This document shows positions 1 to 64,000 of a stretch of DNA of 64,000 nucleotides, one piece after another. The notes under the pieces are model-generated. The model did not search any database and had not been told where the DNA came from. It saw nothing but the letters and a program-made list of their open reading frames with translations. The DNA is from Natrarchaeobius oligotrophus. GTDB lineage: Archaea > Halobacteriota > Halobacteria > Halobacteriales > Natrialbaceae. Numbering within the stretch: position 1 is the stretch's first letter; the number at the start of each line of letters is the position of its first letter. The translations under genes and the position numbers were made by a program. The stretch lies in NCBI RefSeq assembly GCF_003841465.1, contig NZ_REFZ01000003.1, positions 248,001 to 312,000 of the forward strand. The letters are read 5' to 3'.

Positions 1-61
1 TCAACTAATTCTACTATTGGATCAGTTATATCGTATTGTAACTCAGAGATAGTGAGTAATC

Positions 62-68
62 TATTTAA
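62..68 (+). promoter_or_regulatory. TATA-like box of structured RNA copy A
   Basis: An AT-rich TATTTAA sequence is centred 27 nt before the first GGAAGCC strand of the structured RNA. The same centre-to-strand distance is found at the two other copies, at about 8249 and 52359. Haloarchaeal transcription usually starts 25-30 nt after the TATA centre, so a transcript would begin at or beside the first paired strand. The rest of positions 1-90 is AT-rich and holds no gene that I can see. Confidence 0.5.
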
Positions 69-90
69 TGCCAGAGAGTGATGAGTTGCA

Positions 91-226
91 CGGAAGCCAG
101 TCCAGCGGGCATTCGTCGAGAAATGCCCGACGTGTTGCAGCACGTCGGACGCGGCTTCCGACTCCCCTCCAGGGAATCTAGAAGCCATGCGAAAAGACAG
201 CCCCCGAGCCCATAACTGTAGGGCTC
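91..226 (+). ncRNA. Structured leader RNA, copy A
   Basis: The sequence folds into a closing stem CGGAAGCC (91-98) with GGCTTCCG (153-160) around two adjacent hairpins. These are GGGCATT/AATGCCC (107-128) and CGACGTG/CACGTCG with a 6-nt loop (128-147). A third hairpin, GAGCCC/GGGCTC (206-226), lies inside the first small ORF. GGCTTCC can alternatively pair with GAAGCC at 181-186, directly before the ATG at 187. Copies at 8276 and 52386 have the same order of elements with different stem sequences that still pair, which points to selection for RNA structure. From memory it resembles the right-end/omega-RNA of haloarchaeal IS1341-type elements, but here it stands upstream of genes and has its own TATA-like box. 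Confidence 0.6.
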
Positions 227-453
227 ACGAGCCAGGAGTATCGGCTACCGGTCACGAGCAACAGACAACCCAGAACGACCAGAAAACGCGCCCGCGCCAC
301 ACCGCGGCACGGACGAGCAACAGTACATCCCCTGCGTCCGTCCAGTTCCCCGCAGAGACACCGACACGCCACACCACCACGCAGTACGACGAACTCCTCG
401 TGGCTGGCGACGACGCGATCCTTTTCGAAGCCACGGGAGGTGACCGGCGATGA
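187..453 (+). CDS. Small basic ORF 1 of the copy A operon
   Basis: This 88-residue ORF starts at the ATG that follows the GAAGCC strand of the structured leader, and its stop overlaps the next start as ATGA. It is polar, rich in threonine, arginine and histidine, and has no recognisable domain. Its counterparts after copies B and C sit at the same place and also end in ATGA, but copy A lacks their FLP and LAR residues. It may be a leader peptide whose translation opens the RNA and is coupled to the next ORF, or an open frame over a noncoding RNA. I cannot assign a function. Confidence 0.4.
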   Translation: MRKDSPRAHNCRAHEPGVSATGHEQQTTQNDQKTRPRHTAARTSNSTSPASVQFPAETPTRHTTTQYDELLVAGDDAILFEATGGDRR

Positions 454-635
454 CCCGCGGCGGCTATACATACCACCGACCAACCAACCGCCTGTCGAAC
501 CGCCGCCGGACACTCGAGCCCCCCAACCCCACCACCAAACCCGACAACCCCACCACCAAATCCGACAACCCCACCACCAAACCCGACACCCCCACCACTG
601 CCAACCAACCCTCGCCGGGTGGTCACGATGGATAA
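450..635 (+). CDS. Small repeat-containing ORF 2 of the copy A operon
   Basis: A 61-residue ORF starts within the ATGA that ends ORF 1 and ends in ATGGATAA, so it overlaps the next gene by 8 nt. Its middle is three copies of the heptad PTTKPDN (one with S for P), encoded by a 21-nt tandem repeat. The protein is hydrophilic, lacks cysteines and looks disordered; it may serve as a linker or only as a translational coupler. A one-nucleotide ribosomal slip or an ancestral fusion could join it to the TnpB-like protein, but nothing shows this. Confidence 0.4.
   Translation: MTRGGYTYHRPTNRLSNRRRTLEPPNPTTKPDNPTTKSDNPTTKPDTPTTANQPSPGGHDG
525..587 (+). repeat. Three tandem 21-bp repeats
   Basis: The unit AACCCCACCACCAAACCCGAC occurs three times head to tail with a single C-to-T change in the second copy, and a degenerate partial unit follows. 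The repeat keeps the reading frame of small ORF 2 and encodes PTTKPDN. Near identity of the units suggests recent expansion by slippage. Confidence 0.85.
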
Positions 636-1329
636 CCCCGACCGCACCCCGATCGGCGTCGACCTCGGCGAGTACAACCTCTACACCGCCTGTCCAGCCA
701 CGATGCCGGACTCGAGGGGAGCCTGTACGATCTCCGGCGACGAGATTTGCGCTCGCCTGGACGAACTCCGCGCACAGGTCGCCGCACTGCTCGCTAGCGC
801 CTACGATCGCGACACGGTCGTCGCGTACGTGAGACAGTGTCGTAACGAGTTGCTCGAGGCCCTCGAGGACGCGGCACGAGAGCTCTGCGAGTACGCGAGC
901 GCCTACGACCAGCCCGTGCTCGTCACCGAGGACAGCCACTACGAGCCGGACCTGTGGGCGTGGCTCACCGATCCCGACGCTCACCGCGGGACGGCGTGGC
1001 TCCTCTCGATGGCCCATCTGCGCCTCCGAGCGGTCGCCGCCGAGTACGCCATCGAGGTCACGGCGGTGCCCGAAGCCTACTCCTCACAGGAGTGTCACGG
1101 CTGTGGCGTCATCGGCGACCGACCGGTCGACAAGACGCTCCGCTGTCCCAACCCGGACTGTCACGTCGACGTGGTCCACGCGGATTACAACGCCGCGAAG
1201 GTCCTCGCACAGCGGTACTACCCCGGTCAGCGGTGTGCATACCGATCCCCACTCCCGGTCACGACGGCCGAGCGTCCGGCACTCGTCGCCGACGGCGGGC
1301 CACCACAGTCGCCACGGGAGGATGCGTAA
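628..1329 (+). CDS. Compact RuvC-only TnpB-like protein
   Basis: This 233-residue protein carries the three RuvC motifs of TnpB/IS1341-type nucleases: GVDLGEYN (D12), LVTEDSHY (E101) and HADYNAA (D186). A zinc ribbon lies between the last two (C156, C159, C173, C178). Typical TnpB proteins are about 370-450 residues, and the N-terminal recognition and wedge regions are absent here, yet the catalytic acids are intact. The start at 628 was chosen because ATGGATAA overlaps the previous stop; a GTG at 619 is possible. The stop overlaps another small ORF by 8 nt. No TnpA and no transposon ends were found. It could be a stable truncated family or a remnant; the chain of overlaps favours a maintained gene. 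Confidence 0.75.
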   Translation: MDNPDRTPIGVDLGEYNLYTACPATMPDSRGACTISGDEICARLDELRAQVAALLASAYDRDTVVAYVRQCRNELLEALEDAARELCEYASAYDQPVLVTEDSHYEPDLWAWLTDPDAHRGTAWLLSMAHLRLRAVAAEYAIEVTAVPEAYSSQECHGCGVIGDRPVDKTLRCPNPDCHVDVVHADYNAAKVLAQRYYPGQRCAYRSPLPVTTAERPALVADGGPPQSPREDA

Positions 1330-1444
1330 TCGCCGCCGACCGCGAGGCGACGAGCACGTCGAGATCGGGCAGCCTCGAGTCACCGCTGTGGAACCCACGC
1401 ACCTCACCGCCCACTCCCGCCGTTCGCCGACGCCGCCCGCCTGA
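1322..1444 (+). CDS. Small ORF after the TnpB-like gene
   Basis: A 40-residue arginine- and proline-rich ORF starts in ATGCGTAA, overlapping the TnpB-like stop by 8 nt, the same ATG-NN-TAA layout as the preceding junction. No domain is recognisable. It may be the frame-shifted C-terminal part of a longer ancestral TnpB-like protein, or a coupled small protein. A 56-nt gap separates it from the next gene. Confidence 0.3.
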   Translation: MRNRRRPRGDEHVEIGQPRVTAVEPTHLTAHSRRSPTPPA

Positions 1445-1500
1445 TCGCGATTCAGCAGCTGCATCGTCTTCTCAACGACCCATCCACGGACCCCAAAGCC

Positions 1501-2397
1501 ATGAGCACGAACACCGAGTCATCCGGACCGAACGAATCGCCCATCCAGACGCTACCGAACGAACTCGAGTCGCTTCGAGAGCGAATCGCCGCGCTCGAAT
1601 CCAGCCTCGAGCAGAAAAAGGAGCGTCTCGACCACCTCGAGGCCGAACTCGGCCGAGAGCGAGCAGCGAACGAGCGTCTCGAGGCACGGGTCGAAGAACT
1701 CGAGCACGCACAGACACCGATCGAGGCACGGTTAGACGCCCACGAAAAGAAGCTGAACGCGAACAAGGATCGCGTCGGCGAACTTCAGGCCCGCGAACTC
1801 GAGAAGGGCGCGCATCTGTTCGAGGAGAACGTCGACCGGAGCGAAATCGAGGTTGCGGACGGCCGCCTCGAACGGATCGGCAAAGACGACGGTCGGCAGT
1901 ACTTTCGACTCCCAGAGAGCGACGATCCACTCGAGCGTGGCGGCGACGTCGCGCTGGCACACGGCGATCTCCTGCCGATTCAGCAACTCGCCAAGATGGA
2001 CGATGACATGCTCCATGCAACGACGTCCCCGCTGCCTTCCCGGCTCGCTGCCAAGCTCTGGAAGGCGCGTACCGATCCCGGTGTGGGTGACAACCCCTGG
2101 GAGAAGGGCAGTACAGGAGTCCGTGAGTACGTTACAGCGAGCGATATGAAACACTGGATCCGCCGGCAAGAGAAGGGCATCAGTGACGAGTACGCAAAGA
2201 AACTCGTCTCGAGGACGATCGATGCCTTGCTCGACCTCTCAAAGAACCGCCTCGCGATCAAACGAACGCGACAGCGCAAGAACGGTCTCGAGTACACCGA
2301 GCGGCGCGTCCTGCTGATGGAAGATGCAGAGATCCCTGGTGAAGGAACTGGAGCACCCGAGCAAGAGTGTCCGGAGACAGCTGACGTCGACGGCTGA
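1501..2397 (+). CDS. Coiled-coil protein with C-terminal winged-helix-like part
   Basis: The 298-residue protein begins with a polar tail followed by a long charged coiled coil (about residues 20-110, repeated LESLRERIAALESSLEQK-type heptads). A globular part follows (about 110-200), then a region (about 200-270) with the helical, basic look of a winged helix, including KKLVSRTIDALLDLSKNRL. Similar proteins, as far as I recall, are common conserved hypotheticals on haloarchaeal plasmids and integrated elements, where a DNA-binding or replication/partition role is plausible. It is the last gene of a same-strand run that begins with structured RNA copy A. The function is not known. Confidence 0.75.
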   Translation: MSTNTESSGPNESPIQTLPNELESLRERIAALESSLEQKKERLDHLEAELGRERAANERLEARVEELEHAQTPIEARLDAHEKKLNANKDRVGELQARELEKGAHLFEENVDRSEIEVADGRLERIGKDDGRQYFRLPESDDPLERGGDVALAHGDLLPIQQLAKMDDDMLHATTSPLPSRLAAKLWKARTDPGVGDNPWEKGSTGVREYVTASDMKHWIRRQEKGISDEYAKKLVSRTIDALLDLSKNRLAIKRTRQRKNGLEYTERRVLLMEDAEIPGEGTGAPEQECPETADVDG

Positions 2398-2882
2398 GGC
2401 TGTCCCCGGGTTGCTCGAACCCACCTGAGAAGGCAATCACTCTGCAGGACTCACAGCATTCCCGCGCGATTGCGGTTGGTTGCCTGTCTGGTTACTTGTC
2501 TGTCTGTCTCTCGATCGGTCGTCGTCGGTCAGAGACCGCCGACTGCTCGAGAGCGTTCACTGAAGACGTCAGGTGTCACCGGGACCCTGGAAACAACTAG
2601 TGCTGTAAATCTCGAGTGTTTGTGACCACAGAATCGAAGGAAAACTCCTGTACGTCGAAAAAACGTCCTATCGCAAGATCCGACATGCAAGATGGTGTTT
2701 TGATTCTCTATTCAAATACCAGCATTGAAACCACATCGAAAGATATAATATTATAATAGGATTTCGTAACTTATTCTAAAGGTGTAGAATAAATAACTCT
2801 CTGGATGACGAGATGGACCGTAGGTAGGATACCTCCGATGGGGAGGACCTGCGCCTTAGCATACAGGATAGATACCTAATAC
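2398..2882. other. Intergenic region, no gene seen
   Basis: This 485-nt stretch holds no convincing gene. The first half is GC-rich and contains a TCTG-rich run near 2480-2510. The part after about 2690 is AT-rich with several TATA-like sequences (around 2744-2760 and 2785-2795), which probably include the promoter of the exported protein that starts at 2883. The sequence CAACTAGTGCTG near 2595 weakly resembles the end of the palindromic repeat at 41119-41208 and might be an old element scar. Confidence 0.4.
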
Positions 2883-5111
2883 ATGAGCGGAGAACAATCA
2901 TATAACAGACGGGAATTACTTCGATATAGTAGTGCAATTACTGTCGTCGGTCTCGGAGGTTCGGGAATTGCGGCAGGAGATGACGGCCGAGAGTACGATT
3001 TCGACAAGGTCGACGACAAGGGGAATCCCCTCCACAGTGACGAAGTCACGACGGCGGGGACCGTCCAGGCAGGAAGTACGTCGGGAAGTTCGCCTGTCAA
3101 CCCGACCGAACCGGTAACCGCCGAAATAAATGCATCGACGTACGAGTGGATCAGTCTGGACCCGGACGAGTTCGGTGATGACTCGTACGCATTGCGGCTT
3201 AGTGACGATGGTGGCGTCAACTTCAATTTCCGCTACGAGACGACAGGCGACCTGACTGTCGACATCATCTGGCGACACGACTCCGGCGGGGAACTGGCGT
3301 ATCTGTTCAACGACCAGGACAGTATCCAGACCGGGTTCCGAGCGTTCACGAACGGAATCGCGGGCAACGGGCTGTTCTTCAGGAATCCATTCGGCGGCAA
3401 CGACATTTTCGTCGACGAGGATTTTCAGGACGGGAACTGGTACCAGATCCGGATCGTTCTCGACGCTGACCAGAACACCTACACGGTCTACATCGACGGC
3501 GAGGCAGTTGGCGAATCCTACTACGACGCCAGCGGGTTCGTCACTAGTGACGACTTCAGGATCATGGGTCGGAAGACCGGTTCGTCCACGCTGGTCGACT
3601 ACCGGTATTTCGCCTGGGCCAACAACGTGATTCTGCCTGACGAAGCGGATCGGATCGACTCCTCGCTGCTCCGGTTAGACCTCGAGGAAGGCGAAGGTGA
3701 ACAGATCACCAACCGCGGCCTCGTGGGTGTCGAAGATCTGCTCGACGAAAAACGGGACCTCATTACACAGATCCGGTCAAACACCGCGGCGTTCGCAGAG
3801 CCATCCGACGTCGACGTCGCGGCGGACCAGTTCGTTGAGGACACAGAGCGACAACTCGATGACCTCACGACCGACGAGAAGAAACAGTACACAGAGGCAC
3901 TCAACAGACTGGTCAGCAGCGAACGAGTCGCCGAAGAGGCGTCTGGAGAGCCTGTCGAGGATATCGTCACGCGAACCGGAAACGCGGTCGTTAACGCCAT
4001 GATGACGATTGGGATCGAGGCGTTAACGCTTGGCCTCGGGAACGCCAGTATCGCCCAGCGGGCGGTCAAACTAGTCGGTGAGCAAATCTCCGGCGGTGCA
4101 AAGGCAACGACCCGGACGATCACCGGGCAGTTCGCAGAGTACGCGACGAAATTCGACAACCTGATCAGTCGCAGATCTGTGGACTTCGGGCGGCAGGTCG
4201 ATGAGTACGTTGATACGTATCCGAGGCAGTTCAGGGAGAATGCTGGCCTGACGGAATCCCAACGCCGTACCCTGCGAGATTCGCTGCGGGATGAATCCAT
4301 CAGAGGGGTCATGAACGTGGCGACAGCTGCCGGAGAAAACGTCCCAGACGACCTGTACGCCGACATTCAGGCGATCGTCGACGATACCAAAGAGCGGTTC
4401 AATCAACTCGCGTTCGATTACTACTGGTTCGGGGAGAAAATCGTGGACGACTCCCTCGACTTCCCGACGGTTTCGCTCCCGACGGAGGTCGGGTTTACCG
4501 TCGATATCCCGTACGTCGACATTCCGTTCGTCGACACCGAGTTCGACATGACCTACGAGTTCGAGTCAGAAAAGATCGACGAGGCGGAGTCGACGCTCGA
4601 CGACCTCGCCGACCGACTCGATACCCTGGCTTCGTTCGAGTCCGCTATCACCGCGACTGGCATCGAACCGGCGATGACGGTGGGAGTAGACTATCTCGAA
4701 GACGAGATCGAGACCGGCGGGCTGGAACAGCAGGACCCGGAAGACCGCGAGAACCTGTCCGAGTCGGGACAGGAGGCGACCAATCTCGTCACGAGGGGTG
4801 CCTCCACCGTATTCGATATTATCGATACGCTGACACGGGGTGTCATGTACGCGAGTATCATGATCGGGCTTGCAGTCCTATTTATCTACGCCATCGTGGC
4901 AGCAGCGTCTCTCTCTAGTGTGGTTGGCGTCCCGGCGATCATCCCATCGACGGGACTGTTGCTCGTAATACTCGGCATCCTGAGCGCCATCGATGTTCTG
5001 ATCGTCCTGAGTCGGGTGGGGGCGATCGGGAAGGCGCTGACGCTTCTCGCACATATCACCACTATCACGACGGCTGGTATCAACACCAACGTAATCGAGG
5101 AGGTGAGCTAA
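2883..5111 (+). CDS. Tat-exported LamG-like membrane-anchored protein
   Basis: The 742-residue protein starts with a twin-arginine signal (NRRELLR followed by a hydrophobic stretch ending near residue 30). Residues about 75-255 look like a LamG/concanavalin A-like jelly roll, with typical segments such as GNWYQIRIVLDA and YTVYIDGEAVG. A long helical region follows (260-640), and the C-terminus has two or three hydrophobic segments (about 665-735) that probably anchor it in the membrane. The next gene starts one nucleotide after its stop, so the two form an operon and may form a complex. Ligand binding at the cell surface is inferred from the LamG-like fold only. Confidence 0.7.
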   Translation: MSGEQSYNRRELLRYSSAITVVGLGGSGIAAGDDGREYDFDKVDDKGNPLHSDEVTTAGTVQAGSTSGSSPVNPTEPVTAEINASTYEWISLDPDEFGDDSYALRLSDDGGVNFNFRYETTGDLTVDIIWRHDSGGELAYLFNDQDSIQTGFRAFTNGIAGNGLFFRNPFGGNDIFVDEDFQDGNWYQIRIVLDADQNTYTVYIDGEAVGESYYDASGFVTSDDFRIMGRKTGSSTLVDYRYFAWANNVILPDEADRIDSSLLRLDLEEGEGEQITNRGLVGVEDLLDEKRDLITQIRSNTAAFAEPSDVDVAADQFVEDTERQLDDLTTDEKKQYTEALNRLVSSERVAEEASGEPVEDIVTRTGNAVVNAMMTIGIEALTLGLGNASIAQRAVKLVGEQISGGAKATTRTITGQFAEYATKFDNLISRRSVDFGRQVDEYVDTYPRQFRENAGLTESQRRTLRDSLRDESIRGVMNVATAAGENVPDDLYADIQAIVDDTKERFNQLAFDYYWFGEKIVDDSLDFPTVSLPTEVGFTVDIPYVDIPFVDTEFDMTYEFESEKIDEAESTLDDLADRLDTLASFESAITATGIEPAMTVGVDYLEDEIETGGLEQQDPEDRENLSESGQEATNLVTRGASTVFDIIDTLTRGVMYASIMIGLAVLFIYAIVAAASLSSVVGVPAIIPSTGLLLVILGILSAIDVLIVLSRVGAIGKALTLLAHITTITTAGINTNVIEEVS

Positions 5112-5112
5112 G

Positions 5113-6243
5113 ATGGTCGAGCAGATCTACACGGACTTCCTGACAGCACTCCGTGAGGACGACGGTGAGCAGGCGATAGCGCTCGCAGACGAGTACCTCG
5201 AGGTGCTCAGTGCACAGACAGGAGTCGATATCGCACGAGAGGTCGCTGCACGCCGATACCTCACCCAGGGAATCACTCAGGACGACCGTGAGACGACCGC
5301 CAGAACTGTCATCGAAGCTGGCGAGCAGACCCGTCAACTGCGCGCCCAGAGTGGTGCCCTCGTGCATGCGCTGGCATCGGGCCAACTCGATTTCGAGCGC
5401 GGTGCCAACATCACCGAGGAACTGATCGACGTACAGGAGACGCTAGACAGCGCGTACGAAGAACTTCGCGCGGACGATGCCCTGGAGCAGGTAGGGCCGA
5501 TCCTGGTCGCTGACAGCGACAGCTCACTCGAGGTCCAGAAGGCGGTGGACGAAACTACCCGCGGACGGGGACCCAATTCCGGGAACGGAAACCCCAACCG
5601 GGGGGGCGGCAACGGTGGTGGTCCCCCAACCGGGACCGTTGTCGAGACGAGTGCGACCGTTGTGGTCAGGAACGCAGGTGGCGAGGCCGCGACCGATCTC
5701 GATGTCGACGTCGACGAGACGCCGCTTTCGGGTGTCGACGTGAGACCGGCGACCGTCTCGGAGATCGGTCCAGACGAACAGGCCGAACTCACCGTCGAGG
5801 TCTCCCGATCGAATCCCGCCGGGAGGTACACGCTGACGATTCAGATCGGCTCGGGGGCGGATGGGGTCTCCGAGTCCATACAGGTGATCGTCGCGGACAA
5901 GCAGCGATACGTCGAGGATGCGATCACCTCCCTGGAAGACCTCCGAGACGTGTTCGAGGGAATCGGACAGGAGACTGATCGCTCGATGCGATCGTTCCTG
6001 CGGATCACGAACCGGTCGCGCCGCGACCTCGAAACTGTCCGCGATGACCTCGATGACGGGTCTATGGACGCGAAGGGAGCGAACCAGGAGTTGTTCTCCA
6101 CCAAGCAGGGCCTCTCCGGTCTCCCATCGAAAATAGAGACTCTCGCAATGCTGTCCGGCGCTGAACGGGCCTCGCTCACTTCCGAGGTCGACGCCATCGT
6201 CGACTCCATCGAGCGAGCCATGGGGGCAGGAATCGAGCACTGA
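5113..6243 (+). CDS. CARDB-like domain protein, partner of the LamG-like protein
   Basis: The 376-residue protein has an N-terminal helical part (1-150), a glycine/asparagine-rich linker (about 155-178), and a beta-rich segment (about 180-265) with the pattern of a CARDB/Ig-like cell-adhesion domain (ATVVVRNAGGEAATDLDV...). A C-terminal helical region completes it (270-376). No signal peptide or membrane segment is visible, which is odd for a protein with a CARDB-like domain. It starts 1 nt after the upstream stop, so translation is probably coupled. The function is unknown. Confidence 0.65.
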   Translation: MVEQIYTDFLTALREDDGEQAIALADEYLEVLSAQTGVDIAREVAARRYLTQGITQDDRETTARTVIEAGEQTRQLRAQSGALVHALASGQLDFERGANITEELIDVQETLDSAYEELRADDALEQVGPILVADSDSSLEVQKAVDETTRGRGPNSGNGNPNRGGGNGGGPPTGTVVETSATVVVRNAGGEAATDLDVDVDETPLSGVDVRPATVSEIGPDEQAELTVEVSRSNPAGRYTLTIQIGSGADGVSESIQVIVADKQRYVEDAITSLEDLRDVFEGIGQETDRSMRSFLRITNRSRRDLETVRDDLDDGSMDAKGANQELFSTKQGLSGLPSKIETLAMLSGAERASLTSEVDAIVDSIERAMGAGIEH

Positions 6244-6257
6244 CTGTCGCTTCCACC

Positions 6258-6268
6258 CGTTTTTCTGG
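6258..6268 (+). terminator. T-rich run after the CARDB-like gene
   Basis: The sequence CCCGTTTTTCT lies 15-25 nt after the stop at 6243, before a convergent gene. Archaeal termination often needs only a T run, so this is a possible terminator. No stem is obvious. Confidence 0.3.
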
Positions 6269-6321
6269 AGTGCCGACGCGGTTCCGATTCACAGCGGCGG
6301 GCCCCTGCCGAGGGACACGGC

Positions 6322-6735
6322 TCACAGGAACCCGGCAGCCAATCCGGCAGCAGCCATCCCGGTCCCAATAATCTGCAAGGTAGTTCGCTGTCCGGCGCCG
6401 GACAGTATGGCGCCGTCGTCCGCCGTGGACTGGTGGTAGCGGGAGAGGTACGCCACGTACAGGCCGGTAGCGGCGGCGATGACTGCGGCTACGTCACCGA
6501 AGTAGCCGGGTAGTGTTCGACCCCGGGGATCCGTCAGCGGCGTGATCGCATCCATCCCGAGGACGACGATGGTCGGCACCCCCACCGCGACGAATGCCGT
6601 CAGGATGCTCCGCCCAGCGGCGAGGATGATCCCCTGAGTGGTCGCCTCCCGGCGGTCGTCGGTGAGGTGGACGACGAGCAGGAGTGCCGTAGTCAGGACC
6701 CAAATGCCGGTGAGTACCTCGAACTGGGAAACCAT
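6322..6735 (-). CDS. Four-helix membrane protein of unknown function
   Basis: The 137-residue protein has about four hydrophobic segments (near residues 7-24, 35-62, 77-97 and 115-137) and no recognised domain. It is convergent with the CARDB-like gene and has an AT-rich promoter region just upstream (6736-6780, with TATAAAAGG read on the + strand). It may belong to the LamG/CARDB module or be an independent cargo gene. Confidence 0.65.
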   Translation of the reverse strand: MVSQFEVLTGIWVLTTALLLVVHLTDDRREATTQGIILAAGRSILTAFVAVGVPTIVVLGMDAITPLTDPRGRTLPGYFGDVAAVIAAATGLYVAYLSRYHQSTADDGAILSGAGQRTTLQIIGTGMAAAGLAAGFL

Positions 6736-6792
6736 ATTTGCATGTTCTATTTTGAGTATAAAAGGACTGTTATTCGCTTTTAGTCAGTCGAC

Positions 6793-6873
6793 GTGGTGAG
6801 GTCCGAACTCGAGCAGGCGATCGACGACGCCGGGGCCGAGCGGCGGAAAACACGAGGGGCTGACGATGAGTAG
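6793..6873 (+). pseudogene. Remnant ORF ending in a coupled overlap
   Basis: A 26-codon GTG-started frame rich in charged residues (ELEQAIDDAGAERRK) ends at a TAG that overlaps the ATG of the next short frame (ATGAGTAG). Overlapping start and stop codons are typical of real haloarchaeal gene pairs, so this looks like the tail of a gene truncated at its 5' side. What it encoded is not clear. Confidence 0.3.
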
Positions 6874-6946
6874 CAAGCAGATCTCTTGGGGGGCTGACAA
6901 ACGCTCGAAGCCGAACAAAGGAACGGTGTCTACCTACTCGAGGTAG
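6866..6946 (+). pseudogene. Remnant ORF next to the IS630 element
   Basis: A 26-residue frame starts in the overlap with the preceding remnant (MSSKQISWGADKRSKPNKG) and stops at 6944-6946, about 50 nt before the left end of the insertion sequence. It resembles the first residues of a larger protein that has been lost, perhaps by deletion linked to the insertion. Confidence 0.3.
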
Positions 6947-7018
6947 AATCGGGGTTTGATGGTTATACCGTTCATTCGGCGACAGATCACGTCTAGTAGC
7001 TTCCCAACCGTCGAGTGA

Positions 7019-7651
7019 CTAGTTCTCAGCATCCTCGATAGTCGGATAGAGCCGGTGTAGTTTCGTGCGAGCGTCTTCGTTTGTAAATTGCCAATTGACC
7101 GTGACATCCAACTCATTACGCTCAGTTTCCCACGCAGCGACCTCCGACTGGAGGGTCGCTGCGTCCGGAATTCTGCGGTTGAGACACTGAGTCTGGAGCG
7201 TGCTCCAGACGAGTTCGGCCATATTCAGCCAACTTCCGTGCGTGGGCGTATAGTAGAACTCGAACCGACCGAGATACTCGCGTGCTTTTTCGGGCGAGAA
7301 GAACCGATAGAATGCGGCGGGATTGTGCGTGCTGAGGTTGTCTAAGACTACCCGGATGCAGTCCGCATCCGGGTAGTCGTCCGCTATCGTCTGCATGCAG
7401 TCGATCCACTCACATGTCCGCCGACGTTCCGTCACGTGAAGGCGACACTGACCTGTCAACGGCTCAGTCGCCATGTGAAGCATTCGTTTCCCATTGCGTT
7501 CGTAGTGATGATCTACTCGAGCGACCGCTCCCGGTGTCGCCGGGAGCGGGTCGCGCACGTGCTTGCGAAGCTCCTTGCTAGATTCGTCGAAACAGATGAC
7601 CGGACGGCTTTCGTCGTACGGTTCTTGATACAGCGACAGGAGTGTTTCCAT
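7019..7651 (-). CDS. IS630 transposase, catalytic part (orfB)
   Basis: This frame carries the DDE catalytic core of IS630/Tc1-mariner transposases: ICFDESSKE (D22), VVLDNLSTHN (D104) and SWLNMAELVW (E146), counted from the ATG at 7651. The coding frame continues upstream of that ATG, through RSEYWLIPPKENAEFVYR, to a run of seven A residues near 7733 where the N-terminal frame has to shift by +1. So the active protein would be an orfA-orfB fusion, and the internal ATG is probably not the true start. The protein cuts and joins the element ends at TA sites. Confidence 0.75.
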   Translation of the reverse strand: METLLSLYQEPYDESRPVICFDESSKELRKHVRDPLPATPGAVARVDHHYERNGKRMLHMATEPLTGQCRLHVTERRRTCEWIDCMQTIADDYPDADCIRVVLDNLSTHNPAAFYRFFSPEKAREYLGRFEFYYTPTHGSWLNMAELVWSTLQTQCLNRRIPDAATLQSEVAAWETERNELDVTVNWQFTNEDARTKLHRLYPTIEDAEN

Positions 7652-7697
7652 GCGGTAGACGAATTCCGCGTTTTCCTTGGGCGGAATGAGCCAGTAC

Positions 7698-8150
7698 TCA
7701 GAGCGGTGTGGCTTCAGGTCGTTTTTTTAGCCGCCGTCGAACGGCTTCCTCGGAGATCGAGTCGAACTCGATCTCCTCGAGGGAAACGAGACGGTCAGCC
7801 AGAAGAGCGTACGTCCAGCGAGATCGGCCTTCGGGTGGCTCCGAACAGGCCAATGCGACGAGATGGGCTTCAGCTCGACCGTCAAGTTTCGGCTCGTAGT
7901 CTCGGTCGGGCTTGCGGCGGTGGATCGCCGCAAGCCCTCTCTCAGCGTACGCTTTGCGTGTCCGATAGGGCGAGGAAATTGCACAATTGAGGTGCTCACA
8001 GATCGTCGGATCTGTGAGCCCCTCGTCGGATTTCAGGAGAATCTTTGCTCGAGTGATTGCCTCGGCTCTGTGTTCGCCTTTCGAGACAAATCTCTTCAGT
8101 TCGTTCCGTTCTTCATTCGAGAGATCGACAACGTGCTTCTTCCGTCCCAT
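7698..8150 (-). CDS. IS630 transposase, DNA-binding part (orfA)
   Basis: The 150-residue frame holds the N-terminal helix-turn-helix region of the transposase (residues about 8-60: NEERNELKRFVSKGEHR, then ICEHLNCAISSPYRTRKAYAERGL) and the segment leading to the catalytic domain (RRRLKK). It ends at a TGA (7698-7700) 22 nt after an A7 tract. Reading past the tract in the +1 frame gives KNDLKPHRSEYWLIPP, which joins the catalytic frame. Either programmed frameshifting or an indel in the A tract explains the split. Confidence 0.75.
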   Translation of the reverse strand: MGRKKHVVDLSNEERNELKRFVSKGEHRAEAITRAKILLKSDEGLTDPTICEHLNCAISSPYRTRKAYAERGLAAIHRRKPDRDYEPKLDGRAEAHLVALACSEPPEGRSRWTYALLADRLVSLEEIEFDSISEEAVRRRLKKRPEATPL

Positions 8151-8244
8151 TCCTGTAGAGAGGCGCTCAAGGGAGATAACCTAGTCTGTCCACGGTTGGG
8201 ACGATACTCAGTCCCCGTCGCTATTCTTCCGCAGATGCCAGTAA

Positions 8245-8252
8245 TTATATTA
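8245..8252 (+). promoter_or_regulatory. TATA-like box of structured RNA copy B
   Basis: TTATATTA is centred 27 nt before the first GGAAG strand at 8276, the same distance as in copies A and C. The element starts just outside the right end of the IS630 insertion, so the promoter itself is intact. Confidence 0.5.
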
Positions 8253-8275
8253 TCGACCAGTCCGATTGTTAGGAT

Positions 8276-8417
8276 GGAAGTCGTTCGCTCCGAAACGCGA
8301 CCGCGTGGGCGTGCACGTGAAAACGCCCCGGGTGGTGAGGCACCCGAGGCGAGCGGCTTCCAAGCGTACACTCGGTTGCCATGCTTACGTTCCTGCCACC
8401 GAGACAAAAAGGTCTCG
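8276..8417 (+). ncRNA. Structured leader RNA, copy B
   Basis: The first strand GGAAGTC (8276-8282) pairs with GGCTTCC (8355-8361), allowing one G-U pair, and encloses two hairpins. These are GGGCGT/ACGCCC (8307-8328) and CGGGTG/CACCCG with a 6-nt loop (8329-8346). A third hairpin, CGAGAC/GTCTCG (8400-8417), lies inside the following small ORF. Compared with copy A both inner stems have changed sequence on both sides and still pair. The competing strand next to the ATG is GGTTGCC here, so the alternative pairing seen in A and C is weak in this copy. Confidence 0.6.
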
Positions 8418-8563
8418 CACGACGGCTCAGTATCGCACGCGAAAACCGAACGACCACGGACGGCGCTCTCACGGACTCGAGCGACCGTGAGCGACGGCGC
8501 GACGCCCGAGAGAGCGGCGAACGACCGAGCATTGACCGTCGGCCACGGGGGTGGCGGCGATGA
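8381..8563 (+). CDS. Small basic ORF upstream of zinc-finger gene (copy B)
   Basis: This 60-residue arginine-rich ORF starts at the ATG after the structured leader and ends in ATGA shared with the zinc-finger gene at 8560. Its first residues, MLTFLPPRQKGLARR, match MFAFLPARYKRLARP of the small ORF at 52492 (FLP, R, K and LAR conserved). The conserved bases also form the third hairpin of the RNA, so the similarity may reflect RNA rather than peptide selection. The rest diverges. Function unknown; translational coupling to the next gene is likely. Confidence 0.45.
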   Translation: MLTFLPPRQKGLARRLSIARENRTTTDGALTDSSDRERRRDARESGERPSIDRRPRGWRR

Positions 8564-8799
8564 GTTCCGCGAACGACGCGGCCGATACCGCCGGCGTCGA
8601 CCGGCCCGCGACGGTCTGCGACCGCTGTGGCGACCGCCTTCCCGAGGATCGGGTGATCCGCCTCTCGAGCGACCCCTGTCCCGCGCTCGCCGACCGGTAC
8701 GAAGGCGTCGCCGAGACGTGCTGTCCCGACTGCATCGCGGGCATCGGCATGCTCGCGTTCACGGCCGAGGCTCGAGCGTTCGCGGAGACGAGATCGTAG
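8560..8799 (+). CDS. Small zinc-finger protein (copy B)
   Basis: The 79-residue protein has CDRC (C20, C23), C40 and a CCPDC group (C54, C55, C58), enough for one or two zinc sites. Small CPxCG-type zinc-finger proteins are abundant in haloarchaea and mostly uncharacterised. The start at 8560 rather than the in-frame GTG at 8551 was chosen because it forms the ATGA overlap seen at the two other copies. It is the second gene after structured RNA copy B. Confidence 0.6.
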   Translation: MSSANDAADTAGVDRPATVCDRCGDRLPEDRVIRLSSDPCPALADRYEGVAETCCPDCIAGIGMLAFTAEARAFAETRS

Positions 8800-8889
8800 C
8801 GTCCGCGCCGCTGCCGATCGGTGAACCCGACCGCGATCGCCCGATATCGCCGCTCGGGTACCGCCCGCACCGGCTCGAGGCGATTCGTC

Positions 8890-9540
8890 TCAGAACTCGA
8901 GGCGCTCCACCACGCGCCGTTCGGCCTTGCGGAGGTGTTCGGCGGCGGTCCCCGGCGCGCAGTCGAGTTCGGCGGCGACGTCCTCGACGCTCGCCTCGCG
9001 GGGAACGGCGAAGTACCCGAGATCGCGGGCGACCCGGAGCGCCTCGCGCTGTCTGGCGGTCAGCGTCTCGACCGCGCGCCCGCCGCCTCGGTACTCGCCG
9101 ACGCGCTCGACGGTCGTCTCGATCCCGTCGGGGACCGCCGCGAGCGCGGCCTGGATGTCGTCCGGCTCGCCGATCAGGCCGAATCGCAACGAGAGGTCCA
9201 TCCGGTACTCGAGCGGCGGGATCGGCACCAGGCTCCCCTGTGCGAACGCCGCGATCAGTTGCTCGCCGAGTTCGCCGGGCTCCTCGCGGACGTACACGTA
9301 GAACCCCTCGCTGTCGGCCTCGGTGACGTCGACCGTGAGGAAGTTCTCGAGGTCCGCGATCCGCTCGCGGTAGGCCTCGCGGTCGCCGACGACGTGAAAG
9401 AGAAAGACGTTGTAGCCGTCGTGGGCGTGATTCCAGTTGATCATCCGGTAGCGGCTGAACGACTCGTGGTCCGCGACGAACCGGTGCATCGGGTGGACGG
9501 TATCGGAACCGAGCTGGAGGGTCAGCCGAACCGACTTCAT
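8890..9540 (-). CDS. HTH-10 (Bat-like) transcriptional regulator
   Basis: The 216-residue protein has the organisation of haloarchaeal bacterio-opsin-activator-like regulators: an N-terminal sensor-like region (1-150) and a C-terminal HTH-10 domain (about 160-213). The latter contains LTARQREALRVARDLGYFAVPREASVEDVAAEL and a recognition helix PGTAAEHLRKAE. It is divergent from the NuoCD gene at 9626 and is a paralogue of the regulator at 11740-12396. No N-terminal ligand domain could be named. It probably controls neighbouring respiratory or redox genes, but that is inference from position. Confidence 0.85.
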   Translation of the reverse strand: MKSVRLTLQLGSDTVHPMHRFVADHESFSRYRMINWNHAHDGYNVFLFHVVGDREAYRERIADLENFLTVDVTEADSEGFYVYVREEPGELGEQLIAAFAQGSLVPIPPLEYRMDLSLRFGLIGEPDDIQAALAAVPDGIETTVERVGEYRGGGRAVETLTARQREALRVARDLGYFAVPREASVEDVAAELDCAPGTAAEHLRKAERRVVERLEF

Positions 9541-9625
9541 CGATTGCAGTTCGGTCTCCTGATATAAATGCCCTAGCGACTGACGCAGAATCGACTCCCG
9601 GAATCGGCCTCGAGTCTCGAACGGG

Positions 9626-11296
9626 ATGCTTTCGGAGCTTGCACTCGAGTCGGTTGGAGGGGTCGGGGAGTCGGCGTCGACGGACGACGCGCTCGAGGCG
9701 ATACTCGAGGCGTACGCGCTCGACCGCGACGATCACCTGAACGCGCCGGCGGCGGTGGTTCGTCCCGACGAGGTTCGGGACGTCCTCGCCGCGCTGCGGG
9801 ACGAGGCCGAACTCGACCACTGCGCGTGCGTCACGGCTCAGCAGTACGCCGATCGGTTCGAGACGATCTACCACCTGCGCTCGTACGCCGACGCGACGCG
9901 CGAGGCGAGCGTGGTCGTGCCGACGCCGGTCGACGAACCGACGAGCCAGTCCGCCGCGCCGATCTTCGAGACGGCGAACTGGCACGAACGCGAAGCCTAC
10001 GACCTCGTCGGCATCGAGTACGAGGGCCACCCCGACCTCCGGCGCATCCTGCTGCCCGAGACGTGGCAGGGTCACCCGCTGTCGCTCGCGTACGATCGGC
10101 AGAAACCCCAGATCGTCACGCTCTCCGAGCACGCCAACCCGATCGCGGGCAGCGAGCGCGATCCCGAGGGGGAGACGCTGTTTCTGAACGTCGGTCCGCA
10201 CCACCCCGCGACCCACGGCGTCATGCACGTCAAGGTCGTCCTCGACGGGGAGACCGTCGTCGACGTCGAACCCGACGTCGGCTACATGCACCGCTGTGAG
10301 GAACAGCTGTGCCAGCAGGGGACCTACCGCCACCAGATCATGCCCTATCCGGACCGGTGGGACTGGGTCTCGTCGGGGCTGCTCAACGAGTGGGCGTACG
10401 CCCGGACCGCCGAGGAGCTGGCCGACCTCGAGGTACCGGAATACGCGCAGGTGATCCGGACGATGGGTGCCGAACTCTCCCGGATGGCCTCGCACTTCAT
10501 CGCCCTCGGCGCGTACGCGCTCGACGTCTTCGGGGAGTTCACCGCCACGTTCCAGTACGCGATGCGCGACCGCGAACTCGTCCTCGACGTCCTCGAGGAG
10601 CTGACCGGCCAGCGGATGATGTTCAACTACCTCCGCCTCGGCGGCGTCGCGTGGGATCTGCCCGAGCCCCGCGAGGAGTTCGTCTCGCTCGTCCGGGACC
10701 TCCTCGACGGCCTGCCCGCGAAGGTCGCGGAGTACCACGACCTGCTCGTCACGAACGAGGTGTTCCAGCTTCGGTGCGTCGACACGGGCGTCCTGGAGCC
10801 CGAGGTCGCGAAGGCCTACGGCTGTACGGGTCCCGTCGCTCGCGGTTCGGGCGTCGACTACGACCTCCGCCGGGACGACCCCTACGGCTACTACCCGAAC
10901 CTCGAGTGGGACGTGGTAACCGAATCGGCCGGCGACAACTACTCGCGGCTGCTCGTGCGCATGGGGGAGGTCGAGGAGTCCGCGAAGATCGTCGAGCAGT
11001 GTCTCGACCTGCTCGAGGACTGGCCGGAAGACGACCGCGAGATCAGGGCGAACGTGCCCCGAACGCTCAAACCGGACCGCGACGCGGAGCTCTACCGTGC
11101 GGTCGAGGGGGCGAAAGGCGAACTCGGCATCTACATCCGGTCGGACGGCACCGAGACGCCGGCCCGGTTCAAGATCCGCAGCCCCTCGTTTTCGAACCTC
11201 TCGGCGTTACCCGCGATCGCACGGGGGGAGTACGTCGCGGACCTCATCGCGGCGATCGGCAGCCTCGATTGCATCATGGGCGAGGTCGACCGCTAA
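9626..11296 (+). CDS. nuoCD: NADH-quinone oxidoreductase subunits C and D, fused
   Basis: The 556-residue protein has an N-terminal NuoC-like domain (about 20-165, with ETANWHEREAYDLVGIEYEGHPDLRRILLP features) fused to NuoD (about 185-556), which includes the quinone-site motif GPHHPATHGV and GYMHRCEE. It would form part of the peripheral arm of complex I at the quinone junction. Haloarchaea normally encode NuoCD inside a nuoABCDHIJKLMN operon; here no other nuo gene is nearby. So this is either a second, orphan copy or a relocated subunit. It lies between two HTH-10 regulators. ATG at 9626 gives a start consistent with the NuoC N-terminus. Confidence 0.9.
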   Translation: MLSELALESVGGVGESASTDDALEAILEAYALDRDDHLNAPAAVVRPDEVRDVLAALRDEAELDHCACVTAQQYADRFETIYHLRSYADATREASVVVPTPVDEPTSQSAAPIFETANWHEREAYDLVGIEYEGHPDLRRILLPETWQGHPLSLAYDRQKPQIVTLSEHANPIAGSERDPEGETLFLNVGPHHPATHGVMHVKVVLDGETVVDVEPDVGYMHRCEEQLCQQGTYRHQIMPYPDRWDWVSSGLLNEWAYARTAEELADLEVPEYAQVIRTMGAELSRMASHFIALGAYALDVFGEFTATFQYAMRDRELVLDVLEELTGQRMMFNYLRLGGVAWDLPEPREEFVSLVRDLLDGLPAKVAEYHDLLVTNEVFQLRCVDTGVLEPEVAKAYGCTGPVARGSGVDYDLRRDDPYGYYPNLEWDVVTESAGDNYSRLLVRMGEVEESAKIVEQCLDLLEDWPEDDREIRANVPRTLKPDRDAELYRAVEGAKGELGIYIRSDGTETPARFKIRSPSFSNLSALPAIARGEYVADLIAAIGSLDCIMGEVDR

Positions 11297-11374
11297 CCAC
11301 GGCGTCGCGGGGAGCGAACGCCGCAGCGCCCGCTCGAGAAACGGAAAGCCGAAAGACGCAACGAACGGGCCCGA

Positions 11375-11653
11375 TCAGTCGTCGTCGACGATGACCTCGA
11401 CGGGTTCGTCGTCGGACTGCTCCGTGGAACCCGAGGCGCTCTGTTCCTGATGCCAGAGGAGGGCACCGGCGACGAGGACGACGACCCACGACCGCCAGTT
11501 CGCGAGGTTGAGGGTGTAGCCGACGCCGAAGGGCTTCTCGACGAGCATCCCCTCGCCGGGCTGCCAGTACGAGGAGATCATGCGACTGAGGCTCGGTCGG
11601 TCGAAGTTGTACGGCACTCCGAGAATCTCTCCGGAGGTCGGTTTGTCTACCAT
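11375..11653 (-). CDS. DUF5808-like small membrane protein
   Basis: The 92-residue protein has a conserved-looking N-terminal segment (GVPYNFDRPSLSRMISSYWQPGEGML), one membrane segment (about 53-68) and an acidic tail (DDEPVEVIVDDD). It matches my memory of DUF5808 proteins of haloarchaea. The start was set at 11653 (MVDKPTSGEIL); the longer frame upstream is a shadow of the regulator gene. It is convergent with nuoCD and follows the regulator at 11740 on the same strand. Confidence 0.7.
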   Translation of the reverse strand: MVDKPTSGEILGVPYNFDRPSLSRMISSYWQPGEGMLVEKPFGVGYTLNLANWRSWVVVLVAGALLWHQEQSASGSTEQSDDEPVEVIVDDD

Positions 11654-11739
11654 GGGCGAACGTACGTCCTCACCTGATATGAGTATTGGGTGCTCGGTCG
11701 CGCCACGAAAGCGCGGTCGCTCGCCATCCACTCGGATCG

Positions 11740-12396
11740 TCACCGGTCGAACAGATCGTGCAACACCGCCGCTTCGGCCTTCTGGAGGTGTTCGCCCGCG
11801 GTCGCCGTCGAACACTCGAGTTCGCGGGCGACGTCTTCGATCGTCGCCTCCCGGGGCACCGCGTAGTAGCCGAGTTCGAGGGCGGCCTCGACGGCCGCCC
11901 GCTGGCGCGGGGAGAGCCGTCCGATCGCGCTCTCGGGCGCGACGGAGCGCCCCCCGACCGCCTCGATCGTAACGCCGACCTCGTCGGGAACCCCGTCGAC
12001 GGCGGCCTGGATGTCGGCGTCCGTGCCGACGATCGAGAACGTGTTGGTTCCGTCGTCGTTGCACGCGATCGGCGGAATCGTCAGCAGGCTCCCACGGGTG
12101 AAGTTCTCGAACAGGGTTCGCGCGGCCGCGGCGACCTCTCCCTCGAGAAAGCAGTGACACTCGCGGTCTCCGATCGGTAACAGTTCGTACTCGTCGGCGG
12201 TCTCGCTGGACTCGAGTTCCGCCTCGAACCGGCGGTAGTCGCCGCGGAGCCACAGCAGAAACGCCGCGGGCGGCCGCGCGACGTTCCAGTTGACGATCCA
12301 GGCCCGTTCGAGGTACGACGCGCCGCCGGCCAGACGCTCGTACAGCGGCGGCGCGAACTCGCCGGTGGGGTCGAGCGTGATCCGGACGCGTTTCAT
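11740..12396 (-). CDS. HTH-10 (Bat-like) transcriptional regulator, second copy
   Basis: The 218-residue protein ends in an HTH-10 domain (about 160-215: LSPRQRAAVEAALELGYYAVPREATIEDVARELECSTATAGEHLQKAE). It is clearly paralogous to the regulator at 8890-9540 over the whole length, including the GSLLTIPPI versus GSLVPIPPL segment before the central domain. The start at 12396 (MKRVRITLDP) aligns with MKSVRLTLQL of the paralogue. Together they bracket nuoCD and the DUF5808-like gene. Confidence 0.85.
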   Translation of the reverse strand: MKRVRITLDPTGEFAPPLYERLAGGASYLERAWIVNWNVARPPAAFLLWLRGDYRRFEAELESSETADEYELLPIGDRECHCFLEGEVAAAARTLFENFTRGSLLTIPPIACNDDGTNTFSIVGTDADIQAAVDGVPDEVGVTIEAVGGRSVAPESAIGRLSPRQRAAVEAALELGYYAVPREATIEDVARELECSTATAGEHLQKAEAAVLHDLFDR

Positions 12397-12486
12397 CGTC
12401 TCGTCGGCTAGTTGGAGTGGCGGATAATAAACGAGGCAGAAACGTTCGGCCAAATCGTTTCCTCTCGAGCGCTCGTCCGAACGGAT

Positions 12487-12708
12487 ATGCACCGAAACGT
12501 TGGCGGACTCGATCGCATCGTTCGCGGCGTCCTCGGCATCTGGCTGCTCGTCGTCGCGTTCGCGGCCTACCACGACGACGAACGCGAGCGCGCCGCGATC
12601 GCCGGCGTCGCCGGACTCGGATTGCTGCAGAACGCGCTCACCCGGTTCTGCGGCGGGAACTACCTGCTCGGGATCGACACGACCGACGACTCCTGTCGAC
12701 TCGAGTGA
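12487..12708 (+). CDS. DUF2892/YgaP-like inner membrane protein
   Basis: This 73-residue protein begins MHRNVGGLDRIVRGVLGIWLLVV, the typical opening of DUF2892 (YgaP transmembrane region) proteins, and has two hydrophobic helices with a short charged turn (YHDDERERAAI). The CGGNYLLGID end also fits. YgaP proteins carry a rhodanese domain in bacteria; only the membrane part is present here. The role is unknown. Confidence 0.75.
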   Translation: MHRNVGGLDRIVRGVLGIWLLVVAFAAYHDDERERAAIAGVAGLGLLQNALTRFCGGNYLLGIDTTDDSCRLE

Positions 12709-12776
12709 GCGGGCCGGTGCCGACGCGACCGACGACGGACGCGGCGACGCGACGCCGCTCGTCGGGGCGGCCGTGA

Positions 12777-14468
12777 CTACGTCCCGTCCTCGACGTATCG
12801 GCCGCGCCCTTCGACGTCTCGAAGCCGCTCGAGCACGGACTCGTCGCCGACCTCCCGGTAGCCCTCGCGGACCGCCTCCCGCAGCGGCTCGGGATCGGTC
12901 GCGGTGCCGACGAGACTCTGATCGAAGACGTGGAGGTCCATCGCGTAGTCCTCGACGTGGTCGGTGTGATAGCCCAGGCCGAAGTCGATGAGGTACGTCC
13001 GCTCTCCGCCCTCCGTACGGACGTCGGCCGGTCGCTCGTTCGAGGACGCGCGGCCCCGTCCGACCCGCACGTTCCTGGTCGTCGGATCGCCGTGGACGAA
13101 CCCCGCCCGGTGGATTCGCGCCAGGTGTCGGCCGACGTCTCGAACCCGTTCGGCGGTGAGCCCCTCGCGCAGGTCGGACTCCCCGACGTACTCGAACTCG
13201 AGTCGCGCCTCGAGCGGGTCGACGTCCGACAGAACGGGGGTGGGGACGCCCTCGCGACGGGCGAGGCTCGTCAGCCGGGCCTCGAGCGTCGTCCGCTCGC
13301 GCCGGAGCCGTTCGTCCAGGGCGGGGTGGCGGTAGCGCTTCTCCCGGCGGCGTTTCGTCACCCGACCGGCGGCGGGTTCGAGGTCGACGACGGCCTCGGC
13401 ACCGCGAATCCGGCCGTCGTCGGAACCGATCGCGACGTTGCCCTCGTCCGATCGCCACCGCACGGGAACCTGGTCGGGGCGGTAGTTCGGGTCGACGCGG
13501 GAGTCCTCGAGCGCGAGGGTGTCGCCGGCGTCGTACATCTTCGCGCCGAGGACGGCGATCATGCCGGCGTTGTCGCGCAGAAATCGCGGCTCCGGCGCGT
13601 GAAACGACGCGGCGCGTTGATCGCACATGGCCGCGAGCATCTCCCGCAGGCGAGCGTTCTGGCCGACGCCGCCGCCGAGGACGAGCTCGTCGCTGCCGGT
13701 CAGCGACAGCGCGCGCTCTGAGACCTCCGTCAACATGGCGAAGACGTTCTCCTGGAGGGAGTAACAGACGTCCTCGACGGGAACGCCGTCGTCGTACGCC
13801 TGTTTGGCGGCGCTCATGATCCCGGAAAAGGAGAAGTCCATCCCCTTGACGACGTAGGGCAGGTCGACGTACTCGCCGTCCTCGGCGGTGGCCTCGACTT
13901 TCGGCCCGCCGGGGTGAGACCAGCCGACGTGACGGGTGAACTTGTCGATCGCGTTCCCGACGCCGGTGTCCATCGTCTCCCCGAGGACGCGGTAGCGGCC
14001 GTTGCGGTAGGCGAGCAAGTGGGCGTTCGCGCCGCTCGCGTTCAGACAGACCGGCGAGTCGAATCCGGAGGCGTGGCGTCCGATCTCGAGGTGGGCGACC
14101 ATGTGGTTCACCCCGACCAGCGGTACGTCGAGCGTCTGGCTCAGCGCTCGCGCCGCCGTGGCGACGACGCGCAGGCAGGGACCGAGGCCGGGACCGCGGG
14201 AGAAGGCGACGGCGTCGACGGGAGACGATCGTTCGTCGTCACCGTCGCGCGTCTCACGAGCGTGCTCGAGCGCACGTTCGACGACGCGCGGAATCGCGTC
14301 GTGCATGTGTTCGGCGGCCTCGCGGGGGTGAATGCCGCCACTGTCCGGTTCGTACGCGTCGGTTTCGATGAAAACGGAGTCGACTCCGTCGCGTCCGGAA
14401 TCGTACACCGCCGCGCTGGCCGCCCAGGCGGTGCCTTCGATGCCGAGTACTCGGGTGGCGGTGCTCAC
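12777..14468 (-). CDS. kae1-bud32: Kae1-Bud32 fusion, tRNA t6A synthesis (KEOPS)
   Basis: The 563-residue protein joins Kae1 (about 1-330) to the kinase Bud32 (about 360-563). Kae1 shows the ASKHA fold start VLGIEGTAWAASAAVYD, the metal-binding HMVAHLE and the GGGVGQNARL motif. Bud32 shows HRAGFVHGDPTTRNV and LIDFGLG of the RIO-like kinase core. The product transfers the threonylcarbamoyl group to A37 of ANN-decoding tRNAs in the KEOPS complex. The fusion is usual in Euryarchaea. The gene follows S24e and S27ae on the same strand (17 nt after S27ae), a conserved archaeal order. Confidence 0.95.
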   Translation of the reverse strand: MSTATRVLGIEGTAWAASAAVYDSGRDGVDSVFIETDAYEPDSGGIHPREAAEHMHDAIPRVVERALEHARETRDGDDERSSPVDAVAFSRGPGLGPCLRVVATAARALSQTLDVPLVGVNHMVAHLEIGRHASGFDSPVCLNASGANAHLLAYRNGRYRVLGETMDTGVGNAIDKFTRHVGWSHPGGPKVEATAEDGEYVDLPYVVKGMDFSFSGIMSAAKQAYDDGVPVEDVCYSLQENVFAMLTEVSERALSLTGSDELVLGGGVGQNARLREMLAAMCDQRAASFHAPEPRFLRDNAGMIAVLGAKMYDAGDTLALEDSRVDPNYRPDQVPVRWRSDEGNVAIGSDDGRIRGAEAVVDLEPAAGRVTKRRREKRYRHPALDERLRRERTTLEARLTSLARREGVPTPVLSDVDPLEARLEFEYVGESDLREGLTAERVRDVGRHLARIHRAGFVHGDPTTRNVRVGRGRASSNERPADVRTEGGERTYLIDFGLGYHTDHVEDYAMDLHVFDQSLVGTATDPEPLREAVREGYREVGDESVLERLRDVEGRGRYVEDGT

Positions 14469-14485
14469 GTCGAGTCAGACGGTGG

Positions 14486-14620
14486 CTACTCCCACTCGGT
14501 GTAGCCACACTTCCCGCAGTGTTGTCGGTCGCCGTGGTCCGCGAGGAAGGTGTCGCCACACCGGGGGCACTGTTCGCGCTCGACGCCGCCGTCGTCGCCG
14601 TAGAGTTCGTGGCGGGACAT
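14486..14620 (-). CDS. rps27ae: 30S ribosomal protein S27ae
   Basis: This 44-residue protein has the zinc-ribbon layout of archaeal S27ae: CPRCG and CGKCGYTEW around a DHGDR turn. It starts at the base after the S24e stop and runs into the Kae1-Bud32 gene, so the three form one operon. Zinc probably stabilises its place in the small subunit. Confidence 0.95.
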
Positions 14621-14938
14621 CTAGGCCTCCTCCGCTTCGGCTTCGCCCTCGCCCTCGTCGGCGATGATCTTGTTTCGCTCGAGCATGTGCTCCTGCTCGA
14701 CGTCGCGGGCGTGATCTGCGCTCTCGTAGACTTTCGCCTCGCCGACGGTCTTTCGCATGCCGAACTTGGTGTCGAGTTTGCGGATGACGACCTCGTCCGC
14801 GTTCTTGTTCAGCTTCGCCGCCAGACTGTCGCGAACCTGCAGTCGTTCGGGGGTGGCGTCCTCGTGGGCGAGTTCGAACGTCACGTCGGTTCTGTGCAAC
14901 ATGGGGTTCTCCTCCTCGGAGATGATGTCGACGTCCAT
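14621..14938 (-). CDS. rps24e: 30S ribosomal protein S24e
   Basis: The 105-residue protein matches archaeal S24e: EENPMLHRTDVTFEL near the start, a basic segment IRKLDTKFGMRKTVGEAKVYES, and an acidic haloarchaeal tail (EGEGEAEAEEA). It is the first gene of the S24e-S27ae-Kae1/Bud32 operon. The promoter probably lies in the AT-rich 14940-14985 stretch. Confidence 0.95.
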   Translation of the reverse strand: MDVDIISEEENPMLHRTDVTFELAHEDATPERLQVRDSLAAKLNKNADEVVIRKLDTKFGMRKTVGEAKVYESADHARDVEQEHMLERNKIIADEGEGEAEAEEA

Positions 14939-15058
14939 GATATCACTCAGTTACCCTACTATCCCCGTGTAGCGCCTAAAAGGATTTCGAAGTGGGGGGT
15001 CTCGCGCTCGAGCGAAACGGATCGTCGCTCGTCGACCGACGCCCGACACGTCAGCGGG

Positions 15059-16645
15059 TTACAACCAGTCGACGCCGTCGATCCGAAACTGCGCGCCGTC
15101 GCCGTGGTTGGACGCGGAGACCGTCCAGCCGTGACGATCCGCGAGGTCTTCGACGATCGCCATGCCGAGACCGGTGCCGGTGCCGGTACCGGTCGTTCCC
15201 ATCTCGAAGATGTCGTCGACGATCGACTCGTCGATGCCGACGCCGTCGTCGCGGACGACGATCGAGTCGCCCTCGGTCCGAACCGAGACGGTGAGCGATC
15301 CGTCCGTCGGCGTGCCGTGTTCGATCGCGTTCCGAAAGAGGTTCTCGAACAGTCGCCGGAGCTGGGACGGATCCGCCTCGAGAAACGGCGCGTCGTCGGT
15401 CTCGAGGGTCGCATCACCCGTTTCGACGGTGACCCAGGCCTCCCCGACGACGCGATCGAGACTCACTCGCCTGACGTCGAGCGGCGAGGTGCTTCGCGCG
15501 AGCGTAAGGATGTCGTCGACGATGGTCCCGATCCGATCGAGCGCACCGTCGATGGCATCCAGTTCGGGCGCGTCGACGTCGTCTCGCTCCCGAACGGCGG
15601 CCAGGTTCCCCGTGGCGACGTTCAACGGGTTCCGAATCTCGTGGGAGACGATGCTCGCGAACTGCTCGAGTTGTTCTTTCTGCCGACAGAGTTCACGCTC
15701 GCGTTCGGCGAGCGAGTTTCTGATCGCGATGGCGTTGAGCGCGTGGCCGATCGTCTCGCCGAGTTCGCCGAGGACGGCCCGCTCCGTCCGGTAGAAGACG
15801 TGAGTCGGATTCGTCTCGAGGACGAGGACGCCGTGGATCGTCTCCTCGTAGACGACGGGCGTCGCGATTCGCGTCGCGGTCGTCCCGCCGTCGACGTCCG
15901 ATCCGTCCACCGTCTCGTCCGCGCTCGCGGTCGAGTCGGTACCGCCGTCGGCGTCGGCCCGTTCGGTCGTGACCGAGACCGCATCGATCGTTCGCGAGAC
16001 GAGTCGACGCGTCGACGGCTCGCCGTTGAGCCCGGCCGCGTCGCCGCCGCCCCAGGCGTCGATCGTCCCGCTATCGTGATCGACGAACGCGAAGCCGACC
16101 GCACGGTACACCTCGTCGTCGATCAGCTGGTGACAGATCCGTGCGATCATCTCGTCGCGGACCTGCTCGCGAACGAGGGAGTCGTTGACGTCTCGAATGA
16201 CCTCGTTGATCCGGGCCTGTTCGCTGGCGCGGTGTTCGATCAGTCGTCGTTCGATCGCGGAGTTGATGTGGTAGGCGAGCTGGGCGACAGCGTCTTCACC
16301 CTCGATGTCCCTGATGTACGCCGTCACGCCGTTCGTGGTCGCCCTTCGAACGCTGTCTTCGTTGACGACGAACGTGAAGATGATAAACGGCAATTCGCCG
16401 TATTCCTCCCTGACGTGCTCGAGCAGCCGCAGTCCGCCCATGTACAGCCGGCCGTTCTCGTCGGGAATCTCGTAGTCGCTGACGATGCAATCGACCTGCT
16501 CCGTCTCGACGATCGACGCTGCGGTCGGGATGTCCTCCGCTCGTCGAACCTCGAGCGAGAGCCCGGTGCGATCGATCGCCTCGGCTATCTTCGGTCGGTC
16601 CGGAAAGCGGCTGACGATCAGCAGCGTCGGCGTCACGGACTCCAC
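15059..16645 (-). CDS. Receiver-GAF-histidine kinase
   Basis: The 528-residue protein starts with a CheY-like receiver (about 5-125; phosphoacceptor D in VDCIVSDYEIP), followed by a GAF-like sensor (about 150-325). The kinase core follows (about 335-528), with the H-box IVSHEIRNPLNVA, the N-box LFRNAIEHG and G-boxes DDGVGIDES and GTGLGMAIVEDL. No membrane segment is present, so it is cytoplasmic. Such hybrid kinases are abundant in haloarchaea, usually without a fixed partner. It stands alone here. Inserted SDVDGG/DADGGTDSTAS low-complexity stretches in the GAF region are typical halophilic loops. Confidence 0.9.
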   Translation of the reverse strand: MESVTPTLLIVSRFPDRPKIAEAIDRTGLSLEVRRAEDIPTAASIVETEQVDCIVSDYEIPDENGRLYMGGLRLLEHVREEYGELPFIIFTFVVNEDSVRRATTNGVTAYIRDIEGEDAVAQLAYHINSAIERRLIEHRASEQARINEVIRDVNDSLVREQVRDEMIARICHQLIDDEVYRAVGFAFVDHDSGTIDAWGGGDAAGLNGEPSTRRLVSRTIDAVSVTTERADADGGTDSTASADETVDGSDVDGGTTATRIATPVVYEETIHGVLVLETNPTHVFYRTERAVLGELGETIGHALNAIAIRNSLAERERELCRQKEQLEQFASIVSHEIRNPLNVATGNLAAVRERDDVDAPELDAIDGALDRIGTIVDDILTLARSTSPLDVRRVSLDRVVGEAWVTVETGDATLETDDAPFLEADPSQLRRLFENLFRNAIEHGTPTDGSLTVSVRTEGDSIVVRDDGVGIDESIVDDIFEMGTTGTGTGTGLGMAIVEDLADRHGWTVSASNHGDGAQFRIDGVDWL

Positions 16646-16791
16646 GGTGTCCGTTCAGAACGAACGGGCTTAATCGATTCGGGTATATTACGCCCCGGTA
16701 ACAACGGATTAATCGGAGTGGTCCGATCCGACGGTTCCGGATCGGTTCCGGGCGGCGACACCTTTTTGCACGGGAGCCGTGACGGCCAGCT

Positions 16792-17568
16792 ATGGGCGGC
16801 CAAACGTACGAGAACTTCTACGCTCGCGGGGCCGCGCTTTCGAAGCTTCGCGAGCAGATCCGCGACTCGGAGGAGATCGTCGCGCTCGCGGCCCCCGTCG
16901 AGTTGATCCGCGAGATCGAGGACGTCCTCTGGGACGCGCTCGATCGAGGCGTGCTCGTGCTGTTGTTACTCGCGAGCGACGAACTCACCTACGAGGACGT
17001 CACGACGCGCGAATTCCCCGCCACGATCGTCCGGTACTGGGAGCCACGCGGCATCGTCGTCACCTCCGGGATGATCGATTACCACAGCGGCCTCATCACC
17101 GTCTCCCCGCTTTACGATCCGGACGCTGAGGTCGGTCGAACGTTCGCGTATCACGACGAGTTCTTCGGAAACATGCAGCTGACGAGCCTCGTCGTGAACT
17201 TCTGGCGACGCGGCGACGAGGTGTACGCGGCCGATCCCCGGCCGCTTCCCCACACCTACGACAGCTTCTTTTACGCGGTCATCGACGCCGCAAAGCGGCT
17301 GCGGGACCGACACGATCTGTACGCGACGGTGTCGATCACCGACGGGAGCGACAGGTACGGGGACAGCATCGACGGGCCGGTGATCAACGTTCGCCAGAAC
17401 ATCGTCTATCCGATGACGAACTCCTTTCCCGCCGAGAACAGCATGTTCGTCGAGTGCGAGCGGGGCGTCGTCTCGATCGGCGGCCCGAGCGCGACGGTCG
17501 AGGACGTCGGCGCGTCGGCCGTGAAACTCTACGAGGGCGACGGCGGGAACTCGAGTCGACGCGAGTGA
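16792..17568 (+). CDS. TrmB C-terminal-domain protein without HTH
   Basis: The 258-residue protein resembles the sugar-sensing C-terminal half of TrmB-family regulators: a phospholipase D-like start (SEEIVALAAPVELIREIEDVLWDALDRGV) and a beta-rich C-terminus (DGPVINVRQNIVYPMTNSFPAENSMFVE). The usual N-terminal winged helix is absent, and the frame immediately upstream does not supply one. It may be a ligand-binding protein acting through a partner or a co-regulator. TrmB proteins sense maltose or other sugars in archaea; the ligand here is unknown. Confidence 0.75.
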   Translation: MGGQTYENFYARGAALSKLREQIRDSEEIVALAAPVELIREIEDVLWDALDRGVLVLLLLASDELTYEDVTTREFPATIVRYWEPRGIVVTSGMIDYHSGLITVSPLYDPDAEVGRTFAYHDEFFGNMQLTSLVVNFWRRGDEVYAADPRPLPHTYDSFFYAVIDAAKRLRDRHDLYATVSITDGSDRYGDSIDGPVINVRQNIVYPMTNSFPAENSMFVECERGVVSIGGPSATVEDVGASAVKLYEGDGGNSSRRE

Positions 17569-17593
17569 GCCCGGCGCACGGAAGGTCGTTCAC

Positions 17594-18547
17594 TTAGGCC
17601 AGCACCGCCAGCCCGCGCGGCGTCTTCTCGGTCAGGTCGTCCGACCACGCGACGGGCAGTTCACTCCAGGAGTCGCCGAAGTCGGTCGTCGCGAAGACGG
17701 CCCGGACGACGCCCTCGCCCGTCGGAAGTCCGCGGTCGTCGAGTCGCGACCAGTCGTCGCCGTCGCGGCGACGGTAGACGGACGACTCCGCCGACTCGGT
17801 CCTGTGCGCACTCGAGGCACCGCTCGCGCTCGAGACGAGGACGGCGTCGGGATTCGCCGGGTCGGCAACGACGCTCCAGCAGTAGCGGTGGTCGAGCCCG
17901 GACTGCGGGCGATGCCAGCGCTCGCCGCCGTCCGTCGAGACCGCGAAGCCGTCGCCGGCGGCCGCGTAGACGAGCCCCTCGCGATCCGGGTGGGTCGTCA
18001 GGCTGTGGTTGTCCCGGCGCGAGCCCTCGGGCCGTTCGCGCCAGGTCTCCCCGCCGTCCGTGCTGAGAACGAACGCGCCCGCCTCGATGCCGACGTAGAG
18101 GCGGTCGGGATCGAACGGATCCACGGCGAGCCAGCGAACGTGGTGCGTGTGCGGACGCGGCGGGAAGTACCACTCCGGTTCGGACGGGAGGTCGACGAGT
18201 CCGTCGAGGTGCTCCCAGGAGTCGCCGCCGTCGCGCGAGCGGTAGACCCGACTCGGCTCGGTGCCGGCGTAGACGGTTTCGGCGTCGTGGGGGCTGATCG
18301 CGAGCGCGGTCACCGCCTGGCTCTCGAACGGCGTCTCGAGCCGATCGAACGCCCCGTCGCGGTCGGTACGCCGGAAGAGTCCGCTTTCGAACGTGCCGGC
18401 GAAGACCCGGTTCGGCTCGTCGGGCGAGACCGCGACGCACTCGAGACGTCGCCCCTCGAGGTGCGCCCTCGTCGTCCACTCCCCCGTGCCGGTGCCGTCC
18501 CGGCAGTCGAGCAGTCGGTCCGCCAGCGCGACGTACGCAGTTGGCAT
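17594..18547 (-). CDS. BNR/WD40-like beta-propeller protein
   Basis: The 317-residue protein contains repeated blade motifs of the BNR/VPS10 type, for example SRDGGDSWEHLDG, STDGGETWRERPEG, STDGGERWHRPQSG and TTDFGDSWSELP. This indicates a beta-propeller of about six or seven blades. No signal peptide is visible at the chosen start MPTAYVALADRL (18547); the longer frame upstream overlaps the divergent promoter region. Such propellers are often annotated as exo-alpha-sialidase-like or glycosyl hydrolase-like, but catalytic residues cannot be confirmed. Confidence 0.75.
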   Translation of the reverse strand: MPTAYVALADRLLDCRDGTGTGEWTTRAHLEGRRLECVAVSPDEPNRVFAGTFESGLFRRTDRDGAFDRLETPFESQAVTALAISPHDAETVYAGTEPSRVYRSRDGGDSWEHLDGLVDLPSEPEWYFPPRPHTHHVRWLAVDPFDPDRLYVGIEAGAFVLSTDGGETWRERPEGSRRDNHSLTTHPDREGLVYAAAGDGFAVSTDGGERWHRPQSGLDHRYCWSVVADPANPDAVLVSSASGASSAHRTESAESSVYRRRDGDDWSRLDDRGLPTGEGVVRAVFATTDFGDSWSELPVAWSDDLTEKTPRGLAVLA

Positions 18548-18657
18548 ACCGCGCGTACGTCCGCCAGCCTGAAAGCGTTCGCGTCGTCGGTGAACGCTAT
18601 CGCGCCGGGGCCGATTCATTTATCCCCTCTCTTTTCCAATGGCTATTCGTTACCACA

Positions 18658-20196
18658 ATGTCCTTCAGATATCGCCGCGCAGCCGAGCGGATTCGAAAGC
18701 GGGCGGTATCGTTGGTCGGTACGTTCGTGCTCGCGCTCGCCGTCGGCTACGCGGCGATCACCTCGAGTTCGCGTCCGATGCTGGCGCTCGAACTCGCCGT
18801 TCCGGCTGCGACCGGCTGTGTGCTCCTCTGGTACGGACGGCGCTTCGAGTCGGGACCGAACGAACGGCGGCGGGCGACGGTCGTCGCGAGCTGGGCCGTC
18901 GGTGGCGGCCTCGTCGCCGTATCGACGGTCGCCTGGAGCGCGATTCTCTCGGGTCTCGGATCGGCGGGGTCCGTCGGCGCGTCGGGTCCTCTGTTGGCGA
19001 CCGTCTTCAGCGTCGGCGTCGGCGGCGGCACAACGGTCGGACACCTCGTCACCGAACGCTCTCGCGATCGCCGCGAGGCCGAGCGGCTGGCGGCGGCGAT
19101 CGACACCGCGATGGACGGGATCGCGGTCGTCGTAGACGGCGAACACGTCTTCGTGAACGACGCTTACGCGTCGCTGTACGGCGTTCGGAGTGCGGACGCG
19201 CTCGAAGGACGGCGGTGGGAGGAGCTGTACGCCGACGAGTCGCTCGCGACGATCGAACGGGAAGCGTTGTCCGCGCTCTCGCGACGAGGCTGCTGGCAGG
19301 GGACGGTGACGGGAACCCGCGTCGACGGGACGACGTTCCAACAGGAGGTTACGATGACCGCACGCGACCGCGCCGAAGGCTACGTCGTGGTAGCCCGCGA
19401 CGTCACGGCCCGTCTCGATCGCGAACAGCGGATTCAGGTGTTGAATCGCGTGCTCAGACACAACCTTCGAAACGCGTTCACCGTCGTCCGCGGCCACGCG
19501 AACCTCATCGCCGAGCGAGCGCCGGCGCTGGAGGATCGACACGTCGAGCCGATCCGCGAGGAGATCGACGAGCTGCTCGCGACGGCCGACAAGGCCCGCA
19601 GCGTCGAGCGACGGCTCGAGGGACGGGAGCGAACGAAACCGATCGAGCCGACCGACGCCGTCCGCTCGGTCGCAGAGCGAGCGAACGCCGCCTATCCGTC
19701 GGTTCGGATCGTCTCCAGAACCGAGGCGGTGGGTGGCGAGTCGATAGCGACGCCGGTCGACGGTGCCGTCGTGGACGCGCTGAACGAACTCGTCGACAAC
19801 GCGGTCGAACACCGCGGCGATCGTCCCGAATCGACGCGAACCGACGCCGCGAGCGTCGACGACCGCGACCCGCCGACCGTCGAGGTCGGCGTTCGAACCG
19901 CCGGCGATCGCCTCGAGTTCACCGTCGCGGACGACGGCGACGGCATCCCCGAGTCCGAACGGAATGCGGTCCTCGACGGCGAGGAGACGCAGCTGGTTCA
20001 CGGCTCGGGCCTCGGCCTCTGGTTCGTCAACTGGATCGCCGCGAGCGCGGGCGGCGAGGTGCGCTTTGCCGACCGCTCGTCCGGTGGAACGATCGTGACG
20101 CTCTCGTTCCCGCGGGGAAGCGACGATCGGAGCGAGCGAAACTGGCCGCAGCCGTCCGGCGGCGAAGGAGTGGCGGCGGACGGAACGGCTCGATAA
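18658..20196 (+). CDS. Membrane PAS histidine kinase
   Basis: The 512-residue protein has three or four N-terminal membrane helices (within residues 15-125) and a PAS domain (about 140-260: MDGIAVVVDGEHVFVNDAYASLYG). The kinase core is of the haloarchaeal type, with the H-box NRVLRHNLRNAFTVVRGHA, the N-box LNELVDNAVEH and G-boxes DDGDGIPESE and GSGLGLWFVNWI. The start ATG at 18658 was preferred over the upstream TTG because the segment between them is polar and a TATA-like CATTTATC lies upstream. The signal is unknown and no response regulator gene is adjacent. Confidence 0.9.
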   Translation: MSFRYRRAAERIRKRAVSLVGTFVLALAVGYAAITSSSRPMLALELAVPAATGCVLLWYGRRFESGPNERRRATVVASWAVGGGLVAVSTVAWSAILSGLGSAGSVGASGPLLATVFSVGVGGGTTVGHLVTERSRDRREAERLAAAIDTAMDGIAVVVDGEHVFVNDAYASLYGVRSADALEGRRWEELYADESLATIEREALSALSRRGCWQGTVTGTRVDGTTFQQEVTMTARDRAEGYVVVARDVTARLDREQRIQVLNRVLRHNLRNAFTVVRGHANLIAERAPALEDRHVEPIREEIDELLATADKARSVERRLEGRERTKPIEPTDAVRSVAERANAAYPSVRIVSRTEAVGGESIATPVDGAVVDALNELVDNAVEHRGDRPESTRTDAASVDDRDPPTVEVGVRTAGDRLEFTVADDGDGIPESERNAVLDGEETQLVHGSGLGLWFVNWIAASAGGEVRFADRSSGGTIVTLSFPRGSDDRSERNWPQPSGGEGVAADGTAR

Positions 20197-20349
20197 TCGC
20201 GTCGTTCTTCGTCGACGCCTCTCGGCGGCTGTCGCGTCGGTCCGGGCTCGACTCACTCGAGAGGATCCGCGACGCGGACTCGGCCGAAGTGCGCCAGTTC
20301 CGTCTCCTCGCGTCGCTCGTCGCGCGACCTCGGACGGACGGCATCCGTC

Positions 20350-20763
20350 TCACTCGACCGCGAACGTGTTCTCGTCCATCCGAACGCCGCCGAACCAGCA
20401 CTCGAGGGCGACGAACCCGACGTACACCGCGACGAAGAGCGTGACGGCGACGTTCACCAGTCCGAAGCCGCTCGGACCCGAGAGAAGCGTCGCGAAACCG
20501 ACGGTACTCGAGCCGATCGCGAGCAACGCGAGGCCGACGGCGGCGACGCGTGGCCAGCCGACGGTCGTCACGCCGAGCGGGAGTCGCTCGCGGAGTCCGG
20601 CGACGAGCAACGCGAGGCCGGCGGCGACGAACCAGCCGATCAGCCACGCCGTCCCGGAGGCGGGGAGCCCGCCGGAGAGCACCACGATACCGGCCGCGAG
20701 CAGTATCGTAACGAACCCCGCGGCGGCGAAGCCGTGACGGATCGTCTCTTTGCGTTCGCTCAT
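20350..20763 (-). CDS. Small multi-pass membrane protein
   Basis: The 137-residue protein has four hydrophobic segments (about 12-30, 38-56, 70-92 and 100-122) and a short charged N-terminus (MSERKETIRHG). No domain is recognised. It lies downstream of, and on the same strand as, uvrA (91 nt apart), so it might be read through from the uvrA transcript. Confidence 0.65.
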   Translation of the reverse strand: MSERKETIRHGFAAAGFVTILLAAGIVVLSGGLPASGTAWLIGWFVAAGLALLVAGLRERLPLGVTTVGWPRVAAVGLALLAIGSSTVGFATLLSGPSGFGLVNVAVTLFVAVYVGFVALECWFGGVRMDENTFAVE

Positions 20764-20853
20764 TCACCGGAGCGTCGTCGGGGACGGCCTAATCGGTTCC
20801 GATCGCTCGAGACTCGGTCGTCGTCCGTAGTGGCCGATCCGTTCGGTGCCGAC

Positions 20854-23874
<3,021 letters not shown>

Positions 23875-24078
23875 GATTTCGTGGTGACTGGTGACTGGGT
23901 ACTCGTCCGGCGCGATACCCGATTCATCGTAATTGCGTCAGTGGCCGAAGGGACTTAACGAGTCTGAAAGTCCACGGAGACGGTGCGTGCTAGCACAGGT
24001 CATCGAGTGCGTCCGCCGGCGGCCACGTCGCGCCGCCGGGCCCAAAGTGACTTCGGACCGGAGGCCTTACCGTCGGTC

Positions 24079-24651
24079 ATGAGCGACGAAACTCCGCCGT
24101 CCGTCGACGAGTTCGTCGACTACTGCCGGATGCAGGCCGGGCTCCTCTCCGGACGGGTCGAAACGATGGCGGCGGACGCCGACGAACTGCTCGACGAGAT
24201 CGACGAGGAGGTGGCGACGCTCCGCGCCCGCCTCGAGGAGCGGCGAAACGTGGCCGGCACGGAAACGCCGTCGTCGACCGACCGCCCCGGCACCGAGGAA
24301 TTCGACGTCGAATCGCTCGAGGAACTCCAGCGCGACCTCGAGGAGAAACAGCTGCTGGTCGAGGCGAAAGGCGCGCGGATGGAGGCGTTCCAGGAACTCG
24401 CCGCCGGCTACACCGAACTCGCTGGAGACCTCGAGGGGACCGACGAGGCCAGCGACGCGCTCGATCGAATCGTCGAGTTCGAACTCGAAAACGACGCACC
24501 TGCGTACTTCGACGAACGGGAAACGCTCTGTGAGGCCGCGGCCGAGCAGGCCGAGACGACGACGGACGCCGAACTCGTCGAGGACGTCGAACCGACGGAC
24601 GGGGCGCAAGCGGCTGACGAAGCCGAGTTCGGAGAAAGCGAAGACGGGTAA
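24079..24651 (+). CDS. Acidic helical protein of unknown function
   Basis: The 190-residue protein is very acidic and almost entirely helical, with coiled-coil-like heptads (VESLEELQRDLEEKQLLVEAKGARMEAFQEL). No domain is recognised. The ATG at 24079 (MSDETPPSVDEFVDYC) was chosen over an upstream frame extension that overlaps the divergent uvrA promoter. It may act as a small scaffold or chaperone-like factor, but nothing specific supports that. Confidence 0.7.
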   Translation: MSDETPPSVDEFVDYCRMQAGLLSGRVETMAADADELLDEIDEEVATLRARLEERRNVAGTETPSSTDRPGTEEFDVESLEELQRDLEEKQLLVEAKGARMEAFQELAAGYTELAGDLEGTDEASDALDRIVEFELENDAPAYFDERETLCEAAAEQAETTTDAELVEDVEPTDGAQAADEAEFGESEDG

Positions 24652-24824
24652 CCGTTTCGAGCCGAGGTTCGAGATCCCGCGCTCCCGGGTACGTTCGACA
24701 CCGCCGGATGGGCGTTTTCGGGCGTTGGTCGGACGGCCGCTCGCGTTTCACCATCCGGCTCGTTCGCCGTCGCGGATCGTCTCGAGCGGGACCGCCGGAG
24801 CGAGGGCCGGCGGATCCGAGCCGC

Positions 24825-25931
24825 TCAGAGAGCCTCGAGAACCGCGTCGACGTCGGCTTCGGTGTTGTAGGCGTGGACCGAGACGCGAACCGCCTCGGGG
24901 GATGGCAGCGATCTGACGACGATCCCTTCGCTCGCCAGCCGCTCGACCGTCGCCTCGGGGTCGTCGTCGGCGACCGTCACCAGTCCCGACTCGAACTCGC
25001 GGGGACCGCACAGGCGCTCGTCGTCGATACCGTCTTTGAGCCGGTCGGTGAGCGCCTCGATCCGCCGTTCGACCGTCTCGACGCCGATCACCTCGAGGCA
25101 GTCGATCGCCTCGACCAGTCCGGCGTGGGCGGCGGGCGTGGCGGTCCCGACCTCGAGTCGCCGCGCACCCGCCTCGTAGCGGTACTCCGCGGCGTTCGGC
25201 TCGACGACGCTCCGGTAGCCGACCGCGGCCGGCCTGAGGTCGCGCTCGACGCCCTCGCGGACGTAGCAAAAGCCCGAGCCGAAGGGGCCGACCAGCCACT
25301 TGTGACCGGCGGCCACCACGACGTCCGCTCCCCACTCGCGAACGTCGATCGTCGTCTGACCGGGCGTCTGTACGGCGTCGACCAGCGCCAGCGCGCCGGC
25401 GTCGTGGGCGACGTCGACGAGGTCGGCCACCGGAAGGCGGGTGCCGTGGGTCCAGGTCAGCGAACTCACGCAGACGAGTTCGGCGCCTTCGATCGCGGCG
25501 TTCGCGTCCTCGAGGTCGAGCCGTCCGTTCTCCGTCTCGAGGACGCGAACCTCGACGCCGTACTCCCGCTCGAGGCGCTTCCACGGTAAAATTCCGGCCG
25601 GGTGTTCGAGGTCGGTCCGGACGACGACGTCGCCCTCGCTCCACTCGAGGGCGCTCGCGATCCGGTTGATCCCGTCGGTCGTGCTCTCGGTCAGTGCGAC
25701 CTCGTCGGGCGACGCACCGAGCAGCCCGGCGACGGCCGACCGCGCCTCCTCGTAGGCGTCGAACGCGGCGGGGTACATGCCGCCGTCGAACGGGGCCTCG
25801 TACTCGTGGCGCTCGAGGGCGGCCTCCGCCGCCTCGACGACGCGACGGGGGCTCGGACCGCCGGCACCCCAGTTGCAGTAGACGCCGGACTCGAGGGCGG
25901 GAATCTCCTCGCGAAGGTCGAGCGGATCCAT
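24825..25931 (-). CDS. Class V aminotransferase (cysteine desulfurase-like)
   Basis: The 368-residue protein is a fold-type I PLP enzyme of the class V aminotransferase family. Features include the N-terminal YCNWGAGGPSPRRV, the cofactor pocket ALTESTTDGINRIASAL, and the PLP-lysine segment VVAAGHKWLVGPFGSGF. Cysteine desulfurases carry a mobile catalytic cysteine loop; none is obvious, so another substrate such as an amino acid or kynurenine-like compound is possible. It stands alone. Confidence 0.85.
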   Translation of the reverse strand: MDPLDLREEIPALESGVYCNWGAGGPSPRRVVEAAEAALERHEYEAPFDGGMYPAAFDAYEEARSAVAGLLGASPDEVALTESTTDGINRIASALEWSEGDVVVRTDLEHPAGILPWKRLEREYGVEVRVLETENGRLDLEDANAAIEGAELVCVSSLTWTHGTRLPVADLVDVAHDAGALALVDAVQTPGQTTIDVREWGADVVVAAGHKWLVGPFGSGFCYVREGVERDLRPAAVGYRSVVEPNAAEYRYEAGARRLEVGTATPAAHAGLVEAIDCLEVIGVETVERRIEALTDRLKDGIDDERLCGPREFESGLVTVADDDPEATVERLASEGIVVRSLPSPEAVRVSVHAYNTEADVDAVLEAL

Positions 25932-26159
25932 AACCGCCGTACGGCGTCGATCGTGATCGGTCTGGCGGTCGCGGCGACCGCCGCGCGGACTCGTAGTCGC
26001 GCTCGAGGCGGCCGAGAAGCGAATCGAGACGCGATCGTCGCCGCCCCCGACGAAACCGGTTTTCGACGGAGACGGTCCGTCAGCGCGACCGATTCACCCC
26101 CGACTACTTTGGTCCGCGCGCCCGTGAGTGCGTCTCGAGGACGTCCCGTCCGTCAACCC

Positions 26160-26309
26160 ATGAGTCACACCATCGAAATCAGCGACGACCTGCGGGAGCG
26201 ACTCGACAGCCACCTCGAGGAGGACGAATCCTACGAGGAGTTCATCGATGAACTGGTGTCGATCTACGAGACCGAAGGCGCGTTCCTCCAGGAGGGCTAC
26301 TCCGAGTAG
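26160..26309 (+). CDS. Small DUF7557-like (ribbon-helix-helix-like) protein
   Basis: The 49-residue protein (MSHTIEISDDLRERLDSHLEEDESYEEFIDELVS...) has the strand-helix-helix pattern of small antitoxin-like or ribbon-helix-helix proteins that are very common in haloarchaea. No toxin gene is adjacent. A role in DNA binding is possible but unproven. Confidence 0.65.
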   Translation: MSHTIEISDDLRERLDSHLEEDESYEEFIDELVSIYETEGAFLQEGYSE

Positions 26310-26387
26310 GAGAACTCGAGGGTCGCGAAAGGAACGAAACGACAGAAGAGTGCGTCCGCGGCCGGAATCGTCGACCGTCGGAGCCGA

Positions 26388-27722
26388 TCAGTCGTGGCTC
26401 GGGTCGTCGTGGTGATCGTCCCGGAGGTGTTCGATCGCGTGGAGTTCGACGACCGGCACGACCTTCGCGACGAGCATGAAAAACAGCGTCACCATCCCGA
26501 TCGTGCCGAGGACCGACGCGATCTCGATCAGGCTCGGGAAGTACGTACCCGGCGTCGCGTAGTAGATCTCCATCGAGGGATGGAAGAACCCCTCGACGAC
26601 GAACAGCACCTTCTCGAGCAGCGTCGCAAAGAGCACCGCGACGCCGCAGACGATCGCGCGCCGTTTGCTGAACAGCGACGGCCGGATGGTCTGTGCGAAG
26701 ATGTACGCGAGGACGGCGGCGACGAGCCCCATCGAAACGAGGTAGATCGGGTGGGTGATCGTCGCCACCCAGGCGTGTTCCAGGTCGACGGGCGGGAAGA
26801 ACGTCCCCGTGGTGACCTGCTGGAGTTGCAGCCAGAGGAACAGCAGGCTGAAGAACCCGAGCCACAGCGTCAGCCCCCGGAAGACGTCGTCGGTGATGAT
26901 GTGGTCCCAGCCGTAGGCCCGCCGGAAGGCGTACGAGAGGAGGATGACGCCGCTGATCGCCGACGTCAGCGCGATCGTCAGGAACTGCGGTCCCTGCACG
27001 CCGCCGAACCAGCGGGGATACGTCGGCAGGACGGCGAACAGCCACGGGATGACCCCGCCGTGGAGCAACAGCGGTGCCATGATGATGATCGCCAGCGCGA
27101 GCCACCAGACCATCCGCTGGACGATCTGGTCTTCTTTCTCGGTGTAGCCGATCGTCAACGCGGCGTAGATCGGCCCGAAGTGGTCCGGGAGGTCGTCGCG
27201 CAATCGGCTCACGTCGTATCGAAGCGTGAGGCCGAGGTAGGTCGCCGTCAACACGAAGTAGGCCGTGATGACGGTGACGTCCCACACCAACGGCGAGTTG
27301 TGGACCGTGATGTGGTAGTGGCCGAGCACGCTCGTGACCATCCGGTCCGGGCGGCCCATGTGGACGATGATGTAAAAGCCGGCCGCGGAGAGGCCGCCGA
27401 TCGTCAGCAGTTCCGCGAGTCGAGCGACCGGCATGTATCGGTCCATCCCGAGCAGTCTGACCGCGGCCGAGAGGATGATGCCGCCGTGGGCGATGCCGAC
27501 CCACCAGATGAACGCGCCGATGTACACCCCCCACGTGACGCCGCCGCCGGTTCCCCAGTCGGAGAGGCCGGTTACGATCAGCCCCTGCCAGAGCTGGTAG
27601 AACCAGCCCGCGAGAAAGAGCGCGAACGCGAGTCCGGCGACGGCAAACAGCGCGTAGTACTTCGTCCCCGTCTCCCGAATCGGCCGGAGAATGTCGGCCT
27701 CGCTCGGCGTTTTCGTGCTCAT
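26388..27722 (-). CDS. NrfD/PsrC-type membrane quinone oxidoreductase subunit
   Basis: The 444-residue protein has about ten membrane helices and the look of NrfD/PsrC/HybB subunits (GTGGGVTWGVYIGAFIWWVGIAHGGIILSA; TIGGLSAAGFYIIVHMGRPDRM). These subunits pass electrons between quinones and an attached iron-sulfur protein in molybdopterin-enzyme, polysulfide-reductase or alternative complex III assemblies. Those partners are not in the window, so this is an orphan subunit or acts with a distant cluster. The start at 27722 follows from MSTKTPSEADILRP; the longer frame upstream is a shadow. A flavoprotein gene lies 227 nt upstream on the same strand. Confidence 0.85.
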   Translation of the reverse strand: MSTKTPSEADILRPIRETGTKYYALFAVAGLAFALFLAGWFYQLWQGLIVTGLSDWGTGGGVTWGVYIGAFIWWVGIAHGGIILSAAVRLLGMDRYMPVARLAELLTIGGLSAAGFYIIVHMGRPDRMVTSVLGHYHITVHNSPLVWDVTVITAYFVLTATYLGLTLRYDVSRLRDDLPDHFGPIYAALTIGYTEKEDQIVQRMVWWLALAIIIMAPLLLHGGVIPWLFAVLPTYPRWFGGVQGPQFLTIALTSAISGVILLSYAFRRAYGWDHIITDDVFRGLTLWLGFFSLLFLWLQLQQVTTGTFFPPVDLEHAWVATITHPIYLVSMGLVAAVLAYIFAQTIRPSLFSKRRAIVCGVAVLFATLLEKVLFVVEGFFHPSMEIYYATPGTYFPSLIEIASVLGTIGMVTLFFMLVAKVVPVVELHAIEHLRDDHHDDPSHD

Positions 27723-27949
27723 TGGTCCGAGTCCCGCAAACGTATTCCGAGCACGCATTTCGTTTCGCACGTTGCACCTGCAAGCGATCCTCGAGCCCGC
27801 GGACGCTGCGGAGTTCCATCGAGGGACGTCGAGAACGAACGCACGAACGCCGTCGGACCGGGACGACAACGCGCGATACCGGCTGTCGACGGCGGCGAAA
27901 GAACGGACGCCGCCAACCGATCGAACGGGGAGAAACCCGACTGTCGCGG

Positions 27950-29191
27950 CTACTGTTCCTGGCTCTGAGCGGGTGCCAGTTCGTCGAGGTCGACGGACTT
28001 CTCGAGGAGGACCTCGGCCTGGTCGGCGACGGGACGCTGTTCGCGCATCAACTGCTTGAACTTGCTCTGGGGGGAGAGGTCGCCGATGAGGACGCCGCCG
28101 ACGATCTTGCCGTCTTTGAACGCGATGCGACGCCACTCGGTGTCGCTGTAGCGCCGTTCGGCGTGTTCGTCGCCGAGCGTGGGGTGGCCGAACGAGAGGA
28201 AGGGGAAATCGAAGTGCGTGATGGAGTACGACGAAACCCACTCGAAGACCTCCGCTTCGTCGTCGGCAGCCATGTTGATCGCCGCGACGCGACCCTGTTC
28301 TTTGGCCGATCCCCAGGAACCGTTCTGAGCCAGGTCGCCGAGCAGGACGTCGTAAAAGCGCGTGATGTCGCCGGCTGCGTAGATGTCGTCGACGTTCGTC
28401 CGCATGTACTCGTCGACGACGATGCCGTTGTCCTGCTCGAGGCCGGCCCCACGGAGGAACTCGGTGTTGAACGTCAGCCCGATGGCGACGCCGGCGAAGT
28501 CGCACTCGAACCGGTCGCCGTTGGCGTCGATCGCCGCCGTCACGCGGTCGTCGTCGACCTCGAAGCGATCGACGCCGCTGTCGAAGACGGGTTCGACGCC
28601 CTTCGCGCGCATGCCGTCGTGCATGATCTCCGCACCGTCGGCCGAGAGCGCATAGCGCCACCAGCGGTCGCCGCGCATGAGGTACTTGCCCTCGACACCC
28701 TGTGAGCCACAGACCGCGGCGAAGTCGATACCGAGGAGGCCGGCACCGACGATGACGCCCGTCTCGGCAGCTTCGGCGCTCTCGCGGATCTTGCGCGCGT
28801 CCTGGAACGTCCAGAAGTGGTGGACGCCGTCGGCGTCGCTGTTTTCGACCGGCAGCTGGGTCGGGGTGCCGCCGGTCGCCACCAGCAGCTTGTCGTAGAA
28901 GACGTCGTCGCCCTCGTGGGTGTGAACGATCTTTTCGTCCGGATCGATCGACGTGACGTGGGTGTCGAGCGAGAGCTGGATGTCGCGTTCCTCGTACCAC
29001 TCCTCGTCGTGGATCGAGATGGGGGCTTCGGGGAGCTTCCCTTTCGCGTGTTCTTTGATGAGGATTCGATTGTACAGTGGCTCCCCCTCATCGGTGATGA
29101 CGGTAATCTCCGAATCCGGGTCCTCCTCCCGGAGGGTCTCGGCAGCCGAACTGCCCGAGATCCCGTCACCGATGATAACGTACTGGGTCAT
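27950..29191 (-). CDS. NAD(P)/FAD-dependent oxidoreductase
   Basis: The 413-residue protein has the FAD motif GDGISGSSAAETL at its N-terminus, a second Rossmann motif GVIVGAGLLGIDFAAV (near 145-160) for NAD(P)H, and the C-terminal FAD motif DIYAAGDI. It belongs to the pyridine nucleotide-disulfide oxidoreductase class I/II superfamily and resembles nitrite reductase-like or ferredoxin reductase-like subunits that lack redox cysteines. Its partner acceptor is unknown. The NrfD-type gene downstream on the same strand could be functionally linked. Confidence 0.85.
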   Translation of the reverse strand: MTQYVIIGDGISGSSAAETLREEDPDSEITVITDEGEPLYNRILIKEHAKGKLPEAPISIHDEEWYEERDIQLSLDTHVTSIDPDEKIVHTHEGDDVFYDKLLVATGGTPTQLPVENSDADGVHHFWTFQDARKIRESAEAAETGVIVGAGLLGIDFAAVCGSQGVEGKYLMRGDRWWRYALSADGAEIMHDGMRAKGVEPVFDSGVDRFEVDDDRVTAAIDANGDRFECDFAGVAIGLTFNTEFLRGAGLEQDNGIVVDEYMRTNVDDIYAAGDITRFYDVLLGDLAQNGSWGSAKEQGRVAAINMAADDEAEVFEWVSSYSITHFDFPFLSFGHPTLGDEHAERRYSDTEWRRIAFKDGKIVGGVLIGDLSPQSKFKQLMREQRPVADQAEVLLEKSVDLDELAPAQSQEQ

Positions 29192-29557
29192 ATTCGGATC
29201 GTTCGTAATGCGGGTTAAAGTGGGTTGCTATCTCGTTCATTTTCCCTCGTTGACGCCAACTATCGTGACGAATGTCTGGCGCGAGAAGATATATGCACAC
29301 ACTGTCTCTCGAAACGGAATTCTTTCCCCCTATTTCTCGAGATTGTAAACTCCGAACGGGAAATCGAGGGGGAAGAGTGCCATACGCCACCGCACACCAC
29401 GGTGGCTGCTGGCCGAACCGTTCGCCGCGGCGACTCGCCTCGAGATCACGGTCGCGCACCCGACGAAAGACGGACACGCGTCTCCAACCGGCTGGTCGAC
29501 GGTCGCGAAGGCGTCGCGTCCGAACCGCTCTTTAGGGACGGCTCCCTAACGCGGAGT
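29192..29557. other. Divergent intergenic region, promoters only
   Basis: This 366-nt stretch separates the divergent flavoprotein gene and the gene at 29558. I see no gene in it. AT-rich, TATA-like sequence lies near 29285-29295 and near 29325-29350. The palindrome just before 29558 is listed separately. Confidence 0.5.
29532..29549 (+). promoter_or_regulatory. Perfect 7-bp inverted repeat over the promoter of the gene at 29558
   Basis: TTAGGGA and TCCCTAA form a perfect inverted repeat with a 4-nt centre, ending 8 nt before the ATG. For a leaderless transcript starting at or near 29558, the TATA box would fall on TTTAGGGA, so a repressor bound here would block initiation. It could also be a short hairpin. 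Confidence 0.4.
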
Positions 29558-30148
29558 ATGAAACTCCGTCAGAACGCGCGACACTTCGCCTCGAGGAAGG
29601 CACTCGAGACGCCGGTCGTCCGATCGGTCGCCACGTCGGGTCTGGTTCGCCTCCACACGAAGGTGTTTCTGAGAAAGGCCGATCCGGCCCACGCCGACGA
29701 GCGAAAAGCGCACCTGGACGGACTGTTCGAGGCGACGGTCGACGCGTACCTCCGTGCGCTGCAGGACGGCTACTCGGAGGCACAAGCCCGCGAGATCACC
29801 CACGTCCAGGCCAACTTCGACTTCTACAACCACGGCTGGACGGAGATGATGGAGTTCCCGGTCGACGAACTCGAGGCCCACTACGACCGCTATCGCGAGT
29901 TCTTCGAGCGCTGGGAGATCACGATCGACGAACCGCTCGGCCAGTTCGCGCCGCCGGAGGGACTGCCCGAAGCGCCCTCGACGCCCGATCGACTCGAGGA
30001 CCCCGAACACCCCCACGCCGAAGGCGGCTTCGCGGACGACGTCTACGTCGAGACCGAGGAGGGCGAACTCGTCGTCGGCGGACGGGACGAACCGGACGAC
30101 GTCGACGTCTCACGGGCGGTCGGCGTCGACGACGTCGAGGAAGAGTGA
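29558..30148 (+). CDS. DUF6149-like conserved haloarchaeal protein
   Basis: The 196-residue protein has a basic N-terminus (MKLRQNARHFASRKALETP), a helical middle with TFDAYLRALQDGYSEAQAREITHVQANFDFYNHGWTEMMEFP-like features, and an acidic, proline-rich tail. It matches my memory of DUF6149, a haloarchaeal family without known function. A palindrome overlaps its probable promoter, so it may be regulated by a dimeric repressor. Confidence 0.7.
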   Translation: MKLRQNARHFASRKALETPVVRSVATSGLVRLHTKVFLRKADPAHADERKAHLDGLFEATVDAYLRALQDGYSEAQAREITHVQANFDFYNHGWTEMMEFPVDELEAHYDRYREFFERWEITIDEPLGQFAPPEGLPEAPSTPDRLEDPEHPHAEGGFADDVYVETEEGELVVGGRDEPDDVDVSRAVGVDDVEEE

Positions 30149-30305
30149 CGACGGAGAGAGCAACGCGTCGACGGAAACGAACACGGGGGCCATCGTGCCG
30201 GACGTCGACGGAGACGAACGCAAGGGGCATCGTGCTGGACGTCGACGACGATCTTTCCAAGCGGCTAAGTAGACCGAGCGTTCGGGTTTCGATACTGACC
30301 CGAGC

Positions 30306-31571
30306 ATGGACGACAACGACCGATCGATCGCGGGGTTTACGATGGCGGGTCACGCGCTCGTCCACTGGTTCGAGACGTCGATCCCGATCTTCCTCGTCGT
30401 CTGGCTGGCCGAGTTCGACGTGAGCGTGGCGCTGCTCGGGCTCGTCGTCGCGCTGGGCTACGCGCCGTTCGGCCTCGGCGCGCTGCCGGGCGGCATCCTG
30501 GCGGATCGGTACGGAACGAAGCGACTCATTCTGGCCTGTCTCGCCGGCATGAGCCTGGCGTTTTTCGTCCTCGCGCTCGCGAGCTCGATCTACGCCATCG
30601 CCGTCGGCCTCCTCCTGTGGGGCGTCGCCGCGAGCGTCTACCACCCCGCCGGCCTCTCGCTCATCAGCACCGGCGTCGAGGACCGGGGGACGGTGTTCGC
30701 CTGGCACGGCATCGCGGGCAACGTCGGCATCGCCCTCGGGCCGTTCGTCGCCGCCACGCTGTTGATCGTCCTCGAGTGGCAGCTCGTGGCGGCGATCCTC
30801 GCGGTTCCGGGGCTCTTCGCGCTGGTGTACGGCGTCACCGCGGAGTTCGATCCGACCGGCGCGGTCGACGACGACGTCGACGCCGGATCGTCGACGGCGC
30901 TCTCGGCGTCGGAGTTCGTCACCAACTCCCGTGCGCTGTTCGCGAGCGCGTTCGCCGTCGTCTTCGTCGTCGTCACCTTCGAGGGACTCTACTACCGGGG
31001 GATGCTGACGTACCTCCCCGAGATCCTCCACGGACTGCCCGCGATGGGCGACCTCGTTCTCCCGGCGGAGCTCGAGGGGATCGAGCCGGCGGACTACATC
31101 TACGTCGGCCTGCTCGTCGTCGGAATGGCCGGCCAGTACGTCGGCGGTAAGTTAACCGACCGCATCCCGCCCGCCCGGGGGCTCGCCGGACTCTTCGCCG
31201 TCCTCGCGGTTCTCGCGGTCGCGTTCGTTCCCGTCACGTCGATGGGGCTGGCCGCGATCGCCGCCCTCTGTGGCGTCTTCGGCTTTTTCCTCTTTGCCAT
31301 CCAGCCGTTCTACCAGAACGCCGTCGCGGTCTACACGCCGCCGGACACCCGCGGGCTCTCGTACGGCTACACCTACCTCGGGGAGTTCGGACTCGGCGCG
31401 GCCAGCATCGCCATCGCGGGGTACGTCCTCGACGGCTTCTCGCTCGCGGCGTTTTTCGTTCTGATCGCCGGCTTCGCGGTCGCCGGCGGGCTCCTCTCGG
31501 CCGCGCTCGCGGCCGGCCTCGATCGGTACTTCGACGCCGAGCAGTCCCTCGAGGCGAGCGCCGACGACTGA
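30306..31571 (+). CDS. Major facilitator superfamily transporter
   Basis: The 421-residue protein has twelve predicted membrane segments and the MFS loop 2-3 motif GGILADRYGTKR. The second half carries GGKLTDRIPPARG at the equivalent place. A central acidic cytosolic loop (AVDDDVDAGSSTALSASE) separates the halves. The substrate cannot be read from the sequence. The last helix ends in an acidic tail. No partner gene is evident. Confidence 0.85.
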   Translation: MDDNDRSIAGFTMAGHALVHWFETSIPIFLVVWLAEFDVSVALLGLVVALGYAPFGLGALPGGILADRYGTKRLILACLAGMSLAFFVLALASSIYAIAVGLLLWGVAASVYHPAGLSLISTGVEDRGTVFAWHGIAGNVGIALGPFVAATLLIVLEWQLVAAILAVPGLFALVYGVTAEFDPTGAVDDDVDAGSSTALSASEFVTNSRALFASAFAVVFVVVTFEGLYYRGMLTYLPEILHGLPAMGDLVLPAELEGIEPADYIYVGLLVVGMAGQYVGGKLTDRIPPARGLAGLFAVLAVLAVAFVPVTSMGLAAIAALCGVFGFFLFAIQPFYQNAVAVYTPPDTRGLSYGYTYLGEFGLGAASIAIAGYVLDGFSLAAFFVLIAGFAVAGGLLSAALAAGLDRYFDAEQSLEASADD

Positions 31572-31710
31572 CGGGTTTCCGATCTATCAATTTCTTTGGT
31601 TAATTTTCCACTCCGCGTCGTAGTACCAACTACGACGTTCGAAGATACCCTCTCCGTAGTATCAGTTTCGATCTGCTTCCGATTATCAGCTCCGATAACC
31701 GCGGATCACC

Positions 31711-31718
31711 ATTTATGT
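31711..31718 (+). promoter_or_regulatory. TATA-like box before the transducer gene
   Basis: TTTATGTA lies 28-35 nt before the ATG at 31746, a good position for a TATA box of a nearly leaderless transcript. The start codon choice MSIVRRL is consistent with it. Confidence 0.4.
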
Positions 31719-31745
31719 ATCAACGCCGGTACCCGTTCGATACTC

Positions 31746-34700
31746 ATGAGTATCGTTCGACGGCTGGTGCCGGCGGCGATCCGACGCCGATACACGGTCA
31801 AGCTCGCGATCGTCCTGTTGCTTCTCGGGCTGTCGGTCGGAGCCGTCGGGTTCGTCGCGACCGCCGGCATCACCGACGAGGTGGAACAGCGCGCCGAGGC
31901 GACCCAGCTTTCGCTCGCGGAACGGGACGCACAGGGACTACAGACGTGGCACGAACGAAACGAGCGGACGGTCGAGACGCTCGCCTGGTCGGGAGCCCTC
32001 GAGGGTGACGACCCGGCGGCGATCGAAGACCGGTTACTCGAGTGGCAGTCGGGGGTCGGCGACGAGGCGGTCGCCGTCAGCTACCTCGACACCGCCAACG
32101 GAACGGTGCTCGCGAGCACCGACGAGAGCCTCCGGGATCGATCGATCGACGACGTCGACGGCGTCGATCCCGACGCGCTCGGCGACGACGAGAGCCAGAT
32201 CTCGAGTCCGTACCTCTTCGACGGAGCCGACGGGGAACGAGTCGTCGTCACGTACGTTCGCTCGACGGGGGACGACCGGGCGCTCGCGTACGCGGTCGAC
32301 CTCGAGTCGGAAGGTGCGCAACTCGAGGCGAGCGACCGCGGGGTAACGGTCGTCGTCGACGGCGCGAACGAGATCGTCCTCGACGACGCCGGCTACGGCG
32401 ACGGCTACGAGACGCTCGGGCTCGAGTACGACGACGGATCCGCGGATCTGGCGCGATCCGAGGGCGCGACGACGCGTCAGGCGGCCGCCGGGAGCGCGAG
32501 CGTCCTCGAGTCCTACGGCGTCGGCGACGAGGCGTACGTCGTCGCCGCGGCGCCGGTCGACGGGACGGACTGGGTGGTGCTGGTCCACGAAACCGAGCGG
32601 TCGGCGTACGGAATCGCCGCGATCGTCGACGAGTGGGGCTACGTCGCCTCCGGCATCGCCGCGTTACTGATCGGCCTGTTCGGCGTCGTGCTCGGTCGAA
32701 ACACGGCGTCGTCGGTCGATCGAATCGCGGAAACGACGGCGGACGTCGAGGCGGGGACCCTCGAGGCCACCTTCGAGAGCAAGCGACTCGACAGCATCGG
32801 GCGGCTCTCCGAGGGGGTGGCGTCGATGCGTGATTCGCTCGTCGATCGGATCGAGGAAGCCGAAGCCGCCAGAGACGAGGCCGAGCGGGAACGAGATCGC
32901 ATCCAGCGGCGAGCCGATCGCCTCGAGCGGACGGCCCGAGCGTACGGCGACGTGATCGCGACGGCCGCGGACGGCGATCTGACGGCTCGAATGGACGACG
33001 ACAGCGAGGACGAGGCGATGGCCGATCTCGCCGCGGCGTTCAACGAGATGATCGCGGACCTCGAGCGAGCCGTCGCGAAACTGGATCGGTTCGCGGCGAA
33101 CGTCTCGACGACCGCCGAGCAGGTGACGTCCTCGAGCCAGGAGGTTCGGTCGGCCTCCGAGCGGGTGACCGAGTCCATCCAGGCGATTTCGGCGGGAGCC
33201 GACCGACAGCACGAGTCCCTGCAGTCGGTCGACCGGGAGATGAACGGACTCTCGACGGCGACCGAAGAGATCGCCGCCGCCTCGAGCGACGTCGTCGACA
33301 TCGCGGAGCGAACCGTCGAAACCGGCCGCAGCGGACGCGAAGCCGCGCGTAACGCCGTCGACGCGATGGACGAGATCGAACGGGAGGCAGAAGACGCCGT
33401 CGCGGAGATCCAGCGCCTCGAACGGGAGGTCCAGCAGATCGACGAACTCATCGCGGCCATCTCGGACATCGCGCGCCAGACGAACATGCTGGCGTTGAAC
33501 GCGAACATCGAGGCGTCGCGATCCGTTTCCAGCGAGGAAGAAGAGGGATTCTCGGTCGTCGCACAGGAGGTCAAAGCGCTCTCGGAGGACGTCGCCAGGG
33601 CGGCCAACGAGGCGGAGGACCGACTCGAGGCGATCCGGGAGCGAACCGAGCGCTCCGCCGCCGAAGTCGAGGGAACGAGCGTCGACATCGAGGACGCCGG
33701 CGAGGAGGTGCAGGCGGCCGTCGACGCGCTCGAGGAGATCGCGGACCTCGCCCAGGAGACGAGCGCCGGGGTCAAGGAGATCTCCGGTGCGACCGAAGAG
33801 CAGGCGGCGTCGACTCAGGCGGTCGTCGCCACGGTCGACGACGCGGCCACGGTCTCCGAGGAGACGAGCGCCGCCGCCGGAACGGTCGCGGACGCGGCCC
33901 AGGAGCAGACGAGCGCCCTGACGGAAGTGACGCAGTCGGCGACCCAGCTGACGGCCCACTCGTCCCGGCTGGCGTCGACCCTGGACCGGTTCGAGACCGA
34001 CGTCGATCGAGCCGACCTCGAGGACGCCGACCCCGCGGACGACCTCGAAGCGGGCGACGAGCCGGAATCCGACGGTTCCACGGACGTCCTCGAGTTCGAA
34101 GACGCACCCGAATCAGTCGATCTCGAGGACGAGCCGATCGACGCCGCGACCGGACTCGAGTCCGGGAACGAGGCGGAGCGACCCGATCCGAGCCCGGCGG
34201 ACGGACTCGGAGACGATCCGCTCGAGGACGATCCGCTCGAGGACGATCCGCTCGAGGCCGGGTCGACGAACGAGGCGGACCCGATCGACGGGATCGGCGG
34301 CGACCTGCTCGACGACGCGCTCGAGGAACCGGTCGAAGACGAGTCGGGCGGTGCGGATCCGGTCGCCGACGTGCTCGAGGAGGGGATCACCTTCGGGACG
34401 AGCGAGTCGGCTCTCGAAGCGAGCGACGATCCCCTCGAACCGGCCGACGAATCGGACGACGGCGTCGACGCCGACGGCGAGGACCCCCTCGAGCCGGCTG
34501 CCGACGAGAGAACCGAAACCCGCGAGGAGACTGCCGACTCGACGGCGTCGACCGAAGCCGATTTCGCTCCGGAAGAGTCGTCGGATCCGCTCGCCCCGTC
34601 CGACGCGGACGAAGACGACGGCGTCGACCCGGAGGAGCCCGACCGTGCCGACGAACCGGAGGGTGAGTTGCGGGACGACGATCCCTTGGGTACCGATCCG

Positions 34701-35306
34701 CTCGGCGACGATTCGCTCGCGCTCTCGGACGGCGAGTCGAGCCCGTCGATTCCCGAAGACGAGGTGCCCGACGGCGACGGTTCGCTCGACGACCCCGAAA
34801 TCGGGGCCGACGAGTCTGGAACGGACGGATCCGATCCGATCGTGCTGAACGAATCACGGGCGCTCGAGTCGAGCGAATCGGATCCGCTGGCACCGGCTGA
34901 CCCCCTCGAGTCGGACGAGTCGGAGCGACTGGTACCGGACGAAACGGATCCGCTGGCACCGGAGGAGACGAACCCGGCCGTGGCGGAGAACGACGAACCG
35001 TCCGAAGCCGATCCGCTCGAATCGGCCGAAATCGGTCCGTCCGAGAACGGCGAGAGCGATCCCCTCGAGCCGACCGAAGCCGATCCGCTGGAGGAACTCG
35101 AGGTAGGTTCGTCGGACCGAACCGAGTCGGGCGACGAACCCGTTCCCCTCCAGCCGGTCGAGTCCGGTGACGACGGAAACGACGAACCGGAAGAGATCGA
35201 CGACGAACCGGAGGGAATGGACGAACCGAAAGAGACGAGCGACGAACCGAACGGGAAAAGCGCCGACGACGTATTCACGTTCGGCGGTCCCCTCGAAGAG
35301 GAGTGA
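31746..35306 (+). CDS. Methyl-accepting transducer with long acidic tail
   Basis: The 1186-residue protein has a short cytosolic start and a membrane helix (19-40). An extracellular Cache-like sensor (about 45-290), a second helix (about 300-325), HAMP domains and a signalling coiled coil (about 455-750) follow, the last with SDIARQTNMLALNANIEA at the hairpin tip. It should sense an extracellular cue and signal to CheA. About 435 further residues (751-1186) are disordered and acidic, with fourteen DPL motifs, and end in DDVFTFGGPLEEE. This tail is far longer than in usual transducers. The hairpin tip also carries an inserted SVSSEEEEGF in place of the usual AGExGRGF. Confidence 0.9.
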   Translation: MSIVRRLVPAAIRRRYTVKLAIVLLLLGLSVGAVGFVATAGITDEVEQRAEATQLSLAERDAQGLQTWHERNERTVETLAWSGALEGDDPAAIEDRLLEWQSGVGDEAVAVSYLDTANGTVLASTDESLRDRSIDDVDGVDPDALGDDESQISSPYLFDGADGERVVVTYVRSTGDDRALAYAVDLESEGAQLEASDRGVTVVVDGANEIVLDDAGYGDGYETLGLEYDDGSADLARSEGATTRQAAAGSASVLESYGVGDEAYVVAAAPVDGTDWVVLVHETERSAYGIAAIVDEWGYVASGIAALLIGLFGVVLGRNTASSVDRIAETTADVEAGTLEATFESKRLDSIGRLSEGVASMRDSLVDRIEEAEAARDEAERERDRIQRRADRLERTARAYGDVIATAADGDLTARMDDDSEDEAMADLAAAFNEMIADLERAVAKLDRFAANVSTTAEQVTSSSQEVRSASERVTESIQAISAGADRQHESLQSVDREMNGLSTATEEIAAASSDVVDIAERTVETGRSGREAARNAVDAMDEIEREAEDAVAEIQRLEREVQQIDELIAAISDIARQTNMLALNANIEASRSVSSEEEEGFSVVAQEVKALSEDVARAANEAEDRLEAIRERTERSAAEVEGTSVDIEDAGEEVQAAVDALEEIADLAQETSAGVKEISGATEEQAASTQAVVATVDDAATVSEETSAAAGTVADAAQEQTSALTEVTQSATQLTAHSSRLASTLDRFETDVDRADLEDADPADDLEAGDEPESDGSTDVLEFEDAPESVDLEDEPIDAATGLESGNEAERPDPSPADGLGDDPLEDDPLEDDPLEAGSTNEADPIDGIGGDLLDDALEEPVEDESGGADPVADVLEEGITFGTSESALEASDDPLEPADESDDGVDADGEDPLEPAADERTETREETADSTASTEADFAPEESSDPLAPSDADEDDGVDPEEPDRADEPEGELRDDDPLGTDPLGDDSLALSDGESSPSIPEDEVPDGDGSLDDPEIGADESGTDGSDPIVLNESRALESSESDPLAPADPLESDESERLVPDETDPLAPEETNPAVAENDEPSEADPLESAEIGPSENGESDPLEPTEADPLEELEVGSSDRTESGDEPVPLQPVESGDDGNDEPEEIDDEPEGMDEPKETSDEPNGKSADDVFTFGGPLEEE

Positions 35307-35442
35307 TCGGCGGGCTCGTCGCGCAAGCGTCGTCGTGCGGGTCGAGCATCGGACGACCGATCGACTCGAGCGGGCCGACGGTCCCGCCGTCCGGTCGACG
35401 TCGTTCGCTACCTTTTTGCCTGCACTCTGGCAAGAAATCGGC

Positions 35443-36321
35443 ATGCTCACCGTGCGGGCACCAGCGACGAGTGCGAACCTCGGGAGTGGTTTCGACGTCT
35501 TCGGCGTCGCGCTGGGAGCGCCCGCCGACGTGATCCGGGTCGAGCGAGCACCGGAAACGACGATCTCGGTCACCGGAGCCGGGAGTCAGTACATTCCGGA
35601 GAACCCCAAGGAAAACACCGTCGGCGCGGTTGCCGAGGCGCTCGACGCACCCGCCCGGATTCGCATCGACAAGGGCGTTCGCCCCTCCTCCGGACTCGGA
35701 TCGTCCGCCGCGAGCGCCGCCGGCGCGGCGGTCGCGCTCAACGAACTGTACGATCGAGGGCTCACGCGCGAGGAACTCGTCTCCGTCGCCGCCGAGGGAG
35801 AAGCGCTCGTCTCCGGAGCCGCACACGCGGACAACGTCGCACCCTCGCTGCTGGGCGGGTTCACGATCGTCGCGCAAGACGGCGTGACGCAGGTCGACGC
35901 GTCGGTTCCCGTCGTCGCCTGTCTGCCGGAGACGACCGTCTCCACGCGGGACGCCCGCGACGTCGTTCCCGACCGGGCGACGATGGACGACGTCGTCGAA
36001 ACCGTCGGCCACGCCGCGACGCTGGCCGTCGGGATGGCGAAGAACGATCCCGAAATCGTCGGCCGCGGCATGGACGACGGGATCGTCACGCCCGAGCGAG
36101 CCGCGCTCATCGACGGCTACGACCGCGTTCGCGACGCCGCGCTCGAGGCGGGCGCGACGGGCGTCACCGTCAGCGGGGCCGGCCCCGGCGTGCTCGCGGT
36201 CTGTCGCGGCTCGGCTCGCCGCGCGGTCGCCTCGGCCATGCTCGACGCGTTCGATTCGGTCGGCATCGAGAGTCGCGCGTACCAGACGCACGTCGGCGAG
36301 GGTGCGCGGCTGTACCCCTGA
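35443..36321 (+). CDS. thrB: Homoserine kinase
   Basis: The 292-residue protein is a GHMP kinase with the N-terminal APATSANLGSGFDVFGVAL, the ATP loop PSSGLGSSAASAAGA (near 82-96) and the C-terminal GVTVSGAGPGVLAV. These are the features of archaeal ThrB. It phosphorylates homoserine for threonine synthesis. The start at 35443 (MLTVRAPATSANLG) was preferred over upstream in-frame codons because it fits the family N-terminus and lies about 30 nt after a T-rich promoter-like CTTTTTGCC. Confidence 0.93.
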   Translation: MLTVRAPATSANLGSGFDVFGVALGAPADVIRVERAPETTISVTGAGSQYIPENPKENTVGAVAEALDAPARIRIDKGVRPSSGLGSSAASAAGAAVALNELYDRGLTREELVSVAAEGEALVSGAAHADNVAPSLLGGFTIVAQDGVTQVDASVPVVACLPETTVSTRDARDVVPDRATMDDVVETVGHAATLAVGMAKNDPEIVGRGMDDGIVTPERAALIDGYDRVRDAALEAGATGVTVSGAGPGVLAVCRGSARRAVASAMLDAFDSVGIESRAYQTHVGEGARLYP

Positions 36322-36336
36322 CGTCGTACTCGAGAC

Positions 36337-36684
36337 ATGGGAACGCGAACAGACGCGGCGCTCGCGATTGGCGTTCTCGGCGCGGCACTCGTCGCGTTCG
36401 CGACCGTCGACGCCTCGTTTTCACCGGTCGCGTTCGGAGGTGGCGCAGCCGCGACGCTCGCGTTCGAACTCCTCGCGAGCCGCGATCCCGAACCGATACG
36501 CCGACGCTGGGAGTCGCGGTCGGTCCAGGCCGCGGCCGTCGTCGTCGCGGTCGCCGTCGTCGCGGTCGGTGCGATCGTCGCGCCCTCGAGCGTGCTCTCC
36601 GCGGTGATCGGTGCGCTGGTCGCGTACCTGGCGTTTCTGGTCGTCGTGATGGGCCGCCGTCCGAAGACGGACGAAACGACGTGA
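36337..36684 (+). CDS. Small membrane protein after thrB
   Basis: The 115-residue protein has four hydrophobic segments and a short basic/acidic C-terminus (MGRRPKTDETT). It starts 15 nt after thrB on the same strand and is probably cotranscribed. No domain is recognised. Confidence 0.65.
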   Translation: MGTRTDAALAIGVLGAALVAFATVDASFSPVAFGGGAAATLAFELLASRDPEPIRRRWESRSVQAAAVVVAVAVVAVGAIVAPSSVLSAVIGALVAYLAFLVVVMGRRPKTDETT

Positions 36685-36807
36685 AAGCGGCGACGACCGC
36701 AGCTCGAGGGCAACGGTCGGCGGCCGAACGAGGGGGTTCTCGAGTCTCGAGAATCCACAAAAGTCGATCTCGCGAGCGGGTCAGTTCGAAGACGCCAGCG
36801 AGCGGCG

Positions 36808-37716
36808 CTAGACGCCGCGGCCCTGCATCTTCTCCTCTTCGGGGAGGTCGACGTTGGCGTCGCCTTTCATCCCCTTGCCGAGGTTCTTCGAGATGTCCGC
36901 GAGCCGATCGGGGTCGTCCCAGTTGTTGACGGCCTCGACGATCGCCTCGGCCATCGCCGGCGGGTTCTCCGCGCCGAAGATGCCGCTGCCGACGAAGATA
37001 CCGTCGCACTCGTGGTGCATCATGAGCGCGGCGTCGGCCGGCGTCGCGATGCCGCCCGCGGCGAAGTTGACGACCGGCAGTCGTCCCATCTCGGCGGTCT
37101 CGTGGACCAGCTCGGCCGGCGCTTCGATCTCGCGGGCGTAGGCCTCGCGTTCCTCGTGGCTCATTCCCTCGATCTTGCGGATCTCCCCTTTGATCGTGCG
37201 CTGGTGGTGGACGGCCTGGTTGACGTCGCCGGTTCCCGCTTCGCCCTTGGTGCGGATCATCGCCGCGCCCTCGTCGATCCGGCGCAGCGCCTCGCCCAGG
37301 TTTCGCGCGCCGCAGACGAACGGGGCGGTAAAGTCGCGCTTGTCGATGTGGTAGGCGTCGTCGGCCGGCGTCAGCACCTCCGACTCGTCGATCATGTCGA
37401 CGCCGACGGCCTCCAAGATCTGGGCCTCCTTGACGTGGCCGATCCGGGACTTGCCCATCACCGGGATCGACACCTCGTCGACGATCTCCGCGACGTCTGC
37501 GGGGTCGGCCATCCGCGCGACGCCGCCGCGTTTGCGGATGTCCGCGGGCACCGCCTCGAGCGCCATGACCGCGACCGCGCCGGCGTCCTCGGCTATTCTG
37601 GCCTGATCGGGGTCGACGACGTCCATGATGACGCCACCTTTCTGCATCTGGGCGAAGCCGCGCTTGACGAGGTCGGTCCCGCGGCGGAGTTCCTCGAGAT
37701 CCGTATCTTCCGGCAT
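36808..37716 (-). CDS. pdxS: Pyridoxal 5'-phosphate synthase subunit PdxS
   Basis: The 302-residue protein matches PdxS/SNZ over its whole length: [62 protein letters not shown] and GCxIFGAENP-like [14 protein letters not shown]. It forms the dodecameric core that makes PLP from ribose 5-phosphate, glyceraldehyde 3-phosphate and ammonia. The glutaminase PdxT is not in the window. The start at 37716 ([13 protein letters not shown]) was chosen because the longer frame is not conserved-looking. Confidence 0.95.
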
Positions 37717-37947
37717 ACTCTGGGGTTGGAATCCGTTCCACTTACGCGTGTCGTGTTCCACCGGTGTGACGGACTCCGTCTCGGGGACGCGACTCGACGG
37801 TCGTGCCAGATACGTAACAACTGCACCATAGTTGTTTTAGAAATCGATACGAACAAATGGCGCAGTTGAACCGCAGTACGCTCGAGCGGCCACAATCTTC
37901 ATACAGTTTTGTGTGAGACGTTAACACTGTACTAGTGGTGGGTGACG

Positions 37948-39570
37948 ATGATATTCACATCACGCGGAACGGGAGCTGGGGAGTCGAACGACGAACGACC
38001 GGAGCCGGCATCGACGGCCGACGAATCCGCCGACGGAGTCGATTCGTCCGCCCTGTTAGGACACGTCGTCGACGGGCTCGACAGCGCGGTCGTAATCGTC
38101 GACGATCGAAGCGAGATCGTCGAGGTAAACGCGGAAGCGACCGACCTGCTCGGAATCGCCGAAGCGGACGCCGTGGGGCTTACGCCCGGACAGCTGTACG
38201 GCGTCGGTTCGGACGCGACTCCGCTTTTCGAGCGGGCTCGAGAGCGCGGCGACGAGATTCGAGACCACCGGGAGACGATCGTCATCGACGATCGCGAGCT
38301 CGTCGTAAACCGAACCGTGGTTCCGTTTCTCGAGGACGGAGAGTTCGCCGGCGGAATCGAACTCGTCCGCGACGTCACCGAGGTGGAACGCGAGCGAGAG
38401 CGAACCGAGTTACTCGAGGAGTACCAGCGATCGGTGCTTCGGGACTTCGAGAAAACCGTGACGGCGCTGGGGGAGGGGGACCTCACAGTCGAAACGACGG
38501 TTCCGGAGCCGCCGGAATCGTTCGAAGAGATCCAGACCGTCCACGACCGGTTCGACCGAATGGCCGACGATCTCGACGGTGCGGTCGACAACGTTCGCAG
38601 CGTCGTCGAGACGGTCGACGAACTCTCGGAGGCGCTTCTCGAAACCGGAGACGAGCTAAGCGCGAACAGCGAGGAAGTCTCCGGTTCGATCGACGAGATC
38701 GGCCGTTCGAGCGAGCGGATGGCTGAGGGAACCGCCGAACTCCTCGAAGACGCCCGCGAGGCCGACGAAAGCGCGTCCGATCTGTCGGCGTCGATCGAGG
38801 AGATCACCGCGACGATGGACGAGATCGATCGGACGGCCGAAACCGCCGCGTCACTCGCCGCAGAAGGGCGCTCCGACGGACGGGAGGCCGTCGAAGAGAT
38901 CCGTACCGCCGTCGAGGCTGCCGATCGGATCACCGCGGAGGTCGACGACCTGGAGGAACGGATGGCCCAGGCCGGCGAGATCATCGACGTGATCTCGGAG
39001 ATCGCCGACCAGACGAACCTGCTCGCGCTCAACGCCTCCATCGAAGCCGCCACCGCGGGCGAGGCCGGCGACGGCTTCGCCGTCGTCGCCAACGAGGTCA
39101 AGAGCCTGGCCGAAGAGTCTCGCGAGTCCGCCGACGAAATCGAGCGAATCATCGAGGACGTCCAGTCGCGGACGGACGCCGTCGTCTCCGGTATCGATCG
39201 GATGAACGACGACGTCGCGGACGGTGCGGACGCCGTCGAGACGGTCGTCGACCGCCTCGAGGAGATCAAGACGGCCATCGACGAGACGAGTTCGGGAACG
39301 GCGGACGTCTCCGCGACCGTCGAGACGCAGGCGAGGGACGTCCAGCGGGTCAGCACCCTCGTCGAACGGACCACCGAACAGTGCGACGAGTTCGACGCGA
39401 GCGCCCAGCAGATCGTCGCCGCCATCGAACAGCAGTCGCTGGCGATGGATCAGGTCACCGAGATCTCGAGCGCGCTCAGTCAACGCGTCGACGCGCTCAA
39501 CGACCAGATCGAACGGTTCAAACTCGAACGCGGCGAGACGGCAACCGTCGGCGCCGTCGGTGACGACTAG
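37948..39570 (+). CDS. Soluble PAS-containing methyl-accepting transducer
   Basis: The 540-residue protein lacks membrane segments. A PAS domain (about 35-145: [27 protein letters not shown]) leads to a HAMP-like helical part and the signalling coiled coil (about 235-520). The canonical hairpin tip [43 protein letters not shown] is present. It is therefore a cytoplasmic transducer, possibly sensing redox or a small molecule, that signals to CheA. The ATG at 37948 was chosen; a GTG at 37942 is also possible. It is divergent from pdxS. Confidence 0.9.
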
Positions 39571-39789
39571 CCGGTCCGGACCTTTTCCGCCCGCGCAGGT
39601 CCGGATTTCAGGACTGAAGTTTTCCAGAAACGTCTCGAGTCGACGGCCCTCCGACAGACGCCGTTCGACGTCCTCGAGCGGAATCCGGGGGTGTCGCGCT
39701 CGCCAAGGTCGGCCGCCACTCGACGCAAACGGACCACGGCGACAACCGCTACTGTTTTGCGGGTGACGTTCGTCACGCCGGACGAGACG

Positions 39790-40506
39790 ATGTCCGAGAC
39801 GTCGCGGCTGCCCGAGCGCGACCCGCTGCCGAGATACCTCGCGCCCGTCCCGAAGCGACTCGAGGACCTCGGGTTGCGGTTCGCGTGGCTCGTCGTGGCG
39901 ATCAACCTCGCGGGGACCGCCTTCGGCTTCTGGTACTACTCCGGCCAGTTCGCCCGGACGCCGGCCGTGATGTGGCCCTGGGTCCCAGACAGCCCGGTGG
40001 CAACGCTGTTGATCGCGCTCGCCATCGCCTGCTGGAAGCTGGGCTACGAACAGCCCTGGCTGACGGCGCTTGCCTTTTTCGGAAACATTATTCTGGGCCT
40101 CTGGACGCCGTACACCCTGCTGGTCTTTCACGAAACGTACGCGGCCCAGACCCACCCGCTCATGTACCAGTTCCTCTTTTGGAGCCACCTCGGGATGGTC
40201 GTCCAGGCGTTCGTCCTCCATCGCATCACCGACTTTCCCGTCCGGGGGGTCGCCGTCGCGCTCGCGTGGTACGCGAGCAACCTGGTCGTCGACTACTTCG
40301 TCCCCGTCGTCGGCGACCTCCACCACACGACGATTCCCGTCGCACGCGAGACGCCGATGTTTCTCGGCGCGGACGCGCTGGGCGTGGTCGCCGCCGGTGA
40401 AGTAACGTTCACGCTGCTGGCGGTGTTTCTCGCGCTCGCGACGCGGGTCAAAAAGTGCGAACGAACCCTGGATCGAGTCGAACCGACGGGTCGGAACGGG
40501 GGTTAA
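39790..40506 (+). CDS. DUF1405-like membrane protein
   Basis: The 238-residue protein has about six membrane helices with aromatic-rich segments (INLAGTAFGFWYYSGQF; PWLTALAFFGNIILGLWTPYTLL) that I associate with DUF1405. The function of the family is unknown. Its stop codon overlaps the stop of the convergent HTH gene in a shared TTAA (40503-40506). Confidence 0.75.
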   Translation: MSETSRLPERDPLPRYLAPVPKRLEDLGLRFAWLVVAINLAGTAFGFWYYSGQFARTPAVMWPWVPDSPVATLLIALAIACWKLGYEQPWLTALAFFGNIILGLWTPYTLLVFHETYAAQTHPLMYQFLFWSHLGMVVQAFVLHRITDFPVRGVAVALAWYASNLVVDYFVPVVGDLHHTTIPVARETPMFLGADALGVVAAGEVTFTLLAVFLALATRVKKCERTLDRVEPTGRNGG

Positions 40507-40862
40507 CGGTTGATGTCCTCGACGAACGCCAGCTCGAGGTGCGGATCGAGCGACCGGGCGGCCGGTTTGCGTTCGACGGTGTCGGTCGCGGGGTCGTATC
40601 GCAGGACGTCCGAGTCGACGAGTTTCCAGAGGTGGTTGTGCTGGAACTCGAGGCGGATCTCCGCCGCGCGGATCGACGTCGGCGCCTCCTCCCTGTCGGC
40701 GACGTACTCGGCCAGTTCGTCCAGACTCACCGGGCCGACCTTGTGCGACAGGTAGTACAGGACGCGTCGCCGTCGCTCGTCGGCCAGGAGGTCGAACACC
40801 ACGTTCGACGAGAGTGTGGCATCGCGCTGTGTGGGGTTTCCGTTTGTAGTGTCGGTCTTCAT
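40503..40862 (-). CDS. Winged-helix protein (DUF7344-like)
   Basis: The 119-residue protein has a winged-helix body: LSSNVVFDLLADERRRRVLYYLSHKVGPVSLDELAEYVA, then HNHLWKLVDSDVLRYDPATDTVE as the wing. This is the pattern of haloarchaeal DUF7344-type regulators. It probably binds DNA as a dimer. The target is not known. An AT-rich promoter region lies upstream at 40930-41000. Confidence 0.8.
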   Translation of the reverse strand: MKTDTTNGNPTQRDATLSSNVVFDLLADERRRRVLYYLSHKVGPVSLDELAEYVADREEAPTSIRAAEIRLEFQHNHLWKLVDSDVLRYDPATDTVERKPAARSLDPHLELAFVEDINR

Positions 40863-41351
40863 AGTGCTCTGTACTCGGCTTACACGACGACGAACGACAG
40901 CACGGCTCGAGACGACTTCAGCAGAGCACGACTATCAATAGGTCACTACCAGCATAAACATTCTCTTAAATGCGGGCAACATTGCGTATTCATCCAGTAA
41001 GTACTGCAAAAGATTGTATTTTATTCAGTACAGTAGCGATTTCCGTGATTGATCGGAAACTCGGACGGACGGGACCGGCGGACGGCGCAGGCGATCGGCT
41101 GCCCGACGGTTCGGACGAACTAGTACTCCGCCAAGCGTCGACTGCAGAGTCGAACCGGCCTGCGGCGACGGATTCGACCCTGCAGATCAGGCTTGCCAAA
41201 GCACTAGTGGCCGTCAGTTCCGGTGCAACTCGCCGTCTGCGGGCACGCCGACGCGGGGGCGACGGCCCCGCTATAGGTCTGTTGTAACGGTGTACCGGTG
41301 GAACCGCAGGACGGTCACGATCCCGCCGGTTACGACGGGCTGTTGTCCGTG
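40863..41351. other. Intergenic region with a palindromic element
   Basis: This 489-nt stretch separates the winged-helix gene from the downstream end of valS and has no convincing gene. Its first part (40930-41050) is AT-rich with promoter-like sequence. Its second part contains the 90-bp imperfect palindrome described separately. Confidence 0.5.
41119..41208. repeat. 90-bp imperfect palindrome with ACTAGT ends
   Basis: The left arm (41119-41163) and the reverse complement of the right arm (41164-41208) share ACTAGT, CAAGC, CTGCAG and GTCGAA in the same order and spacing, with a few mismatches. The centre is GC-rich (CCGGCCTGCGGCG). It could form a long hairpin, or be a miniature inverted-repeat element or a transposon-end remnant. 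No target duplication is evident. Confidence 0.75.
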
Positions 41352-44072
41352 TCAGTCGTCCTCGAGGACGACGACCGCCGACTCGGTCTCGATCATTCGG
41401 CCGTCGCCGGAGTACGTCCGCTCGAGGTCGACCTCGAAGAGCTCGTCGGCGAGTTCTTCGCCGGCGACGCGCAGGACGCCGGCGTCGTCGTCGATCTCGT
41501 ACTCGCCGGCCTCGATGCCGGCGTCGATCTCGCCGACTTTCGCGCCGTACTCCGGCCCGAGCGTCGCGTAGTCGAGGTCGATCGAGGCGACCTCGGTCGT
41601 CACCTCGGGTTCCTCCTCGAGGACCTCGAGCGTTCGAACGTGCATGACGTTCTGGATCGCGTCCTCGAAGCCCTCGACGGAGCCGTAGACCGACACCGAC
41701 TCGAGGGCTTCGTTCAGCGGAAGCTGGTTCTCGCTTTTGTACCGGCGCAGCGCGGAGATAACCTCCATCGCGGTCTCGCCCGCCTCGAGGTCGGCCTCGT
41801 AGCCCCGCGGCACCGGCCAGTCGCGCGTGTGGATGCTCTCGAGAGCGTCTCGGGGCTGGCCGTCCGCGTAGAGGGCCTGCCAGATCTCCTCGGTGACGTG
41901 CGGGAGAAACGGCGCCCACAGCTCGAGGAACGTCCGGTGTGCAGTCCGCAGCGCGTACCCCGTCGAGGGGTTGTCCTCGCGACCCTTGGCGATCTCGAGG
42001 TAGTCGTCGCAGAAGGTGTTCCAGAAGAACGTCCGCAGCCGGTCGCGGGCCTTCGCGAACTCGTAGTTCTCGAAGTAGTCGGTGAGTTCCGCGATCGCGT
42101 CGTCGAGTTCCGCCAGCAGCCAGCGGTCGATCGCCTCGAGTTCGTCGGGCTCGTCGGGATCGGCAGGTGCGAGCGTATCGACCAGCTTCGAGGCGTTCCA
42201 GAGCTTGCGCAGCAGCTTCTCGCCGGCGCGGAGGTCTTTCTCCTGGTACGGGAAGTCGTCGCCGACGGCGGCGCTGGCCGCCCAGAAGCGGACGGCGTCG
42301 ACGGGGTACTCCGCGAGCACGTCGTCAGGCTCGACGACGTTCCCCCTCGATTTGGACATCTTCTCGCGATTTTCGTCGAGGACGTGGCCGTTGATCAGCG
42401 TCGCGTCGAAGGGCACCTCGCCGGTGTGTTCGTAGCACTTGACGATCGTGTGGAACAGCCAGAACGAGATGATGTCGTGGCCCTGCGGCCGGAGGTCGAA
42501 CGGGTAGAGTTCGGGGTGGTCCATGACGAACTCCTCGCTCTCGTCGTCCCAGTCCCAGCCGGCGTTGATCAACGGGGTCAGCGAGGAGGTCGCCCAGGTG
42601 TCGAAGACGTCCTCTTCGGCCTCGAAGGCGTCGTGGCCGCACTCCGGACAGGCGTCAACCGGCGGCTCGTCGCTCAGGGGATCGACCGGGAGGTCCTCGC
42701 GTTCGGCCATCACCGGATGATCGCACTCCTCGCAGTACCAGACCGGGAACGGGATGCCCGAGTCGCGCTGGCGGGAGATGAGCCAGTCCCACTCGAGGCC
42801 CTCGATCCAGTGGCGGTACCTGGTAAACATCTTCTCGGGGTACCACTCCATCTCCCGGCCGGCCTCGAGGTACTCCTCCTTGTGATCGAGGATTTCGACG
42901 TACCACTGCTTGGAGACGCGGAACTCGACGGGCGTGTCACAGCGCTCGTGGACGCCGACGGCGTGGGTGATCTCCCAGCGGTCGCGGAGGTAACCCTCCT
43001 CGTCCAGGTCCTCGACGATGGCCTCGCGGGCCTCCTCGGTGGAGAGGCCCTCGTACTTCCCGGCGAGTTCGGTCATCGTCGCGGACTCGTCGATGGCGAC
43101 GCGAAGCGGCAGGTCGTGGGCCTGGTACCACTCGATGTCCTTCTGGTCGCCGAAGGTACAGCACATGACGATGCCGCTTCCCTTCTCCATGTCGACGCGG
43201 TCGTCCGCGATGATCGGCACCTCGTGTCCGAAGATCGGAATCCTCGCGCTCTCGCCGACGAGATCCTGATTCTCGTCGTCGTCGGGGTGGACGAAGACGG
43301 AGACGCAGGCGGGGATCAGTTCGGGTCGCGTCGTGGAGATGACGAACTCCTCGCGCGGCGGGTCTCGCGGATTCTCCGCTCGACCGTCCGAGGAACGTCG
43401 TTCCTCGCTCTCTCCCCCGACGACCTCGAACGCGATGTCGTTGAAGTGGCTGTGGCGCTCGTCGTCTTCCATCTCGACCTGCGAAATGGCCGTCTCGCAC
43501 TCCGGACACCAGATCGCGGGCGCTTTCTTGCGGTACTCCCGGCCCTGCTCGTAGAGGTCGAGAAACGAGAGCTGGGAGATGCGCTGGACCCGCGGCTCGA
43601 TCGTCTTGTACGTGTTCGACCAGTCGATCGAACAGCCCAGATCCTGCATCTTGTCGGTGAACTCGGCCTCGTACTCGGTACAGACCTCGCGACACAGTTC
43701 CTGGAACTCCCGTCGCTCGTAGTCCTGGTGGCGGATGTCGAGTTCCTGCTCGGTCAGCCGTTCGCTCGCGATCCCGTTGTCGTCGTAGCCGAACGGAAAG
43801 AGGACGTCGCCGTCGGCCATCCGCTGGAAGCGCGCGGCGAAGTCCTGGAGGGTGTGGCCGTAGAGGTGGCCCATGTGCAGGCTGCCCGAGACCGTCGGCG
43901 GCGGCGTGTCGATCGCGTAGACGGTGTTCGGGTCGCGCTCGGGATCGCTCTCGTAGGCGTAGGTCCCCTCGTCGACCCAGCGGCGCTGCCAGCGGGACTC
44001 GATCTCCGTGGGATCGTACGAGCCCTCGAGCGTCGGGTCGTCGCTCGCTCGCTCGGGTGTCTCGGTGCTCAT
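41352..44072 (-). CDS. valS: Valyl-tRNA synthetase
   Basis: The 906-residue protein is a class I synthetase with the HIGH-like motif in PTVSGSLHMGH (near 60), the KMSKSRGN motif and a C-terminal anticodon-binding domain. The CP1 editing domain lies between these motifs. A short insertion rich in E, R and S (about residues 215-237) interrupts it and is encoded by a sequence with a 9-bp perfect palindrome. The start at 44072 (MSTETPERASDD) was preferred over the 36-residue upstream extension, which lacks family similarity. Confidence 0.95.
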   Translation of the reverse strand: MSTETPERASDDPTLEGSYDPTEIESRWQRRWVDEGTYAYESDPERDPNTVYAIDTPPPTVSGSLHMGHLYGHTLQDFAARFQRMADGDVLFPFGYDDNGIASERLTEQELDIRHQDYERREFQELCREVCTEYEAEFTDKMQDLGCSIDWSNTYKTIEPRVQRISQLSFLDLYEQGREYRKKAPAIWCPECETAISQVEMEDDERHSHFNDIAFEVVGGESEERRSSDGRAENPRDPPREEFVISTTRPELIPACVSVFVHPDDDENQDLVGESARIPIFGHEVPIIADDRVDMEKGSGIVMCCTFGDQKDIEWYQAHDLPLRVAIDESATMTELAGKYEGLSTEEAREAIVEDLDEEGYLRDRWEITHAVGVHERCDTPVEFRVSKQWYVEILDHKEEYLEAGREMEWYPEKMFTRYRHWIEGLEWDWLISRQRDSGIPFPVWYCEECDHPVMAEREDLPVDPLSDEPPVDACPECGHDAFEAEEDVFDTWATSSLTPLINAGWDWDDESEEFVMDHPELYPFDLRPQGHDIISFWLFHTIVKCYEHTGEVPFDATLINGHVLDENREKMSKSRGNVVEPDDVLAEYPVDAVRFWAASAAVGDDFPYQEKDLRAGEKLLRKLWNASKLVDTLAPADPDEPDELEAIDRWLLAELDDAIAELTDYFENYEFAKARDRLRTFFWNTFCDDYLEIAKGREDNPSTGYALRTAHRTFLELWAPFLPHVTEEIWQALYADGQPRDALESIHTRDWPVPRGYEADLEAGETAMEVISALRRYKSENQLPLNEALESVSVYGSVEGFEDAIQNVMHVRTLEVLEEEPEVTTEVASIDLDYATLGPEYGAKVGEIDAGIEAGEYEIDDDAGVLRVAGEELADELFEVDLERTYSGDGRMIETESAVVVLEDD

Positions 44073-44209
44073 GCTCTCACCGCCCTGGACGGGCGTCGTC
44101 GGTGCGTCGGTCGCCGGAGTCGAGTTCGGTCGATCATGGCTGCGACTGGTCGTTGCTCGGTGAATACTGGTCGGTGACAATACATCCGTCGAAACGGGGT
44201 TGGTGGTGT

Positions 44210-44224
44210 GGGCCTAGGAGGCCC
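44210..44224 (-). promoter_or_regulatory. Hairpin upstream of valS
   Basis: GGGCCT and AGGCCC form a perfect 6-bp stem with a 3-nt loop about 140 nt upstream of the valS start, overlapping the stop of a 23-codon ORF. It could be a leader hairpin or terminator-like structure in the valS 5' region. Only the pairing is seen. Confidence 0.3.
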
Positions 44225-44285
44225 CTACGAAAACGGCGTCGGGCGACCCCGCCTCCCGGCCGGAGACGACGACGGCGTCACTCAT
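44214..44285 (-). CDS. Possible 23-residue upstream peptide
   Basis: A short frame (MSDAVVVSGREAGSPDAVFV...) starts at an ATG and ends at a TAG inside the hairpin upstream of valS. The residues look like an ordinary haloarchaeal N-terminus. It may be an upstream regulatory peptide or a chance ORF. The rest of 44073-44462 holds no other gene that I can see. Confidence 0.25.
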   Translation of the reverse strand: MSDAVVVSGREAGSPDAVFVGAS

Positions 44286-44462
44286 ACGACGAGATACTGG
44301 CGGCAGCGGTGTTAGGTGTTTCGTCGGCGGTCGGCGGCTCGGGGCCTCCGCTCGCGATCGGCAGCGCTCGCCTTCGTCGGAGTGGACGGGTCCGCTCGCC
44401 GGGCGGCGTGGTCAGCACGCGTCAAAAGAGCCGACGTCTTTCGCCGTCAGGACGTGACCCTG

Positions 44463-45305
44463 CTACCGCAACATCGCGCCCGCGGGGTGGGTCGCGCAGA
44501 CGGCGGGGTCGTAGCCCGCGTCCGAGAGTCCCGTGCCGAGCGCGAAGACCGTGTCGCCGAGCATCGCCATCGACGCCTGGCCGCCGGCGTCGGCGACGTC
44601 CTCGATCGCCGCCGCGACCCGGTCGGTCAACAGTCCCGCCTCACGGGCGAACGCCCGTGAAGCGTAGACGAACGAGAGCAGCGTCGGCTCCTCGACGACC
44701 CTGCTGAGGGCGGTCGTTCCCGCCTCGGTCAGCCGATCCGTGTCGCCCGACAGCACCGCCGCCGTCGAGAGTTCGCCGAACGCGACGTACTCGACGCGCG
44801 CTCGAGCGGGGATCGCGTCCAGCTCGTTCACCTGGGGTCCGCCCGGCTCGAGCCTGATGGGCACGCCGCCCTGGGCCTGGGCGACGACGTCGCCGAGTCC
44901 CGTCTCCGCTCGGACCTCGGCGCCGTGGGCGATCGTGACGAGTTCGTTCTGGGAGAGTTTTCGGTCGAACGCGCGGTTGGCCGCCAGCGCGGTGCCAAGC
45001 GCCATCGCGCCCGAGACGCCGAAGCCGGCGCCGAGCGGGAGGTCGGCGTCGGCCTCGACGCGGGCGGAGACGCCGAGCGCCTCGAGGACGGTCGCCACGG
45101 GCTCGACGGCCGTCTCCTCGCCGTCCAGGACGATCGTCGGCGGTTCGTCGGCCGACTCGGAAACCGGTCGGACGGTCACCTCGACGCCGTCGGTGAGCGT
45201 CAGTCCCGCACCTCGAGAGCCGGCTTTCGTCGGATCCTCGTGGGGGTGGGCGCTGAAGAACCCGGTGACGTGACCGGGAACGAACGCCGTCGCCTCCTCG
45301 CGCAT
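44463..45305 (-). CDS. Pantoate kinase (GHMP family, CoA synthesis)
   Basis: The 280-residue protein matches archaeal pantoate kinase (COG1829): FVPGHVTGFFSAH at the start, the GSRGAGLTL segment, and the GHMP loop PLGAGFGVSGAMALGTALA. It phosphorylates pantoate in the archaeal route to coenzyme A; phosphopantothenate synthetase then adds beta-alanine. The partner enzyme is not in the window. Confidence 0.9.
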   Translation of the reverse strand: MREEATAFVPGHVTGFFSAHPHEDPTKAGSRGAGLTLTDGVEVTVRPVSESADEPPTIVLDGEETAVEPVATVLEALGVSARVEADADLPLGAGFGVSGAMALGTALAANRAFDRKLSQNELVTIAHGAEVRAETGLGDVVAQAQGGVPIRLEPGGPQVNELDAIPARARVEYVAFGELSTAAVLSGDTDRLTEAGTTALSRVVEEPTLLSFVYASRAFAREAGLLTDRVAAAIEDVADAGGQASMAMLGDTVFALGTGLSDAGYDPAVCATHPAGAMLR

Positions 45306-45423
45306 TGCCCACCCTTGCGACTCGGCCGGTATAACGTTGAAGATTCGCGAGTCCGCGCGAGAGGCGTCGTGTCAGCGGTCGAAGGGGCTCCGGGGTGTGG
45401 AACCGGTGTTCGATCGGCGCGCG

Positions 45424-48400
45424 TCAGCGCCCGAGCGCGGCGGCCACCGCCTCGATCGGATGGGGCGGCTCGGCCACGCCCTCGGAGTCCGCCAGCTGCG
45501 TCCGACAGGACGCGCCGGGGGCGACGACGCGCTCACCGTCGCTGTCGTCGATCTGCTCGAGGAGGATGGCGGCGACGTTCCGACTCATCGAGTAGTGTTC
45601 GGCCTCGTAGCCGAACGAGCCGGCCATCCCGCAACAGCCCGAGTCGAGCGCGTCGACCTCGTAGCCGACCGCCTCGAGCACCGACGCGGCGTGGCCGTCT
45701 TTCTTGGTGGCCTTCTGGTGGCAGTGACCGTGGTAGGTCAGACGCTCGTCGGGTTCGGCGGCCGGCAGTCCCGCGGCGAGGTCGAACCGGTCGAGATACT
45801 CGCAGACGCCGTAGGTGTTGGCGGCGACGCGTTCGACGTCCTCGCCGGCGAGCAGGTCCAGGTAGTCCGACTGGAGCATGACCGCGTCGGAGGGTTCGAC
45901 GAGCACGACGTCCCAGCCCGCCTCGACCCGCGGTGCCAGCGCCTCGACGTTCGTCCGCGCCCGATCGCGCGAGACGTCGAGAAAGCCCTTCGAGTGCGCC
46001 GGCCGTCCCGTCGACGTCACGCCCTCGGGGAGCCGGACGTGAACCCCCGCCGTCTCGAGCACCTGGACGGCCGCCTTCCCCGCCCGCGGGTGGTTGTAGT
46101 TCGTGTGCGTGTCCGGAAAGAGCAGCACGTTCCGCTCGGCGTCCGCGAGCGGAACTCGCGGTCCGCGGGAATCGAACCAGTCCGCGAAGCTCTCGGCGGC
46201 GAACGGCGGCAGATCGCGCTCGCGGGCGATGCCCAGCGTCTTCTCGGCGAGCAGGCCCGACCCCGGCAGGGAGGTCAGCCAGTTCGAGACCGGCGCGAGC
46301 GCCGAGCCGACGGCGTTCAGTCGGTCGACGTTCGCGAACAGCCGATCGCGCGGGCTCGCGCCGACGTCTCGATGGCGGGCGTGTTCGACCTCGGCTTTCA
46401 GTTTGGCGACGTCCACCTCGCTCGGACAGTCGCGCGCACAGCCCTTGCAGCCGATACAGAGGTCGAGCACCTCCGCCATGAACTCCGGGTCGGTCGCGTC
46501 GACCTCGAGGTCGCCGGCCATCGCGGCCCGGAGTGCGTTCGCCCGCCCGCGGGTGGTCGCACTCTCCTCGCCCGCCGCCCGGTAGGTCGGACACATCACG
46601 CCGCCGGTCGTCTCCTGGCCGCCCCGACAGCCGCCACAGCCGTGACAGAGTTCGACCATCCCCTGGAACCCGTTCTCGCACTCCCACTCGAGGGCGGGCT
46701 CGAAGCTCGGGTCGTGATCGTAGTCGGGATCGAACCGCAGGTGCTCGGTCATCTCGTGGTCGCCGCAGACGGTTCCGGGGTTGAGCAGCCAGTCCGGATC
46801 GAACGCGCTCTTCAGGTCGCGAAAGAGCGTCCAGACCTCCTCGCCGTACAGTTTCCGGTTCCACTGCGTTCGCGCGCGGCCGTCGCCGTGCTCGCCGGAG
46901 ACGGAGCCGCCGTACTCGACGACGAGGTCGGTGACCGCGTCGGCGATCCCCTCGAACGTCTCGAGGCCGTCGACCGTCTTCGTCTCGACCAGCGGCCGCA
47001 TGTGCATACAGCCCGGCCCCGCGTGGGCGTAGAAGCTCGCGAACGTGTCGTAGGACTCGAGGACGTCCCGGAAGTCGGCGACGTACGCCGCCAGGTTCTC
47101 CGTGGGAACGGCGGTGTCCTCGATGAACGAGACGTGTTTCGCGTCGCTGGTCCGCGAGAGCAAAATCGGCGCGGCGCTCTTTCGCAGCTTCCAGAGGCGC
47201 GCCCGCTCGTCCGGGTCGTACGCCTCGAGAGCGTCGAACGCGCGCACCGGTTCGTCGGGTTCGCCTTCGACCGAGTCGCCGCTCGAGCCGTCTCGACCCG
47301 AGTCGCCGGTCGAAACGTCACTCGAGTCGGGAAGCCGATCGGCCAGCAGGTGGTCGACCTGCCGTCTCGCGTCGGCGTCGCTCTCCGCGTAGAACTCGAC
47401 CAGCAGCGCCGTCTCGGTCTCCTCGGGGAGCAGCGCCGCGACGTCCGCGAACTCCTCGGTGTCCCGGGCCAGCGCCAGCAGGACGTCGTCGATCGCCTCG
47501 ATCGCCGCCGGCTCGTGGCGGCGGACGATCGCGTCGACGTCGGCCATCGCCTCGAGCAGGTCGTCGTACGCGAGCATGGCGACCGCCTTCGTCTCCGGGA
47601 CGGGCTCGAGCGACACCGTGGCCTCGGTGACGATGCCGAGGGTGCCCTCGCTGCCGGCGAGGGCGCGCGCCAGGTTGACCGTCGCGTCGGGGTCGATCTC
47701 GAGGTCGCCCGCGTCGGCGCGCTCGTCGAAGGCGTCCGGCTCGCCCGCCGCCTCCGCGACCAGCCGATCGAGGTTGTAGCCGGAGACGTTGCGCTTCAGC
47801 TGCGGGTAGGCCCCGCGGATCGCGTCGGCCTCCTCGTCGATCACCCGCCACAGGGCGTCGTAACTCCGCTCGAGGCGGTCACCGTCGGGGTCGGCGCGCT
47901 CGCGCAGGTCGGCGACAGTCACTTCGCCGAACTCGGCGACGGTGCCGTCGGCGAGGACGACCTCGCAGGAGTCGACGTAGGCGTCCGTCTTGCCGTAGGC
48001 CAGCGAGTGCGCGCCCGTCGAGTTGTTGCCGATCGCGCCGCCGACGGTGCTACGGTCGCCCGCCGCGGGATCGGGCGCGAACTTCAGCCCGTGGGGGGCG
48101 GCCGCCCCGTTCAACTCCGCGAGAACCGTCCCGGCCTGGACGGTCGCGAGCCGGTCGTCGGGGTCGATCGCGAGGACGTCGTCCATGTGAGCGGTGAAAT
48201 CGAGAACGACGGCCTCGTTGACCGCCTGACCCGCCAGGCTCGTCCCGCCACCGCGGGGCAACACCGGAATCTCGCGTTCGGCGCAGTACCTGACGACGCT
48301 CGCGACGTCGGCCGTCGAGCGCGGGAGGACGACGCCGATCGGCGTCACCTCGTAGGCGCTGGCGTCCGTCGCGTACAGCTGTCGCGAGTAGGCGTCGAAG

Positions 48401-48585
48401 CGGACCTCGCCGTCGATCCGCTCGCGGAGGTCGTCGACGAGCGCCGGTCGCTCGACGTCGCCGCCGACGTAGTCGTAGTCAGCCCGCGGGTCGGCCGCGG
48501 GATCAGCGTCGTCGGTCGCGGAGTCCTCGGCGTCGTCGGTGGCGGAATCGGCGTCGTCGGTGGTGGGATCGTCGCTCGTCGCCAT
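45424..48585 (-). CDS. FAD-binding and (4Fe-4S) oxidoreductase (D-lactate dehydrogenase-like)
   Basis: The 1053-residue protein joins an FAD-binding PCMH-type domain (about 60-300: RGGGTSLAGQAVN, STVGGAIGNNSTGAHS), the FAD-linked oxidase C-terminal domain (to about 590) and a GlpC-like iron-sulfur part. The last has ferredoxin motifs CHGCGGC...CP and CIGCKGCARDCP, and two CCG-type motifs near the C-terminus (HGHCHQKA, DSGCCGMAG). This is the layout of D-lactate or 2-hydroxyacid dehydrogenases that feed electrons to the quinone pool. It starts 2 nt after the stop of the D-2-hydroxyacid dehydrogenase gene, so both are probably one operon. The N-terminus is an acidic repeat (SATDDA). Confidence 0.9.
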   Translation of the reverse strand: MATSDDPTTDDADSATDDAEDSATDDADPAADPRADYDYVGGDVERPALVDDLRERIDGEVRFDAYSRQLYATDASAYEVTPIGVVLPRSTADVASVVRYCAEREIPVLPRGGGTSLAGQAVNEAVVLDFTAHMDDVLAIDPDDRLATVQAGTVLAELNGAAAPHGLKFAPDPAAGDRSTVGGAIGNNSTGAHSLAYGKTDAYVDSCEVVLADGTVAEFGEVTVADLRERADPDGDRLERSYDALWRVIDEEADAIRGAYPQLKRNVSGYNLDRLVAEAAGEPDAFDERADAGDLEIDPDATVNLARALAGSEGTLGIVTEATVSLEPVPETKAVAMLAYDDLLEAMADVDAIVRRHEPAAIEAIDDVLLALARDTEEFADVAALLPEETETALLVEFYAESDADARRQVDHLLADRLPDSSDVSTGDSGRDGSSGDSVEGEPDEPVRAFDALEAYDPDERARLWKLRKSAAPILLSRTSDAKHVSFIEDTAVPTENLAAYVADFRDVLESYDTFASFYAHAGPGCMHMRPLVETKTVDGLETFEGIADAVTDLVVEYGGSVSGEHGDGRARTQWNRKLYGEEVWTLFRDLKSAFDPDWLLNPGTVCGDHEMTEHLRFDPDYDHDPSFEPALEWECENGFQGMVELCHGCGGCRGGQETTGGVMCPTYRAAGEESATTRGRANALRAAMAGDLEVDATDPEFMAEVLDLCIGCKGCARDCPSEVDVAKLKAEVEHARHRDVGASPRDRLFANVDRLNAVGSALAPVSNWLTSLPGSGLLAEKTLGIARERDLPPFAAESFADWFDSRGPRVPLADAERNVLLFPDTHTNYNHPRAGKAAVQVLETAGVHVRLPEGVTSTGRPAHSKGFLDVSRDRARTNVEALAPRVEAGWDVVLVEPSDAVMLQSDYLDLLAGEDVERVAANTYGVCEYLDRFDLAAGLPAAEPDERLTYHGHCHQKATKKDGHAASVLEAVGYEVDALDSGCCGMAGSFGYEAEHYSMSRNVAAILLEQIDDSDGERVVAPGASCRTQLADSEGVAEPPHPIEAVAAALGR

Positions 48586-48587
48586 CC

Positions 48588-49562
48588 TCACTCCCCGCTC
48601 GAGTCGGGCGCGAGCACGACGTTCTCGAGGTCGTCGCCGGTCTCGAGCGCCGCGAGGTTGCGGGCGACGACATCGGCCAGCCGGTCCCAGTGTTTCGGCG
48701 TGTGCCCGCCCGTGTGGGGCGTGATCAGGCAGTTCTCGAGGTCCCAGAGGGGGTGGTCGCCCGGCAGCGGTTCGGGGTCGGTGACGTCCAGGGCGGCCCC
48801 GCGGATGCCCTCGGTCTGCAGCGCCGACACCAGCGCGTCGGTGTCGACGATGCCGCCGCGGGCGGCGTTGACGACCACCGCGTTCGGCGGCAGCGTCGCC
48901 AGCTCTTGCTCGCCGACGAGCCCCCGGGTCAGGTCGTTCAGCGGACACGCCAGCACGACGTAGTCGCTGCGGGCGAACGCCTCGTGGACGTCGTCGTCGT
49001 CGAAGCCGAGCACCTCGTCGGTCGGCCCGCCTTTCGACGGCGTGTACCGGATGCCGATCGTCTCCACCTCGAACCCCTCGAGGCGCTGGGCGATCGCGCG
49101 CCCGATCGAGCCGAGGCCGACGATCGTCACCGTGCTGTCGGTAAACTCGAACGACTGGAAGTGTCGCCACTCGCCGTTTCGCTTCCTGCGCCAGCCCTCG
49201 TGGAGGCGACGCGCGAAGACGAGCACGTTCCCGATCGCCTGCTCGGCGATACCCGGCGCGTGGATGCCGCCCGCGTTCGTCACCGCGACCCCGTGGTCTT
49301 CGAGGGCGTCCATCGGGACGTGGTCCGTGCCGGCGAACGTACAGGCGAACAGCTCGAGGCGCTCGGCGCGCTCGAGCAGCTCCTCCTCGATCGTGATGCC
49401 GGTGACGACCCGCGCCCGCGGGACGAGGTCGCGCTCCTCGCGGGGCGTCCGCGCCAGCGCGACGGTCGCCTCGGGCAGGCGCTCGCCCAGCGCCTCGGCG
49501 TACGATTCCATCGACAGCCCTTCCGTCCCCTCCCGCAGGACGACGACGTCTGGATCGGTCAT
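48588..49562 (-). CDS. NAD-dependent D-2-hydroxyacid dehydrogenase
   Basis: The 324-residue protein has the NAD motif VGLGSIGRAIAQRL, the catalytic segment VNAARGGIVDTDALV with arginine, and the histidine in TPHTGGHTPKHW. It reversibly converts a 2-oxoacid to a D-2-hydroxyacid. The next gene is an FAD/FeS D-hydroxyacid oxidoreductase that could use the same product, so the pair may interconvert NADH and quinone-linked redox pools. Confidence 0.9.
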   Translation of the reverse strand: MTDPDVVVLREGTEGLSMESYAEALGERLPEATVALARTPREERDLVPRARVVTGITIEEELLERAERLELFACTFAGTDHVPMDALEDHGVAVTNAGGIHAPGIAEQAIGNVLVFARRLHEGWRRKRNGEWRHFQSFEFTDSTVTIVGLGSIGRAIAQRLEGFEVETIGIRYTPSKGGPTDEVLGFDDDDVHEAFARSDYVVLACPLNDLTRGLVGEQELATLPPNAVVVNAARGGIVDTDALVSALQTEGIRGAALDVTDPEPLPGDHPLWDLENCLITPHTGGHTPKHWDRLADVVARNLAALETGDDLENVVLAPDSSGE

Positions 49563-49662
49563 CTCACTCGAGGATTGTCACGGGTCGACTTATCCCTTTT
49601 GTGTACCCAGTGTAAACGGCAATTGTGTACAGTTAAGTCGCTGGACCGCGTCACTTACTCGC

Positions 49663-51027
49663 ATGACCGAACCGATCCGCGATCGACTCTCCACGGTTCG
49701 CAGACACTTTCACCGCCACCCGGAGCCGGCGTGGCGGGAGTTCTACACGACGGCCCGGCTCGTCGAGGAGATCCGGGCGATCGGCGTCGACGAACTCGCC
49801 GTCGGTCCCGACGCGTACGATCCGGGCGACCGCATGGCGGTCCCCGACGACGACGAGATCGAGCCCTGGCTCGAGCGCGCCCGCGAACGCGGTGCGGACG
49901 ACGCCCTGCTCGAGCGGATGGCCGGCGGCAACACGGGAGCCGTCGCCGTCGTCAACCGGGGCGAGGGGCCGGCGATCGGGCTGCGGGTCGACGTCGACGG
50001 GCTGTTCGTCGAGGAGGCGACGGGCGACGGCCACGTCCCCGACGCGGAGGGGTTCCGGTCGGAGATCGACGGGACGATGCACGCCTGCGGCCACGACGTC
50101 CACATGACCTGGGGGCTGGCCGTCCTCGAGGCCATCGCCGACAGCGGTGCGGGACGCCACGAGTCGCGGTCCTCGTCGGAACGGGGGTCCGACGGAGCGT
50201 TCGGAGGCCGGCTGGTGGTCTTCTTCCAGCCCGCAGAGGAGGTCAGCGGCGGCGGCTGTCCGATGGCGAAGAGTCGGTTCGTCGACGACCTCGACTACCT
50301 GCTCGCGGTCCACGTCGGCCTCGACCACCCGACCGGCGAGGTCGTCGCCGGCATCGAGAAGCCCCTGGCGATGTGCCACGTCGACGTGACCATCGAGGGG
50401 ACCTCCGCCCACGCGGGCAAGGCCCCGAACGAGGGGGCGAACGCCATGCACGCGATGGGGACGGCGATCGAGAACGCCTACGGCATCCCCCGCCACGGCG
50501 ACGGGATGACCCGGGTAAACGTCGGCCGCGCGGAGGCCGGCACCGCGAGCAACGTCATCGCAGAGCGCGCGCACATGGAAGCCGAAGCCCGCGGCGAGAC
50601 GACTCACCTGATGGAGTACGTGAAAGCGCGCCTCGAGCGCGTCGTCCGGTCGGCCGCGCGGATGCACGACTGCGAGGCGACGTTCGACGTCGTCAGCGAG
50701 TCGCCCCGCGCCGACAGCGATCCGGCGCTGGTCGAGGTCGTCGCGGACGTCGCGAGGGAGGTGCGCGGAACCGAGCGCGTCGTCCCGACCGCCGACTTCG
50801 GCGCGAGCGAGGACGCGACGTTCCTGATGGAGCGCGTCCAGGAGACGGGCGGCCTCGCCTCCTACCTGATCGTCGGCACCGACCACCCGACCAGCCACCA
50901 CACGCCGACGTTCGACGTCGACGAGGCGAGCATCGAACACGGCGTATCGGTGCTCGTGGAGACGATCCGGGAACTCGAGCGCCGCCACCCGGTTCCGCGA
51001 AGGGACGGCGCGGAGGCGGACGGATGA
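49663..51027 (+). CDS. M20-family amidohydrolase
   Basis: The 454-residue protein has the zinc-binding HACGHDVHMTW, FFQPAEEVSGGG and the C-terminal dimer and metal residues of M20D amidohydrolases (AbgA/HipO type). It begins RDRLSTVRRHFHRHPEPAWREFYTT, as these enzymes do. It hydrolyses an N-acyl amino acid or similar amide, but the substrate is not evident. An R/S/E/G-rich insertion (residues about 165-187) is encoded by sequence with an imperfect inverted repeat. It precedes ilvA on the same strand. Confidence 0.85.
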   Translation: MTEPIRDRLSTVRRHFHRHPEPAWREFYTTARLVEEIRAIGVDELAVGPDAYDPGDRMAVPDDDEIEPWLERARERGADDALLERMAGGNTGAVAVVNRGEGPAIGLRVDVDGLFVEEATGDGHVPDAEGFRSEIDGTMHACGHDVHMTWGLAVLEAIADSGAGRHESRSSSERGSDGAFGGRLVVFFQPAEEVSGGGCPMAKSRFVDDLDYLLAVHVGLDHPTGEVVAGIEKPLAMCHVDVTIEGTSAHAGKAPNEGANAMHAMGTAIENAYGIPRHGDGMTRVNVGRAEAGTASNVIAERAHMEAEARGETTHLMEYVKARLERVVRSAARMHDCEATFDVVSESPRADSDPALVEVVADVAREVRGTERVVPTADFGASEDATFLMERVQETGGLASYLIVGTDHPTSHHTPTFDVDEASIEHGVSVLVETIRELERRHPVPRRDGAEADG

Positions 51028-51094
51028 GCGGGGACGTGTGCGGAACGCGCGGGCGCGGAGGGGGATCGACGAACGAAATCGCGGGGAGCGAAGA

Positions 51095-52354
51095 ATGAGC
51101 GGGGAGCCGCCGGTCACCGCGGCGGACGTCGAGGCGGCCCGCGAGCGCATCGGGGGCGTCGTCCACCGGACGCCGCTCGACACCTCCCGGACGTTCGCCG
51201 ACCTCTCCGGCGCGGCGTCGGTCGGGCTCAAACTCGAGAACGTCCAGCGGACGGGCTCGTTCAAGATCCGCGGCGCGTACAACCGGATGGCCCAGCTCTC
51301 GCCGGCCGAGCGCGAGGCGGGCGTCATCGCCTCGAGCGCGGGCAACCACGCCCAGGGCGTCGCGCTGGCCGGCCGGCTGCTGGACGTCGAGACGACGATC
51401 GTCGTCCCCGAGGTGACGCCCGCGGCGAAGATCGAGGCCACCCGCGGCTACGGGGCCGACGTCGTCGTCGAGGGCGACATCTACGAGCGATCCTACGAGC
51501 ACGCACTCGAGCGCGCCGACGAGACCGGCGAAACGTTCGTCCACCCGTTCGACGACGAGGCGATCGTCGCCGGCCAGGGGACCGTCGGCCTCGAGCTGCT
51601 CGAGCAGTTCCCCGACGTCGACACCGTCCTCGTCGCGATCGGCGGCGGCGGGCTGATCTCCGGCATCGGCACCGCGGTGAAGGCCCACGAGCCCGATACT
51701 CGCGTGATCGGGGTTCAGCCGGAGGGCGCGCTGCACGCGAAGCCGTCGCTCGAGCGCGGCGAGATCCACGAACTGCCGGACGTCGACACCGTCGCCGAGG
51801 GCATCGCCGACACGCGGCTGCTCGAGACGACGTTCGCGGTGGCCCGCGAGGTGGTCGACGACGTCGTCGGGGTGACCGACCGGGAGCTCGCGACGGCCGT
51901 GACCCTGCTGGCCGAGCGCGCGAAGACCGTCGCCGAGAGCGCGGGCGCGGCCCCGCTCGCCGCGGCGCTCTCCGACGAGGTGGACCTCTCGGACGAGCGC
52001 GTCGCCGTCGTGATCTCCGGGGGCAACGTCGACCTCACCGAGCACGCGGAGCTCACCCGGACCGGCCTTTCGGAACTCGGGCGGTACGCCGAGGCCCGAC
52101 TGGCGCTCGAGGGGTGGCCGACGACGGTCGGGGACGTCGTCGAGGCCGTCGAGCGTGAGGGCGCGAAACTCGACGTCCTCGAGCGGGCGCGCCGCGGCCC
52201 CCGCGACCCGCCCAACCGAACGCCCGTGACGGTCGGCCTCGAGGGAAGCGGCCCGGACCACCTCGCGTCGGTGCTCGAAACGATCGGCGGGCTGTCCGGG
52301 GTCGAGGTGCTCGAGTCGCCCGGCGGCAACAATATCCACTCGGAAATACAGTAG
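51095..52354 (+). CDS. ilvA: Threonine ammonia-lyase (threonine dehydratase)
   Basis: The 419-residue protein has the PLP-lysine segment TGSFKIRGAYN, the cofactor motif SSAGNHAQGVAL and the glycine-rich IGGGGLISGI, followed by a C-terminal ACT-like regulatory domain (about 335-419). It makes 2-oxobutanoate for isoleucine synthesis and is probably feedback-regulated through the ACT domain. Its stop is followed within 2 nt by the TATA-like box of structured RNA copy C. Confidence 0.9.
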   Translation: MSGEPPVTAADVEAARERIGGVVHRTPLDTSRTFADLSGAASVGLKLENVQRTGSFKIRGAYNRMAQLSPAEREAGVIASSAGNHAQGVALAGRLLDVETTIVVPEVTPAAKIEATRGYGADVVVEGDIYERSYEHALERADETGETFVHPFDDEAIVAGQGTVGLELLEQFPDVDTVLVAIGGGGLISGIGTAVKAHEPDTRVIGVQPEGALHAKPSLERGEIHELPDVDTVAEGIADTRLLETTFAVAREVVDDVVGVTDRELATAVTLLAERAKTVAESAGAAPLAAALSDEVDLSDERVAVVISGGNVDLTEHAELTRTGLSELGRYAEARLALEGWPTTVGDVVEAVEREGAKLDVLERARRGPRDPPNRTPVTVGLEGSGPDHLASVLETIGGLSGVEVLESPGGNNIHSEIQ

Positions 52355-52362
52355 ATATAAAT
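52355..52362 (+). promoter_or_regulatory. TATA-like box of structured RNA copy C
   Basis: ATATAAAT starts directly after the ilvA stop and is centred 27 nt before the first GGAAG strand at 52386, the same spacing as in copies A and B. It is the clearest TATA box of the three. Confidence 0.6.
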
Positions 52363-52385
52363 ATCTATTCGACGAATTGATCTCT

Positions 52386-52528
52386 GGAAGCTAGCTCCAA
52401 GAAGGCGCGGGGGCGTGCGCTGAAACGCCCCGGGTGCTGGAACACCCGAAGCTGGCTTCCAACCCATTACGGCTATAAAGCCACGGAAGCCATGTTTGCA
52501 TTCCTGCCCGCGAGATATAAACGTCTCG
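52386..52528 (+). ncRNA. Structured leader RNA, copy C
   Basis: GGAAGCT (52386-52392) pairs with GGCTTCC (52454-52460), with one G-U pair, around hairpins GGGCGT/ACGCCC (within 52410-52431) and CGGGTG/CACCCG with a 6-nt loop (52431-52448). A third hairpin, CGAGA/TCTCG (52511-52528), lies in the following small ORF. GGCTTCC can also pair perfectly with GGAAGCC at 52485-52491, which touches the ATG at 52492. The two folds are mutually exclusive. This copy lies in an ordinary chromosomal context, directly after ilvA, with no transposase gene near it. Confidence 0.65.
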
Positions 52529-52644
52529 CACGACCACAGTACCGTTCACGAGCCAGAAGCGACCGCCAGCGGGCCGGAACGGCCTCTCGACCGACGGGAT
52601 CGCAGCCGCCTCGAGCGGCCGGCCGAGTCGAGGGGCGGCGATGA
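52492..52644 (+). CDS. Small basic ORF upstream of zinc-finger gene (copy C)
   Basis: The 50-residue arginine-rich ORF starts at the ATG that follows the GGAAGCC strand and ends in ATGA shared with the gene at 52641. Its N-terminus MFAFLPARYKRLARP matches that of the copy B ORF. It may be a leader peptide. It could also be a chance frame over the RNA, since the matched residues coincide with conserved RNA bases. Confidence 0.45.
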   Translation: MFAFLPARYKRLARPQYRSRARSDRQRAGTASRPTGSQPPRAAGRVEGRR

Positions 52645-52835
52645 CGGGCTGTTTCTGGGCGGACGACCCGTTCGAGTCCGTCGACCCCGACGGCGACGAC
52701 GACGCCCCGACGCGCTGTCCGCGCTGTGGCACTCCCATCGCCATCGTCTCGAGCACCGGCCCGACCACCCACGTCGCCACCCCCTGTGGCTGTCGAGTTC
52801 CCGGCGACGTCCTCGAGCGCGACGGCTCGCGGTGA
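52641..52835 (+). CDS. Small zinc-finger protein (copy C)
   Basis: The 64-residue protein contains CPRC (C26, C29) and CGC (C49, C51) and an N-terminal GCFW, consistent with one small zinc site. The start overlaps the upstream small ORF as ATGA. It resembles the abundant CPxCG-type small zinc-finger proteins of haloarchaea. Sequence outside the cysteines differs from the copy B protein, so the two are at best distant relatives joined by the same leader RNA. Confidence 0.6.
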   Translation: MTGCFWADDPFESVDPDGDDDAPTRCPRCGTPIAIVSSTGPTTHVATPCGCRVPGDVLERDGSR

Positions 52836-52886
52836 GGGTTCGGGAGCGGCCGCGAAATCCAGTTTTTCGGGTCGAAATCGCGGCGC

Positions 52887-52950
52887 GTGCGGTACCGGCG
52901 TCTCGAGTGCGAGGTACCGGTATCGCGAGTGAGAGGGACCGGCGTTTCGA
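52887..52950 (+). repeat. Three degenerate 20-22 bp direct repeats
   Basis: Units begin GTG and end CGA and share a central ACCGG: at 52887-52906, 52907-52928 and 52929-52950. They differ at several positions, and a partial fourth unit follows. They are head to tail without spacers, so this is not a CRISPR array. The function is unknown. Confidence 0.6.
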
Positions 52951-53164
52951 GTGCCGGGCGCTCAAGTCGAACGTGAGGCACGCTCGAGGTCGTCGGTGGA
53001 TCACGACCGCTCGAGATCAACGGGTCGACGCGTTGCAGTTCTCGAACGGAAGGGAACGGCGTCTCGAGCGGGACGATCGGTTCGTCGACCGCGGTTGCAA
53101 CGCCGGAGGCCGGTATGGAATCGTTCGTCTGGGAACCCATCACTGGAGTCGTTCTCGGTATGTC

Positions 53165-53199
53165 GATTACATTCGATTACGCTTATTACACTAGATTAC
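53165..53199 (+). promoter_or_regulatory. Four phased ATTAC boxes before a toxin-antitoxin operon
   Basis: ATTAC occurs four times, starting at 53166, 53176, 53185 and 53195, three of them as GATTAC. The spacings are 10, 9 and 10 bp, close to one helical turn, so all face the same side of the DNA. They straddle the place expected for the TATA box of the gene starting at 53212. This suits cooperative binding of the winged-helix antitoxin for autoregulation. Confidence 0.55.
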
Positions 53200-53211
53200 A
53201 TAGCGTCGGGT

Positions 53212-53571
53212 ATGCCCATCGACATCGAGCGTTTCGAGGAAGACCCGGTCCGGGAACTTCGAGCAAGCGGGCAAACGAACGCGGAAGAAATCCTCTCCTT
53301 CCTGGCATCATCGCCAGATCGTGCGTTCACACCGAAGGAAATTCACGAAGCGACCGACGTCGCACGCGGTAGCGTCGGCGTCGTCCTGTCTCGGTTAGAA
53401 GACCGCGGACTCGTCCGTCACCGCGGAGAATACTGGGCAATTGCCGACGTCGACGATATCGAGAAGACACTCAACGCGATGGCGACCGCGCGTGCGGCGA
53501 CCGATCGACTCGGTCCGGAAGATCCCGATGAGTGGGGTCCCGGTATAGAGACGACCACCGAGGACGAGTAA
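53212..53571 (+). CDS. Winged-helix antitoxin or regulator of a MazF-like toxin
   Basis: The 119-residue protein has a winged-helix domain (about 20-85: NAEEILSFLASSPDRAFTPKEIHEATDVARGSVGVVLSRLEDRGLVRHRGEYWAI). A short helical tail (ADVDDIEKTLNAMATARAATDRLG...) could wrap the toxin. Its stop is immediately followed by the start of the MazF-like gene (TAAATG). In haloarchaea such wHTH-MazF pairs are known. The phased ATTAC boxes upstream suggest autoregulation. Confidence 0.8.
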   Translation: MPIDIERFEEDPVRELRASGQTNAEEILSFLASSPDRAFTPKEIHEATDVARGSVGVVLSRLEDRGLVRHRGEYWAIADVDDIEKTLNAMATARAATDRLGPEDPDEWGPGIETTTEDE

Positions 53572-53901
53572 ATGGCCGGAAAGCAAGGGGAGGTCTGGTG
53601 GGGTCCAGCGCCACACAAAGCTAATTCTGCCTATCGGCCGTGGCTCGTCGTAAGCGATACGTCACACCCGTTTGGATCCGAAGAGTGTATCGCCATCGGG
53701 ATGACGACACAGGATCATCCAGACGGAATCGCCGTTCCCGACGAGGCGTGGGTTCGGGGCGGATCAAAGAAGGACGCATTCGTTTCTCCCTGGTACGTGA
53801 CGACGATCAAGCAAAGAGACCTCGACAACCAACAAGGAACGCTCGCGAACTCACTCGTCGCAGACGCTATCGAAGCTCTGCACGGGTACACGTCGCTCTG
53901 A
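53572..53901 (+). CDS. PemK/MazF-like toxin
   Basis: The 109-residue protein has the MazF/PemK fold pattern: GEVWWGPAPHKANSAYRPWLVVSD near the start and a later SPWYVTTIKQRDLDNQQGTLANSLVADAIEAL. It is probably an mRNA interferase neutralised by the upstream winged-helix protein. The RP-x-LVVSD segment is typical. It directly abuts the antitoxin gene. Confidence 0.8.
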   Translation: MAGKQGEVWWGPAPHKANSAYRPWLVVSDTSHPFGSEECIAIGMTTQDHPDGIAVPDEAWVRGGSKKDAFVSPWYVTTIKQRDLDNQQGTLANSLVADAIEALHGYTSL

Positions 53902-53982
53902 CGAACGCCGACGTCGTTCTCGGATGAGCGATAGAATCGGACGAGACCGCGATCGCTATCGTCGGTGAGCGAGTCGAGACGG

Positions 53983-54714
53983 TCACTCGACCGTCGCCGC
54001 CGCCCTCTCCTCGAGTCGATCTTCGGCGCGCTCGCGGTCCGCCGGGTAGCCGACGTCCACCCGCCAGCCGTCCATCCGGATCGCGTCGATCGTCCGCCCG
54101 GACTGGATGAGCAGGTCGATCGCGTCGGGCAGTTCGTACTCGCCGCGGTCGGAGGGCTGGACCAAGTGGCAGGCGTGGAAGATCGCCGGCGTGAACGTGT
54201 AAAAGCCGGTCATGACCAGGTTGGAGGGCGGGTCGTCGGGCTTTTCGGTCACCTCGACGATCTCGCCGTACTCGTTCGTGTCGAGGACGCCGTAGCGCGA
54301 CGCCTCCTCGTAGGGCACCTCCTCGACGAGGAAGGCGGCGTCCGCGCGCTCTTCGCGCTGGCGGTTGATGACGTCCGCGAGGTTGGCCCGGAAGATATTG
54401 TCCCCGAGCATGAGGACGAAGTCCTCCTCGACGTGCGGTTCGGCCTGGAGGATCGCGTGGGCGAGCCCCAGTTGCTCTCGCTGGTGGGTGTAGGTGATCG
54501 GCACGCCCTCGTAGGCGTCGCCGTAGCGCTCGATGATCTGTTCCTTGCGGTAGCCGACGACGACGATCAGCTCCGTGACGCCGATCTCGAGGAGGTTGTC
54601 GAAGACGTCCTCGAGGAGCGGTTTGCCGTCGACCTCCACGAGGACCTTCGGCTTGTCCTCGGTGAGCGGCCGGAGGCGGGTGCCCTCGCCCGCGGCCAGC
54701 ACGACTGCTTGCAT
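53983..54714 (-). CDS. Sugar-1-phosphate nucleotidyltransferase
   Basis: The 243-residue protein has the N-terminal nucleotide-binding motif LAAGEGTRLRPLTEDKPK and the catalytic VMTGFYTF region of glucose-1-phosphate thymidylyl/uridylyltransferases. It makes an activated sugar (dTDP- or UDP-sugar) for surface glycans. It is the first gene of the glycan locus and is divergent from an epimerase. Confidence 0.88.
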   Translation of the reverse strand: MQAVVLAAGEGTRLRPLTEDKPKVLVEVDGKPLLEDVFDNLLEIGVTELIVVVGYRKEQIIERYGDAYEGVPITYTHQREQLGLAHAILQAEPHVEEDFVLMLGDNIFRANLADVINRQREERADAAFLVEEVPYEEASRYGVLDTNEYGEIVEVTEKPDDPPSNLVMTGFYTFTPAIFHACHLVQPSDRGEYELPDAIDLLIQSGRTIDAIRMDGWRVDVGYPADRERAEDRLEERAAATVE

Positions 54715-54765
54715 AGCAGTAGTGCGGCGCGTGGATCATATAGGTTTTCGGGCACGAAGCCGTGA

Positions 54766-54844
54766 CATCGACGGTTGCGGGTCGCGTGTGCGCGGCTTCG
54801 GCGGTCGCGGGTCGCGTGTGGCTTCGACGGTTGCGGGTCGTGCG
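54766..54844 (+). repeat. Three imperfect 24-30 bp direct repeats in a promoter region
   Basis: Three units share TTCGACGGTTGCGGGTCGCGTGTG-like sequence at about 54766-54790, 54791-54820 and 54821-54844, with a few changes. They lie between the divergent nucleotidyltransferase and epimerase genes. They may be slippage products or binding sites; a few bases differ in each. Confidence 0.6.
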
Positions 54845-54940
54845 ATTGGAGAAGACGACCGGCCGAGGAACCACGGAGACGGCGACCGAGTCGGCGGGGC
54901 GACCAGAAGACCTTTTTCGGCGACTGCCAACGTGAACCGT

Positions 54941-55903
54941 ATGAATCTCGGCGGGAAACGCGCCCTCGTGACCGGCGGCGCGGGCTTCATCGGCTCGCAC
55001 CTCTCGGCGCACCTCCTCGAAACCGGTACCGAAGTCGTCGTCGCCGACGACTACTCGAACGGACGCGACGAGTGGATCCCCGACGGCGCCGAGCGGATCG
55101 AAGGCGACCTCACCGATCGCGAGGTCGTCGCGGACGCCGTCGGCTCCGACGTCGACCTCGTCTTTCACCTCGCCGCGCGAAAGGACCCCAACGACCAGGA
55201 CCCGCGCGGGCAGTTCAGCGAGAACACGACGATGACCCACCTGCTGCTCGAGGAGTCGCTGGCGGCCGGCGTCGAGGGGTTCGCGTTCGCGTCGTCGTCG
55301 ACGGTCTACGGCGAAGCGCCCCGGCCGACGCCCGAGGACCACGCGCCGCTCGAGCCGATCAGCGTCTACGGGGCCGGCAAGCTCGGCGAGGAGGGTCTCG
55401 TCTCCACGTACGCACACTCCCACGGCCTCCCCGCGTGGACGTTCCGCTTTGCGAACGTCGTCGGGCCGCGGCTGCGCGGGGCCGTCGTCCCCGACTTCGT
55501 CGAGAAGCTGGTCGACGATCCGGAGCGGTTGACCATCCTCGGAGACGGCCGACAGGAGAAGTCCTACGTCCACGTCACCGACTGCGTCGACGCGATGTGT
55601 CACGTCGTCGAGCGCGCCGAAGAGGAGAATCCGGACCGGCCGATGCACACCTACAACCTCGGAACGTGGACGACGACCTCGGTCGACCGGATCGCCGACG
55701 TCGTCTGCGACGTCCTCGGCGTCGATCCCGACTACGAGTACACCGGCGGCGACCGCGGCTGGACCGGCGACGTGCCCCGAATGCGCCTCTCGATCGACAA
55801 ACTCGACGCGCTGGGCTGGGAGCCGACCCTCGAGAGCGACGAGGCGGTTCGACGCGTCGCCCGCGAGGTCGCCGACGAGATCGCTTCCGAGACGTCGCTC
55901 TGA
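54941..55903 (+). CDS. NAD-dependent epimerase/dehydratase
   Basis: The 320-residue protein is an extended short-chain dehydrogenase with GGAGFIGSH (near 11-19), a catalytic YGAGK and the C-terminal sugar-binding half. It is likely to act on a UDP- or dTDP-sugar, as an epimerase or dehydratase. The start at 54941 (MNLGGKRALVTGG) was preferred because the upstream frame overlaps the repeats. It is divergent from the nucleotidyltransferase. Confidence 0.88.
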   Translation: MNLGGKRALVTGGAGFIGSHLSAHLLETGTEVVVADDYSNGRDEWIPDGAERIEGDLTDREVVADAVGSDVDLVFHLAARKDPNDQDPRGQFSENTTMTHLLLEESLAAGVEGFAFASSSTVYGEAPRPTPEDHAPLEPISVYGAGKLGEEGLVSTYAHSHGLPAWTFRFANVVGPRLRGAVVPDFVEKLVDDPERLTILGDGRQEKSYVHVTDCVDAMCHVVERAEEENPDRPMHTYNLGTWTTTSVDRIADVVCDVLGVDPDYEYTGGDRGWTGDVPRMRLSIDKLDALGWEPTLESDEAVRRVAREVADEIASETSL

Positions 55904-55954
55904 GCGTGGGGTGGTCCCCGGTCGACCAGAAAAGAGCGGCGTAGCGCCGCGATC

Positions 55955-56938
55955 TCACGACCGACGAACCAGCGGCTCGTACCACTCGCGGTTGTCCCGG
56001 TACCAGTCGACGAACCGCGAGACGCCAGCGCGGATCTCGGTCGTCGGCTCGTATCCGATCAGTTCGCGCGCCTTCGAGACGTCGGCGTGGGTGTGGCGGG
56101 CGTCCGCCGCTCGAGCGTCCTCGTGGACGGGCTCGACGTCGGCGTCGGTCACGTCGACGACGTGCTCGGCGAGTTCCCGGATGGTGATGGTTCCGGTGGA
56201 GCCGACGTTCAGCACCTCGCCGTCGGCGGCGTCGGTTTCGAGCAACGCGAGATTCGCCTCGACGACGTCGTCGACGTACGTGAAGTCGCGGGTCTGTTCG
56301 CCGTCGCCGTAGATGATCGGAGCCTCCCCGTTGAGACACCGCGAGGTGAAGTTCGTGATCGCCATGTTCGGCCGCATCCGCGGGCCGTAGACGGTGAAGT
56401 ACCGGAGGCTGACCGTGGGGAGATCGTGGATCTCGTTCCAGACGCGACAGTAGTGTTCCGCCGCGAGTTTGGTGACGCCGTAGGGACTTTTCGGCGTGTT
56501 CGGATGCTCCTCGTCGTAGGGGAGATACTCGGGGACGCCGTAGACGGACGACGAGGAGGCGTTGACGAACCGGCGGACGTCGCTCTCGACTGCGGCCTCG
56601 AGGAGGTGGACGAGTCCCGTCGTGTTGATCTCGTGGACTTTCTTCGGTTTCTCGACGCTGGTCCGAACGCCCGCCTGTGCCGCCTGGTGGTAGACCGCGT
56701 CGGGGTCGTGGGTCTCGAAGACGTCCTCGACGAGGGATCGGTCGGTGATCGAGCCCTCGACGAACGAAAACCGGTCCGGAGCCGCCTCCCGACAGCGCTC
56801 GAGGTTGCGTTCTTTGATTCCCAGGTCGTAGTACGGGTCGAGAACGTCGAGGGTGACGACGCGGTGGCCCTCCTCGAGGAAGGCCTCGGCGAGGTGCGAG
56901 CCGATGAAGCCCGCGCCGCCGGTGACGAGTACGGTCAT
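55955..56938 (-). CDS. NAD-dependent epimerase (UDP-glucuronate epimerase-like)
   Basis: The 327-residue protein has GGAGFIGSHLAEAFLEEG, SSSSVYG and the catalytic YGVTK motif, with the RYFTVYGPRMRPNMAI segment common in UDP-glucose or UDP-glucuronate 4-epimerases. It probably supplies an epimerised nucleotide sugar for glycan assembly. It converges with the epimerase at 54941 (51 nt apart). Confidence 0.88.
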   Translation of the reverse strand: MTVLVTGGAGFIGSHLAEAFLEEGHRVVTLDVLDPYYDLGIKERNLERCREAAPDRFSFVEGSITDRSLVEDVFETHDPDAVYHQAAQAGVRTSVEKPKKVHEINTTGLVHLLEAAVESDVRRFVNASSSSVYGVPEYLPYDEEHPNTPKSPYGVTKLAAEHYCRVWNEIHDLPTVSLRYFTVYGPRMRPNMAITNFTSRCLNGEAPIIYGDGEQTRDFTYVDDVVEANLALLETDAADGEVLNVGSTGTITIRELAEHVVDVTDADVEPVHEDARAADARHTHADVSKARELIGYEPTTEIRAGVSRFVDWYRDNREWYEPLVRRS

Positions 56939-57008
56939 GCTCGACCAATAACCCGGAGGTGGTTAGTCCGTTTCGGAGTCTGGATGGAGGTGCTCTCGAT
57001 CGAACGAG

Positions 57009-58463
57009 CTAGAACCGACTGTCGGAGTTTCGTACCCAGGGAACGTCGAACGGAAGGTTGTCGAACACGGTGGTGCGGAAGTTCCTCGAAATAGCGATCA
57101 GCGTGGTGAAAAACGCACCGGCACCGACGCCCGCGAGGAGGATCGCGACCGGAATCGTCACGGGCTGGTCCACCGCAGCGAGCCCCTGGATGATGGCGGC
57201 GACGAGAAGAGCCATTACGAGTGCGGCGATCCACTGTTTTCCGAGCTCGAGGGCCGGCACGTCGAACGACACTGTTTTTCGCACGTACCAGTACCCGACC
57301 ACCAGTCCAATTGCCGCCGAGCAAGCGGTCGCGACTGCGGCACCGATCCACCCGTACGCCCAGATCATGCCGACGTTCAGCGCGAGGTTGGAACCGACGA
57401 AGACGACGTTCACGCGAAACGCGAGATCGGGGCGATCGATGGAATTCAACGTCGTCGTGAATTGTCGTTGATACGAGTAGATCAACCGAGCGAAGATGAG
57501 CAACGTGAGAATGTATACGCCCTGGGTAAACTCTTCGCCGTAAATCGCTAAAATTTGCTCGCCGATGAGAACGCTCCCGAACAAGCCCGGAATGAGAAAG
57601 AGACCACAGTATGTAATTCCGTCACGAAGGTACGAAGAAACGGTGTCGAGTTGCTCGTCACTCGAGGCGTCACTGATTTCGGGAAAGAGCGTCTGGCTGA
57701 TAGCGATACTAAATATCGCCATGAAAGAGGCGATGTTCCAGGCGATTTCGTAGATGCCGATGAGTCCAGCTGAGACGAAAAATCCAAGTACAATGGTGTC
57801 CATCCAGGAAAATGTCTTTCTCTGGAATCCACCGAGCCACGCATATTTTGCGTACGATAATAAACTGACAAAGTGACGTTTCTGCGGTGTGTGGACTCCA
57901 ACTGAGATTGCAAAGAGTGAAAGAACGATAATAATAGCTGTTCCGGCAGCATGTCCGATGAGCAGACCTGTTAAGCCAAATCCGGCAGCAACGGCACCGA
58001 GTTGGAGTATTGACCGACCAGCATTGCCACCAATATCGAGGATTGCGTAGGTATGGACCCTATGAGACCCCTTCAAAACCCCTCCTATGAAACTAAACAG
58101 GATATTAGCAGCTAAGATGAAGACGGCGAGTTCAGCGACCGTTGCGCCGATGTATGCTTCAATGTACTCTCGGAATAGAAAGATAATTCCAATAAGACCG
58201 CCGAGAATAGTGAACTGGAGGGTCAATCCCGCAGTAACGAATTCGGATGCTTCGTCGCCTTCACTGAGTCGTTTAATAACAGCCTTTGTTAACCCGAGGG
58301 TAGCAATCAACTGAAACCAAGTGACCACAGCCAAGACGAGAAAATAGATTCCAAGTGTTTCGGAACCAAGCAAACGAGCAAAATAAACCATAGCGAAAAA
58401 GCTCAGAAGAGACGAGGCTAACTTCGAAATGAAGAAGATAACAGAGGTTTGGCCGATTCGCAT
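57009..58463 (-). CDS. Oligosaccharide flippase (Wzx/AglR-like)
   Basis: The 484-residue protein has twelve to fourteen membrane helices and the start RIGQTSVIFFISKLASSLLSFFAMVYFARLLGSETLG typical of polysaccharide flippases. It would move lipid-linked oligosaccharides across the membrane during S-layer glycan or capsule assembly. Its 5' half (toward 58463) is AT-rich, unlike its 3' end, so a composition break lies inside or beside this gene. Confidence 0.88.
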   Translation of the reverse strand: MRIGQTSVIFFISKLASSLLSFFAMVYFARLLGSETLGIYFLVLAVVTWFQLIATLGLTKAVIKRLSEGDEASEFVTAGLTLQFTILGGLIGIIFLFREYIEAYIGATVAELAVFILAANILFSFIGGVLKGSHRVHTYAILDIGGNAGRSILQLGAVAAGFGLTGLLIGHAAGTAIIIVLSLFAISVGVHTPQKRHFVSLLSYAKYAWLGGFQRKTFSWMDTIVLGFFVSAGLIGIYEIAWNIASFMAIFSIAISQTLFPEISDASSDEQLDTVSSYLRDGITYCGLFLIPGLFGSVLIGEQILAIYGEEFTQGVYILTLLIFARLIYSYQRQFTTTLNSIDRPDLAFRVNVVFVGSNLALNVGMIWAYGWIGAAVATACSAAIGLVVGYWYVRKTVSFDVPALELGKQWIAALVMALLVAAIIQGLAAVDQPVTIPVAILLAGVGAGAFFTTLIAISRNFRTTVFDNLPFDVPWVRNSDSRF

Positions 58464-58583
58464 CGTCTACCCGTTATCCTTTTCGCTGCTTGCGTAACTC
58501 TTTCCATATACTGCTTTATGAAGCTGAGAGTCGGATCAGCTATCACCGACAATTTATATATAATCAGCCGATTCTAAAGAACC

Positions 58584-59846
58584 ATGTGGCTGCAAATCGG
58601 CTTTGTGATTGCTCTATCGATAATTCTCTTTGTATGCCTTGAATCCTTAGCAAAATATCTTCTGGTTAGACTTTCATTTGCCCCTAAAGCCGAATTCCCG
58701 GAAATAAAGCCAGAGTCAATTGAAAAATTTGACAGCTTCGACTCCGAACTCGGCTGGGAGCGACAGCCGAATGAACAAAGAAAAAAAGATACAGGACACT
58801 CATCACCGAATGATCCGGAAGCTGACCGGGTCACTTATTCAACAGATGAATATGGAAGTCGAATTTGTTCAAAGGATCGAGAGTCATCCGGACCAAACGT
58901 CGCTACATATGGTGACTCGTATTGCTTTTGCCGCGATGTTCAAGATAACGAGACATTCCAACACTATCTTTCGGACGAATTAGAAACACATGTCAGCAAC
59001 TACGGCGTCGGGAATTACGGGGTCGACCAGGCATTGTTGCGGTTGAAACGACGATTTGACGATGATCCAGCCGATTATGTGGTGATGGCGGCGTTATCCC
59101 ACTCAATTCCTCGAATTCTCAGTGTTTGGAAACATTATTCGGAATTTGGGAATACTTTCGCTGTTAAACCACGATTTTGCTTCAGCGGAGACTGTCTTGA
59201 AAAAATACCGTGTATAGCTAATTCACGGGAAGATATTCTCCAATTAGAAGAGCAGGCCGAATTCCTTCGTTCGAACGATTACCATTATGAAAATTGGTTT
59301 CATCCTCGACGGCTGTATCGGCCGTATACACTCCGGTTCTGTCGAAACCCTGCAAATATTCCACACGCATTGACTAGCATAGCTAACTTTGCTCTGGATT
59401 CAGTCAATATCCCGATCACGATACCTCGAGATCGATGGGATCATATGCGGAAAATGGAACAGTATGAGTATCATGAACAGGTAATCATAGAGTGTGAGGA
59501 TCTCTATTGTGAGATTATTGGAGAATTTGTTGAGTTTGCTTGTTCTCGCAATGCTGTTCCATTGTATCTGCCACTCTTCAGTGGAAAATACATTGAGTAT
59601 GAATTAGAGCATGGCTCAATCGATCAATCAATTAATGATCGTCTCCGGTCGGAATATCCTCGTCTACATGTACTTGATACGAGATATGAAATTGTTGGAC
59701 ATATCGAGGATATTAGTGAATTATATTCAGGTGAAGGTACAAATGGACACCATAGTGCAATGGGGAATAAATTGATTGGTGAATCGGTAGCAGCAAAAAT
59801 TCGTGAATTGGAGGAACAAAAGGGATTTGTAACACTAACCGATTAA
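58584..59846 (+). CDS. SGNH-hydrolase-like membrane-anchored protein
   Basis: The 420-residue protein has one N-terminal membrane helix (5-25) and then a soluble part with SGNH/GDSL features: YGDSYCFCRDV (serine in GDS), NYGVGNYGVDQ as a possible second block, and HHSAMGN near the C-terminus for the catalytic histidine. Such proteins O-acetylate or deacetylate surface polysaccharides (AlgX/DltD-like). The gene is AT-rich, unlike the first half of the window. Family assignment is by pattern only. Confidence 0.6.
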   Translation: MWLQIGFVIALSIILFVCLESLAKYLLVRLSFAPKAEFPEIKPESIEKFDSFDSELGWERQPNEQRKKDTGHSSPNDPEADRVTYSTDEYGSRICSKDRESSGPNVATYGDSYCFCRDVQDNETFQHYLSDELETHVSNYGVGNYGVDQALLRLKRRFDDDPADYVVMAALSHSIPRILSVWKHYSEFGNTFAVKPRFCFSGDCLEKIPCIANSREDILQLEEQAEFLRSNDYHYENWFHPRRLYRPYTLRFCRNPANIPHALTSIANFALDSVNIPITIPRDRWDHMRKMEQYEYHEQVIIECEDLYCEIIGEFVEFACSRNAVPLYLPLFSGKYIEYELEHGSIDQSINDRLRSEYPRLHVLDTRYEIVGHIEDISELYSGEGTNGHHSAMGNKLIGESVAAKIRELEEQKGFVTLTD

Positions 59847-59942
59847 GATACTACAATAAAGCATGCATGTCATGGAACCGCCTACGCCATAAATCATCTA
59901 CTATCGAAGTGAGTATATATTAGAATGGGATAACTCAAGAAT

Positions 59943-61226
59943 ATGCTCTCTCTCATTCAACGTGGTTTTAACGTGCTGCGTGAGGATGGCTTATTAGATT
60001 TTATTTTTGAAACGACAAGATACGTTAAGCAGTATCCGGGAAGTGTTTACTTCTTTTTTAATGATTTCAAAATAGATGTCGATTCAGGAACCACACTGAT
60101 AGACCTCAGGTCATCAACACTTGGCGCAGATAGCTTCGCACTGATCCAACAACTCGAGAAAGATGAATCATTTTCAAGGCTGTATCTCACCGTAACCGAT
60201 CGAAGCGAATTCGAGGAACTAAATAACGATATTATCCACGAATTCCGCAATCTTGATCTCGAGATTGAAGTCGTAACTGCACACAGTAAGAGATTCTGTG
60301 AAGCATTGGCCGCTTCGTCGCTAATCTATCTCTGTAACCGATCGTCGCTAGCTACGTATCGACTTCTCGATCGAAATTCGAACAGAACGTATACCTCGAG
60401 TTTTCACGGCGTGATCGCGAAAGCGTACGGAACGCTTCGACCGTCGAAAACCGAACAGAAACGCTCTGATCTACTCTCGCGCTTCAGGCGCGAACTCGAC
60501 GTACAGTCTGTCGAATCCGACGTCGAACTGTACAGTAGGGCAACAGCAGAAACGTTCCATCCCGACAGGTTACAGAAGTTCGGATATCCGCGGTTCGACC
60601 GAATACGCGAGCTAGAGGCCGGCGAGGAAGAACCCGTTCTCCCCGAGGAAGCCAAACGAGAGCTACAAGACGACGTATTCACCGTACTCTACGCACCGAC
60701 GCAGCGTCACGGATACTACGAGCCGCCGTTTCTCGCGTCGTCGGAGACGGCTATCGAACAGATACGCGAGTTCTTGTCAGAACGTAATATCCGAATTTAC
60801 GTGCGGACGCACGTCAACGACGAGCGACGAGGGCTGTACGACGACGTCGTAGACGGTGAAACGATCAGGTACGCAGGGCACTCGTTCGCACCGATGTCCA
60901 CCGAGCTGCTTCCGTTCGTGGACGTCCTCGTAACGGATTACTCCTCGATATACTTCGAGTTCTTACCGTTCGATCGTCCGATCGTGTTTTTCTCTCAAGA
61001 TCACGAGCGGTTTATGCGAACGATAGGGGTTGCGTTCGACTACGACCGGTACTTTCCGGGGCCCAAGATACAGAGCACGGAAGAGTTTCTCGAGGAGCTA
61101 GAATCGCTTTCGGGCGGTGATGACGGCTATCGAGATGAGCGTGAGTTCGTTCGACGGACGTTCCTGCCACCACGATCAAAGACCTTTCTCGAGAACGTAC
61201 TCAACACGAGACCCGCTCGGAATTAG
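59943..61226 (+). CDS. CDP-glycerol glycerophosphotransferase-like protein 1
   Basis: The 427-residue protein has a divergent N-terminal part and a C-terminal CDP-glycerol:polyol glycerophosphotransferase domain (about 200-420). The latter includes VLYAPTQR, DVLVTDYSSIYFEFLPFDRPIVFF and the DYDRYFPGPKI segment. The family adds glycerol-phosphate or related polyol phosphate units, as in teichoic acid synthesis. Its stop overlaps the convergent sulfatase-fold gene by 4 nt (TTAG). It is paralogous to the protein at 62644. Confidence 0.85.
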   Translation: MLSLIQRGFNVLREDGLLDFIFETTRYVKQYPGSVYFFFNDFKIDVDSGTTLIDLRSSTLGADSFALIQQLEKDESFSRLYLTVTDRSEFEELNNDIIHEFRNLDLEIEVVTAHSKRFCEALAASSLIYLCNRSSLATYRLLDRNSNRTYTSSFHGVIAKAYGTLRPSKTEQKRSDLLSRFRRELDVQSVESDVELYSRATAETFHPDRLQKFGYPRFDRIRELEAGEEEPVLPEEAKRELQDDVFTVLYAPTQRHGYYEPPFLASSETAIEQIREFLSERNIRIYVRTHVNDERRGLYDDVVDGETIRYAGHSFAPMSTELLPFVDVLVTDYSSIYFEFLPFDRPIVFFSQDHERFMRTIGVAFDYDRYFPGPKIQSTEEFLEELESLSGGDDGYRDEREFVRRTFLPPRSKTFLENVLNTRPARN

Positions 61227-62395
61227 TAGTCGAGTGATGGAATGGAGAGATCGTCCGGGGTGAAGTTCGGGTCACCAAACGTGAGTTGGTTGCGACAGTG
61301 GATCTCGAGCATCCGTTTGTGATTGCCGGGCGTCCAATTCTTCCGGGTGAGAGATGCCGGAGGGGAGCCAATCAGTTTCCAGTACTGGCTCATGACGAAG
61401 CGAACGAGAGCGTTATTTTGATGGAACACGTATCCGCCTGATCGATCCCAGAACGAAACCGCAGAGTAGGCCGGGACTGGTCGCGGAGCGATGCTGTCGA
61501 TCACACCTCCCTCACCGAGTTGGATCGTTTCAGATCGAACGATGCGATCCATTTCGGGTGCCGTATCCCACAGGTTATCACCGTCCATATAGTCGGGAAC
61601 GGATTTTCCCATAGCGGCTAGTAACGTCGGCGCGATGTCGACTCCGGAAATTATCGGTTCGTACTGTTCGTTTTTTGGCAGCCCCGCTCCGAGAAATACG
61701 ACTGGAACGGTCACAACTTCGGGAACCAACGGAGAAGCGTGACCGTAGAACCCGCCGTATTTCACCTCACCGAGAAGTTCGCCGTGATCCCCGAGAAAAA
61801 CGACCAACGTTTCTTCCAATACACCCATCGCAGAAAGCGTGTCAACTAACTCGTGAAAACGCTCTGTAGATTTCTGTACCCCCCTTTCGTACAATTTCTT
61901 CAGCTCTTCGTTCGATCTGCCTCGCCAAAACGTCTCGTCATCGGGTTGTTCCTCGAAGGGAATTCCGTACGGACTGTGTCCGCCTTTATCGAGTTCTACG
62001 TATACGAACGGCGGTTTCAGATCCGTAACTCTTGTTTCTCCATTTAGTCGATGTACTTTGACGATCGGCTTTTCAGAGGAATCGAGAAAAACCCAGCTCG
62101 TATCCGCACCAAGTCCATAATTTGGCCTCGACTCAAACAGTTCGGGTCGTTTAGCGAGCTGCTCTCGATCTTTACGCCACAACTTGTGTCGGCTGGGGTA
62201 TTGCCCAGTCGTTATCGCTGAAACGCTTTGGAGCGTTCCTGTCGAGGGCGTAATCATCTTTCCAGCGATACCTGACCTCCCGACCCGTTTTGGAAGATGG
62301 TCAGATCTCAGCGTGTCTGAAATGAATAAGACAACGTTCTCGACAGTAGTTCGATTCGATAACGTTCGTAAGGAATCGGTTGATGATATACTCAT
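61223..62395 (-). CDS. Sulfatase/alkaline phosphatase-fold protein
   Basis: The 390-residue protein has a metal-binding FISDTLRSDHLP near the start, a possible nucleophile region TPSTGTLQSVSAITTGQYPSRH and a second metal site FLGDHGELLGE. These are features of the sulfatase/phosphoglycerol transferase superfamily (LtaS-like or arylsulfatase-like). No signal peptide or membrane helix is seen at the chosen ATG (62395). The neighbouring CDP-glycerol transferases suggest action on a phosphopolyol or sulfated glycan. Which activity it has cannot be told. Confidence 0.7.
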   Translation of the reverse strand: MSISSTDSLRTLSNRTTVENVVLFISDTLRSDHLPKRVGRSGIAGKMITPSTGTLQSVSAITTGQYPSRHKLWRKDREQLAKRPELFESRPNYGLGADTSWVFLDSSEKPIVKVHRLNGETRVTDLKPPFVYVELDKGGHSPYGIPFEEQPDDETFWRGRSNEELKKLYERGVQKSTERFHELVDTLSAMGVLEETLVVFLGDHGELLGEVKYGGFYGHASPLVPEVVTVPVVFLGAGLPKNEQYEPIISGVDIAPTLLAAMGKSVPDYMDGDNLWDTAPEMDRIVRSETIQLGEGGVIDSIAPRPVPAYSAVSFWDRSGGYVFHQNNALVRFVMSQYWKLIGSPPASLTRKNWTPGNHKRMLEIHCRNQLTFGDPNFTPDDLSIPSLDY

Positions 62396-62643
62396 GAGAT
62401 TATACTTCTTCAATTTGATCGAATCCGCCCCCCGCTGTCGATTGTCTCAGAGGGTAAATCTCATTGGGTACCCTCTCGGTAGATGGCGGTTTCAAATTCA
62501 TAAGATACATATCGATTTCCTACCACTAACAATAGTAGATGCGCAATAGTGCGTCGCGATATTCATAATGTGCTTTCTCTATACTCTGTATGTATCCCGG
62601 AAAGTATTTTCTACTCGGTTGAATCTACTTCTCGACGCAGGAC
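62396..62643. other. AT-rich divergent intergenic region
   Basis: This 248-nt stretch between the sulfatase-fold gene and the second transferase has no gene. It contains TATA-like AT-rich sequence near 62500-62540 and 62590-62610 that could serve both genes. Confidence 0.4.
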
Positions 62644-63909
62644 TTGCAAGGTGACTTGAAATTGCTTGATCGATCACAGAAGATCTACGATGCAGTAGCG
62701 TTCCGTGTTCAGGAAACGCGACAGAGTGGGCCTCGCAATGATACGATTGCGGTAACGTTGCGGGAATCGACGTTAGATGCGGATACACTATCACTCGTTC
62801 TTTTAGCCGAGAATCATCCCGCAATTACAACAGTATATTTGGTCGTAGAATCTCTCGACCGATTCCATCAGACGCACGAAGAACTCGTGTCTCAATTAGA
62901 TTTACTTAATTTGAATATTGAAGCGGTTTCGTATCGGAGTGAATTACTCCAAACAGCGTTAATAGAATCGTGGATAACGTTTATCCGAAACTCGAGAGAT
63001 TTGCTCTATCACCGATTCCTAAACAGTGATCCAAAACGAAACTTCGTACAGATCTATCACGGGCTTGCTAAAGGGAGCGGTAACTTACGGAGAGATTCTC
63101 AGGAAAAACAGCGTGAAAAGAGACTCAATAGCCTCTCCTATCAAAAGCCGTTTTTGTCGAGGATATCCACAGCCGTCGATCTCTATACTGTTTCCACTGA
63201 TATTGAGCGATTCTACCGGTCTGCAGCGGACGGGATACAACCAGCACTTATTCAAAAGTGTGGCTATCCAAAATACGACCGGCTCTACGAACTGATAGAC
63301 TCAGAGGGCGCAAAACCAATCGTCCCGAAAGAAACGCAACGGACACTAGAAGCAGACGATGTTCAATACCGAATTCTATACGCACCGACTCACAGAGGTT
63401 CGTATGGATTGACGAAACTGTTTCCGTTCGATGATTTCGATATCAAAACGCTTCGTGCGGAATTAGCTTCTTGGAACGCCGAACTCTACATACGAACGCA
63501 CATTTCCGAAGAACGGGCTGGAACGTACGATGACGTGGTTGACGGTTCCGTGATCAAGTACGCAGGACACTCGTTCTCACCCTCATCTACCGAAATTCTC
63601 CCATATTTTGACGTGCTCGTAACGGATTATTCGTCGATATATACAGAATACCTCCCACTCGATAGACCAATCATCTTTGTTAAGGATACAGGTACGGACT
63701 ACTTTCGTAGTAAGGGGTTGGCACTCGATTACGGAACATACTTCCCCGGTCCAAAAGTCGATCGTCTTAATGATTTGACCACTGAGTTAGAGTTGAGTCT
63801 CAACGACAACCAGTATTATGCAGATGATCGCGAATTTGTAGCAAAAGCGTTACTTCCTGATCCAGACCAACAGTTCCTTGCAAGCGTTATGCAAAATTTA
63901 TCGCAGTAG
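62644..63909 (+). CDS. CDP-glycerol glycerophosphotransferase-like protein 2
   Basis: The 421-residue frame aligns with the protein at 59943 over its length, including YAPTHRGSY, VIKYAGHSFSPSSTEILPYFDVLVTDYSSIYTEYLPLDRPIIF and the PGPKVDRL segment. No ATG or GTG fits the N-terminus: an in-frame TGA lies at 62620-62622 and the first usable start is TTG at 62644, with a polar start. It may be slightly 5'-truncated or use TTG. It is AT-rich like its neighbours. Positions 63910-64000 hold no gene that I can see. Confidence 0.8.
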   Translation: MQGDLKLLDRSQKIYDAVAFRVQETRQSGPRNDTIAVTLRESTLDADTLSLVLLAENHPAITTVYLVVESLDRFHQTHEELVSQLDLLNLNIEAVSYRSELLQTALIESWITFIRNSRDLLYHRFLNSDPKRNFVQIYHGLAKGSGNLRRDSQEKQREKRLNSLSYQKPFLSRISTAVDLYTVSTDIERFYRSAADGIQPALIQKCGYPKYDRLYELIDSEGAKPIVPKETQRTLEADDVQYRILYAPTHRGSYGLTKLFPFDDFDIKTLRAELASWNAELYIRTHISEERAGTYDDVVDGSVIKYAGHSFSPSSTEILPYFDVLVTDYSSIYTEYLPLDRPIIFVKDTGTDYFRSKGLALDYGTYFPGPKVDRLNDLTTELELSLNDNQYYADDREFVAKALLPDPDQQFLASVMQNLSQ

Positions 63910-64000
63910 AATAATAAAAAGCCATTTCAGAATCTACTCAGACACGTATCGAGGAAGAATCGAGGTATTTGTCAAAATATCTTCTCGCAGTTTTCTCTAG

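Follow-up and report, generated by a model that had tools for sequence, protein, structure and literature searches.

A candidate bistable mRNA leader with its own promoter in genomes of Halobacteriales

Known structured leaders and the haloarchaeal element

Translational riboswitches in bacteria usually mask the Shine-Dalgarno sequence. Three-way-junction riboswitches (purine, TPP) resemble the haloarchaeal element described here in that a covarying junction closed by a helix P1 lies in the 5' leader, and P1 shares its 3' strand with another helix, at the initiation region. They differ from it in several respects. The haloarchaeal element is a candidate without a known ligand, its second helix abuts the AUG and hides no Shine-Dalgarno sequence, small zinc-binding proteins stand behind a coupled small open reading frame (ORF), and there is no Rfam class for it.

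Fluoride was the ligand of the only archaeal riboswitch established experimentally according to a 2021 paper (PMC8241225), and control by structured leaders was judged not typical of haloarchaea in a start-site map of Haloferax volcanii (PMC4983044). Structured cis-regulatory leaders of ribosomal-protein genes have been described in Archaea, including Halobacteria (Eckert and Weinberg, 2020; PMC7247131). In contrast to these, the present element precedes genes other than those for ribosomal proteins among those examined, is found in tens of copies per genome and is absent from Rfam; no ribosomal-protein gene was seen downstream among the products scanned. Leader-peptide, attenuation and coupling systems also contain a short basic leader ORF whose stop overlaps the next start, but here the switch precedes the small ORF, and no run of codons for a single amino acid was noticed. 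The proteins encoded downstream resemble the zinc-finger micro-proteins of H. volcanii, which are small and carry paired CPxCG motifs (PMC6562870; PMC11241148), although the texts searched gave no description of a common leader RNA for the latter. The element itself is not described in the open-access texts searched; subscription papers lay outside that search, and an earlier description is possible.

The window analysed here is a 64,000-nt stretch of Natrarchaeobius oligotrophus DNA (contig NZ_REFZ01000003.1) with three copies of the element, all on the forward strand. It is probable, at roughly three chances in four, that each copy comprises a promoter and a bistable structured 5' mRNA leader that sets the translation of a small ORF and of the zinc-binding protein coupled to it. 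The comparative evidence covers the covariation of both helices, the promoter spacing, a hairpin (P4) inside the small ORF and the overlap of the ORFs. A conserved bistable leader of this kind, present in 141 of 392 genomes of the order Halobacteriales and in up to 35 copies per genome, would change the view of leader control in haloarchaea. It would also offer a natural handle on haloarchaeal initiation without a Shine-Dalgarno sequence, and would connect one regulatory signal with many small zinc proteins that are as yet unstudied.

Promoter and predicted transcript start

A constant distance between TATA box and RNA had been noted in a sequence-only reading of the window, and it was found again in all three copies. 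The centre of the box lies about 27 nt 5' of the motif GGAAG, whose first G is at 92, 8276 and 52386 in copies 1, 2 and 3, and the T of the TATA core lies at 62, 8246 and 52356, which is -30 from that G in each case. The promoter of copy 1 (55-68) consists of a BRE-like stretch at 55-59 and a TATA box at 62-68. The boxes of copies 2 and 3 are at 8246-8252 and 52356-52362.

In 97 close copies from Natrialbaceae, 20 of them from this genome, T is found at -30 in 95, A at -29 in 87, T at -28 in 93 and A at -27 in 90. The top TATA match lies at -30, or is tied there, in 90 of the 97; CAGTA is conserved at -37 to -33, and the spacer is nearly free, with most columns from -24 to -12 below 0.5 bit. 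The 79 remote copies were obtained as sets of 38 and 41. An A/T box at -31 to -26 is present in 76% of the 38, which come from other families and have unrelated spacers, compared with a fraction of at most about 0.2 in windows shifted by more than 6 nt; in the 41 further copies, detected with a second model (R2), the peak (73%) is at -32 to -27. The remote box is thus at the same distance or 1-2 bases further upstream in unrelated surroundings, which argues that the spacing is selected and not merely inherited. On these comparisons, shared ancestry alone does not explain the TATA spacing.

Primer extension of haloviral promoters has placed the BRE at -37 to -33 and the TATA box near -26 from the start (PMC8707807). 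If this spacing is applied here, transcription would start at the first G or within about 2 nt of it, that is at about 90-92, 8274-8276 and 52384-52386. As in haloarchaeal TATA/BRE promoters, the TATA box then lies about 26-30 nt before the predicted start, with the BRE just 5' of it. A separate promoter for every copy is very probable, with a predicted transcript start at the paired strand; both had been proposed earlier, and both are backed, by inference, by the fixed spacing in close and remote copies. Palindromes around CTAYRTAG or CACGTG occur between the TATA box and the predicted start in many diverged copies (L319, L344, L347, L350, L165). Their likeness to repressor operators suggests that there may be regulation at the level of transcription too.

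Structure of the leader

GGAAG pairs with CUUCC in helix P1, which closes a three-way junction with two more hairpins, P2 and P3. The leader of copy 1 (91-161; P1 strands 92-98 and 153-159) scored 63.7 bits with R1, a junction model built from ten copies, and 57.0 bits with R2, and its fold had a z-score of -4.0. The leader of copy 2 (8275-8363; P1 strands 8276-8282 and 8355-8361) scored 51.5 bits with R2, at an E-value of 9.4e-10 that is rough, as are all E-values of these models. The leader of copy 3 (52385-52462; P1 strands 52386-52392 and 52454-52460) scored 79.3 and 69.9 bits with R1 and R2 respectively.

In 47 diverse matches, 93% of the junction cells were paired and changes on both sides occurred in 17 of the 21 junction pairs. 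The covariation of the junction was 0.46, compared with at most 0.09 in slid and 0.16 in shuffled controls, in an alignment that was fitted to the model's own structure and therefore favours it. Despite this fitting, a real structure is very likely in view of the slid controls and the mixture of pair types. The apex of P3 (GUG-NURNNN-CAC) is invariant and loop 2 is A-rich. No family of Rfam 15 reached its gathering score in the window or in 20 diverged loci.

A predicted competing helix before the start codon

The more important feature, absent from the sequence-only reading, is a second, mutually exclusive helix predicted at the start codon. The 6-7 bases directly 5' of the first AUG can pair with the 3' strand of P1 as well, in a helix termed P1'. 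The strand AGAAGCC (180-186) of copy 1 abuts the AUG and can pair with GGCUUCC at 153-159, and GGAAGCC (52485-52491) of copy 3, which also abuts the AUG, makes all 7 of 7 pairs with GGCUUCC. In copy 2 the strand before the AUG, GGUUGCC (8374-8380), is weaker, with 5 of 7 pairs and a UU mismatch. P1' is likewise weaker, at about 4-5 of 7 pairs, in this genome's zinc-finger type I subset, which is of the copy 2 type (GGUUGCC-AUG).

In the diverged set, P1' had a mean of 5.95 of 7 pairs, compared with 5.30 ± 0.09 when the pre-AUG segments were dealt to other copies, and none of 5000 shuffles reached the observed mean; in the 41 held-out copies (found with R2) the mean was 5.80 of 7, compared with 5.15 ± 0.09 and a maximum of 5.56 for the shuffles, which overstate independence because the copies are related. 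Of four offsets for the pre-AUG strand the best was used, with equal freedom for the shuffles. Among 67 distinct strand triples, P1' was 84% paired (70% when shuffled) and P1 90% (77% when shuffled), each above all 1000 shuffles, and at least 5 of 7 pairs are kept in both helices by 76 of the 79 diverged copies. The pre-AUG strands (GAAGCC, GAAGACC, GAACCC, GAAACC, AACAGCC and others) vary along with the 3' strand of P1, as in the covarying pairs GGCUUC/GAAGCC, GUCUUC/GAAGAC, GGGUUC/GAACCC, GGUUUC/GAAACC and GCUGUU/AACAGC. In nearly all copies P1' ends 0-2 nt 5' of the AUG.

Because one strand is common to P1 and P1', the two helices are mutually exclusive, and since one of them ends at the start codon, a translational switch is indicated. 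P1 is predicted to be energetically favoured in most copies, by a median gap of 3.3-4.2 kcal/mol with a wide range across copies, at 37 °C and 1 M NaCl; the cytoplasm of a halophile is molar KCl.

Small ORFs and coupled genes

The AUG typically lies 10-30 nt 3' of the junction. In the Natrialbaceae type it opens a small basic ORF (MxxxLPxRxKRLAR...), and in other haloarchaeal families the small protein that it opens directly is of SWIM, CxxC or another type; on plasmid unnamed4 of Haladaptatus pallidirubidus, the leader AUG is the annotated start of a SWIM gene. Since the junction is followed directly by an AUG, and the small ORF that this opens is coupled to the downstream gene, the element is an mRNA 5' leader, and the earlier view of it as an RNA in its own right was not upheld.

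In copy 1, the stop of the small ORF (187-453, 88 aa) overlaps the ATG at 450 of a second ORF (450-635, 61 aa, with Pro/Thr repeats), whose stop in turn overlaps an ATG at 628. A short coding repeat, CCCGACAACCCCACCACCAAA, at 541-600 of this second ORF gives rise to TTKPDNP repeats. In copy 2, the small ORF MLTFLPPRQKGLARR (8381-8563, 60 aa) has an ATGA overlap with the gene of a zinc-finger protein (8560-8799, 79 aa, CDRCG..CCPDC). Similarly, in copy 3 the small ORF MFAFLPARYKRLAR (52492-52644, 50 aa) has an ATGA overlap with the gene of another zinc-finger protein (52641-52835, 64 aa, CPRCG..PCGC). The ORF of the CxxC protein begins at the stop of the small ORF in 78 of the 97 close copies, through ATGA or GTGA (offset -1) in 58 of the 78 and at offset -5, five bases 5' of the stop codon, in 13. 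Second starts have a Shine-Dalgarno-like sequence before them in 54 of the 78, compared with 3 of 97 for the first AUG and a background of 13%.

In the Natrialbaceae type, hairpin P4 lies inside the small ORF, from about 20 nt past the AUG. Its strands are GAGCCC/GGGCUC in copy 1 (206-226), CGAGAC/GUCUCG in copy 2 (8400-8417) and GCGAGAU/GUCUCGC in copy 3 (52510-52529). The codons TAT (26/26), CAT (20/20), CAA (30/30) and AAA (86/86) are used in P4 without exception, compared with 15, 7, 12 and 43% respectively. Such invariant use of rare synonyms indicates that the RNA structure is conserved rather than the peptide. An obvious P4 is mostly missing in diverged copies (f17, f4 and f5).

Proteins of several unrelated families (CPxCG, SWIM, TnpB-like, winged helix) are encoded downstream and have the leader in common. 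Pfam and NCBIfam searches with them gave weak zinc-ribbon and SWIM matches only and no clue to a ligand. The ORF that starts at the leader AUG ends, by eye, in a winged-helix domain like that of phage-type repressors at two loci, L036 (C69, in this genome) and L316; this arrangement is read as a small ORF fused to its partner.

Proposed switch and alternative explanations

The transcript would begin at P1, at about the first base of the helix, and its very 5' end would form this outer stem. The leader would fold as the three-way junction of P1, P2 and P3; with P1 formed, the AUG region would be free and translation permitted, which is most likely the default. If the junction opened, the AUG-proximal strand would capture the 3' strand of P1, the AUG would abut the hairpin P1', and initiation would be hindered. 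The overlapping ATGA would pass the setting of the small ORF to the zinc-binding protein by translational coupling. Some signal (protein, metabolite or ion) would stabilise or open the junction; alternatively, a ligand might tip the balance of P1 and P1' the opposite way. We infer the transcript start and the effect on translation from sequence, and the direction of switching from folding order and energies. From the gene content, zinc would be the obvious guess for the signal, and no more than that.

One variant of the proposed switch, with a protein as the signal, has a little less than even odds: the product of the small basic ORF, or the zinc-finger protein, would bind the leader and shift P1/P1', autogenously or in trans. 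The downstream products are small, basic or zinc-binding, the invariant P3 apex and A-rich loop 2 resemble a binding surface, and a single genome holds many paralogous copies. However, the small ORF is not conserved in its C-terminal part, and the downstream families are unrelated although the leader is common to them.

More tentatively, the leaders may represent a widespread ligand-sensing riboswitch class of Halobacteria with tens of members in a genome; it would act on initiation at an AUG that lacks a Shine-Dalgarno sequence and, through coupling, on small zinc proteins. Like a translational riboswitch, the element has a conserved folded domain in the 5' leader and an exclusive helix that reaches the initiation site; masking of a Shine-Dalgarno sequence was not found, such a sequence being rare before the first AUG (3 of 97). 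Few unpaired positions are conserved other than the P3 loop and an AA in loop 2; this is little for an aptamer that binds a metabolite.

It is unlikely that P1' instead helps initiation, as a stem at the AUG that recruits the ribosome or marks a cleavage to leaderless mRNA. The distance of 0-2 nt from stem to AUG and the avoidance of Shine-Dalgarno sequences there would suit such a role, and leaderless initiation is common in haloarchaea (PMC4983044), but a competing stable P1 would then be needless, yet P1 and P1' are both conserved.

Distribution and genomic context

Model R1 gave 21 sense-strand matches in this genome at E < 1e-4, and a broader model gave the same 21; relatives contain from 0 to about 35 copies per genome. 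Hits at E ≤ 0.01 were obtained in 141 of the 392 Halobacteriales genomes. In a phylum-wide sample of 294 genomes, 18 had hits, all of them Halobacteriales, and none was found outside this order. Hosts include Natrialba, Natrinema, Halopiger, Halovivax, Natronobiforma, Halostagnicola, Haladaptatus and Natrarchaeobius. The viral contigs and phages searched contained no leader matches, and a viral origin was rejected on this ground.

A leader unit of about 440 bp appears to spread. It is present on plasmids of Haladaptatus and Natrialbaceae. The gene upstream of copy 3 is present in two relatives (G002 and G007), where the leader copies lie elsewhere. Species of one genus (G000-G003) have 3 to about 20 copies each, which are non-syntenic. 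Haladaptatus plasmids, for example NZ_CP085339.1, carry up to ten matches per plasmid, often with SWIM zinc-finger genes. One locus (L126, G024:C1:1570000-1577000) contains three to four tandem leader units spaced about 1.5-1.7 kb apart, which suggests local duplication. An IS630-like transposase of two ORFs (HTH_32, then DDE_3) lies directly upstream of copy 2 on the minus strand (7019-8150).

A dispersed, MITE-like DNA repeat whose inverted repeats merely look like RNA would fit the patchy occurrence among related species and the non-syntenic copies, up to about 35 per genome. This explanation is very improbable: the promoter is strand-specific at a fixed TATA distance, the AUG and the ORF overlap are kept, the three strands covary in remote copies, and no terminal repeats were noticed beyond the unit.

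The TnpB-like neighbour of copy 1

The ATG at 628 in copy 1 opens the gene of a TnpB-like protein (628-1329, 233 aa; Cas12f1-like_TNB, E = 5.9e-12) with an orthologue at L111. The RNA lies 467 nt upstream of this ORF, and the other copies of this genome are not at TnpB. The earlier distinction from RNAs of the tnpB 3' end is supported, as the RNA is upstream of the TnpB-like gene and, among the 97 close copies, only copy 1 and the orthologous locus L111 precede one. The N-terminal half of the protein is missing, while the GVDLG, TED and HADYNAA motifs and the CxxC pairs are kept. Its gene is within the operon of the leader and is conserved in a second species (L111).

The adjoining TnpB-like gene at one leader copy is a likeness to the omega-RNA of TnpB, from which the leader differs in its own upstream promoter, its upstream position and its mostly other genes; an omega-RNA or transposon RNA was rejected on position and gene context. 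Least probable of all is a non-coding RNA that stands alone, for instance a TnpB guide of the omega-RNA kind; this reading could draw on the RuvC-like residues of the protein downstream of copy 1 but is opposed by the leader's place upstream and not at a tnpB 3' end, by the absence of TnpB at nearly all other copies, and by the AUG 10-30 nt downstream, the ORF overlap and the hairpin inside the ORF. A coiled-coil protein (1501-2397 in the window; also L111 and L128) follows the copy 1 type of operon in different species, and the genes between the two differ, being TnpB-like or not.

What the first reader, a model, noticed from the sequence alone, without database searches (positions are those of the whole stretch)
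628..1329. RuvC-only TnpB-like protein of 233 residues with intact catalytic acids
The D12, E101, D186 triad and the four-cysteine zinc ribbon are present, but the N-terminal half of ordinary TnpB is missing. Overlap with small ORFs on both sides (8 nt each, ATGGATAA and ATGCGTAA) argues against random decay. If conserved, this would be a minimal RNA-associated nuclease or a domesticated regulator, perhaps acting with the nearby structured RNA.
Basis: partly seen in the sequence, partly recalled or inferred. Interest (0 to 1): 0.8.

Follow-up and report, generated by a model that had tools for sequence, protein, structure and literature searches.

The report
Stand-alone TnpB-derived nuclease behind viral switch
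A cut-down but intact-looking relative of the TnpB DNA-cutting enzyme is a conserved gene family in salt-loving archaea; it sits behind a virus-type repressor and a previously unlisted structured RNA leader that also precede many unrelated genes, so the enzyme is probably a regulated accessory nuclease of mobile elements rather than an enzyme guided by that RNA.

Summary
The ORF at 628-1329 is real and not a decayed TnpB. It belongs to a monophyletic RuvC plus zinc-ribbon family: 35 matches (2 partial) in 25 of 125 Natrialbaceae genomes. I compared 33 distinct copies. All 33 keep D12/E101/D186 and the four cysteines; 32 are 227-276 aa and one is fused into a 735-aa protein. Median dN/dS is 0.32. 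None has the WED/REC half of TnpB, and the core has lost most of the positive charge of haloarchaeal TnpBs (-12 versus -2.5). In 32 of 33 copies the gene lies behind a divergent PhiH1-like repressor and a structured 5' leader RNA. The leader has a closing stem and a competing hairpin that ends at a start codon, with compensatory changes. The same leader and repressor precede unrelated genes in about 100 of 125 Natrialbaceae genomes and the integration operon of virus SNJ2; it is not in Rfam. So the RNA is a general, probably cis-regulatory, leader of virus/plasmid operons and not a dedicated guide RNA. Most likely the protein is an accessory nuclease of mobile elements, switched by a virus-derived control module. 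Cleavage, regulation and target are inferred, not shown.

The parts
628..1329 (+). RuvC-only TnpB-derived protein, 233 aa: RuvC-I D12, RuvC-II E101, RuvC-III D186, zinc ribbon C156/C159/C173/C178
88..231 (+). structured leader RNA core (type A1): P1 91-98/153-160 plus 100-103/147-150; P2 107-113/122-128; P3 129-134/141-146; P4 164-166/172-174; competing anti-P1 helix 153-158/181-186 ending at the ATG; P5 206-211/221-226 inside the first ORF
   Evidence: fold z -2.8; R1 match to this locus E 1e-13; covariation and conservation in homologues
64..69 (+). TATA-like box TTTAAT, 24 nt upstream of the RNA core
   Evidence: TTTATT-like box at -26/-27 in the type C copies
187..453 (+). leader ORF of 88 aa; its ATG (187-189) is the conserved start codon at the end of the anti-P1 helix; C-terminal motif FPAxTPxR..YDELxVAGDDAILFE conserved in types A/B
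450..635 (+). 61-aa ORF carried by an insertion private to the window (about 430-608); overlaps the nuclease start by 8 nt
1501..2397 (+). 298-aa coiled-coil protein ('CC'), conserved 73-84% in most plasmid copies, also present behind the same leader without the nuclease; absent from the Natrinema chromosomal copies
2398..2584 (+). conserved non-coding element 3' of CC with a sharp common end; tied to CC, not to the nuclease

Best explanation
The ORF encodes a stand-alone nuclease made of the RuvC (RNase H fold) and zinc-ribbon half of a TnpB, fixed as a family in Natrialbaceae. It is an accessory ('cargo') gene of a mobile control module taken from temperate haloviruses and plasmids. The module is a divergent PhiH1-like winged-helix repressor, a palindromic operator-like region at the promoter, and a roughly 145-nt structured leader RNA. 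While the repressor is bound, the operon is silent. When it is relieved, the transcript starts at P1 of the leader; P1 and a competing hairpin ending at the start codon set translation of the first ORF, and overlapping ORFs couple translation to the nuclease. The nuclease then cuts nucleic acid without a TnpB-type omega-RNA, most plausibly DNA of competing mobile elements. SHOWN by sequence: family, triad, loss of WED/REC and of basic surface, module architecture, covariation in the leader, reuse of the leader for other genes and in viruses. INFERRED: nuclease activity, repressor and switch function, target, benefit.
For: 35 matches in 25 of 125 Natrialbaceae genomes; 33 of 33 distinct copies keep the triad and four Cys, dN/dS median 0.32; family monophyletic with support 100/98. 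Fold matches the RuvC+TNB half of Cas12f/TnpB (model pLDDT 81; Foldseek E 5.5e-9; Z 17 over 183 residues). RuvC core charge -12.3 versus -2.5 in 15 haloarchaeal TnpBs, Lys 1.9 versus 7.1. PhiH1-like repressor divergent in 32 of 32 nuclease loci with the leader and 58 of 60 other leader loci (PHROG 2440 E 1e-29; halovirus hits). Leader in SNJ2 E 5e-36, with its ATG equal to the annotated gp3 start. Covariation in P1 and anti-P1. TATA-like box at about -27 and palindromes. Repressors of this kind control lysogeny in phiCh1 (PMC8371274).
Against: No activity, RNA-seq or binding data were available. A RuvC domain without WED/REC has not, to my knowledge, been shown to cut on its own. The leader could be bound in trans by some product. 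The anti-P1 helix is strong in type C but only 4-7 bp in most type A/B copies. PADLOC finds no defence system here beyond weak Cas12 similarity. Two partial copies suggest that some copies decay.
Confidence: 0.5

Rival explanations
1. Minimal RNA-guided nuclease: the RuvC-only protein binds the 5' leader RNA (or a piece cut from it) as a scaffold and uses it to find a target, an omega-RNA system reduced to one domain.
For: Structured RNA adjacent in 32 of 33 copies; in TnpB the RuvC domain itself contacts omega-RNA (PMC10097598); triad intact.
Against: The leader is shared with unrelated genes and viruses lacking any RuvC protein; basic RNA-holding character and WED/REC lost; the sequence after the scaffold is a conserved coding hairpin and not a variable guide; one nuclease copy (L083/L047) has no such RNA.
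Confidence: 0.12
2. Partner-recruited nuclease: the protein is the cutting subunit of a larger complex (coiled-coil protein, repressor, or a host machine), as nucleases are thought to be in HRAMP.
For: A second, separate RuvC-only haloarchaeal family lies directly before RAMP/Cas7-like genes, a setting like HRAMP (PMC8730458). The coiled-coil gene follows the nuclease in most plasmid copies.
Against: The coiled-coil gene also occurs without the nuclease (17 of 60 other leader loci) and the Natrinema chromosomal copies have the nuclease without it. No RAMP genes seen near this family in the annotated plasmid loci.
Confidence: 0.2
3. Domesticated regulator: the protein binds DNA or RNA without cutting, like TldR.
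For: Placement in a regulatory module; loss of positive charge argues against ordinary substrate binding.
Against: TldRs are nuclease-dead, whereas here D12, E101 and D186 are invariant in 33 of 33 under purifying selection.
Confidence: 0.1
4. A truncated, decaying TnpB pseudogene.
For: Private repeat-rich insertion upstream in the window; two partial copies elsewhere.
Against: Long-lived monophyletic family, no full-length members, intact frames, purifying selection.
Confidence: 0.02

Closest known systems
TnpB (IS200/IS605 RNA-guided nuclease) and Cas12f
   Same: RuvC triad, TNB zinc ribbon, fold (Z up to 17 to Cas12f RuvC halves, 12.3 to TnpB 8h1j); 31-36% identity to haloarchaeal TnpBs
   Different: WED and REC domains absent; basic surface lost; structured RNA is 5' and shared with other genes, not a 3' omega-RNA at the transposon end; no tnpA or IS ends seen
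TldR (TnpB-like nuclease-dead repressors)
   Same: TnpB-derived gene carried by mobile elements with a likely host or element role
   Different: TldRs are RNA-guided and nuclease-dead; here the triad is invariant and the RNA-binding half is missing
HRAMP (haloarchaeal RAMP system) nucleases
   Same: Haloarchaea; stand-alone nucleases outside CRISPR; a second RuvC-only family (about 36% identical) sits in RAMP operons
   Different: The window family has no Cas5/Cas7-like neighbours in the loci examined; it forms a separate clade
PhiH1/phiCh1-type repressor and lysogeny control regions
   Same: Divergent PhiH1-like repressor (PHROG 2440), promoter with palindromes, operon start; the leader RNA is found at this place in SNJ2, HRPV9, Harhisp1 and Halfgib1
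   Different: The controlled gene here is a RuvC-only nuclease instead of integration or early virus genes

Membership tests
TnpB (RNA-guided endonuclease) | RuvC catalytic triad D-E-D | tested here: met
   33 of 33 copies; fold
TnpB (RNA-guided endonuclease) | TNB zinc ribbon CxxC...CxxxxC | tested here: met
   PF07282 E 5.9e-12; four Cys invariant
TnpB (RNA-guided endonuclease) | N-terminal WED and REC domains (TAM and omega-RNA recognition) | tested here: not met
   Length 227-276 aa in 32 of 33; no N-terminal domain by Pfam or NCBIfam; domain roles from PMC10097598
TnpB (RNA-guided endonuclease) | omega-RNA directly 3' of the gene | tested here: not met
   DNA similarity stops at the end of the nuclease gene and resumes at CC in several pairs; the conserved 3' element follows CC and is absent from the CC-less nuclease loci
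IS200/IS605 element | tnpA transposase and IS ends | tested here: inconclusive
   No tnpA annotated near the copies in L044-L048; ends not searched with an IS-specific tool
TldR | inactivated RuvC site | tested here: not met
   Triad invariant
HRAMP | Cas5/Cas7-like genes in the operon | tested here: not met
   None in the annotated plasmid loci examined; a RAMP gene is present instead at the second RuvC-only family
PhiH1-like repressor module | divergent PhiH1-like winged-helix repressor next to the controlled operon | tested here: met
   32 of 32 nuclease loci with leader, 58 of 60 other leader loci; PHROG 2440
PhiH1-like repressor module | repressor binds operators in the intergenic region | not testable with these tools
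   Palindromes at the promoter seen, binding not tested
cis-regulatory switch RNA (riboswitch-like leader) | two mutually exclusive conserved structures, one tied to the start codon | tested here: met
   P1 and anti-P1 both conserved and covarying in type C; combined p 9e-6 over 11 representatives for anti-P1
cis-regulatory switch RNA (riboswitch-like leader) | regulated expression by ligand, protein or temperature | not testable with these tools
   no experiment available

The most novel reading that the evidence does not exclude
A one-domain RuvC nuclease that is targeted without WED/REC, through the leader transcript, a partner protein or the CC-linked 3' element, so that haloarchaeal plasmids and proviruses carry a new minimal guided or partner-guided DNA-cutting system under lysogeny-type control.
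Probability: 0.12. Interest if true: 0.9.

Novelty: new variant of a known kind. Interest (0 to 1): 0.62.

Why it matters
It is a case in which the nuclease half of TnpB has become a stable gene on its own while keeping every catalytic residue, which makes it directly testable whether a RuvC/zinc-ribbon core can work without the RNA-binding half. It also exposes a widespread structured leader RNA, not in Rfam, at virus and plasmid control regions across haloarchaea, including the model virus SNJ2, with two competing folds at the start codon. Post-transcriptional control at archaeal lysogeny switches would be a new layer of regulation.

Tried and rejected
Decayed TnpB: rejected by family-wide conservation. 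Leader RNA as a dedicated guide RNA: rejected as the leading idea once R1/R2 searches found it before unrelated genes and in viruses. The 61-aa ORF as a conserved partner: rejected, private insertion. The downstream 8-nt-overlap ORF as a conserved gene: not supported. The conserved 3' element as an omega-RNA of the nuclease: it goes with the coiled-coil gene. Terminal inverted repeats between the two cassette ends: none beyond chance. Rfam: no match for window, SNJ2 or type C loci. IMG/VR scan: no relative found. First structure model from 11 sequences was poor (pLDDT 59); the second with 37 sequences was used. MAFFT misaligned P1 between leader types, so covariation was judged within types and with a three-strand test; the A/B alignment by itself gives little covariation. 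Literature: no description of the leader found in the papers held; the HRAMP paper itself was not held.

Full report
WHAT IS THERE. The window is haloarchaeal (Natrialbaceae; G000:C3:248001-312000). ORF 628-1329 encodes 233 aa with D12, E101, D186 and Cys156/159/173/178 as reported. Pfam sees only the C-terminal TNB domain (PF07282, E 5.9e-12, residues 132-192), and the small upstream ORFs show no TnpB N-terminal domain.

IT IS A FAMILY, NOT A FRAGMENT. Searches of 125 Natrialbaceae genomes gave 35 matches at 56-100% identity in 25 genomes (9 genera), two of them partial. The order and class samples added none outside this family. Plasmid records include Natronorubrum daqingense, haloarchaeon TuA4, Natrinema pallidum, Natrialba magadii pNMAG01 (two copies) and Natrinema sp. 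DC36. Among 33 distinct copies the triad, four cysteines and other motif residues (E15, W110, W112, H119, R120, N188) are invariant; 32 are 227-276 aa and one (DC36 type, L047/L083) is the N-terminal part of a 735-aa protein. dN/dS has median 0.32 over 498 pairs. Ordinary haloarchaeal TnpBs are 31-36% identical, and a tree separates the family with support 100/98 (long branches meet, so its sister group is unsettled).

FOLD AND SURFACE. An AlphaFold2 model from 37 sequences has mean pLDDT 81. It matches the RuvC+TNB half of Cas12f and TnpB (Foldseek E 5.5e-9; Z 17.0 over 183 residues to 9nzs, Z 12.3 to TnpB 8h1j; profile hits in the PDB). In TnpB the WED and RuvC domains hold omega-RNA through basic residues and WED/REC read the TAM (PMC10097598). 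Here WED/REC are absent and the RuvC core has net charge -12.3 against -2.5 in 15 haloarchaeal TnpBs, with 1.9 against 7.1 lysines. So the fold and catalytic site persist while the RNA-holding surface has eroded.

THE LEADER RNA. Between a divergent winged-helix gene and the nuclease lies a conserved structured region in 32 of 33 copies. Its architecture is P1 5' strand, P2 hairpin, P3 hairpin, P1 3' strand, P4, a copy of the P1 5' strand placed directly before an ATG, then P5 inside the first ORF. In the window this is 88-231 with ATG at 187. The P1 3' strand can pair with either copy. In type C, P1 column pair 9-92 changes G-C to C-G in six sequences while pair 92-108 of the alternative helix changes with it. 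The alternative helix beats shuffles with a combined p of 9e-6 over 11 representatives, though singly it is weak in types A2 and B. G-U pairs on the sense strand in P2 and P5 fit RNA better than single-stranded DNA. A TATA-like box lies 20-28 nt upstream in many copies, with type-specific palindromes beside or over it. Rfam has no match.

THE LEADER IS NOT SPECIFIC TO THE NUCLEASE. Model R2 hits 100 of 125 Natrialbaceae genomes, up to 12 per genome, and 41 of 87 genera in an order-wide sample; R1 hits 53 of 125. In 60 such loci without the nuclease, what follows includes tyrosine integrases near orc1/cdc6 (16), the coiled-coil gene (17), PadR-like regulators, an HNH protein and zinc-finger proteins. 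The divergent winged-helix gene is present in 58 of 60 of these and 32 of 32 nuclease loci. It is a PhiH1-like repressor (PHROG 2440 E 1e-29; relatives in BJ1, Humcor1, Harhisp1, HHPV4, SNJ2, HRPV9 and phiCh1 repR). The leader itself is in SNJ2 (E 5e-36), Harhisp1, HRPV9 and Halfgib1; in SNJ2 its ATG is the annotated start of gp3. The phiCh1 repressor is described as working like lambda cI, and similar proteins occur in integrase-bearing pleolipoviruses (PMC8371274).

CASSETTE LAYOUT. Plasmid copies run repressor, leader, (leader ORF), nuclease, coiled-coil gene, then a conserved non-coding element ending sharply at window 2584 with unrelated sequence beyond. That 3' element goes with the coiled-coil gene, not the nuclease. 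Natrinema chromosomal copies have only repressor, leader and nuclease, in several species next to a gas-vesicle-like gene cluster (cluster named from its protein sequences, by inference). The 61-aa ORF of the window is a private insertion.

HOW IT PROBABLY WORKS. Shown: conserved nuclease fold and active site, absence of the guide-binding half, placement in a virus-type control module, competing RNA folds at a start codon. Inferred: the repressor silences the operon; on relief the transcript starts at P1; the leader tunes translation, coupled by overlapping ORFs; the protein cuts nucleic acid and serves competition between mobile elements or superinfection exclusion. A partner-recruited version is the main rival, suggested by a second RuvC-only family that sits before a RAMP gene (TIGR03986, E 4.3e-5), a setting like HRAMP, whose additional nucleases are described in PMC8730458.

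MEMBERSHIP AND NOVELTY. It is TnpB-derived but fails the WED/REC and 3' omega-RNA features, so I do not file it as a TnpB. It is not a TldR (active site intact), nor HRAMP (no Cas5/Cas7-like genes in the loci examined). I call it a new variant of a known kind; the leader RNA is a separate find that may deserve its own study.

Noticed in passing
L201 1744-1909 (-), L198 2760-2886 (-), L202 1710-1881 (-), L204 1382-1539 (-); G000:C29:22382-22542 (-): The structured leader RNA is a widespread haloarchaeal element (about 100 of 125 Natrialbaceae genomes, also other families) found in viruses SNJ2, Harhisp1, HRPV9 and Halfgib1 and a second time in the window's own genome; not in Rfam.
   Followed up: yes
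L190, L191, L192, L193, L196: A second, separate RuvC-only haloarchaeal family (about 36% identical) lies directly upstream of RAMP/Cas7-like genes (TIGR03986), probably an HRAMP nuclease.
   Followed up: partly
window 2398-2584: Conserved non-coding element after the coiled-coil gene with a sharp common 3' end, unrelated sequence beyond it in each plasmid; looks like an element boundary or a structured 3' RNA.
   Followed up: partly
L047 9995-12202: In Natrinema sp. DC36 (virus-like plasmid) the RuvC domain is the N-terminal part of a 735-aa protein, without the repressor and leader RNA.
   Followed up: no
about 25-45 nt upstream of the RNA start in each locus: Palindromes at the promoter differ by leader type (e.g. 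ACTGACGACTCGTCAGT; TCGGACTAAATAGTCCGA), as expected if repressor specificities differ between elements.
   Followed up: partly
leader ORFs, e.g. window 187-250; L175, L184, L130: Unrelated proteins behind the leader share an N-terminal peptide (MxDDxSRGLESPD-like) encoded by hairpin P5.
   Followed up: partly
window about 430-608: Repeat-rich insertion (CCCGACAACCCCACCACCAAA units) that extends the chain of overlapping ORFs without breaking it.
   Followed up: partly
G276:C1:1358786-1359253, G363:C1:578143-578667: Two partial nuclease copies with a leader RNA match beside them, possible decaying copies.
   Followed up: no
L060, L062, L064, L066: Chromosomal copies in several Natrinema species sit next to a gas-vesicle-like gene cluster.
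   Followed up: no

Follow-up and report, generated by a model that had tools for sequence, protein, structure and literature searches.

The stretch analysed here, hereafter the window, comprises 64,000 nucleotides of Natrarchaeobius oligotrophus (contig NZ_REFZ01000003.1, positions 248,001 to 312,000), whose 4.6 Mb genome encodes many transducers. It holds a gene for a transmembrane transducer (MCP), the features of which are collected in Table 1. The ORF, which is real and in frame, is open from a TTG at 31596, and the ATG at 31746 was considered as the likely start, giving 1186 aa. A dCache_1 domain, the candidate extracellular sensor, is suggested at 19.6 bits, below the Pfam cut-off of 45, and consensus methylation-type E/Q pairs are present (e.g. 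STATEEIAAASS). The neighbours of the gene (an MFS transporter, a GHMP kinase and a soluble PAS transducer) gave no clue to its function. Two genes downstream (37942-39570), a second transducer, soluble and PAS-containing, has neither an acidic tail nor an FxF motif.

Table 1. Features of the transducer gene, in positions of the window
Feature	Position	Strand	Basis or detail
Transmembrane transducer (MCP), complete gene, 1186 aa from the likely start	31746..35306	+	ORF in frame
HAMP domain, residues 316-366	32691..32843	+	Pfam PF00672, 31 bits vs cut-off 25
MCP signalling domain, residues 533-703	33342..33854	+	Pfam PF00015, E 4.9e-27, 95 bits vs cut-off 34.6
Acidic tail, 435 aa; body length free among relatives	33999..35303	+	disordered by composition
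Internal aliphatic-x-F motif LEFE	34089..34100	+	
Three DPLED copies	34212..34257	+	perfect 15-base tandem repeat
Span of the fourteen DPL motifs	34215..35090	+	motif count
DPL starts	34215, 34230, 34245, 34428, 34482, 34584, 34680, 34695, 34881, 34899, 34947, 35010, 35058, 35082	+	
Internal aliphatic-x-F motif ITFG (EEGITFGT)	34386..34397	+	recurs in relatives as GITF
Terminal peptide DDVFTFGGPLEEE	35265..35303	+	conserved DD[VM]F[ST]FG core

With 84 D and 81 E, the tail has a net charge of -154 and lies far to the disordered side of the charge-hydropathy boundary; on composition and charge-hydropathy it is almost certainly disordered, and by the same two measures the transducer possesses a flexible linker after its signalling domain. 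DPL occurs 14 times in it against 0.79 expected (10,000 shuffles, maximum 6), so that the acidic tail of 435 residues with fourteen DPL motifs reported in a preliminary description of this DNA is borne out. The even recurrence of the motifs described there was not recovered: the gaps between them range from 5 to 62 residues, and they are thus unevenly spaced. Their DPL(E/A) context holds for twelve of them (E nine times, A three times), the residue that follows being G in the other two. The three DPLED copies form a single perfect 15-base tandem repeat, and are therefore the result of recent duplication.

Five close relatives (57-65% identity across residues 1-751, or across 279-751 in the case of one) have tails of 262 to 516 residues with 2 to 12 DPL, and all keep the terminal motif, hereafter the tip (DDVFTFGETTEE, DDVFTFGETTEKE, DDVFTFGNTDDE, DDVFTFGATDEE, DEGFTFDNPVEDQ). 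The end called conserved-looking in the preliminary description is thus conserved. The same description had named, as what would speak against its own reading, free variation of tail length and motifs in close relatives that share no conserved end. Length and DPL number do vary, and since the end is conserved and DPL recurs specifically in tails of this kind, this objection holds only by half.

Haloarchaeal transducers were compared in a first set (135 of 151 ORFs kept at one stage, 164 distinct ORFs after removal of identical ends) and in a held-out set (106 ORFs from 119 loci, of which 8 were already in the first set and 4 were partial). Tails of at least 30 residues were present in 105 of the 164 distinct ORFs, and 57 of these tails carry an aromatic-x-aromatic motif within their last 22 residues (2.4 expected from shuffled tails, maximum 9 in 1000). 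This was replicated in the held-out set, with such an end in 62 of 96 tails against 3.1 shuffled, and the tip was found in 0 of 59 transducers with tails shorter than 30 residues. Its consensus is D-D-[VM]-F-[TSE]-F-[GVD], typically DD[VM]F[ST]FG, borne on tails 31 to 736 aa long and followed by 2-16 residues. FxF is almost always single and terminal: 16 of the 73 sites are upstream of the final 22 residues, close to the shuffled level (14.4). This speaks against a tip that would act as a receptor-binding sticker, folding back on the bundle or linking arms, with array packing or a condensate as the effect; we consider such a role improbable, although FxFG and repeated DPL in an acidic chain do resemble spaced stickers, and DPL number is free, as with multivalent stickers.

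Some tails depart from this simple layout. The longest (736 residues, in locus L093, 11317-15015) has FLF and FDF near its start, FTY further on, and the end DDIFTFGDDQN. At two loci of one genome (L248 and L257), EDVFDFGQ is followed by an acidic linker and a small C-terminal domain resembling a helix-hairpin-helix (recognised by eye, not by Pfam). A tail at L284 (about 2750-2845) bears several tandem DD[ETS]F[RQ] repeats and no single FxF end.

A DNA-pattern scan for DD[VMI]F[ST]FG was performed on 117 genomes of the order, using the reversed pattern as control, and returned 29 matches in 24 genomes (0 for the reversed pattern). Eighteen of them are in transducer tails, 10-22 residues before the stop, and 10 are elsewhere; a nineteenth tail match (L176) belongs to an ORF of 471 aa without a signalling domain in the stretch read. 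As the same ORF also adjoins a transducer in L100, a frameshift is indicated. At both loci the FxF end is in another frame than the signalling domain, probably through a frameshift in a draft genome. The codons of the tip differ between genomes, and the constraint therefore acts on the protein. Exact or near forms of the tip occur in the genome groups coded f1, f3 and f7, and variants in f10 (VFDFG), in f12 and f17 (FEW, WEF, FEF, FEY) and in f5 (GFDF, GFAF, GFQFG); the tip is absent from the f4, f8 and f9 transducers examined, and many haloarchaeal receptors have no tip at all. In non-haloarchaeal genomes of the phylum (20 transducer loci, L287-L306, with 21 domain-bearing ORFs), no ORF has the tip near its end; tails there are mostly about 10 residues long, and the match in the second ORF of L301, whose tail has 150 residues, is unrelated and stands 100 residues before the end. 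In a tree of the signalling domains of the 123 ORFs (of 164) in which this domain is full, a single clade of 65 holds 41 of the 47 rows that bear the tip. The tip changes state 16 times over the whole tree, which means repeated losses and probably repeated gains.

Motif enrichment was then considered along the body of the tails. The 39 tip-bearing tails with a length of 100 residues or more contain 97 DPL against 6.9 expected (14-fold), mostly as DPLA (58 against 1.0); without the tail of the window the count is 83 against 5.9, and 20 of the 39 tails hold at least two DPL (0.8 expected). No enrichment was found in 23 tails without tip (1 against 0.9) or in a further 741 acidic segments drawn from ORFs nearby (19 against 25.6); these are stop-to-stop ORFs, so that some of the segments may be non-coding. 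The held-out set gave 27 DPL against 2.7 in 31 tails, and 17 DPLA against 0.4. A second internal class, aliphatic-x-F (GITF, LDFG, INFG), resembles a tip in which the first F has been exchanged; it was enriched in the first set (G[ILV]xF 16 against 1.6, [ILV]xFG 12 against 1.7) and weakly so in the held-out set (3 against 0.9 and 5 against 1.0, respectively). The preliminary description had proposed a search for such tails and ends in other haloarchaeal transducers, where they were found, and in Che proteins. CheA linkers were rejected as a second home of DPL and FxF, as the 219 compared contain 7 DPL (8.6 expected) and 4 FxF (21.9 expected); aliphatic-x-F occurs 43 times in them (27.3 expected). 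Acidic disordered linkers do occur in Natrialbaceae CheA (L083, L084, L093), the longest segment seen having 578 residues and the linkers showing no enrichment in DPL or FxF.

These counts bear on the view that the tail is neutral halophilic filler, grown by local duplication and carrying functionless motifs. The perfect tandem repeat in the window and the wide variation of tail length and motif number among close relatives are what such filler would give; however, the tip keeps a fixed place despite different synonymous codons, and DPL is enriched in these tails, unlike in the other acidic segments and the CheA linkers, with 90 of its 97 contexts distinct, so that we regard this view as very unlikely. 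As the tip and DPL are common to many related receptors, the tail is probably a tether for a partner protein.

A relation between the tip and adaptation was sought in the number of consensus E/Q sites, of which first-set transducers have a median of 6 with the tip and 3 without (non-overlapping pairs). In this set, an independent-pairs test of tip against methylation sites was not significant, and phylogenetic contrasts gave r=0.12, p=0.18 (n=122) with a strict definition of the tip (r=0.18, p=0.14 in the clade of 65 rows) and r=0.30, p=0.0008 with a relaxed one (r=0.45, p=0.00017 in that clade). The relaxed definition had been picked after the strict one failed, and the held-out test was therefore fixed before the new sequences were seen. 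Raw held-out counts, uncorrected for ancestry, were 6.51 sites with the tip and 4.90 without (p=1.9e-6); phylogenetically independent contrasts on this set gave r=0.13, p=0.18 (relaxed) and r=0.06, p=0.52 (strict). Since the ancestry-corrected held-out test failed, the link between tip and methylation sites is a hint at most.

Gene neighbourhoods were examined around cheR. Of 21 genomes, 18 encode CheR, and the remaining three likewise lack any match to the transducer. A long-tailed transducer adjoins cheR in convergent orientation in 7 of these 18, and 6 of the 7 have the tip. Another 80 cheR loci yielded 7 transducers in convergent orientation, at a distance of 105-507 bases, and each of them carries the tip (in a shifted frame for L100). 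Pooled, this makes 13 loci (L094 and G006 being one locus), 12 of them with the tip; the cheR-adjacent receptor of L036 has none. The genomes concerned are related, so these are not 12 independent cases, and the adjacency concerns the che cluster as much as cheR: in L093 the order is cheB, cheA, cheC, double cheC, cheD, cheR, transducer. No tip-specific gene was seen near cheR, L093 being the one cluster annotated. Taken together, the neighbourhood favours CheR or its cluster as the partner.

The pentapeptide that tethers bacterial receptors is defined as xZxxZ (Z = F, W, Y) at the exact C-terminus, and the sole large survey found counts 0 of 2730 Halobacteriales receptors with it and treats receptor tethering as nearly absent in archaea, in the portion of its text that was available (PMC7390727). 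Our transducers agree with this figure (PMC7390727): none of the 164 in the first set and none of the 106 in the held-out set, hence 0 of 270, terminates in xZxxZ. The CheR side leads in the same direction. The closest PDB structure to haloarchaeal CheR is that of B. subtilis (5ftw), and among 99 rows the beta-loop of the haloarchaeal protein is 8 residues long in 89, 9 residues long in a single row and 10 residues long in the other nine; counted on the alignment, it has 12 in Salmonella CheR and 9 in B. subtilis CheR. Long beta-loops accompany pentapeptides and short ones occur without them, according to the accessible part of PMC3062574. An ordinary NWETF-type pentapeptide binding the CheR beta-subdomain, to which the shared layout (a flexible linker and an acidic aromatic peptide near the C-terminus) would point, is therefore hardly credible, given the absence of xZxxZ and a beta-loop of 8-10 residues in all 99 rows. 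Conservation in the Natrialbaceae group is also lower in the beta-subdomain (0.695) than in the remainder of CheR (0.803), and on its short loop and lower conservation this subdomain was rejected as the likely docking site. The tether like a C-terminal bacterial pentapeptide suggested in the preliminary description is accordingly retained as an analogy only, the strict signature being absent and CheR having no long beta-loop. Three genomes (G000, G001, G003) have two CheR copies, and the second type (L067, L070, L075, L077 and others) tends to a beta-loop of 10 residues.

A tether fits best with the fixed tip, the free body, the specific weak motifs, the restriction to transducers and the placement in che clusters. 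Our preferred reading, which we hold tentatively, makes the tail a flexible arm on a transmembrane chemoreceptor. The tip, with DD[VM]F[ST]FG among acidic residues, would be a short docking peptide; this peptide would capture a soluble chemotaxis protein and hold it near the methylation helices of its own receptor and of neighbouring receptors of the array. The captured protein would most likely be an adaptation protein of the che cluster (CheR first, CheB or CheD next), and DPL(A) and aliphatic-x-F along the arm may serve as weaker extra sites that raise its local concentration. The data show the anatomy, a conserved tip, the specific DPL enrichment and, in some genomes, an adjacent cheR; that the motifs bind at all, which partner they would bind and how adaptation would be affected is inferred. 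Several results weigh against this reading: the short beta-loop of CheR and the lower conservation of its beta-subdomain, the cheR-adjacent receptor of L036 without tip, the failure of the methylation-site link after correction for ancestry in the held-out set, and the many haloarchaeal receptors that have no tip.

The tip and motifs might instead dock a partner outside adaptation, such as a coupling protein, CheC or CheF, a polar-positioning factor or another haloarchaeal protein not known so far. A partner particular to the lineage would suit the restriction of the tip to transducers and to haloarchaea, no adaptation to the tip is seen in the CheR beta-subdomain, and the arm of L248 and L257, which runs past VFDFG into a folded domain, makes other cargo possible. 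Against this, no lineage-specific gene was found beside the receptor, its neighbours in L093, the one cluster annotated, being cheB, cheA, two cheC-type genes, cheD and cheR, and we consider a partner of this kind unlikely, while giving it some weight.

The accessible portions of PMC7390727, PMC3579733, PMC2577667, PMC7698151, PMC3062574 and PMC10561060 make no mention of FxF or DPL in haloarchaeal receptors, and no description of the tip was found in the literature searched, in which subscription journals are mostly uncovered. In the available part of an interaction study in Halobacterium, Htr12 is the only receptor fished with CheR (PMC3579733). Ten receptor loci from three genomes presumed, as a guess, to be Halobacterium (G053, G061, G077) are all without tip, and that study, as far as its accessible part goes, is therefore not a test of it. 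The tip offers a bait of 13 residues for partner finding. Effects of tether length on adaptation kinetics were measured for chains of 22-46 aa in E. coli, in the part of PMC10561060 at hand, and arms of 31-736 aa would constitute a natural series for models in which tether length sets these kinetics.

Several known systems can be compared with the tether preferred here. Eukaryotic adaptor-binding tails carry repeated DPF/DPW motifs, and share with the present tails many DP-hydrophobic triplets in a disordered acidic chain; this is an analogy only, with no homology, and adaptors of this type are not known from archaea. DPLA would be an archaeal short linear motif not recognised before. Among the systems whose CheR is independent of pentapeptides (Bacillus subtilis, Thermotoga), the CheR of B. 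subtilis is the nearest in the PDB to the haloarchaeal one, which shares a short beta-loop; however, the receptors of these systems are described without a C-terminal docking peptide, whereas a conserved end exists here. Tar and Tsr (NWETF/NWESF) show the same succession of signalling domain, disordered linker and short acidic peptide, which holds two aromatics close to the C-terminus and is likewise carried by only a subset of the receptors of a genome. They differ in the spacing of the aromatics (i,i+3, against i,i+2 in the haloarchaeal FxF, with 2-16 residues after it), in the linker (about 30-35 aa against 31-736 aa, the haloarchaeal one carrying DPL(A) and aliphatic-x-F) and in the beta-loop of CheR, which is short in haloarchaea. 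In its proposed working the arm resembles a receptor tether; by the two tests made (xZxxZ and beta-loop), it is not of the pentapeptide class. It is possible, and we advance it with more reserve, that haloarchaea have a tether of their own, with a widespread FxF tip, arms reaching more than 700 residues, DPLA and aliphatic-x-F as a graded series of weak sites, and a Che protein that reads them outside the CheR beta-subdomain. This would be a convergent counterpart of the proteobacterial pentapeptide and would overturn the view of halobacterial receptors as devoid of a C-terminal docking peptide; a conserved and differently built tip in many Halobacteriales receptors would mean that tethering arose more than once.

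Follow-up and report, generated by a model that had tools for sequence, protein, structure and literature searches.

Three sites in the window

The window, a 64-kb stretch of the Natrarchaeobius oligotrophus genome, contains three sites at which a structured RNA precedes overlapping small genes, designated site 1 (position 91), site 2 (8276), and site 3 (52386). All their features lie on the plus strand. Direct reading finds the same ordered set at all three, as the preliminary description had it: GGAAG, two adjacent hairpins, GGCTTCC, an ATG, a third hairpin, and a small ORF ending in ATGA. The stems named there are all present in the sequence. The count of three copies falls short, as the three sites are real but the genome holds 20 copies in total. 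The hairpins follow the order listed, but a fourth, P4, usually lies between GGCTTCC and the ATG. GGAAG pairs with CTTCC to form a closing stem, P1, and the unit is therefore a three-way junction. The full order is the junction (P1, P2, and P3), usually P4, the start codon, P5 some 20 nt into the first ORF, and finally the ATGA at which the next gene overlaps. The RNA folds better than its dinucleotide shuffles each time, with z scores of −3.8, −4.4, and −3.2 for the three sites.

At site 1, a TATA-like box (CTATTTAATG, 61–70) is located about 28 nt upstream of the RNA start. The RNA (90–233) is of the TnpB type T3 and is identified by sequence, fold, and an independent covariance-model match. 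Its stems are P1 (92–98/153–159), P2 (107–113/122–128), P3 (129–134/141–146), P4 (approximately 163–166/172–175), and P5 (206–211/221–226). The sequence GAAGCC with the ATG of the leader ORF (181–189) complements the 3′ strand of P1 and could form an alternative helix, as sequence and permutation tests indicate. The leader ORF (187–453) begins with MRKDSPRAHNCRAHEPGV, a start shared with loci L294, L295, and L300, and ends in an ATGA overlap. A low-complexity ORF (450–635) separates it from a compact TnpB-like protein of 233 residues (628–1329), which matches Pfam PF07282 (6e-12) and has many relatives.

Site 2 carries a CAGTA/TATA promoter (AGTAATTATATTAT, 8240–8253) and an RNA (8274–8423) supported by fold and covariance model. 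P1 extends from 8276 to 8361 and encloses P2 (8307–8312/8323–8328) and P3 (8330–8334/8341–8345); P5 lies at 8400–8405/8412–8417. The leader ORF (MLTFLPPRQKGLARR, 8381–8563) overlaps by ATGA the gene of a type A zinc-ribbon protein (8560–8799). Upstream of two copies in this genome, L003 and L012, lie similar stretches of 842 nt in opposite orientation, possibly an insertion sequence beside site 2.

At site 3, a TATA box (GATATAAATA, 52353–52362) precedes an RNA (52384–52534) identified by sequence, fold, and covariance model. Its stems are P1 (52386–52395/52451–52460), P2 (approximately 52410–52416/52425–52431), P3 (52432–52436/52443–52447), and P5 (52510–52515/52524–52529). GGAAGCC and the leader ATG directly after it occupy 52485–52494, and GGAAGCC is the exact complement of GGCTTCC, the 3′ strand of P1. 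The leader ORF (MFAFLPARYKRLAR, 52492–52644) is followed by a type B zinc-ribbon protein (CPRCGTPIA...PCGCR, 52641–52835). The linked genes are thus those first described, a TnpB-like gene at site 1 and zinc proteins at sites 2 and 3, except that the TnpB-like gene is the third ORF of its site.

Two other features of the window were seen. Directly 3′ of site 3 (53212–53901), a winged-helix-like protein is immediately followed by a small MazF/PemK-like protein, and by inspection the two look like a toxin–antitoxin pair. A tRNA-Ala (CGC) of 97 nt lies on the minus strand (19788–19884), and its length suggests an intron.

Copies, structure, and promoter of the RNA

The covariance model R1 was trained on 18 copies from the N. 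oligotrophus genome, with site 1 left out. In this genome R1 finds the 20 copies, which are separated from all else by a gap between E values of 5e-9 and 0.02. Site 1 is recovered independently (E 7.6e-11), and a search of the genome with site 3 as a DNA query also returns many matches. The further copies that the preliminary description proposed to look for are found in quantity across the family and, in diverged form, across the order, with E values down to 1e-43. Within the Natrialbaceae the copies are dense, reaching 34 per genome, and the named matches of a pattern search fall mostly in Natrinema, Natrialba, Halopiger, Halovivax, Natrarchaeobius, and similar genera. Order-wide, 103 of 392 genomes contain an R1 match. 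A laxer search of four genomes from other families yields 37, 17, 15, and 10 copies of a diverged form, so that copy number ranges from 0 to 37. The pattern search also returned some bacterial matches and, among viral contigs, 10 matches.

Neither the window nor any of 12 diverged loci has an Rfam match at the gathering score, and a relaxed threshold gives none over the RNA in three loci. A literature search returned no report describing the structure. The RNA is a previously unreported class of a known kind, the cis-regulatory leader RNAs. One type A zinc gene (G000:C8:67799–67971) is broken in two frames with a very weak RNA match (E 3) nearby, and is probably a decaying copy. A clean empty site was sought for site 3: a sister species has the ilvA-like gene without the RNA, but downstream synteny is lost.

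The structure was evaluated on 99 copies that were not used for training, of which 98 come from other genomes and one (L039) from the same genome. In these copies 95.1% of cells are paired. Double changes occur in 13 of 27 pairs, compared with a mean of 7.2 after shuffling and 4–7 in slid controls. The cells with double changes number 95, against 26.6 after shuffling, and drop clearly when the structure is slid. The proposal of a functional RNA with compensatory stem changes therefore holds on copies that the model had not seen. Swapping partners between copies supports P1 with its extension, P2, P5, and, most strongly, P4, whose arms pair at −6.44 kcal/mol with their own partner and −3.74 kcal/mol with a swapped one (z −10.9); P3 hardly varies among copies. 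In a home-made, R-scape-like test of all pairs, with a null built on the tree, just two pairs passed, and both lie outside the structure. This test is too strict and limited by the alignment, and the helix-level and partner-swap tests were used instead.

On inspection, no unpaired nucleotide is universal apart from an A-rich stretch before the 3′ strand of P2, and the junction sequence is not conserved between classes. Inspection by eye recognised no k-turn. A pseudoknot between the P1–P2 linker and the P2 loop was rejected: the two are complementary in many copies and do not covary (z −0.7). Frameshifting by −1 at AAAAAG in P5 was also rejected on inspection, as the slippery run is missing from type B copies.

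Of 149 upstream regions, 112 have a TATA-like element that starts 28 or 29 nt ahead of the RNA. In addition, a CAGTA box precedes the TATA in 63 of 120 family copies, compared with 2–5 at control positions. The position of the TATA box places the 5′ end of the transcript at P1, where transcripts should start as judged from these promoter sequences, and P1 would then be closed by the very end of the mRNA. UUUU occurs in only 5 of 119 RNAs, and a hairpin followed by a U run is not found. An attenuator based on an intrinsic terminator is ruled out by the lack of U runs.

Genes linked to the RNA

Of 120 family copies, 97 are followed by a zinc-ribbon ORF at a distance of 33–681 nt (at most 327 nt for 96 of the 97), and for about 20% of family copies no zinc gene can be recognised. 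Conversely, every full-length zinc gene of the two types in N. oligotrophus lies behind an RNA copy (12/12 of type A and 5/5 of type B, or 17/17). The downstream gene type is thus nearly constant, which the preliminary description named as a sign that would support its reading. The type A and type B families are not covered by Pfam or NCBIfam at the cut-offs of those databases. The C(P)XCG zinc-finger micro-proteins of Haloferax volcanii are small haloarchaeal zinc proteins of the same kind, but the parts of their description that we consulted mention no leader RNA (PMC11241148).

The leader ORF has a conserved start of the form M-hydrophobic-x-hydrophobic...K(R/G)(L/P)AR, and 92 of 115 copies have an ATG or GTG overlapping the leader stop. 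Codons 2–6 behave as coding, and the codons over P5 are accounted for by the RNA. Selection on the peptide across P5 is not apparent, as the RNA constraint suffices. No regulatory codon run is seen in the leader ORF. The first ORF of copies in other families directly encodes a zinc protein, a SWIM-like protein, or a PadR-like regulator, and there the start codon opens conserved zinc proteins. In Halopiger djelfimassiliensis (G026), L137, L138, and L139 form an RNA subfamily with the leader MIAYPLPRHKRLARHS and no zinc gene, in which the similar unit runs for about 400 nt. A DUF4157-like gene begins 650–900 nt after the RNA start in L137 and L138, and related sequence lies downstream in L139. 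Downstream of the RNA copy of L054, positions 1920–1959 weakly match the flpD RNA family (E 0.02, below the gathering score).

The TnpB-like protein of site 1 contains the RuvC D/E/D positions and a C-terminal zinc ribbon and lacks an N-terminal REC/WED-like part. It has about 35 relatives of 56–92% identity, and D12, E101, and D186 are invariant across 17 sequences. The compact ORFs are about 225–270 residues long and start near the RuvC-I motif; more distant matches lie in frames of about 400–500 residues. The predicted structure of the protein is poor (mean pLDDT 58.6) and was therefore not used. An R1 match with E below 0.01 is located upstream on the same strand in 12 of 25 relatives, the one in the window included. 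The remaining loci, read directly, have the same architecture with other P1 sequences. With the RNA beside the TnpB-like gene at about 23 loci besides site 1, the association is general.

Among these loci, the leader frame continues into the TnpB-like gene in L287, and none was found in L307. At L289, L290, and L293, what reads as the leader ORF is the beginning of a PadR-like gene, with the TnpB-like gene some 700–1000 nt further downstream. By inspection, the region upstream of the cassette in L291, L292, L295, L297, L300, L302, L303, and L306 resembles a divergent winged-helix gene, and an inverted repeat, CTGACGA..TCGTCAG, is present in several T2 promoters.

A TnpB neighbour calls to mind the omega RNA of IS200/IS605 elements, which is likewise a structured RNA adjoining a TnpB-like gene. 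Omega RNA is found at the 3′ end of tnpB. The RNA described here lies upstream instead and includes the leader start codon, a position that rules out this identity. In addition, the RuvC D/E/D positions are present here without a full-length REC/WED part, and most RNA copies have no TnpB.

A candidate start-codon switch

In nearly every class, the 3′ strand of P1 complements both the 5′ end of the RNA and the nucleotides before the start codon. A third strand competing for P1 thus lies just before the ATG, a feature that goes beyond the preliminary description. The double complementarity persists through the sequence differences among about 29 P1 classes. The five P1 families at TnpB-like genes illustrate this, with 3′ strand and pre-AUG sequences of GGCUUCC/GAAGCC, GGCUCCCGU/ACGGAAGCC, GGCUCGCGU/ACGCAAGCC, GGCCUCCGU/ACGGAAGC, and GGUCGGGUCAC/CCGACC. 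At the sequence level the two pairings would give mutually exclusive helices, a mark of riboswitches.

Permutation tests support the second pairing. In TnpB-type RNAs none of 5000 permutations is as good as the RNAs' own pairs. The z score is −8.3 for 112 unique pairs and −9.4 for the other haloarchaeal families. These permutations leave the tree out, which is mitigated by taking one representative per class (29 in all); z is then −6.8, and 0 of 10,000 permutations are as good. Individual changes point the same way. In the main family, loss of a G from the 3′ strand goes with a changed CC before the AUG (4/4 versus 8/112, Fisher 7e-5). In L294, L295, and L300, leader and P5 resemble those of site 1, and P1 and the pre-AUG nucleotides both belong to another class.

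Comparative sequence evidence establishes the junction, both further hairpins (P4 and P5), the double complementarity, the position of the promoter, and the linked genes. On this basis, each copy probably acts in cis to switch translation from the very 5′ end of its mRNA, hiding or freeing the start codon. In state 1 (ON), the 5′ end and the 3′ strand of P1 would close the three-way junction and leave the start codon of the first ORF free. In state 2 (OFF), the 3′ strand would pair instead with the nucleotides before, and often including, the AUG, and this pairing together with P4 would form one hairpin covering the start codon. The ATGA or GTGA overlap would couple translation of the next gene, usually that of a small zinc-ribbon protein, to that of the first; in other lineages the first ORF would be the zinc protein under the switch. 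We infer that both states occur in cells, that initiation is blocked in state 2, and that coupling passes the effect on downstream.

In nearest-neighbour folding, state 1 is on average about 8–10 kcal/mol more stable than state 2. The default would therefore be ON, and something would be needed to open P1. Blocking the 5′ strand in silico lowers the predicted accessibility of the AUG from 0.44 to 0.23; in several classes it has little or no effect, and in some copies the AUG-hiding hairpin is already the best predicted fold. The most likely candidate trigger is a protein that binds the RNA, which might be the very zinc protein encoded there, acting by autoregulation. A protein is preferred over a metabolite because no conserved pocket of metabolite size and no universal unpaired nucleotides are visible. 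Metal or salt may also act as the trigger. Haloarchaea are described as mostly leaderless, with 5′ UTRs that do not use a Shine-Dalgarno sequence (PMC3986360, PMC4983044). As initiation at such 5′ UTRs proceeds without Shine-Dalgarno pairing, at least in the one species studied (PMC3986360), hiding of the start codon itself would be a sensible target.

The junction might instead bind a small molecule or a metal ion such as zinc, with the competition between P1 and the pre-AUG strand as the expression platform. We regard such a ligand-sensing riboswitch as possible but rather unlikely. The architecture is that of a translational riboswitch, and the cargo consists mostly of zinc proteins across the order. 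Some riboswitch classes also occur in many copies per genome. However, the unconserved junction, with only the A-rich stretch before the 3′ strand of P2 in common, argues against it, some of the cargo is PadR-like, and no transporter or biosynthesis genes were seen among it.

It is improbable that the 5′ end and the pre-AUG nucleotides are merely two single-strand sites for one protein, their pairing with P1 being a by-product. The two are similar in most classes, as this would require, but three observations separate them. The pre-AUG sequence of L155 and L039 tracks the 3′ strand of P1 and not the 5′ strand; in T1 RNAs it complements P1 3′ nucleotides that the 5′ strand leaves unpaired; and where the 5′ strand has a U in a G–U pair, a C still stands before the AUG.

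The wide range in copy number, the existence of tandem copies, and the sharp bounds of the homologous unit, which lie at the promoter and close to where the zinc gene ends, would also suit a dispersed mobile or duplicated cassette. The folds would then belong to the 5′ part of a selfish element and switch nothing. This is also improbable, as the bounds of the unit coincide with those of a transcription unit, the flanks of some copies show synteny between species, no transposase was seen in the unit, and the covariation indicates selection on structure and not spread alone. Chance hairpins ahead of unrelated small genes, common as they are in GC-rich sequence, are refuted by the compensatory changes, the number of copies, and the E values.

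As a start-codon switch, the haloarchaeal RNA would work like a translational riboswitch outside the known Rfam classes. Translational riboswitches, including the fluoride riboswitch of Thermococcus kodakarensis, likewise set the closing stem of a structured 5′ leader against a helix over the translation start. The RNA differs from them in that it matches no Rfam family, shows no conserved ligand pocket, and would cover the start codon in place of the Shine-Dalgarno region. The fluoride riboswitch has been named as the only archaeal riboswitch determined experimentally (PMC8241225). In Sulfolobus, the RNA-binding protein L7Ae controls translation of its own mRNA through a k-turn in the 5′ UTR (PMC5539422). 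The candidate autoregulation here would similarly place an archaeal leader structure in control of its own mRNA, but no k-turn is recognised in it by eye, and the cargo consists of zinc proteins, PadR-like or TnpB-like proteins.

Translational control by structured leaders has been called "not typical" for haloarchaea (PMC3986360, PMC4983044). If the switch operates as proposed, an order-wide RNA family with up to 37 copies per genome would constitute a new route of archaeal gene control, and many unexplained small zinc-finger genes would gain a common candidate regulator. More tentatively, and with the odds against it, the copies could form a general control layer, in which dozens of mRNAs per cell share one start-codon switch and answer a common signal. 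Such a layer would amount to a leader-RNA regulon in a group thought to be without structured leaders. Candidate signals would be metal status, salt, or shortening of the mRNA at its 5′ end, the end that supplies one strand of P1.
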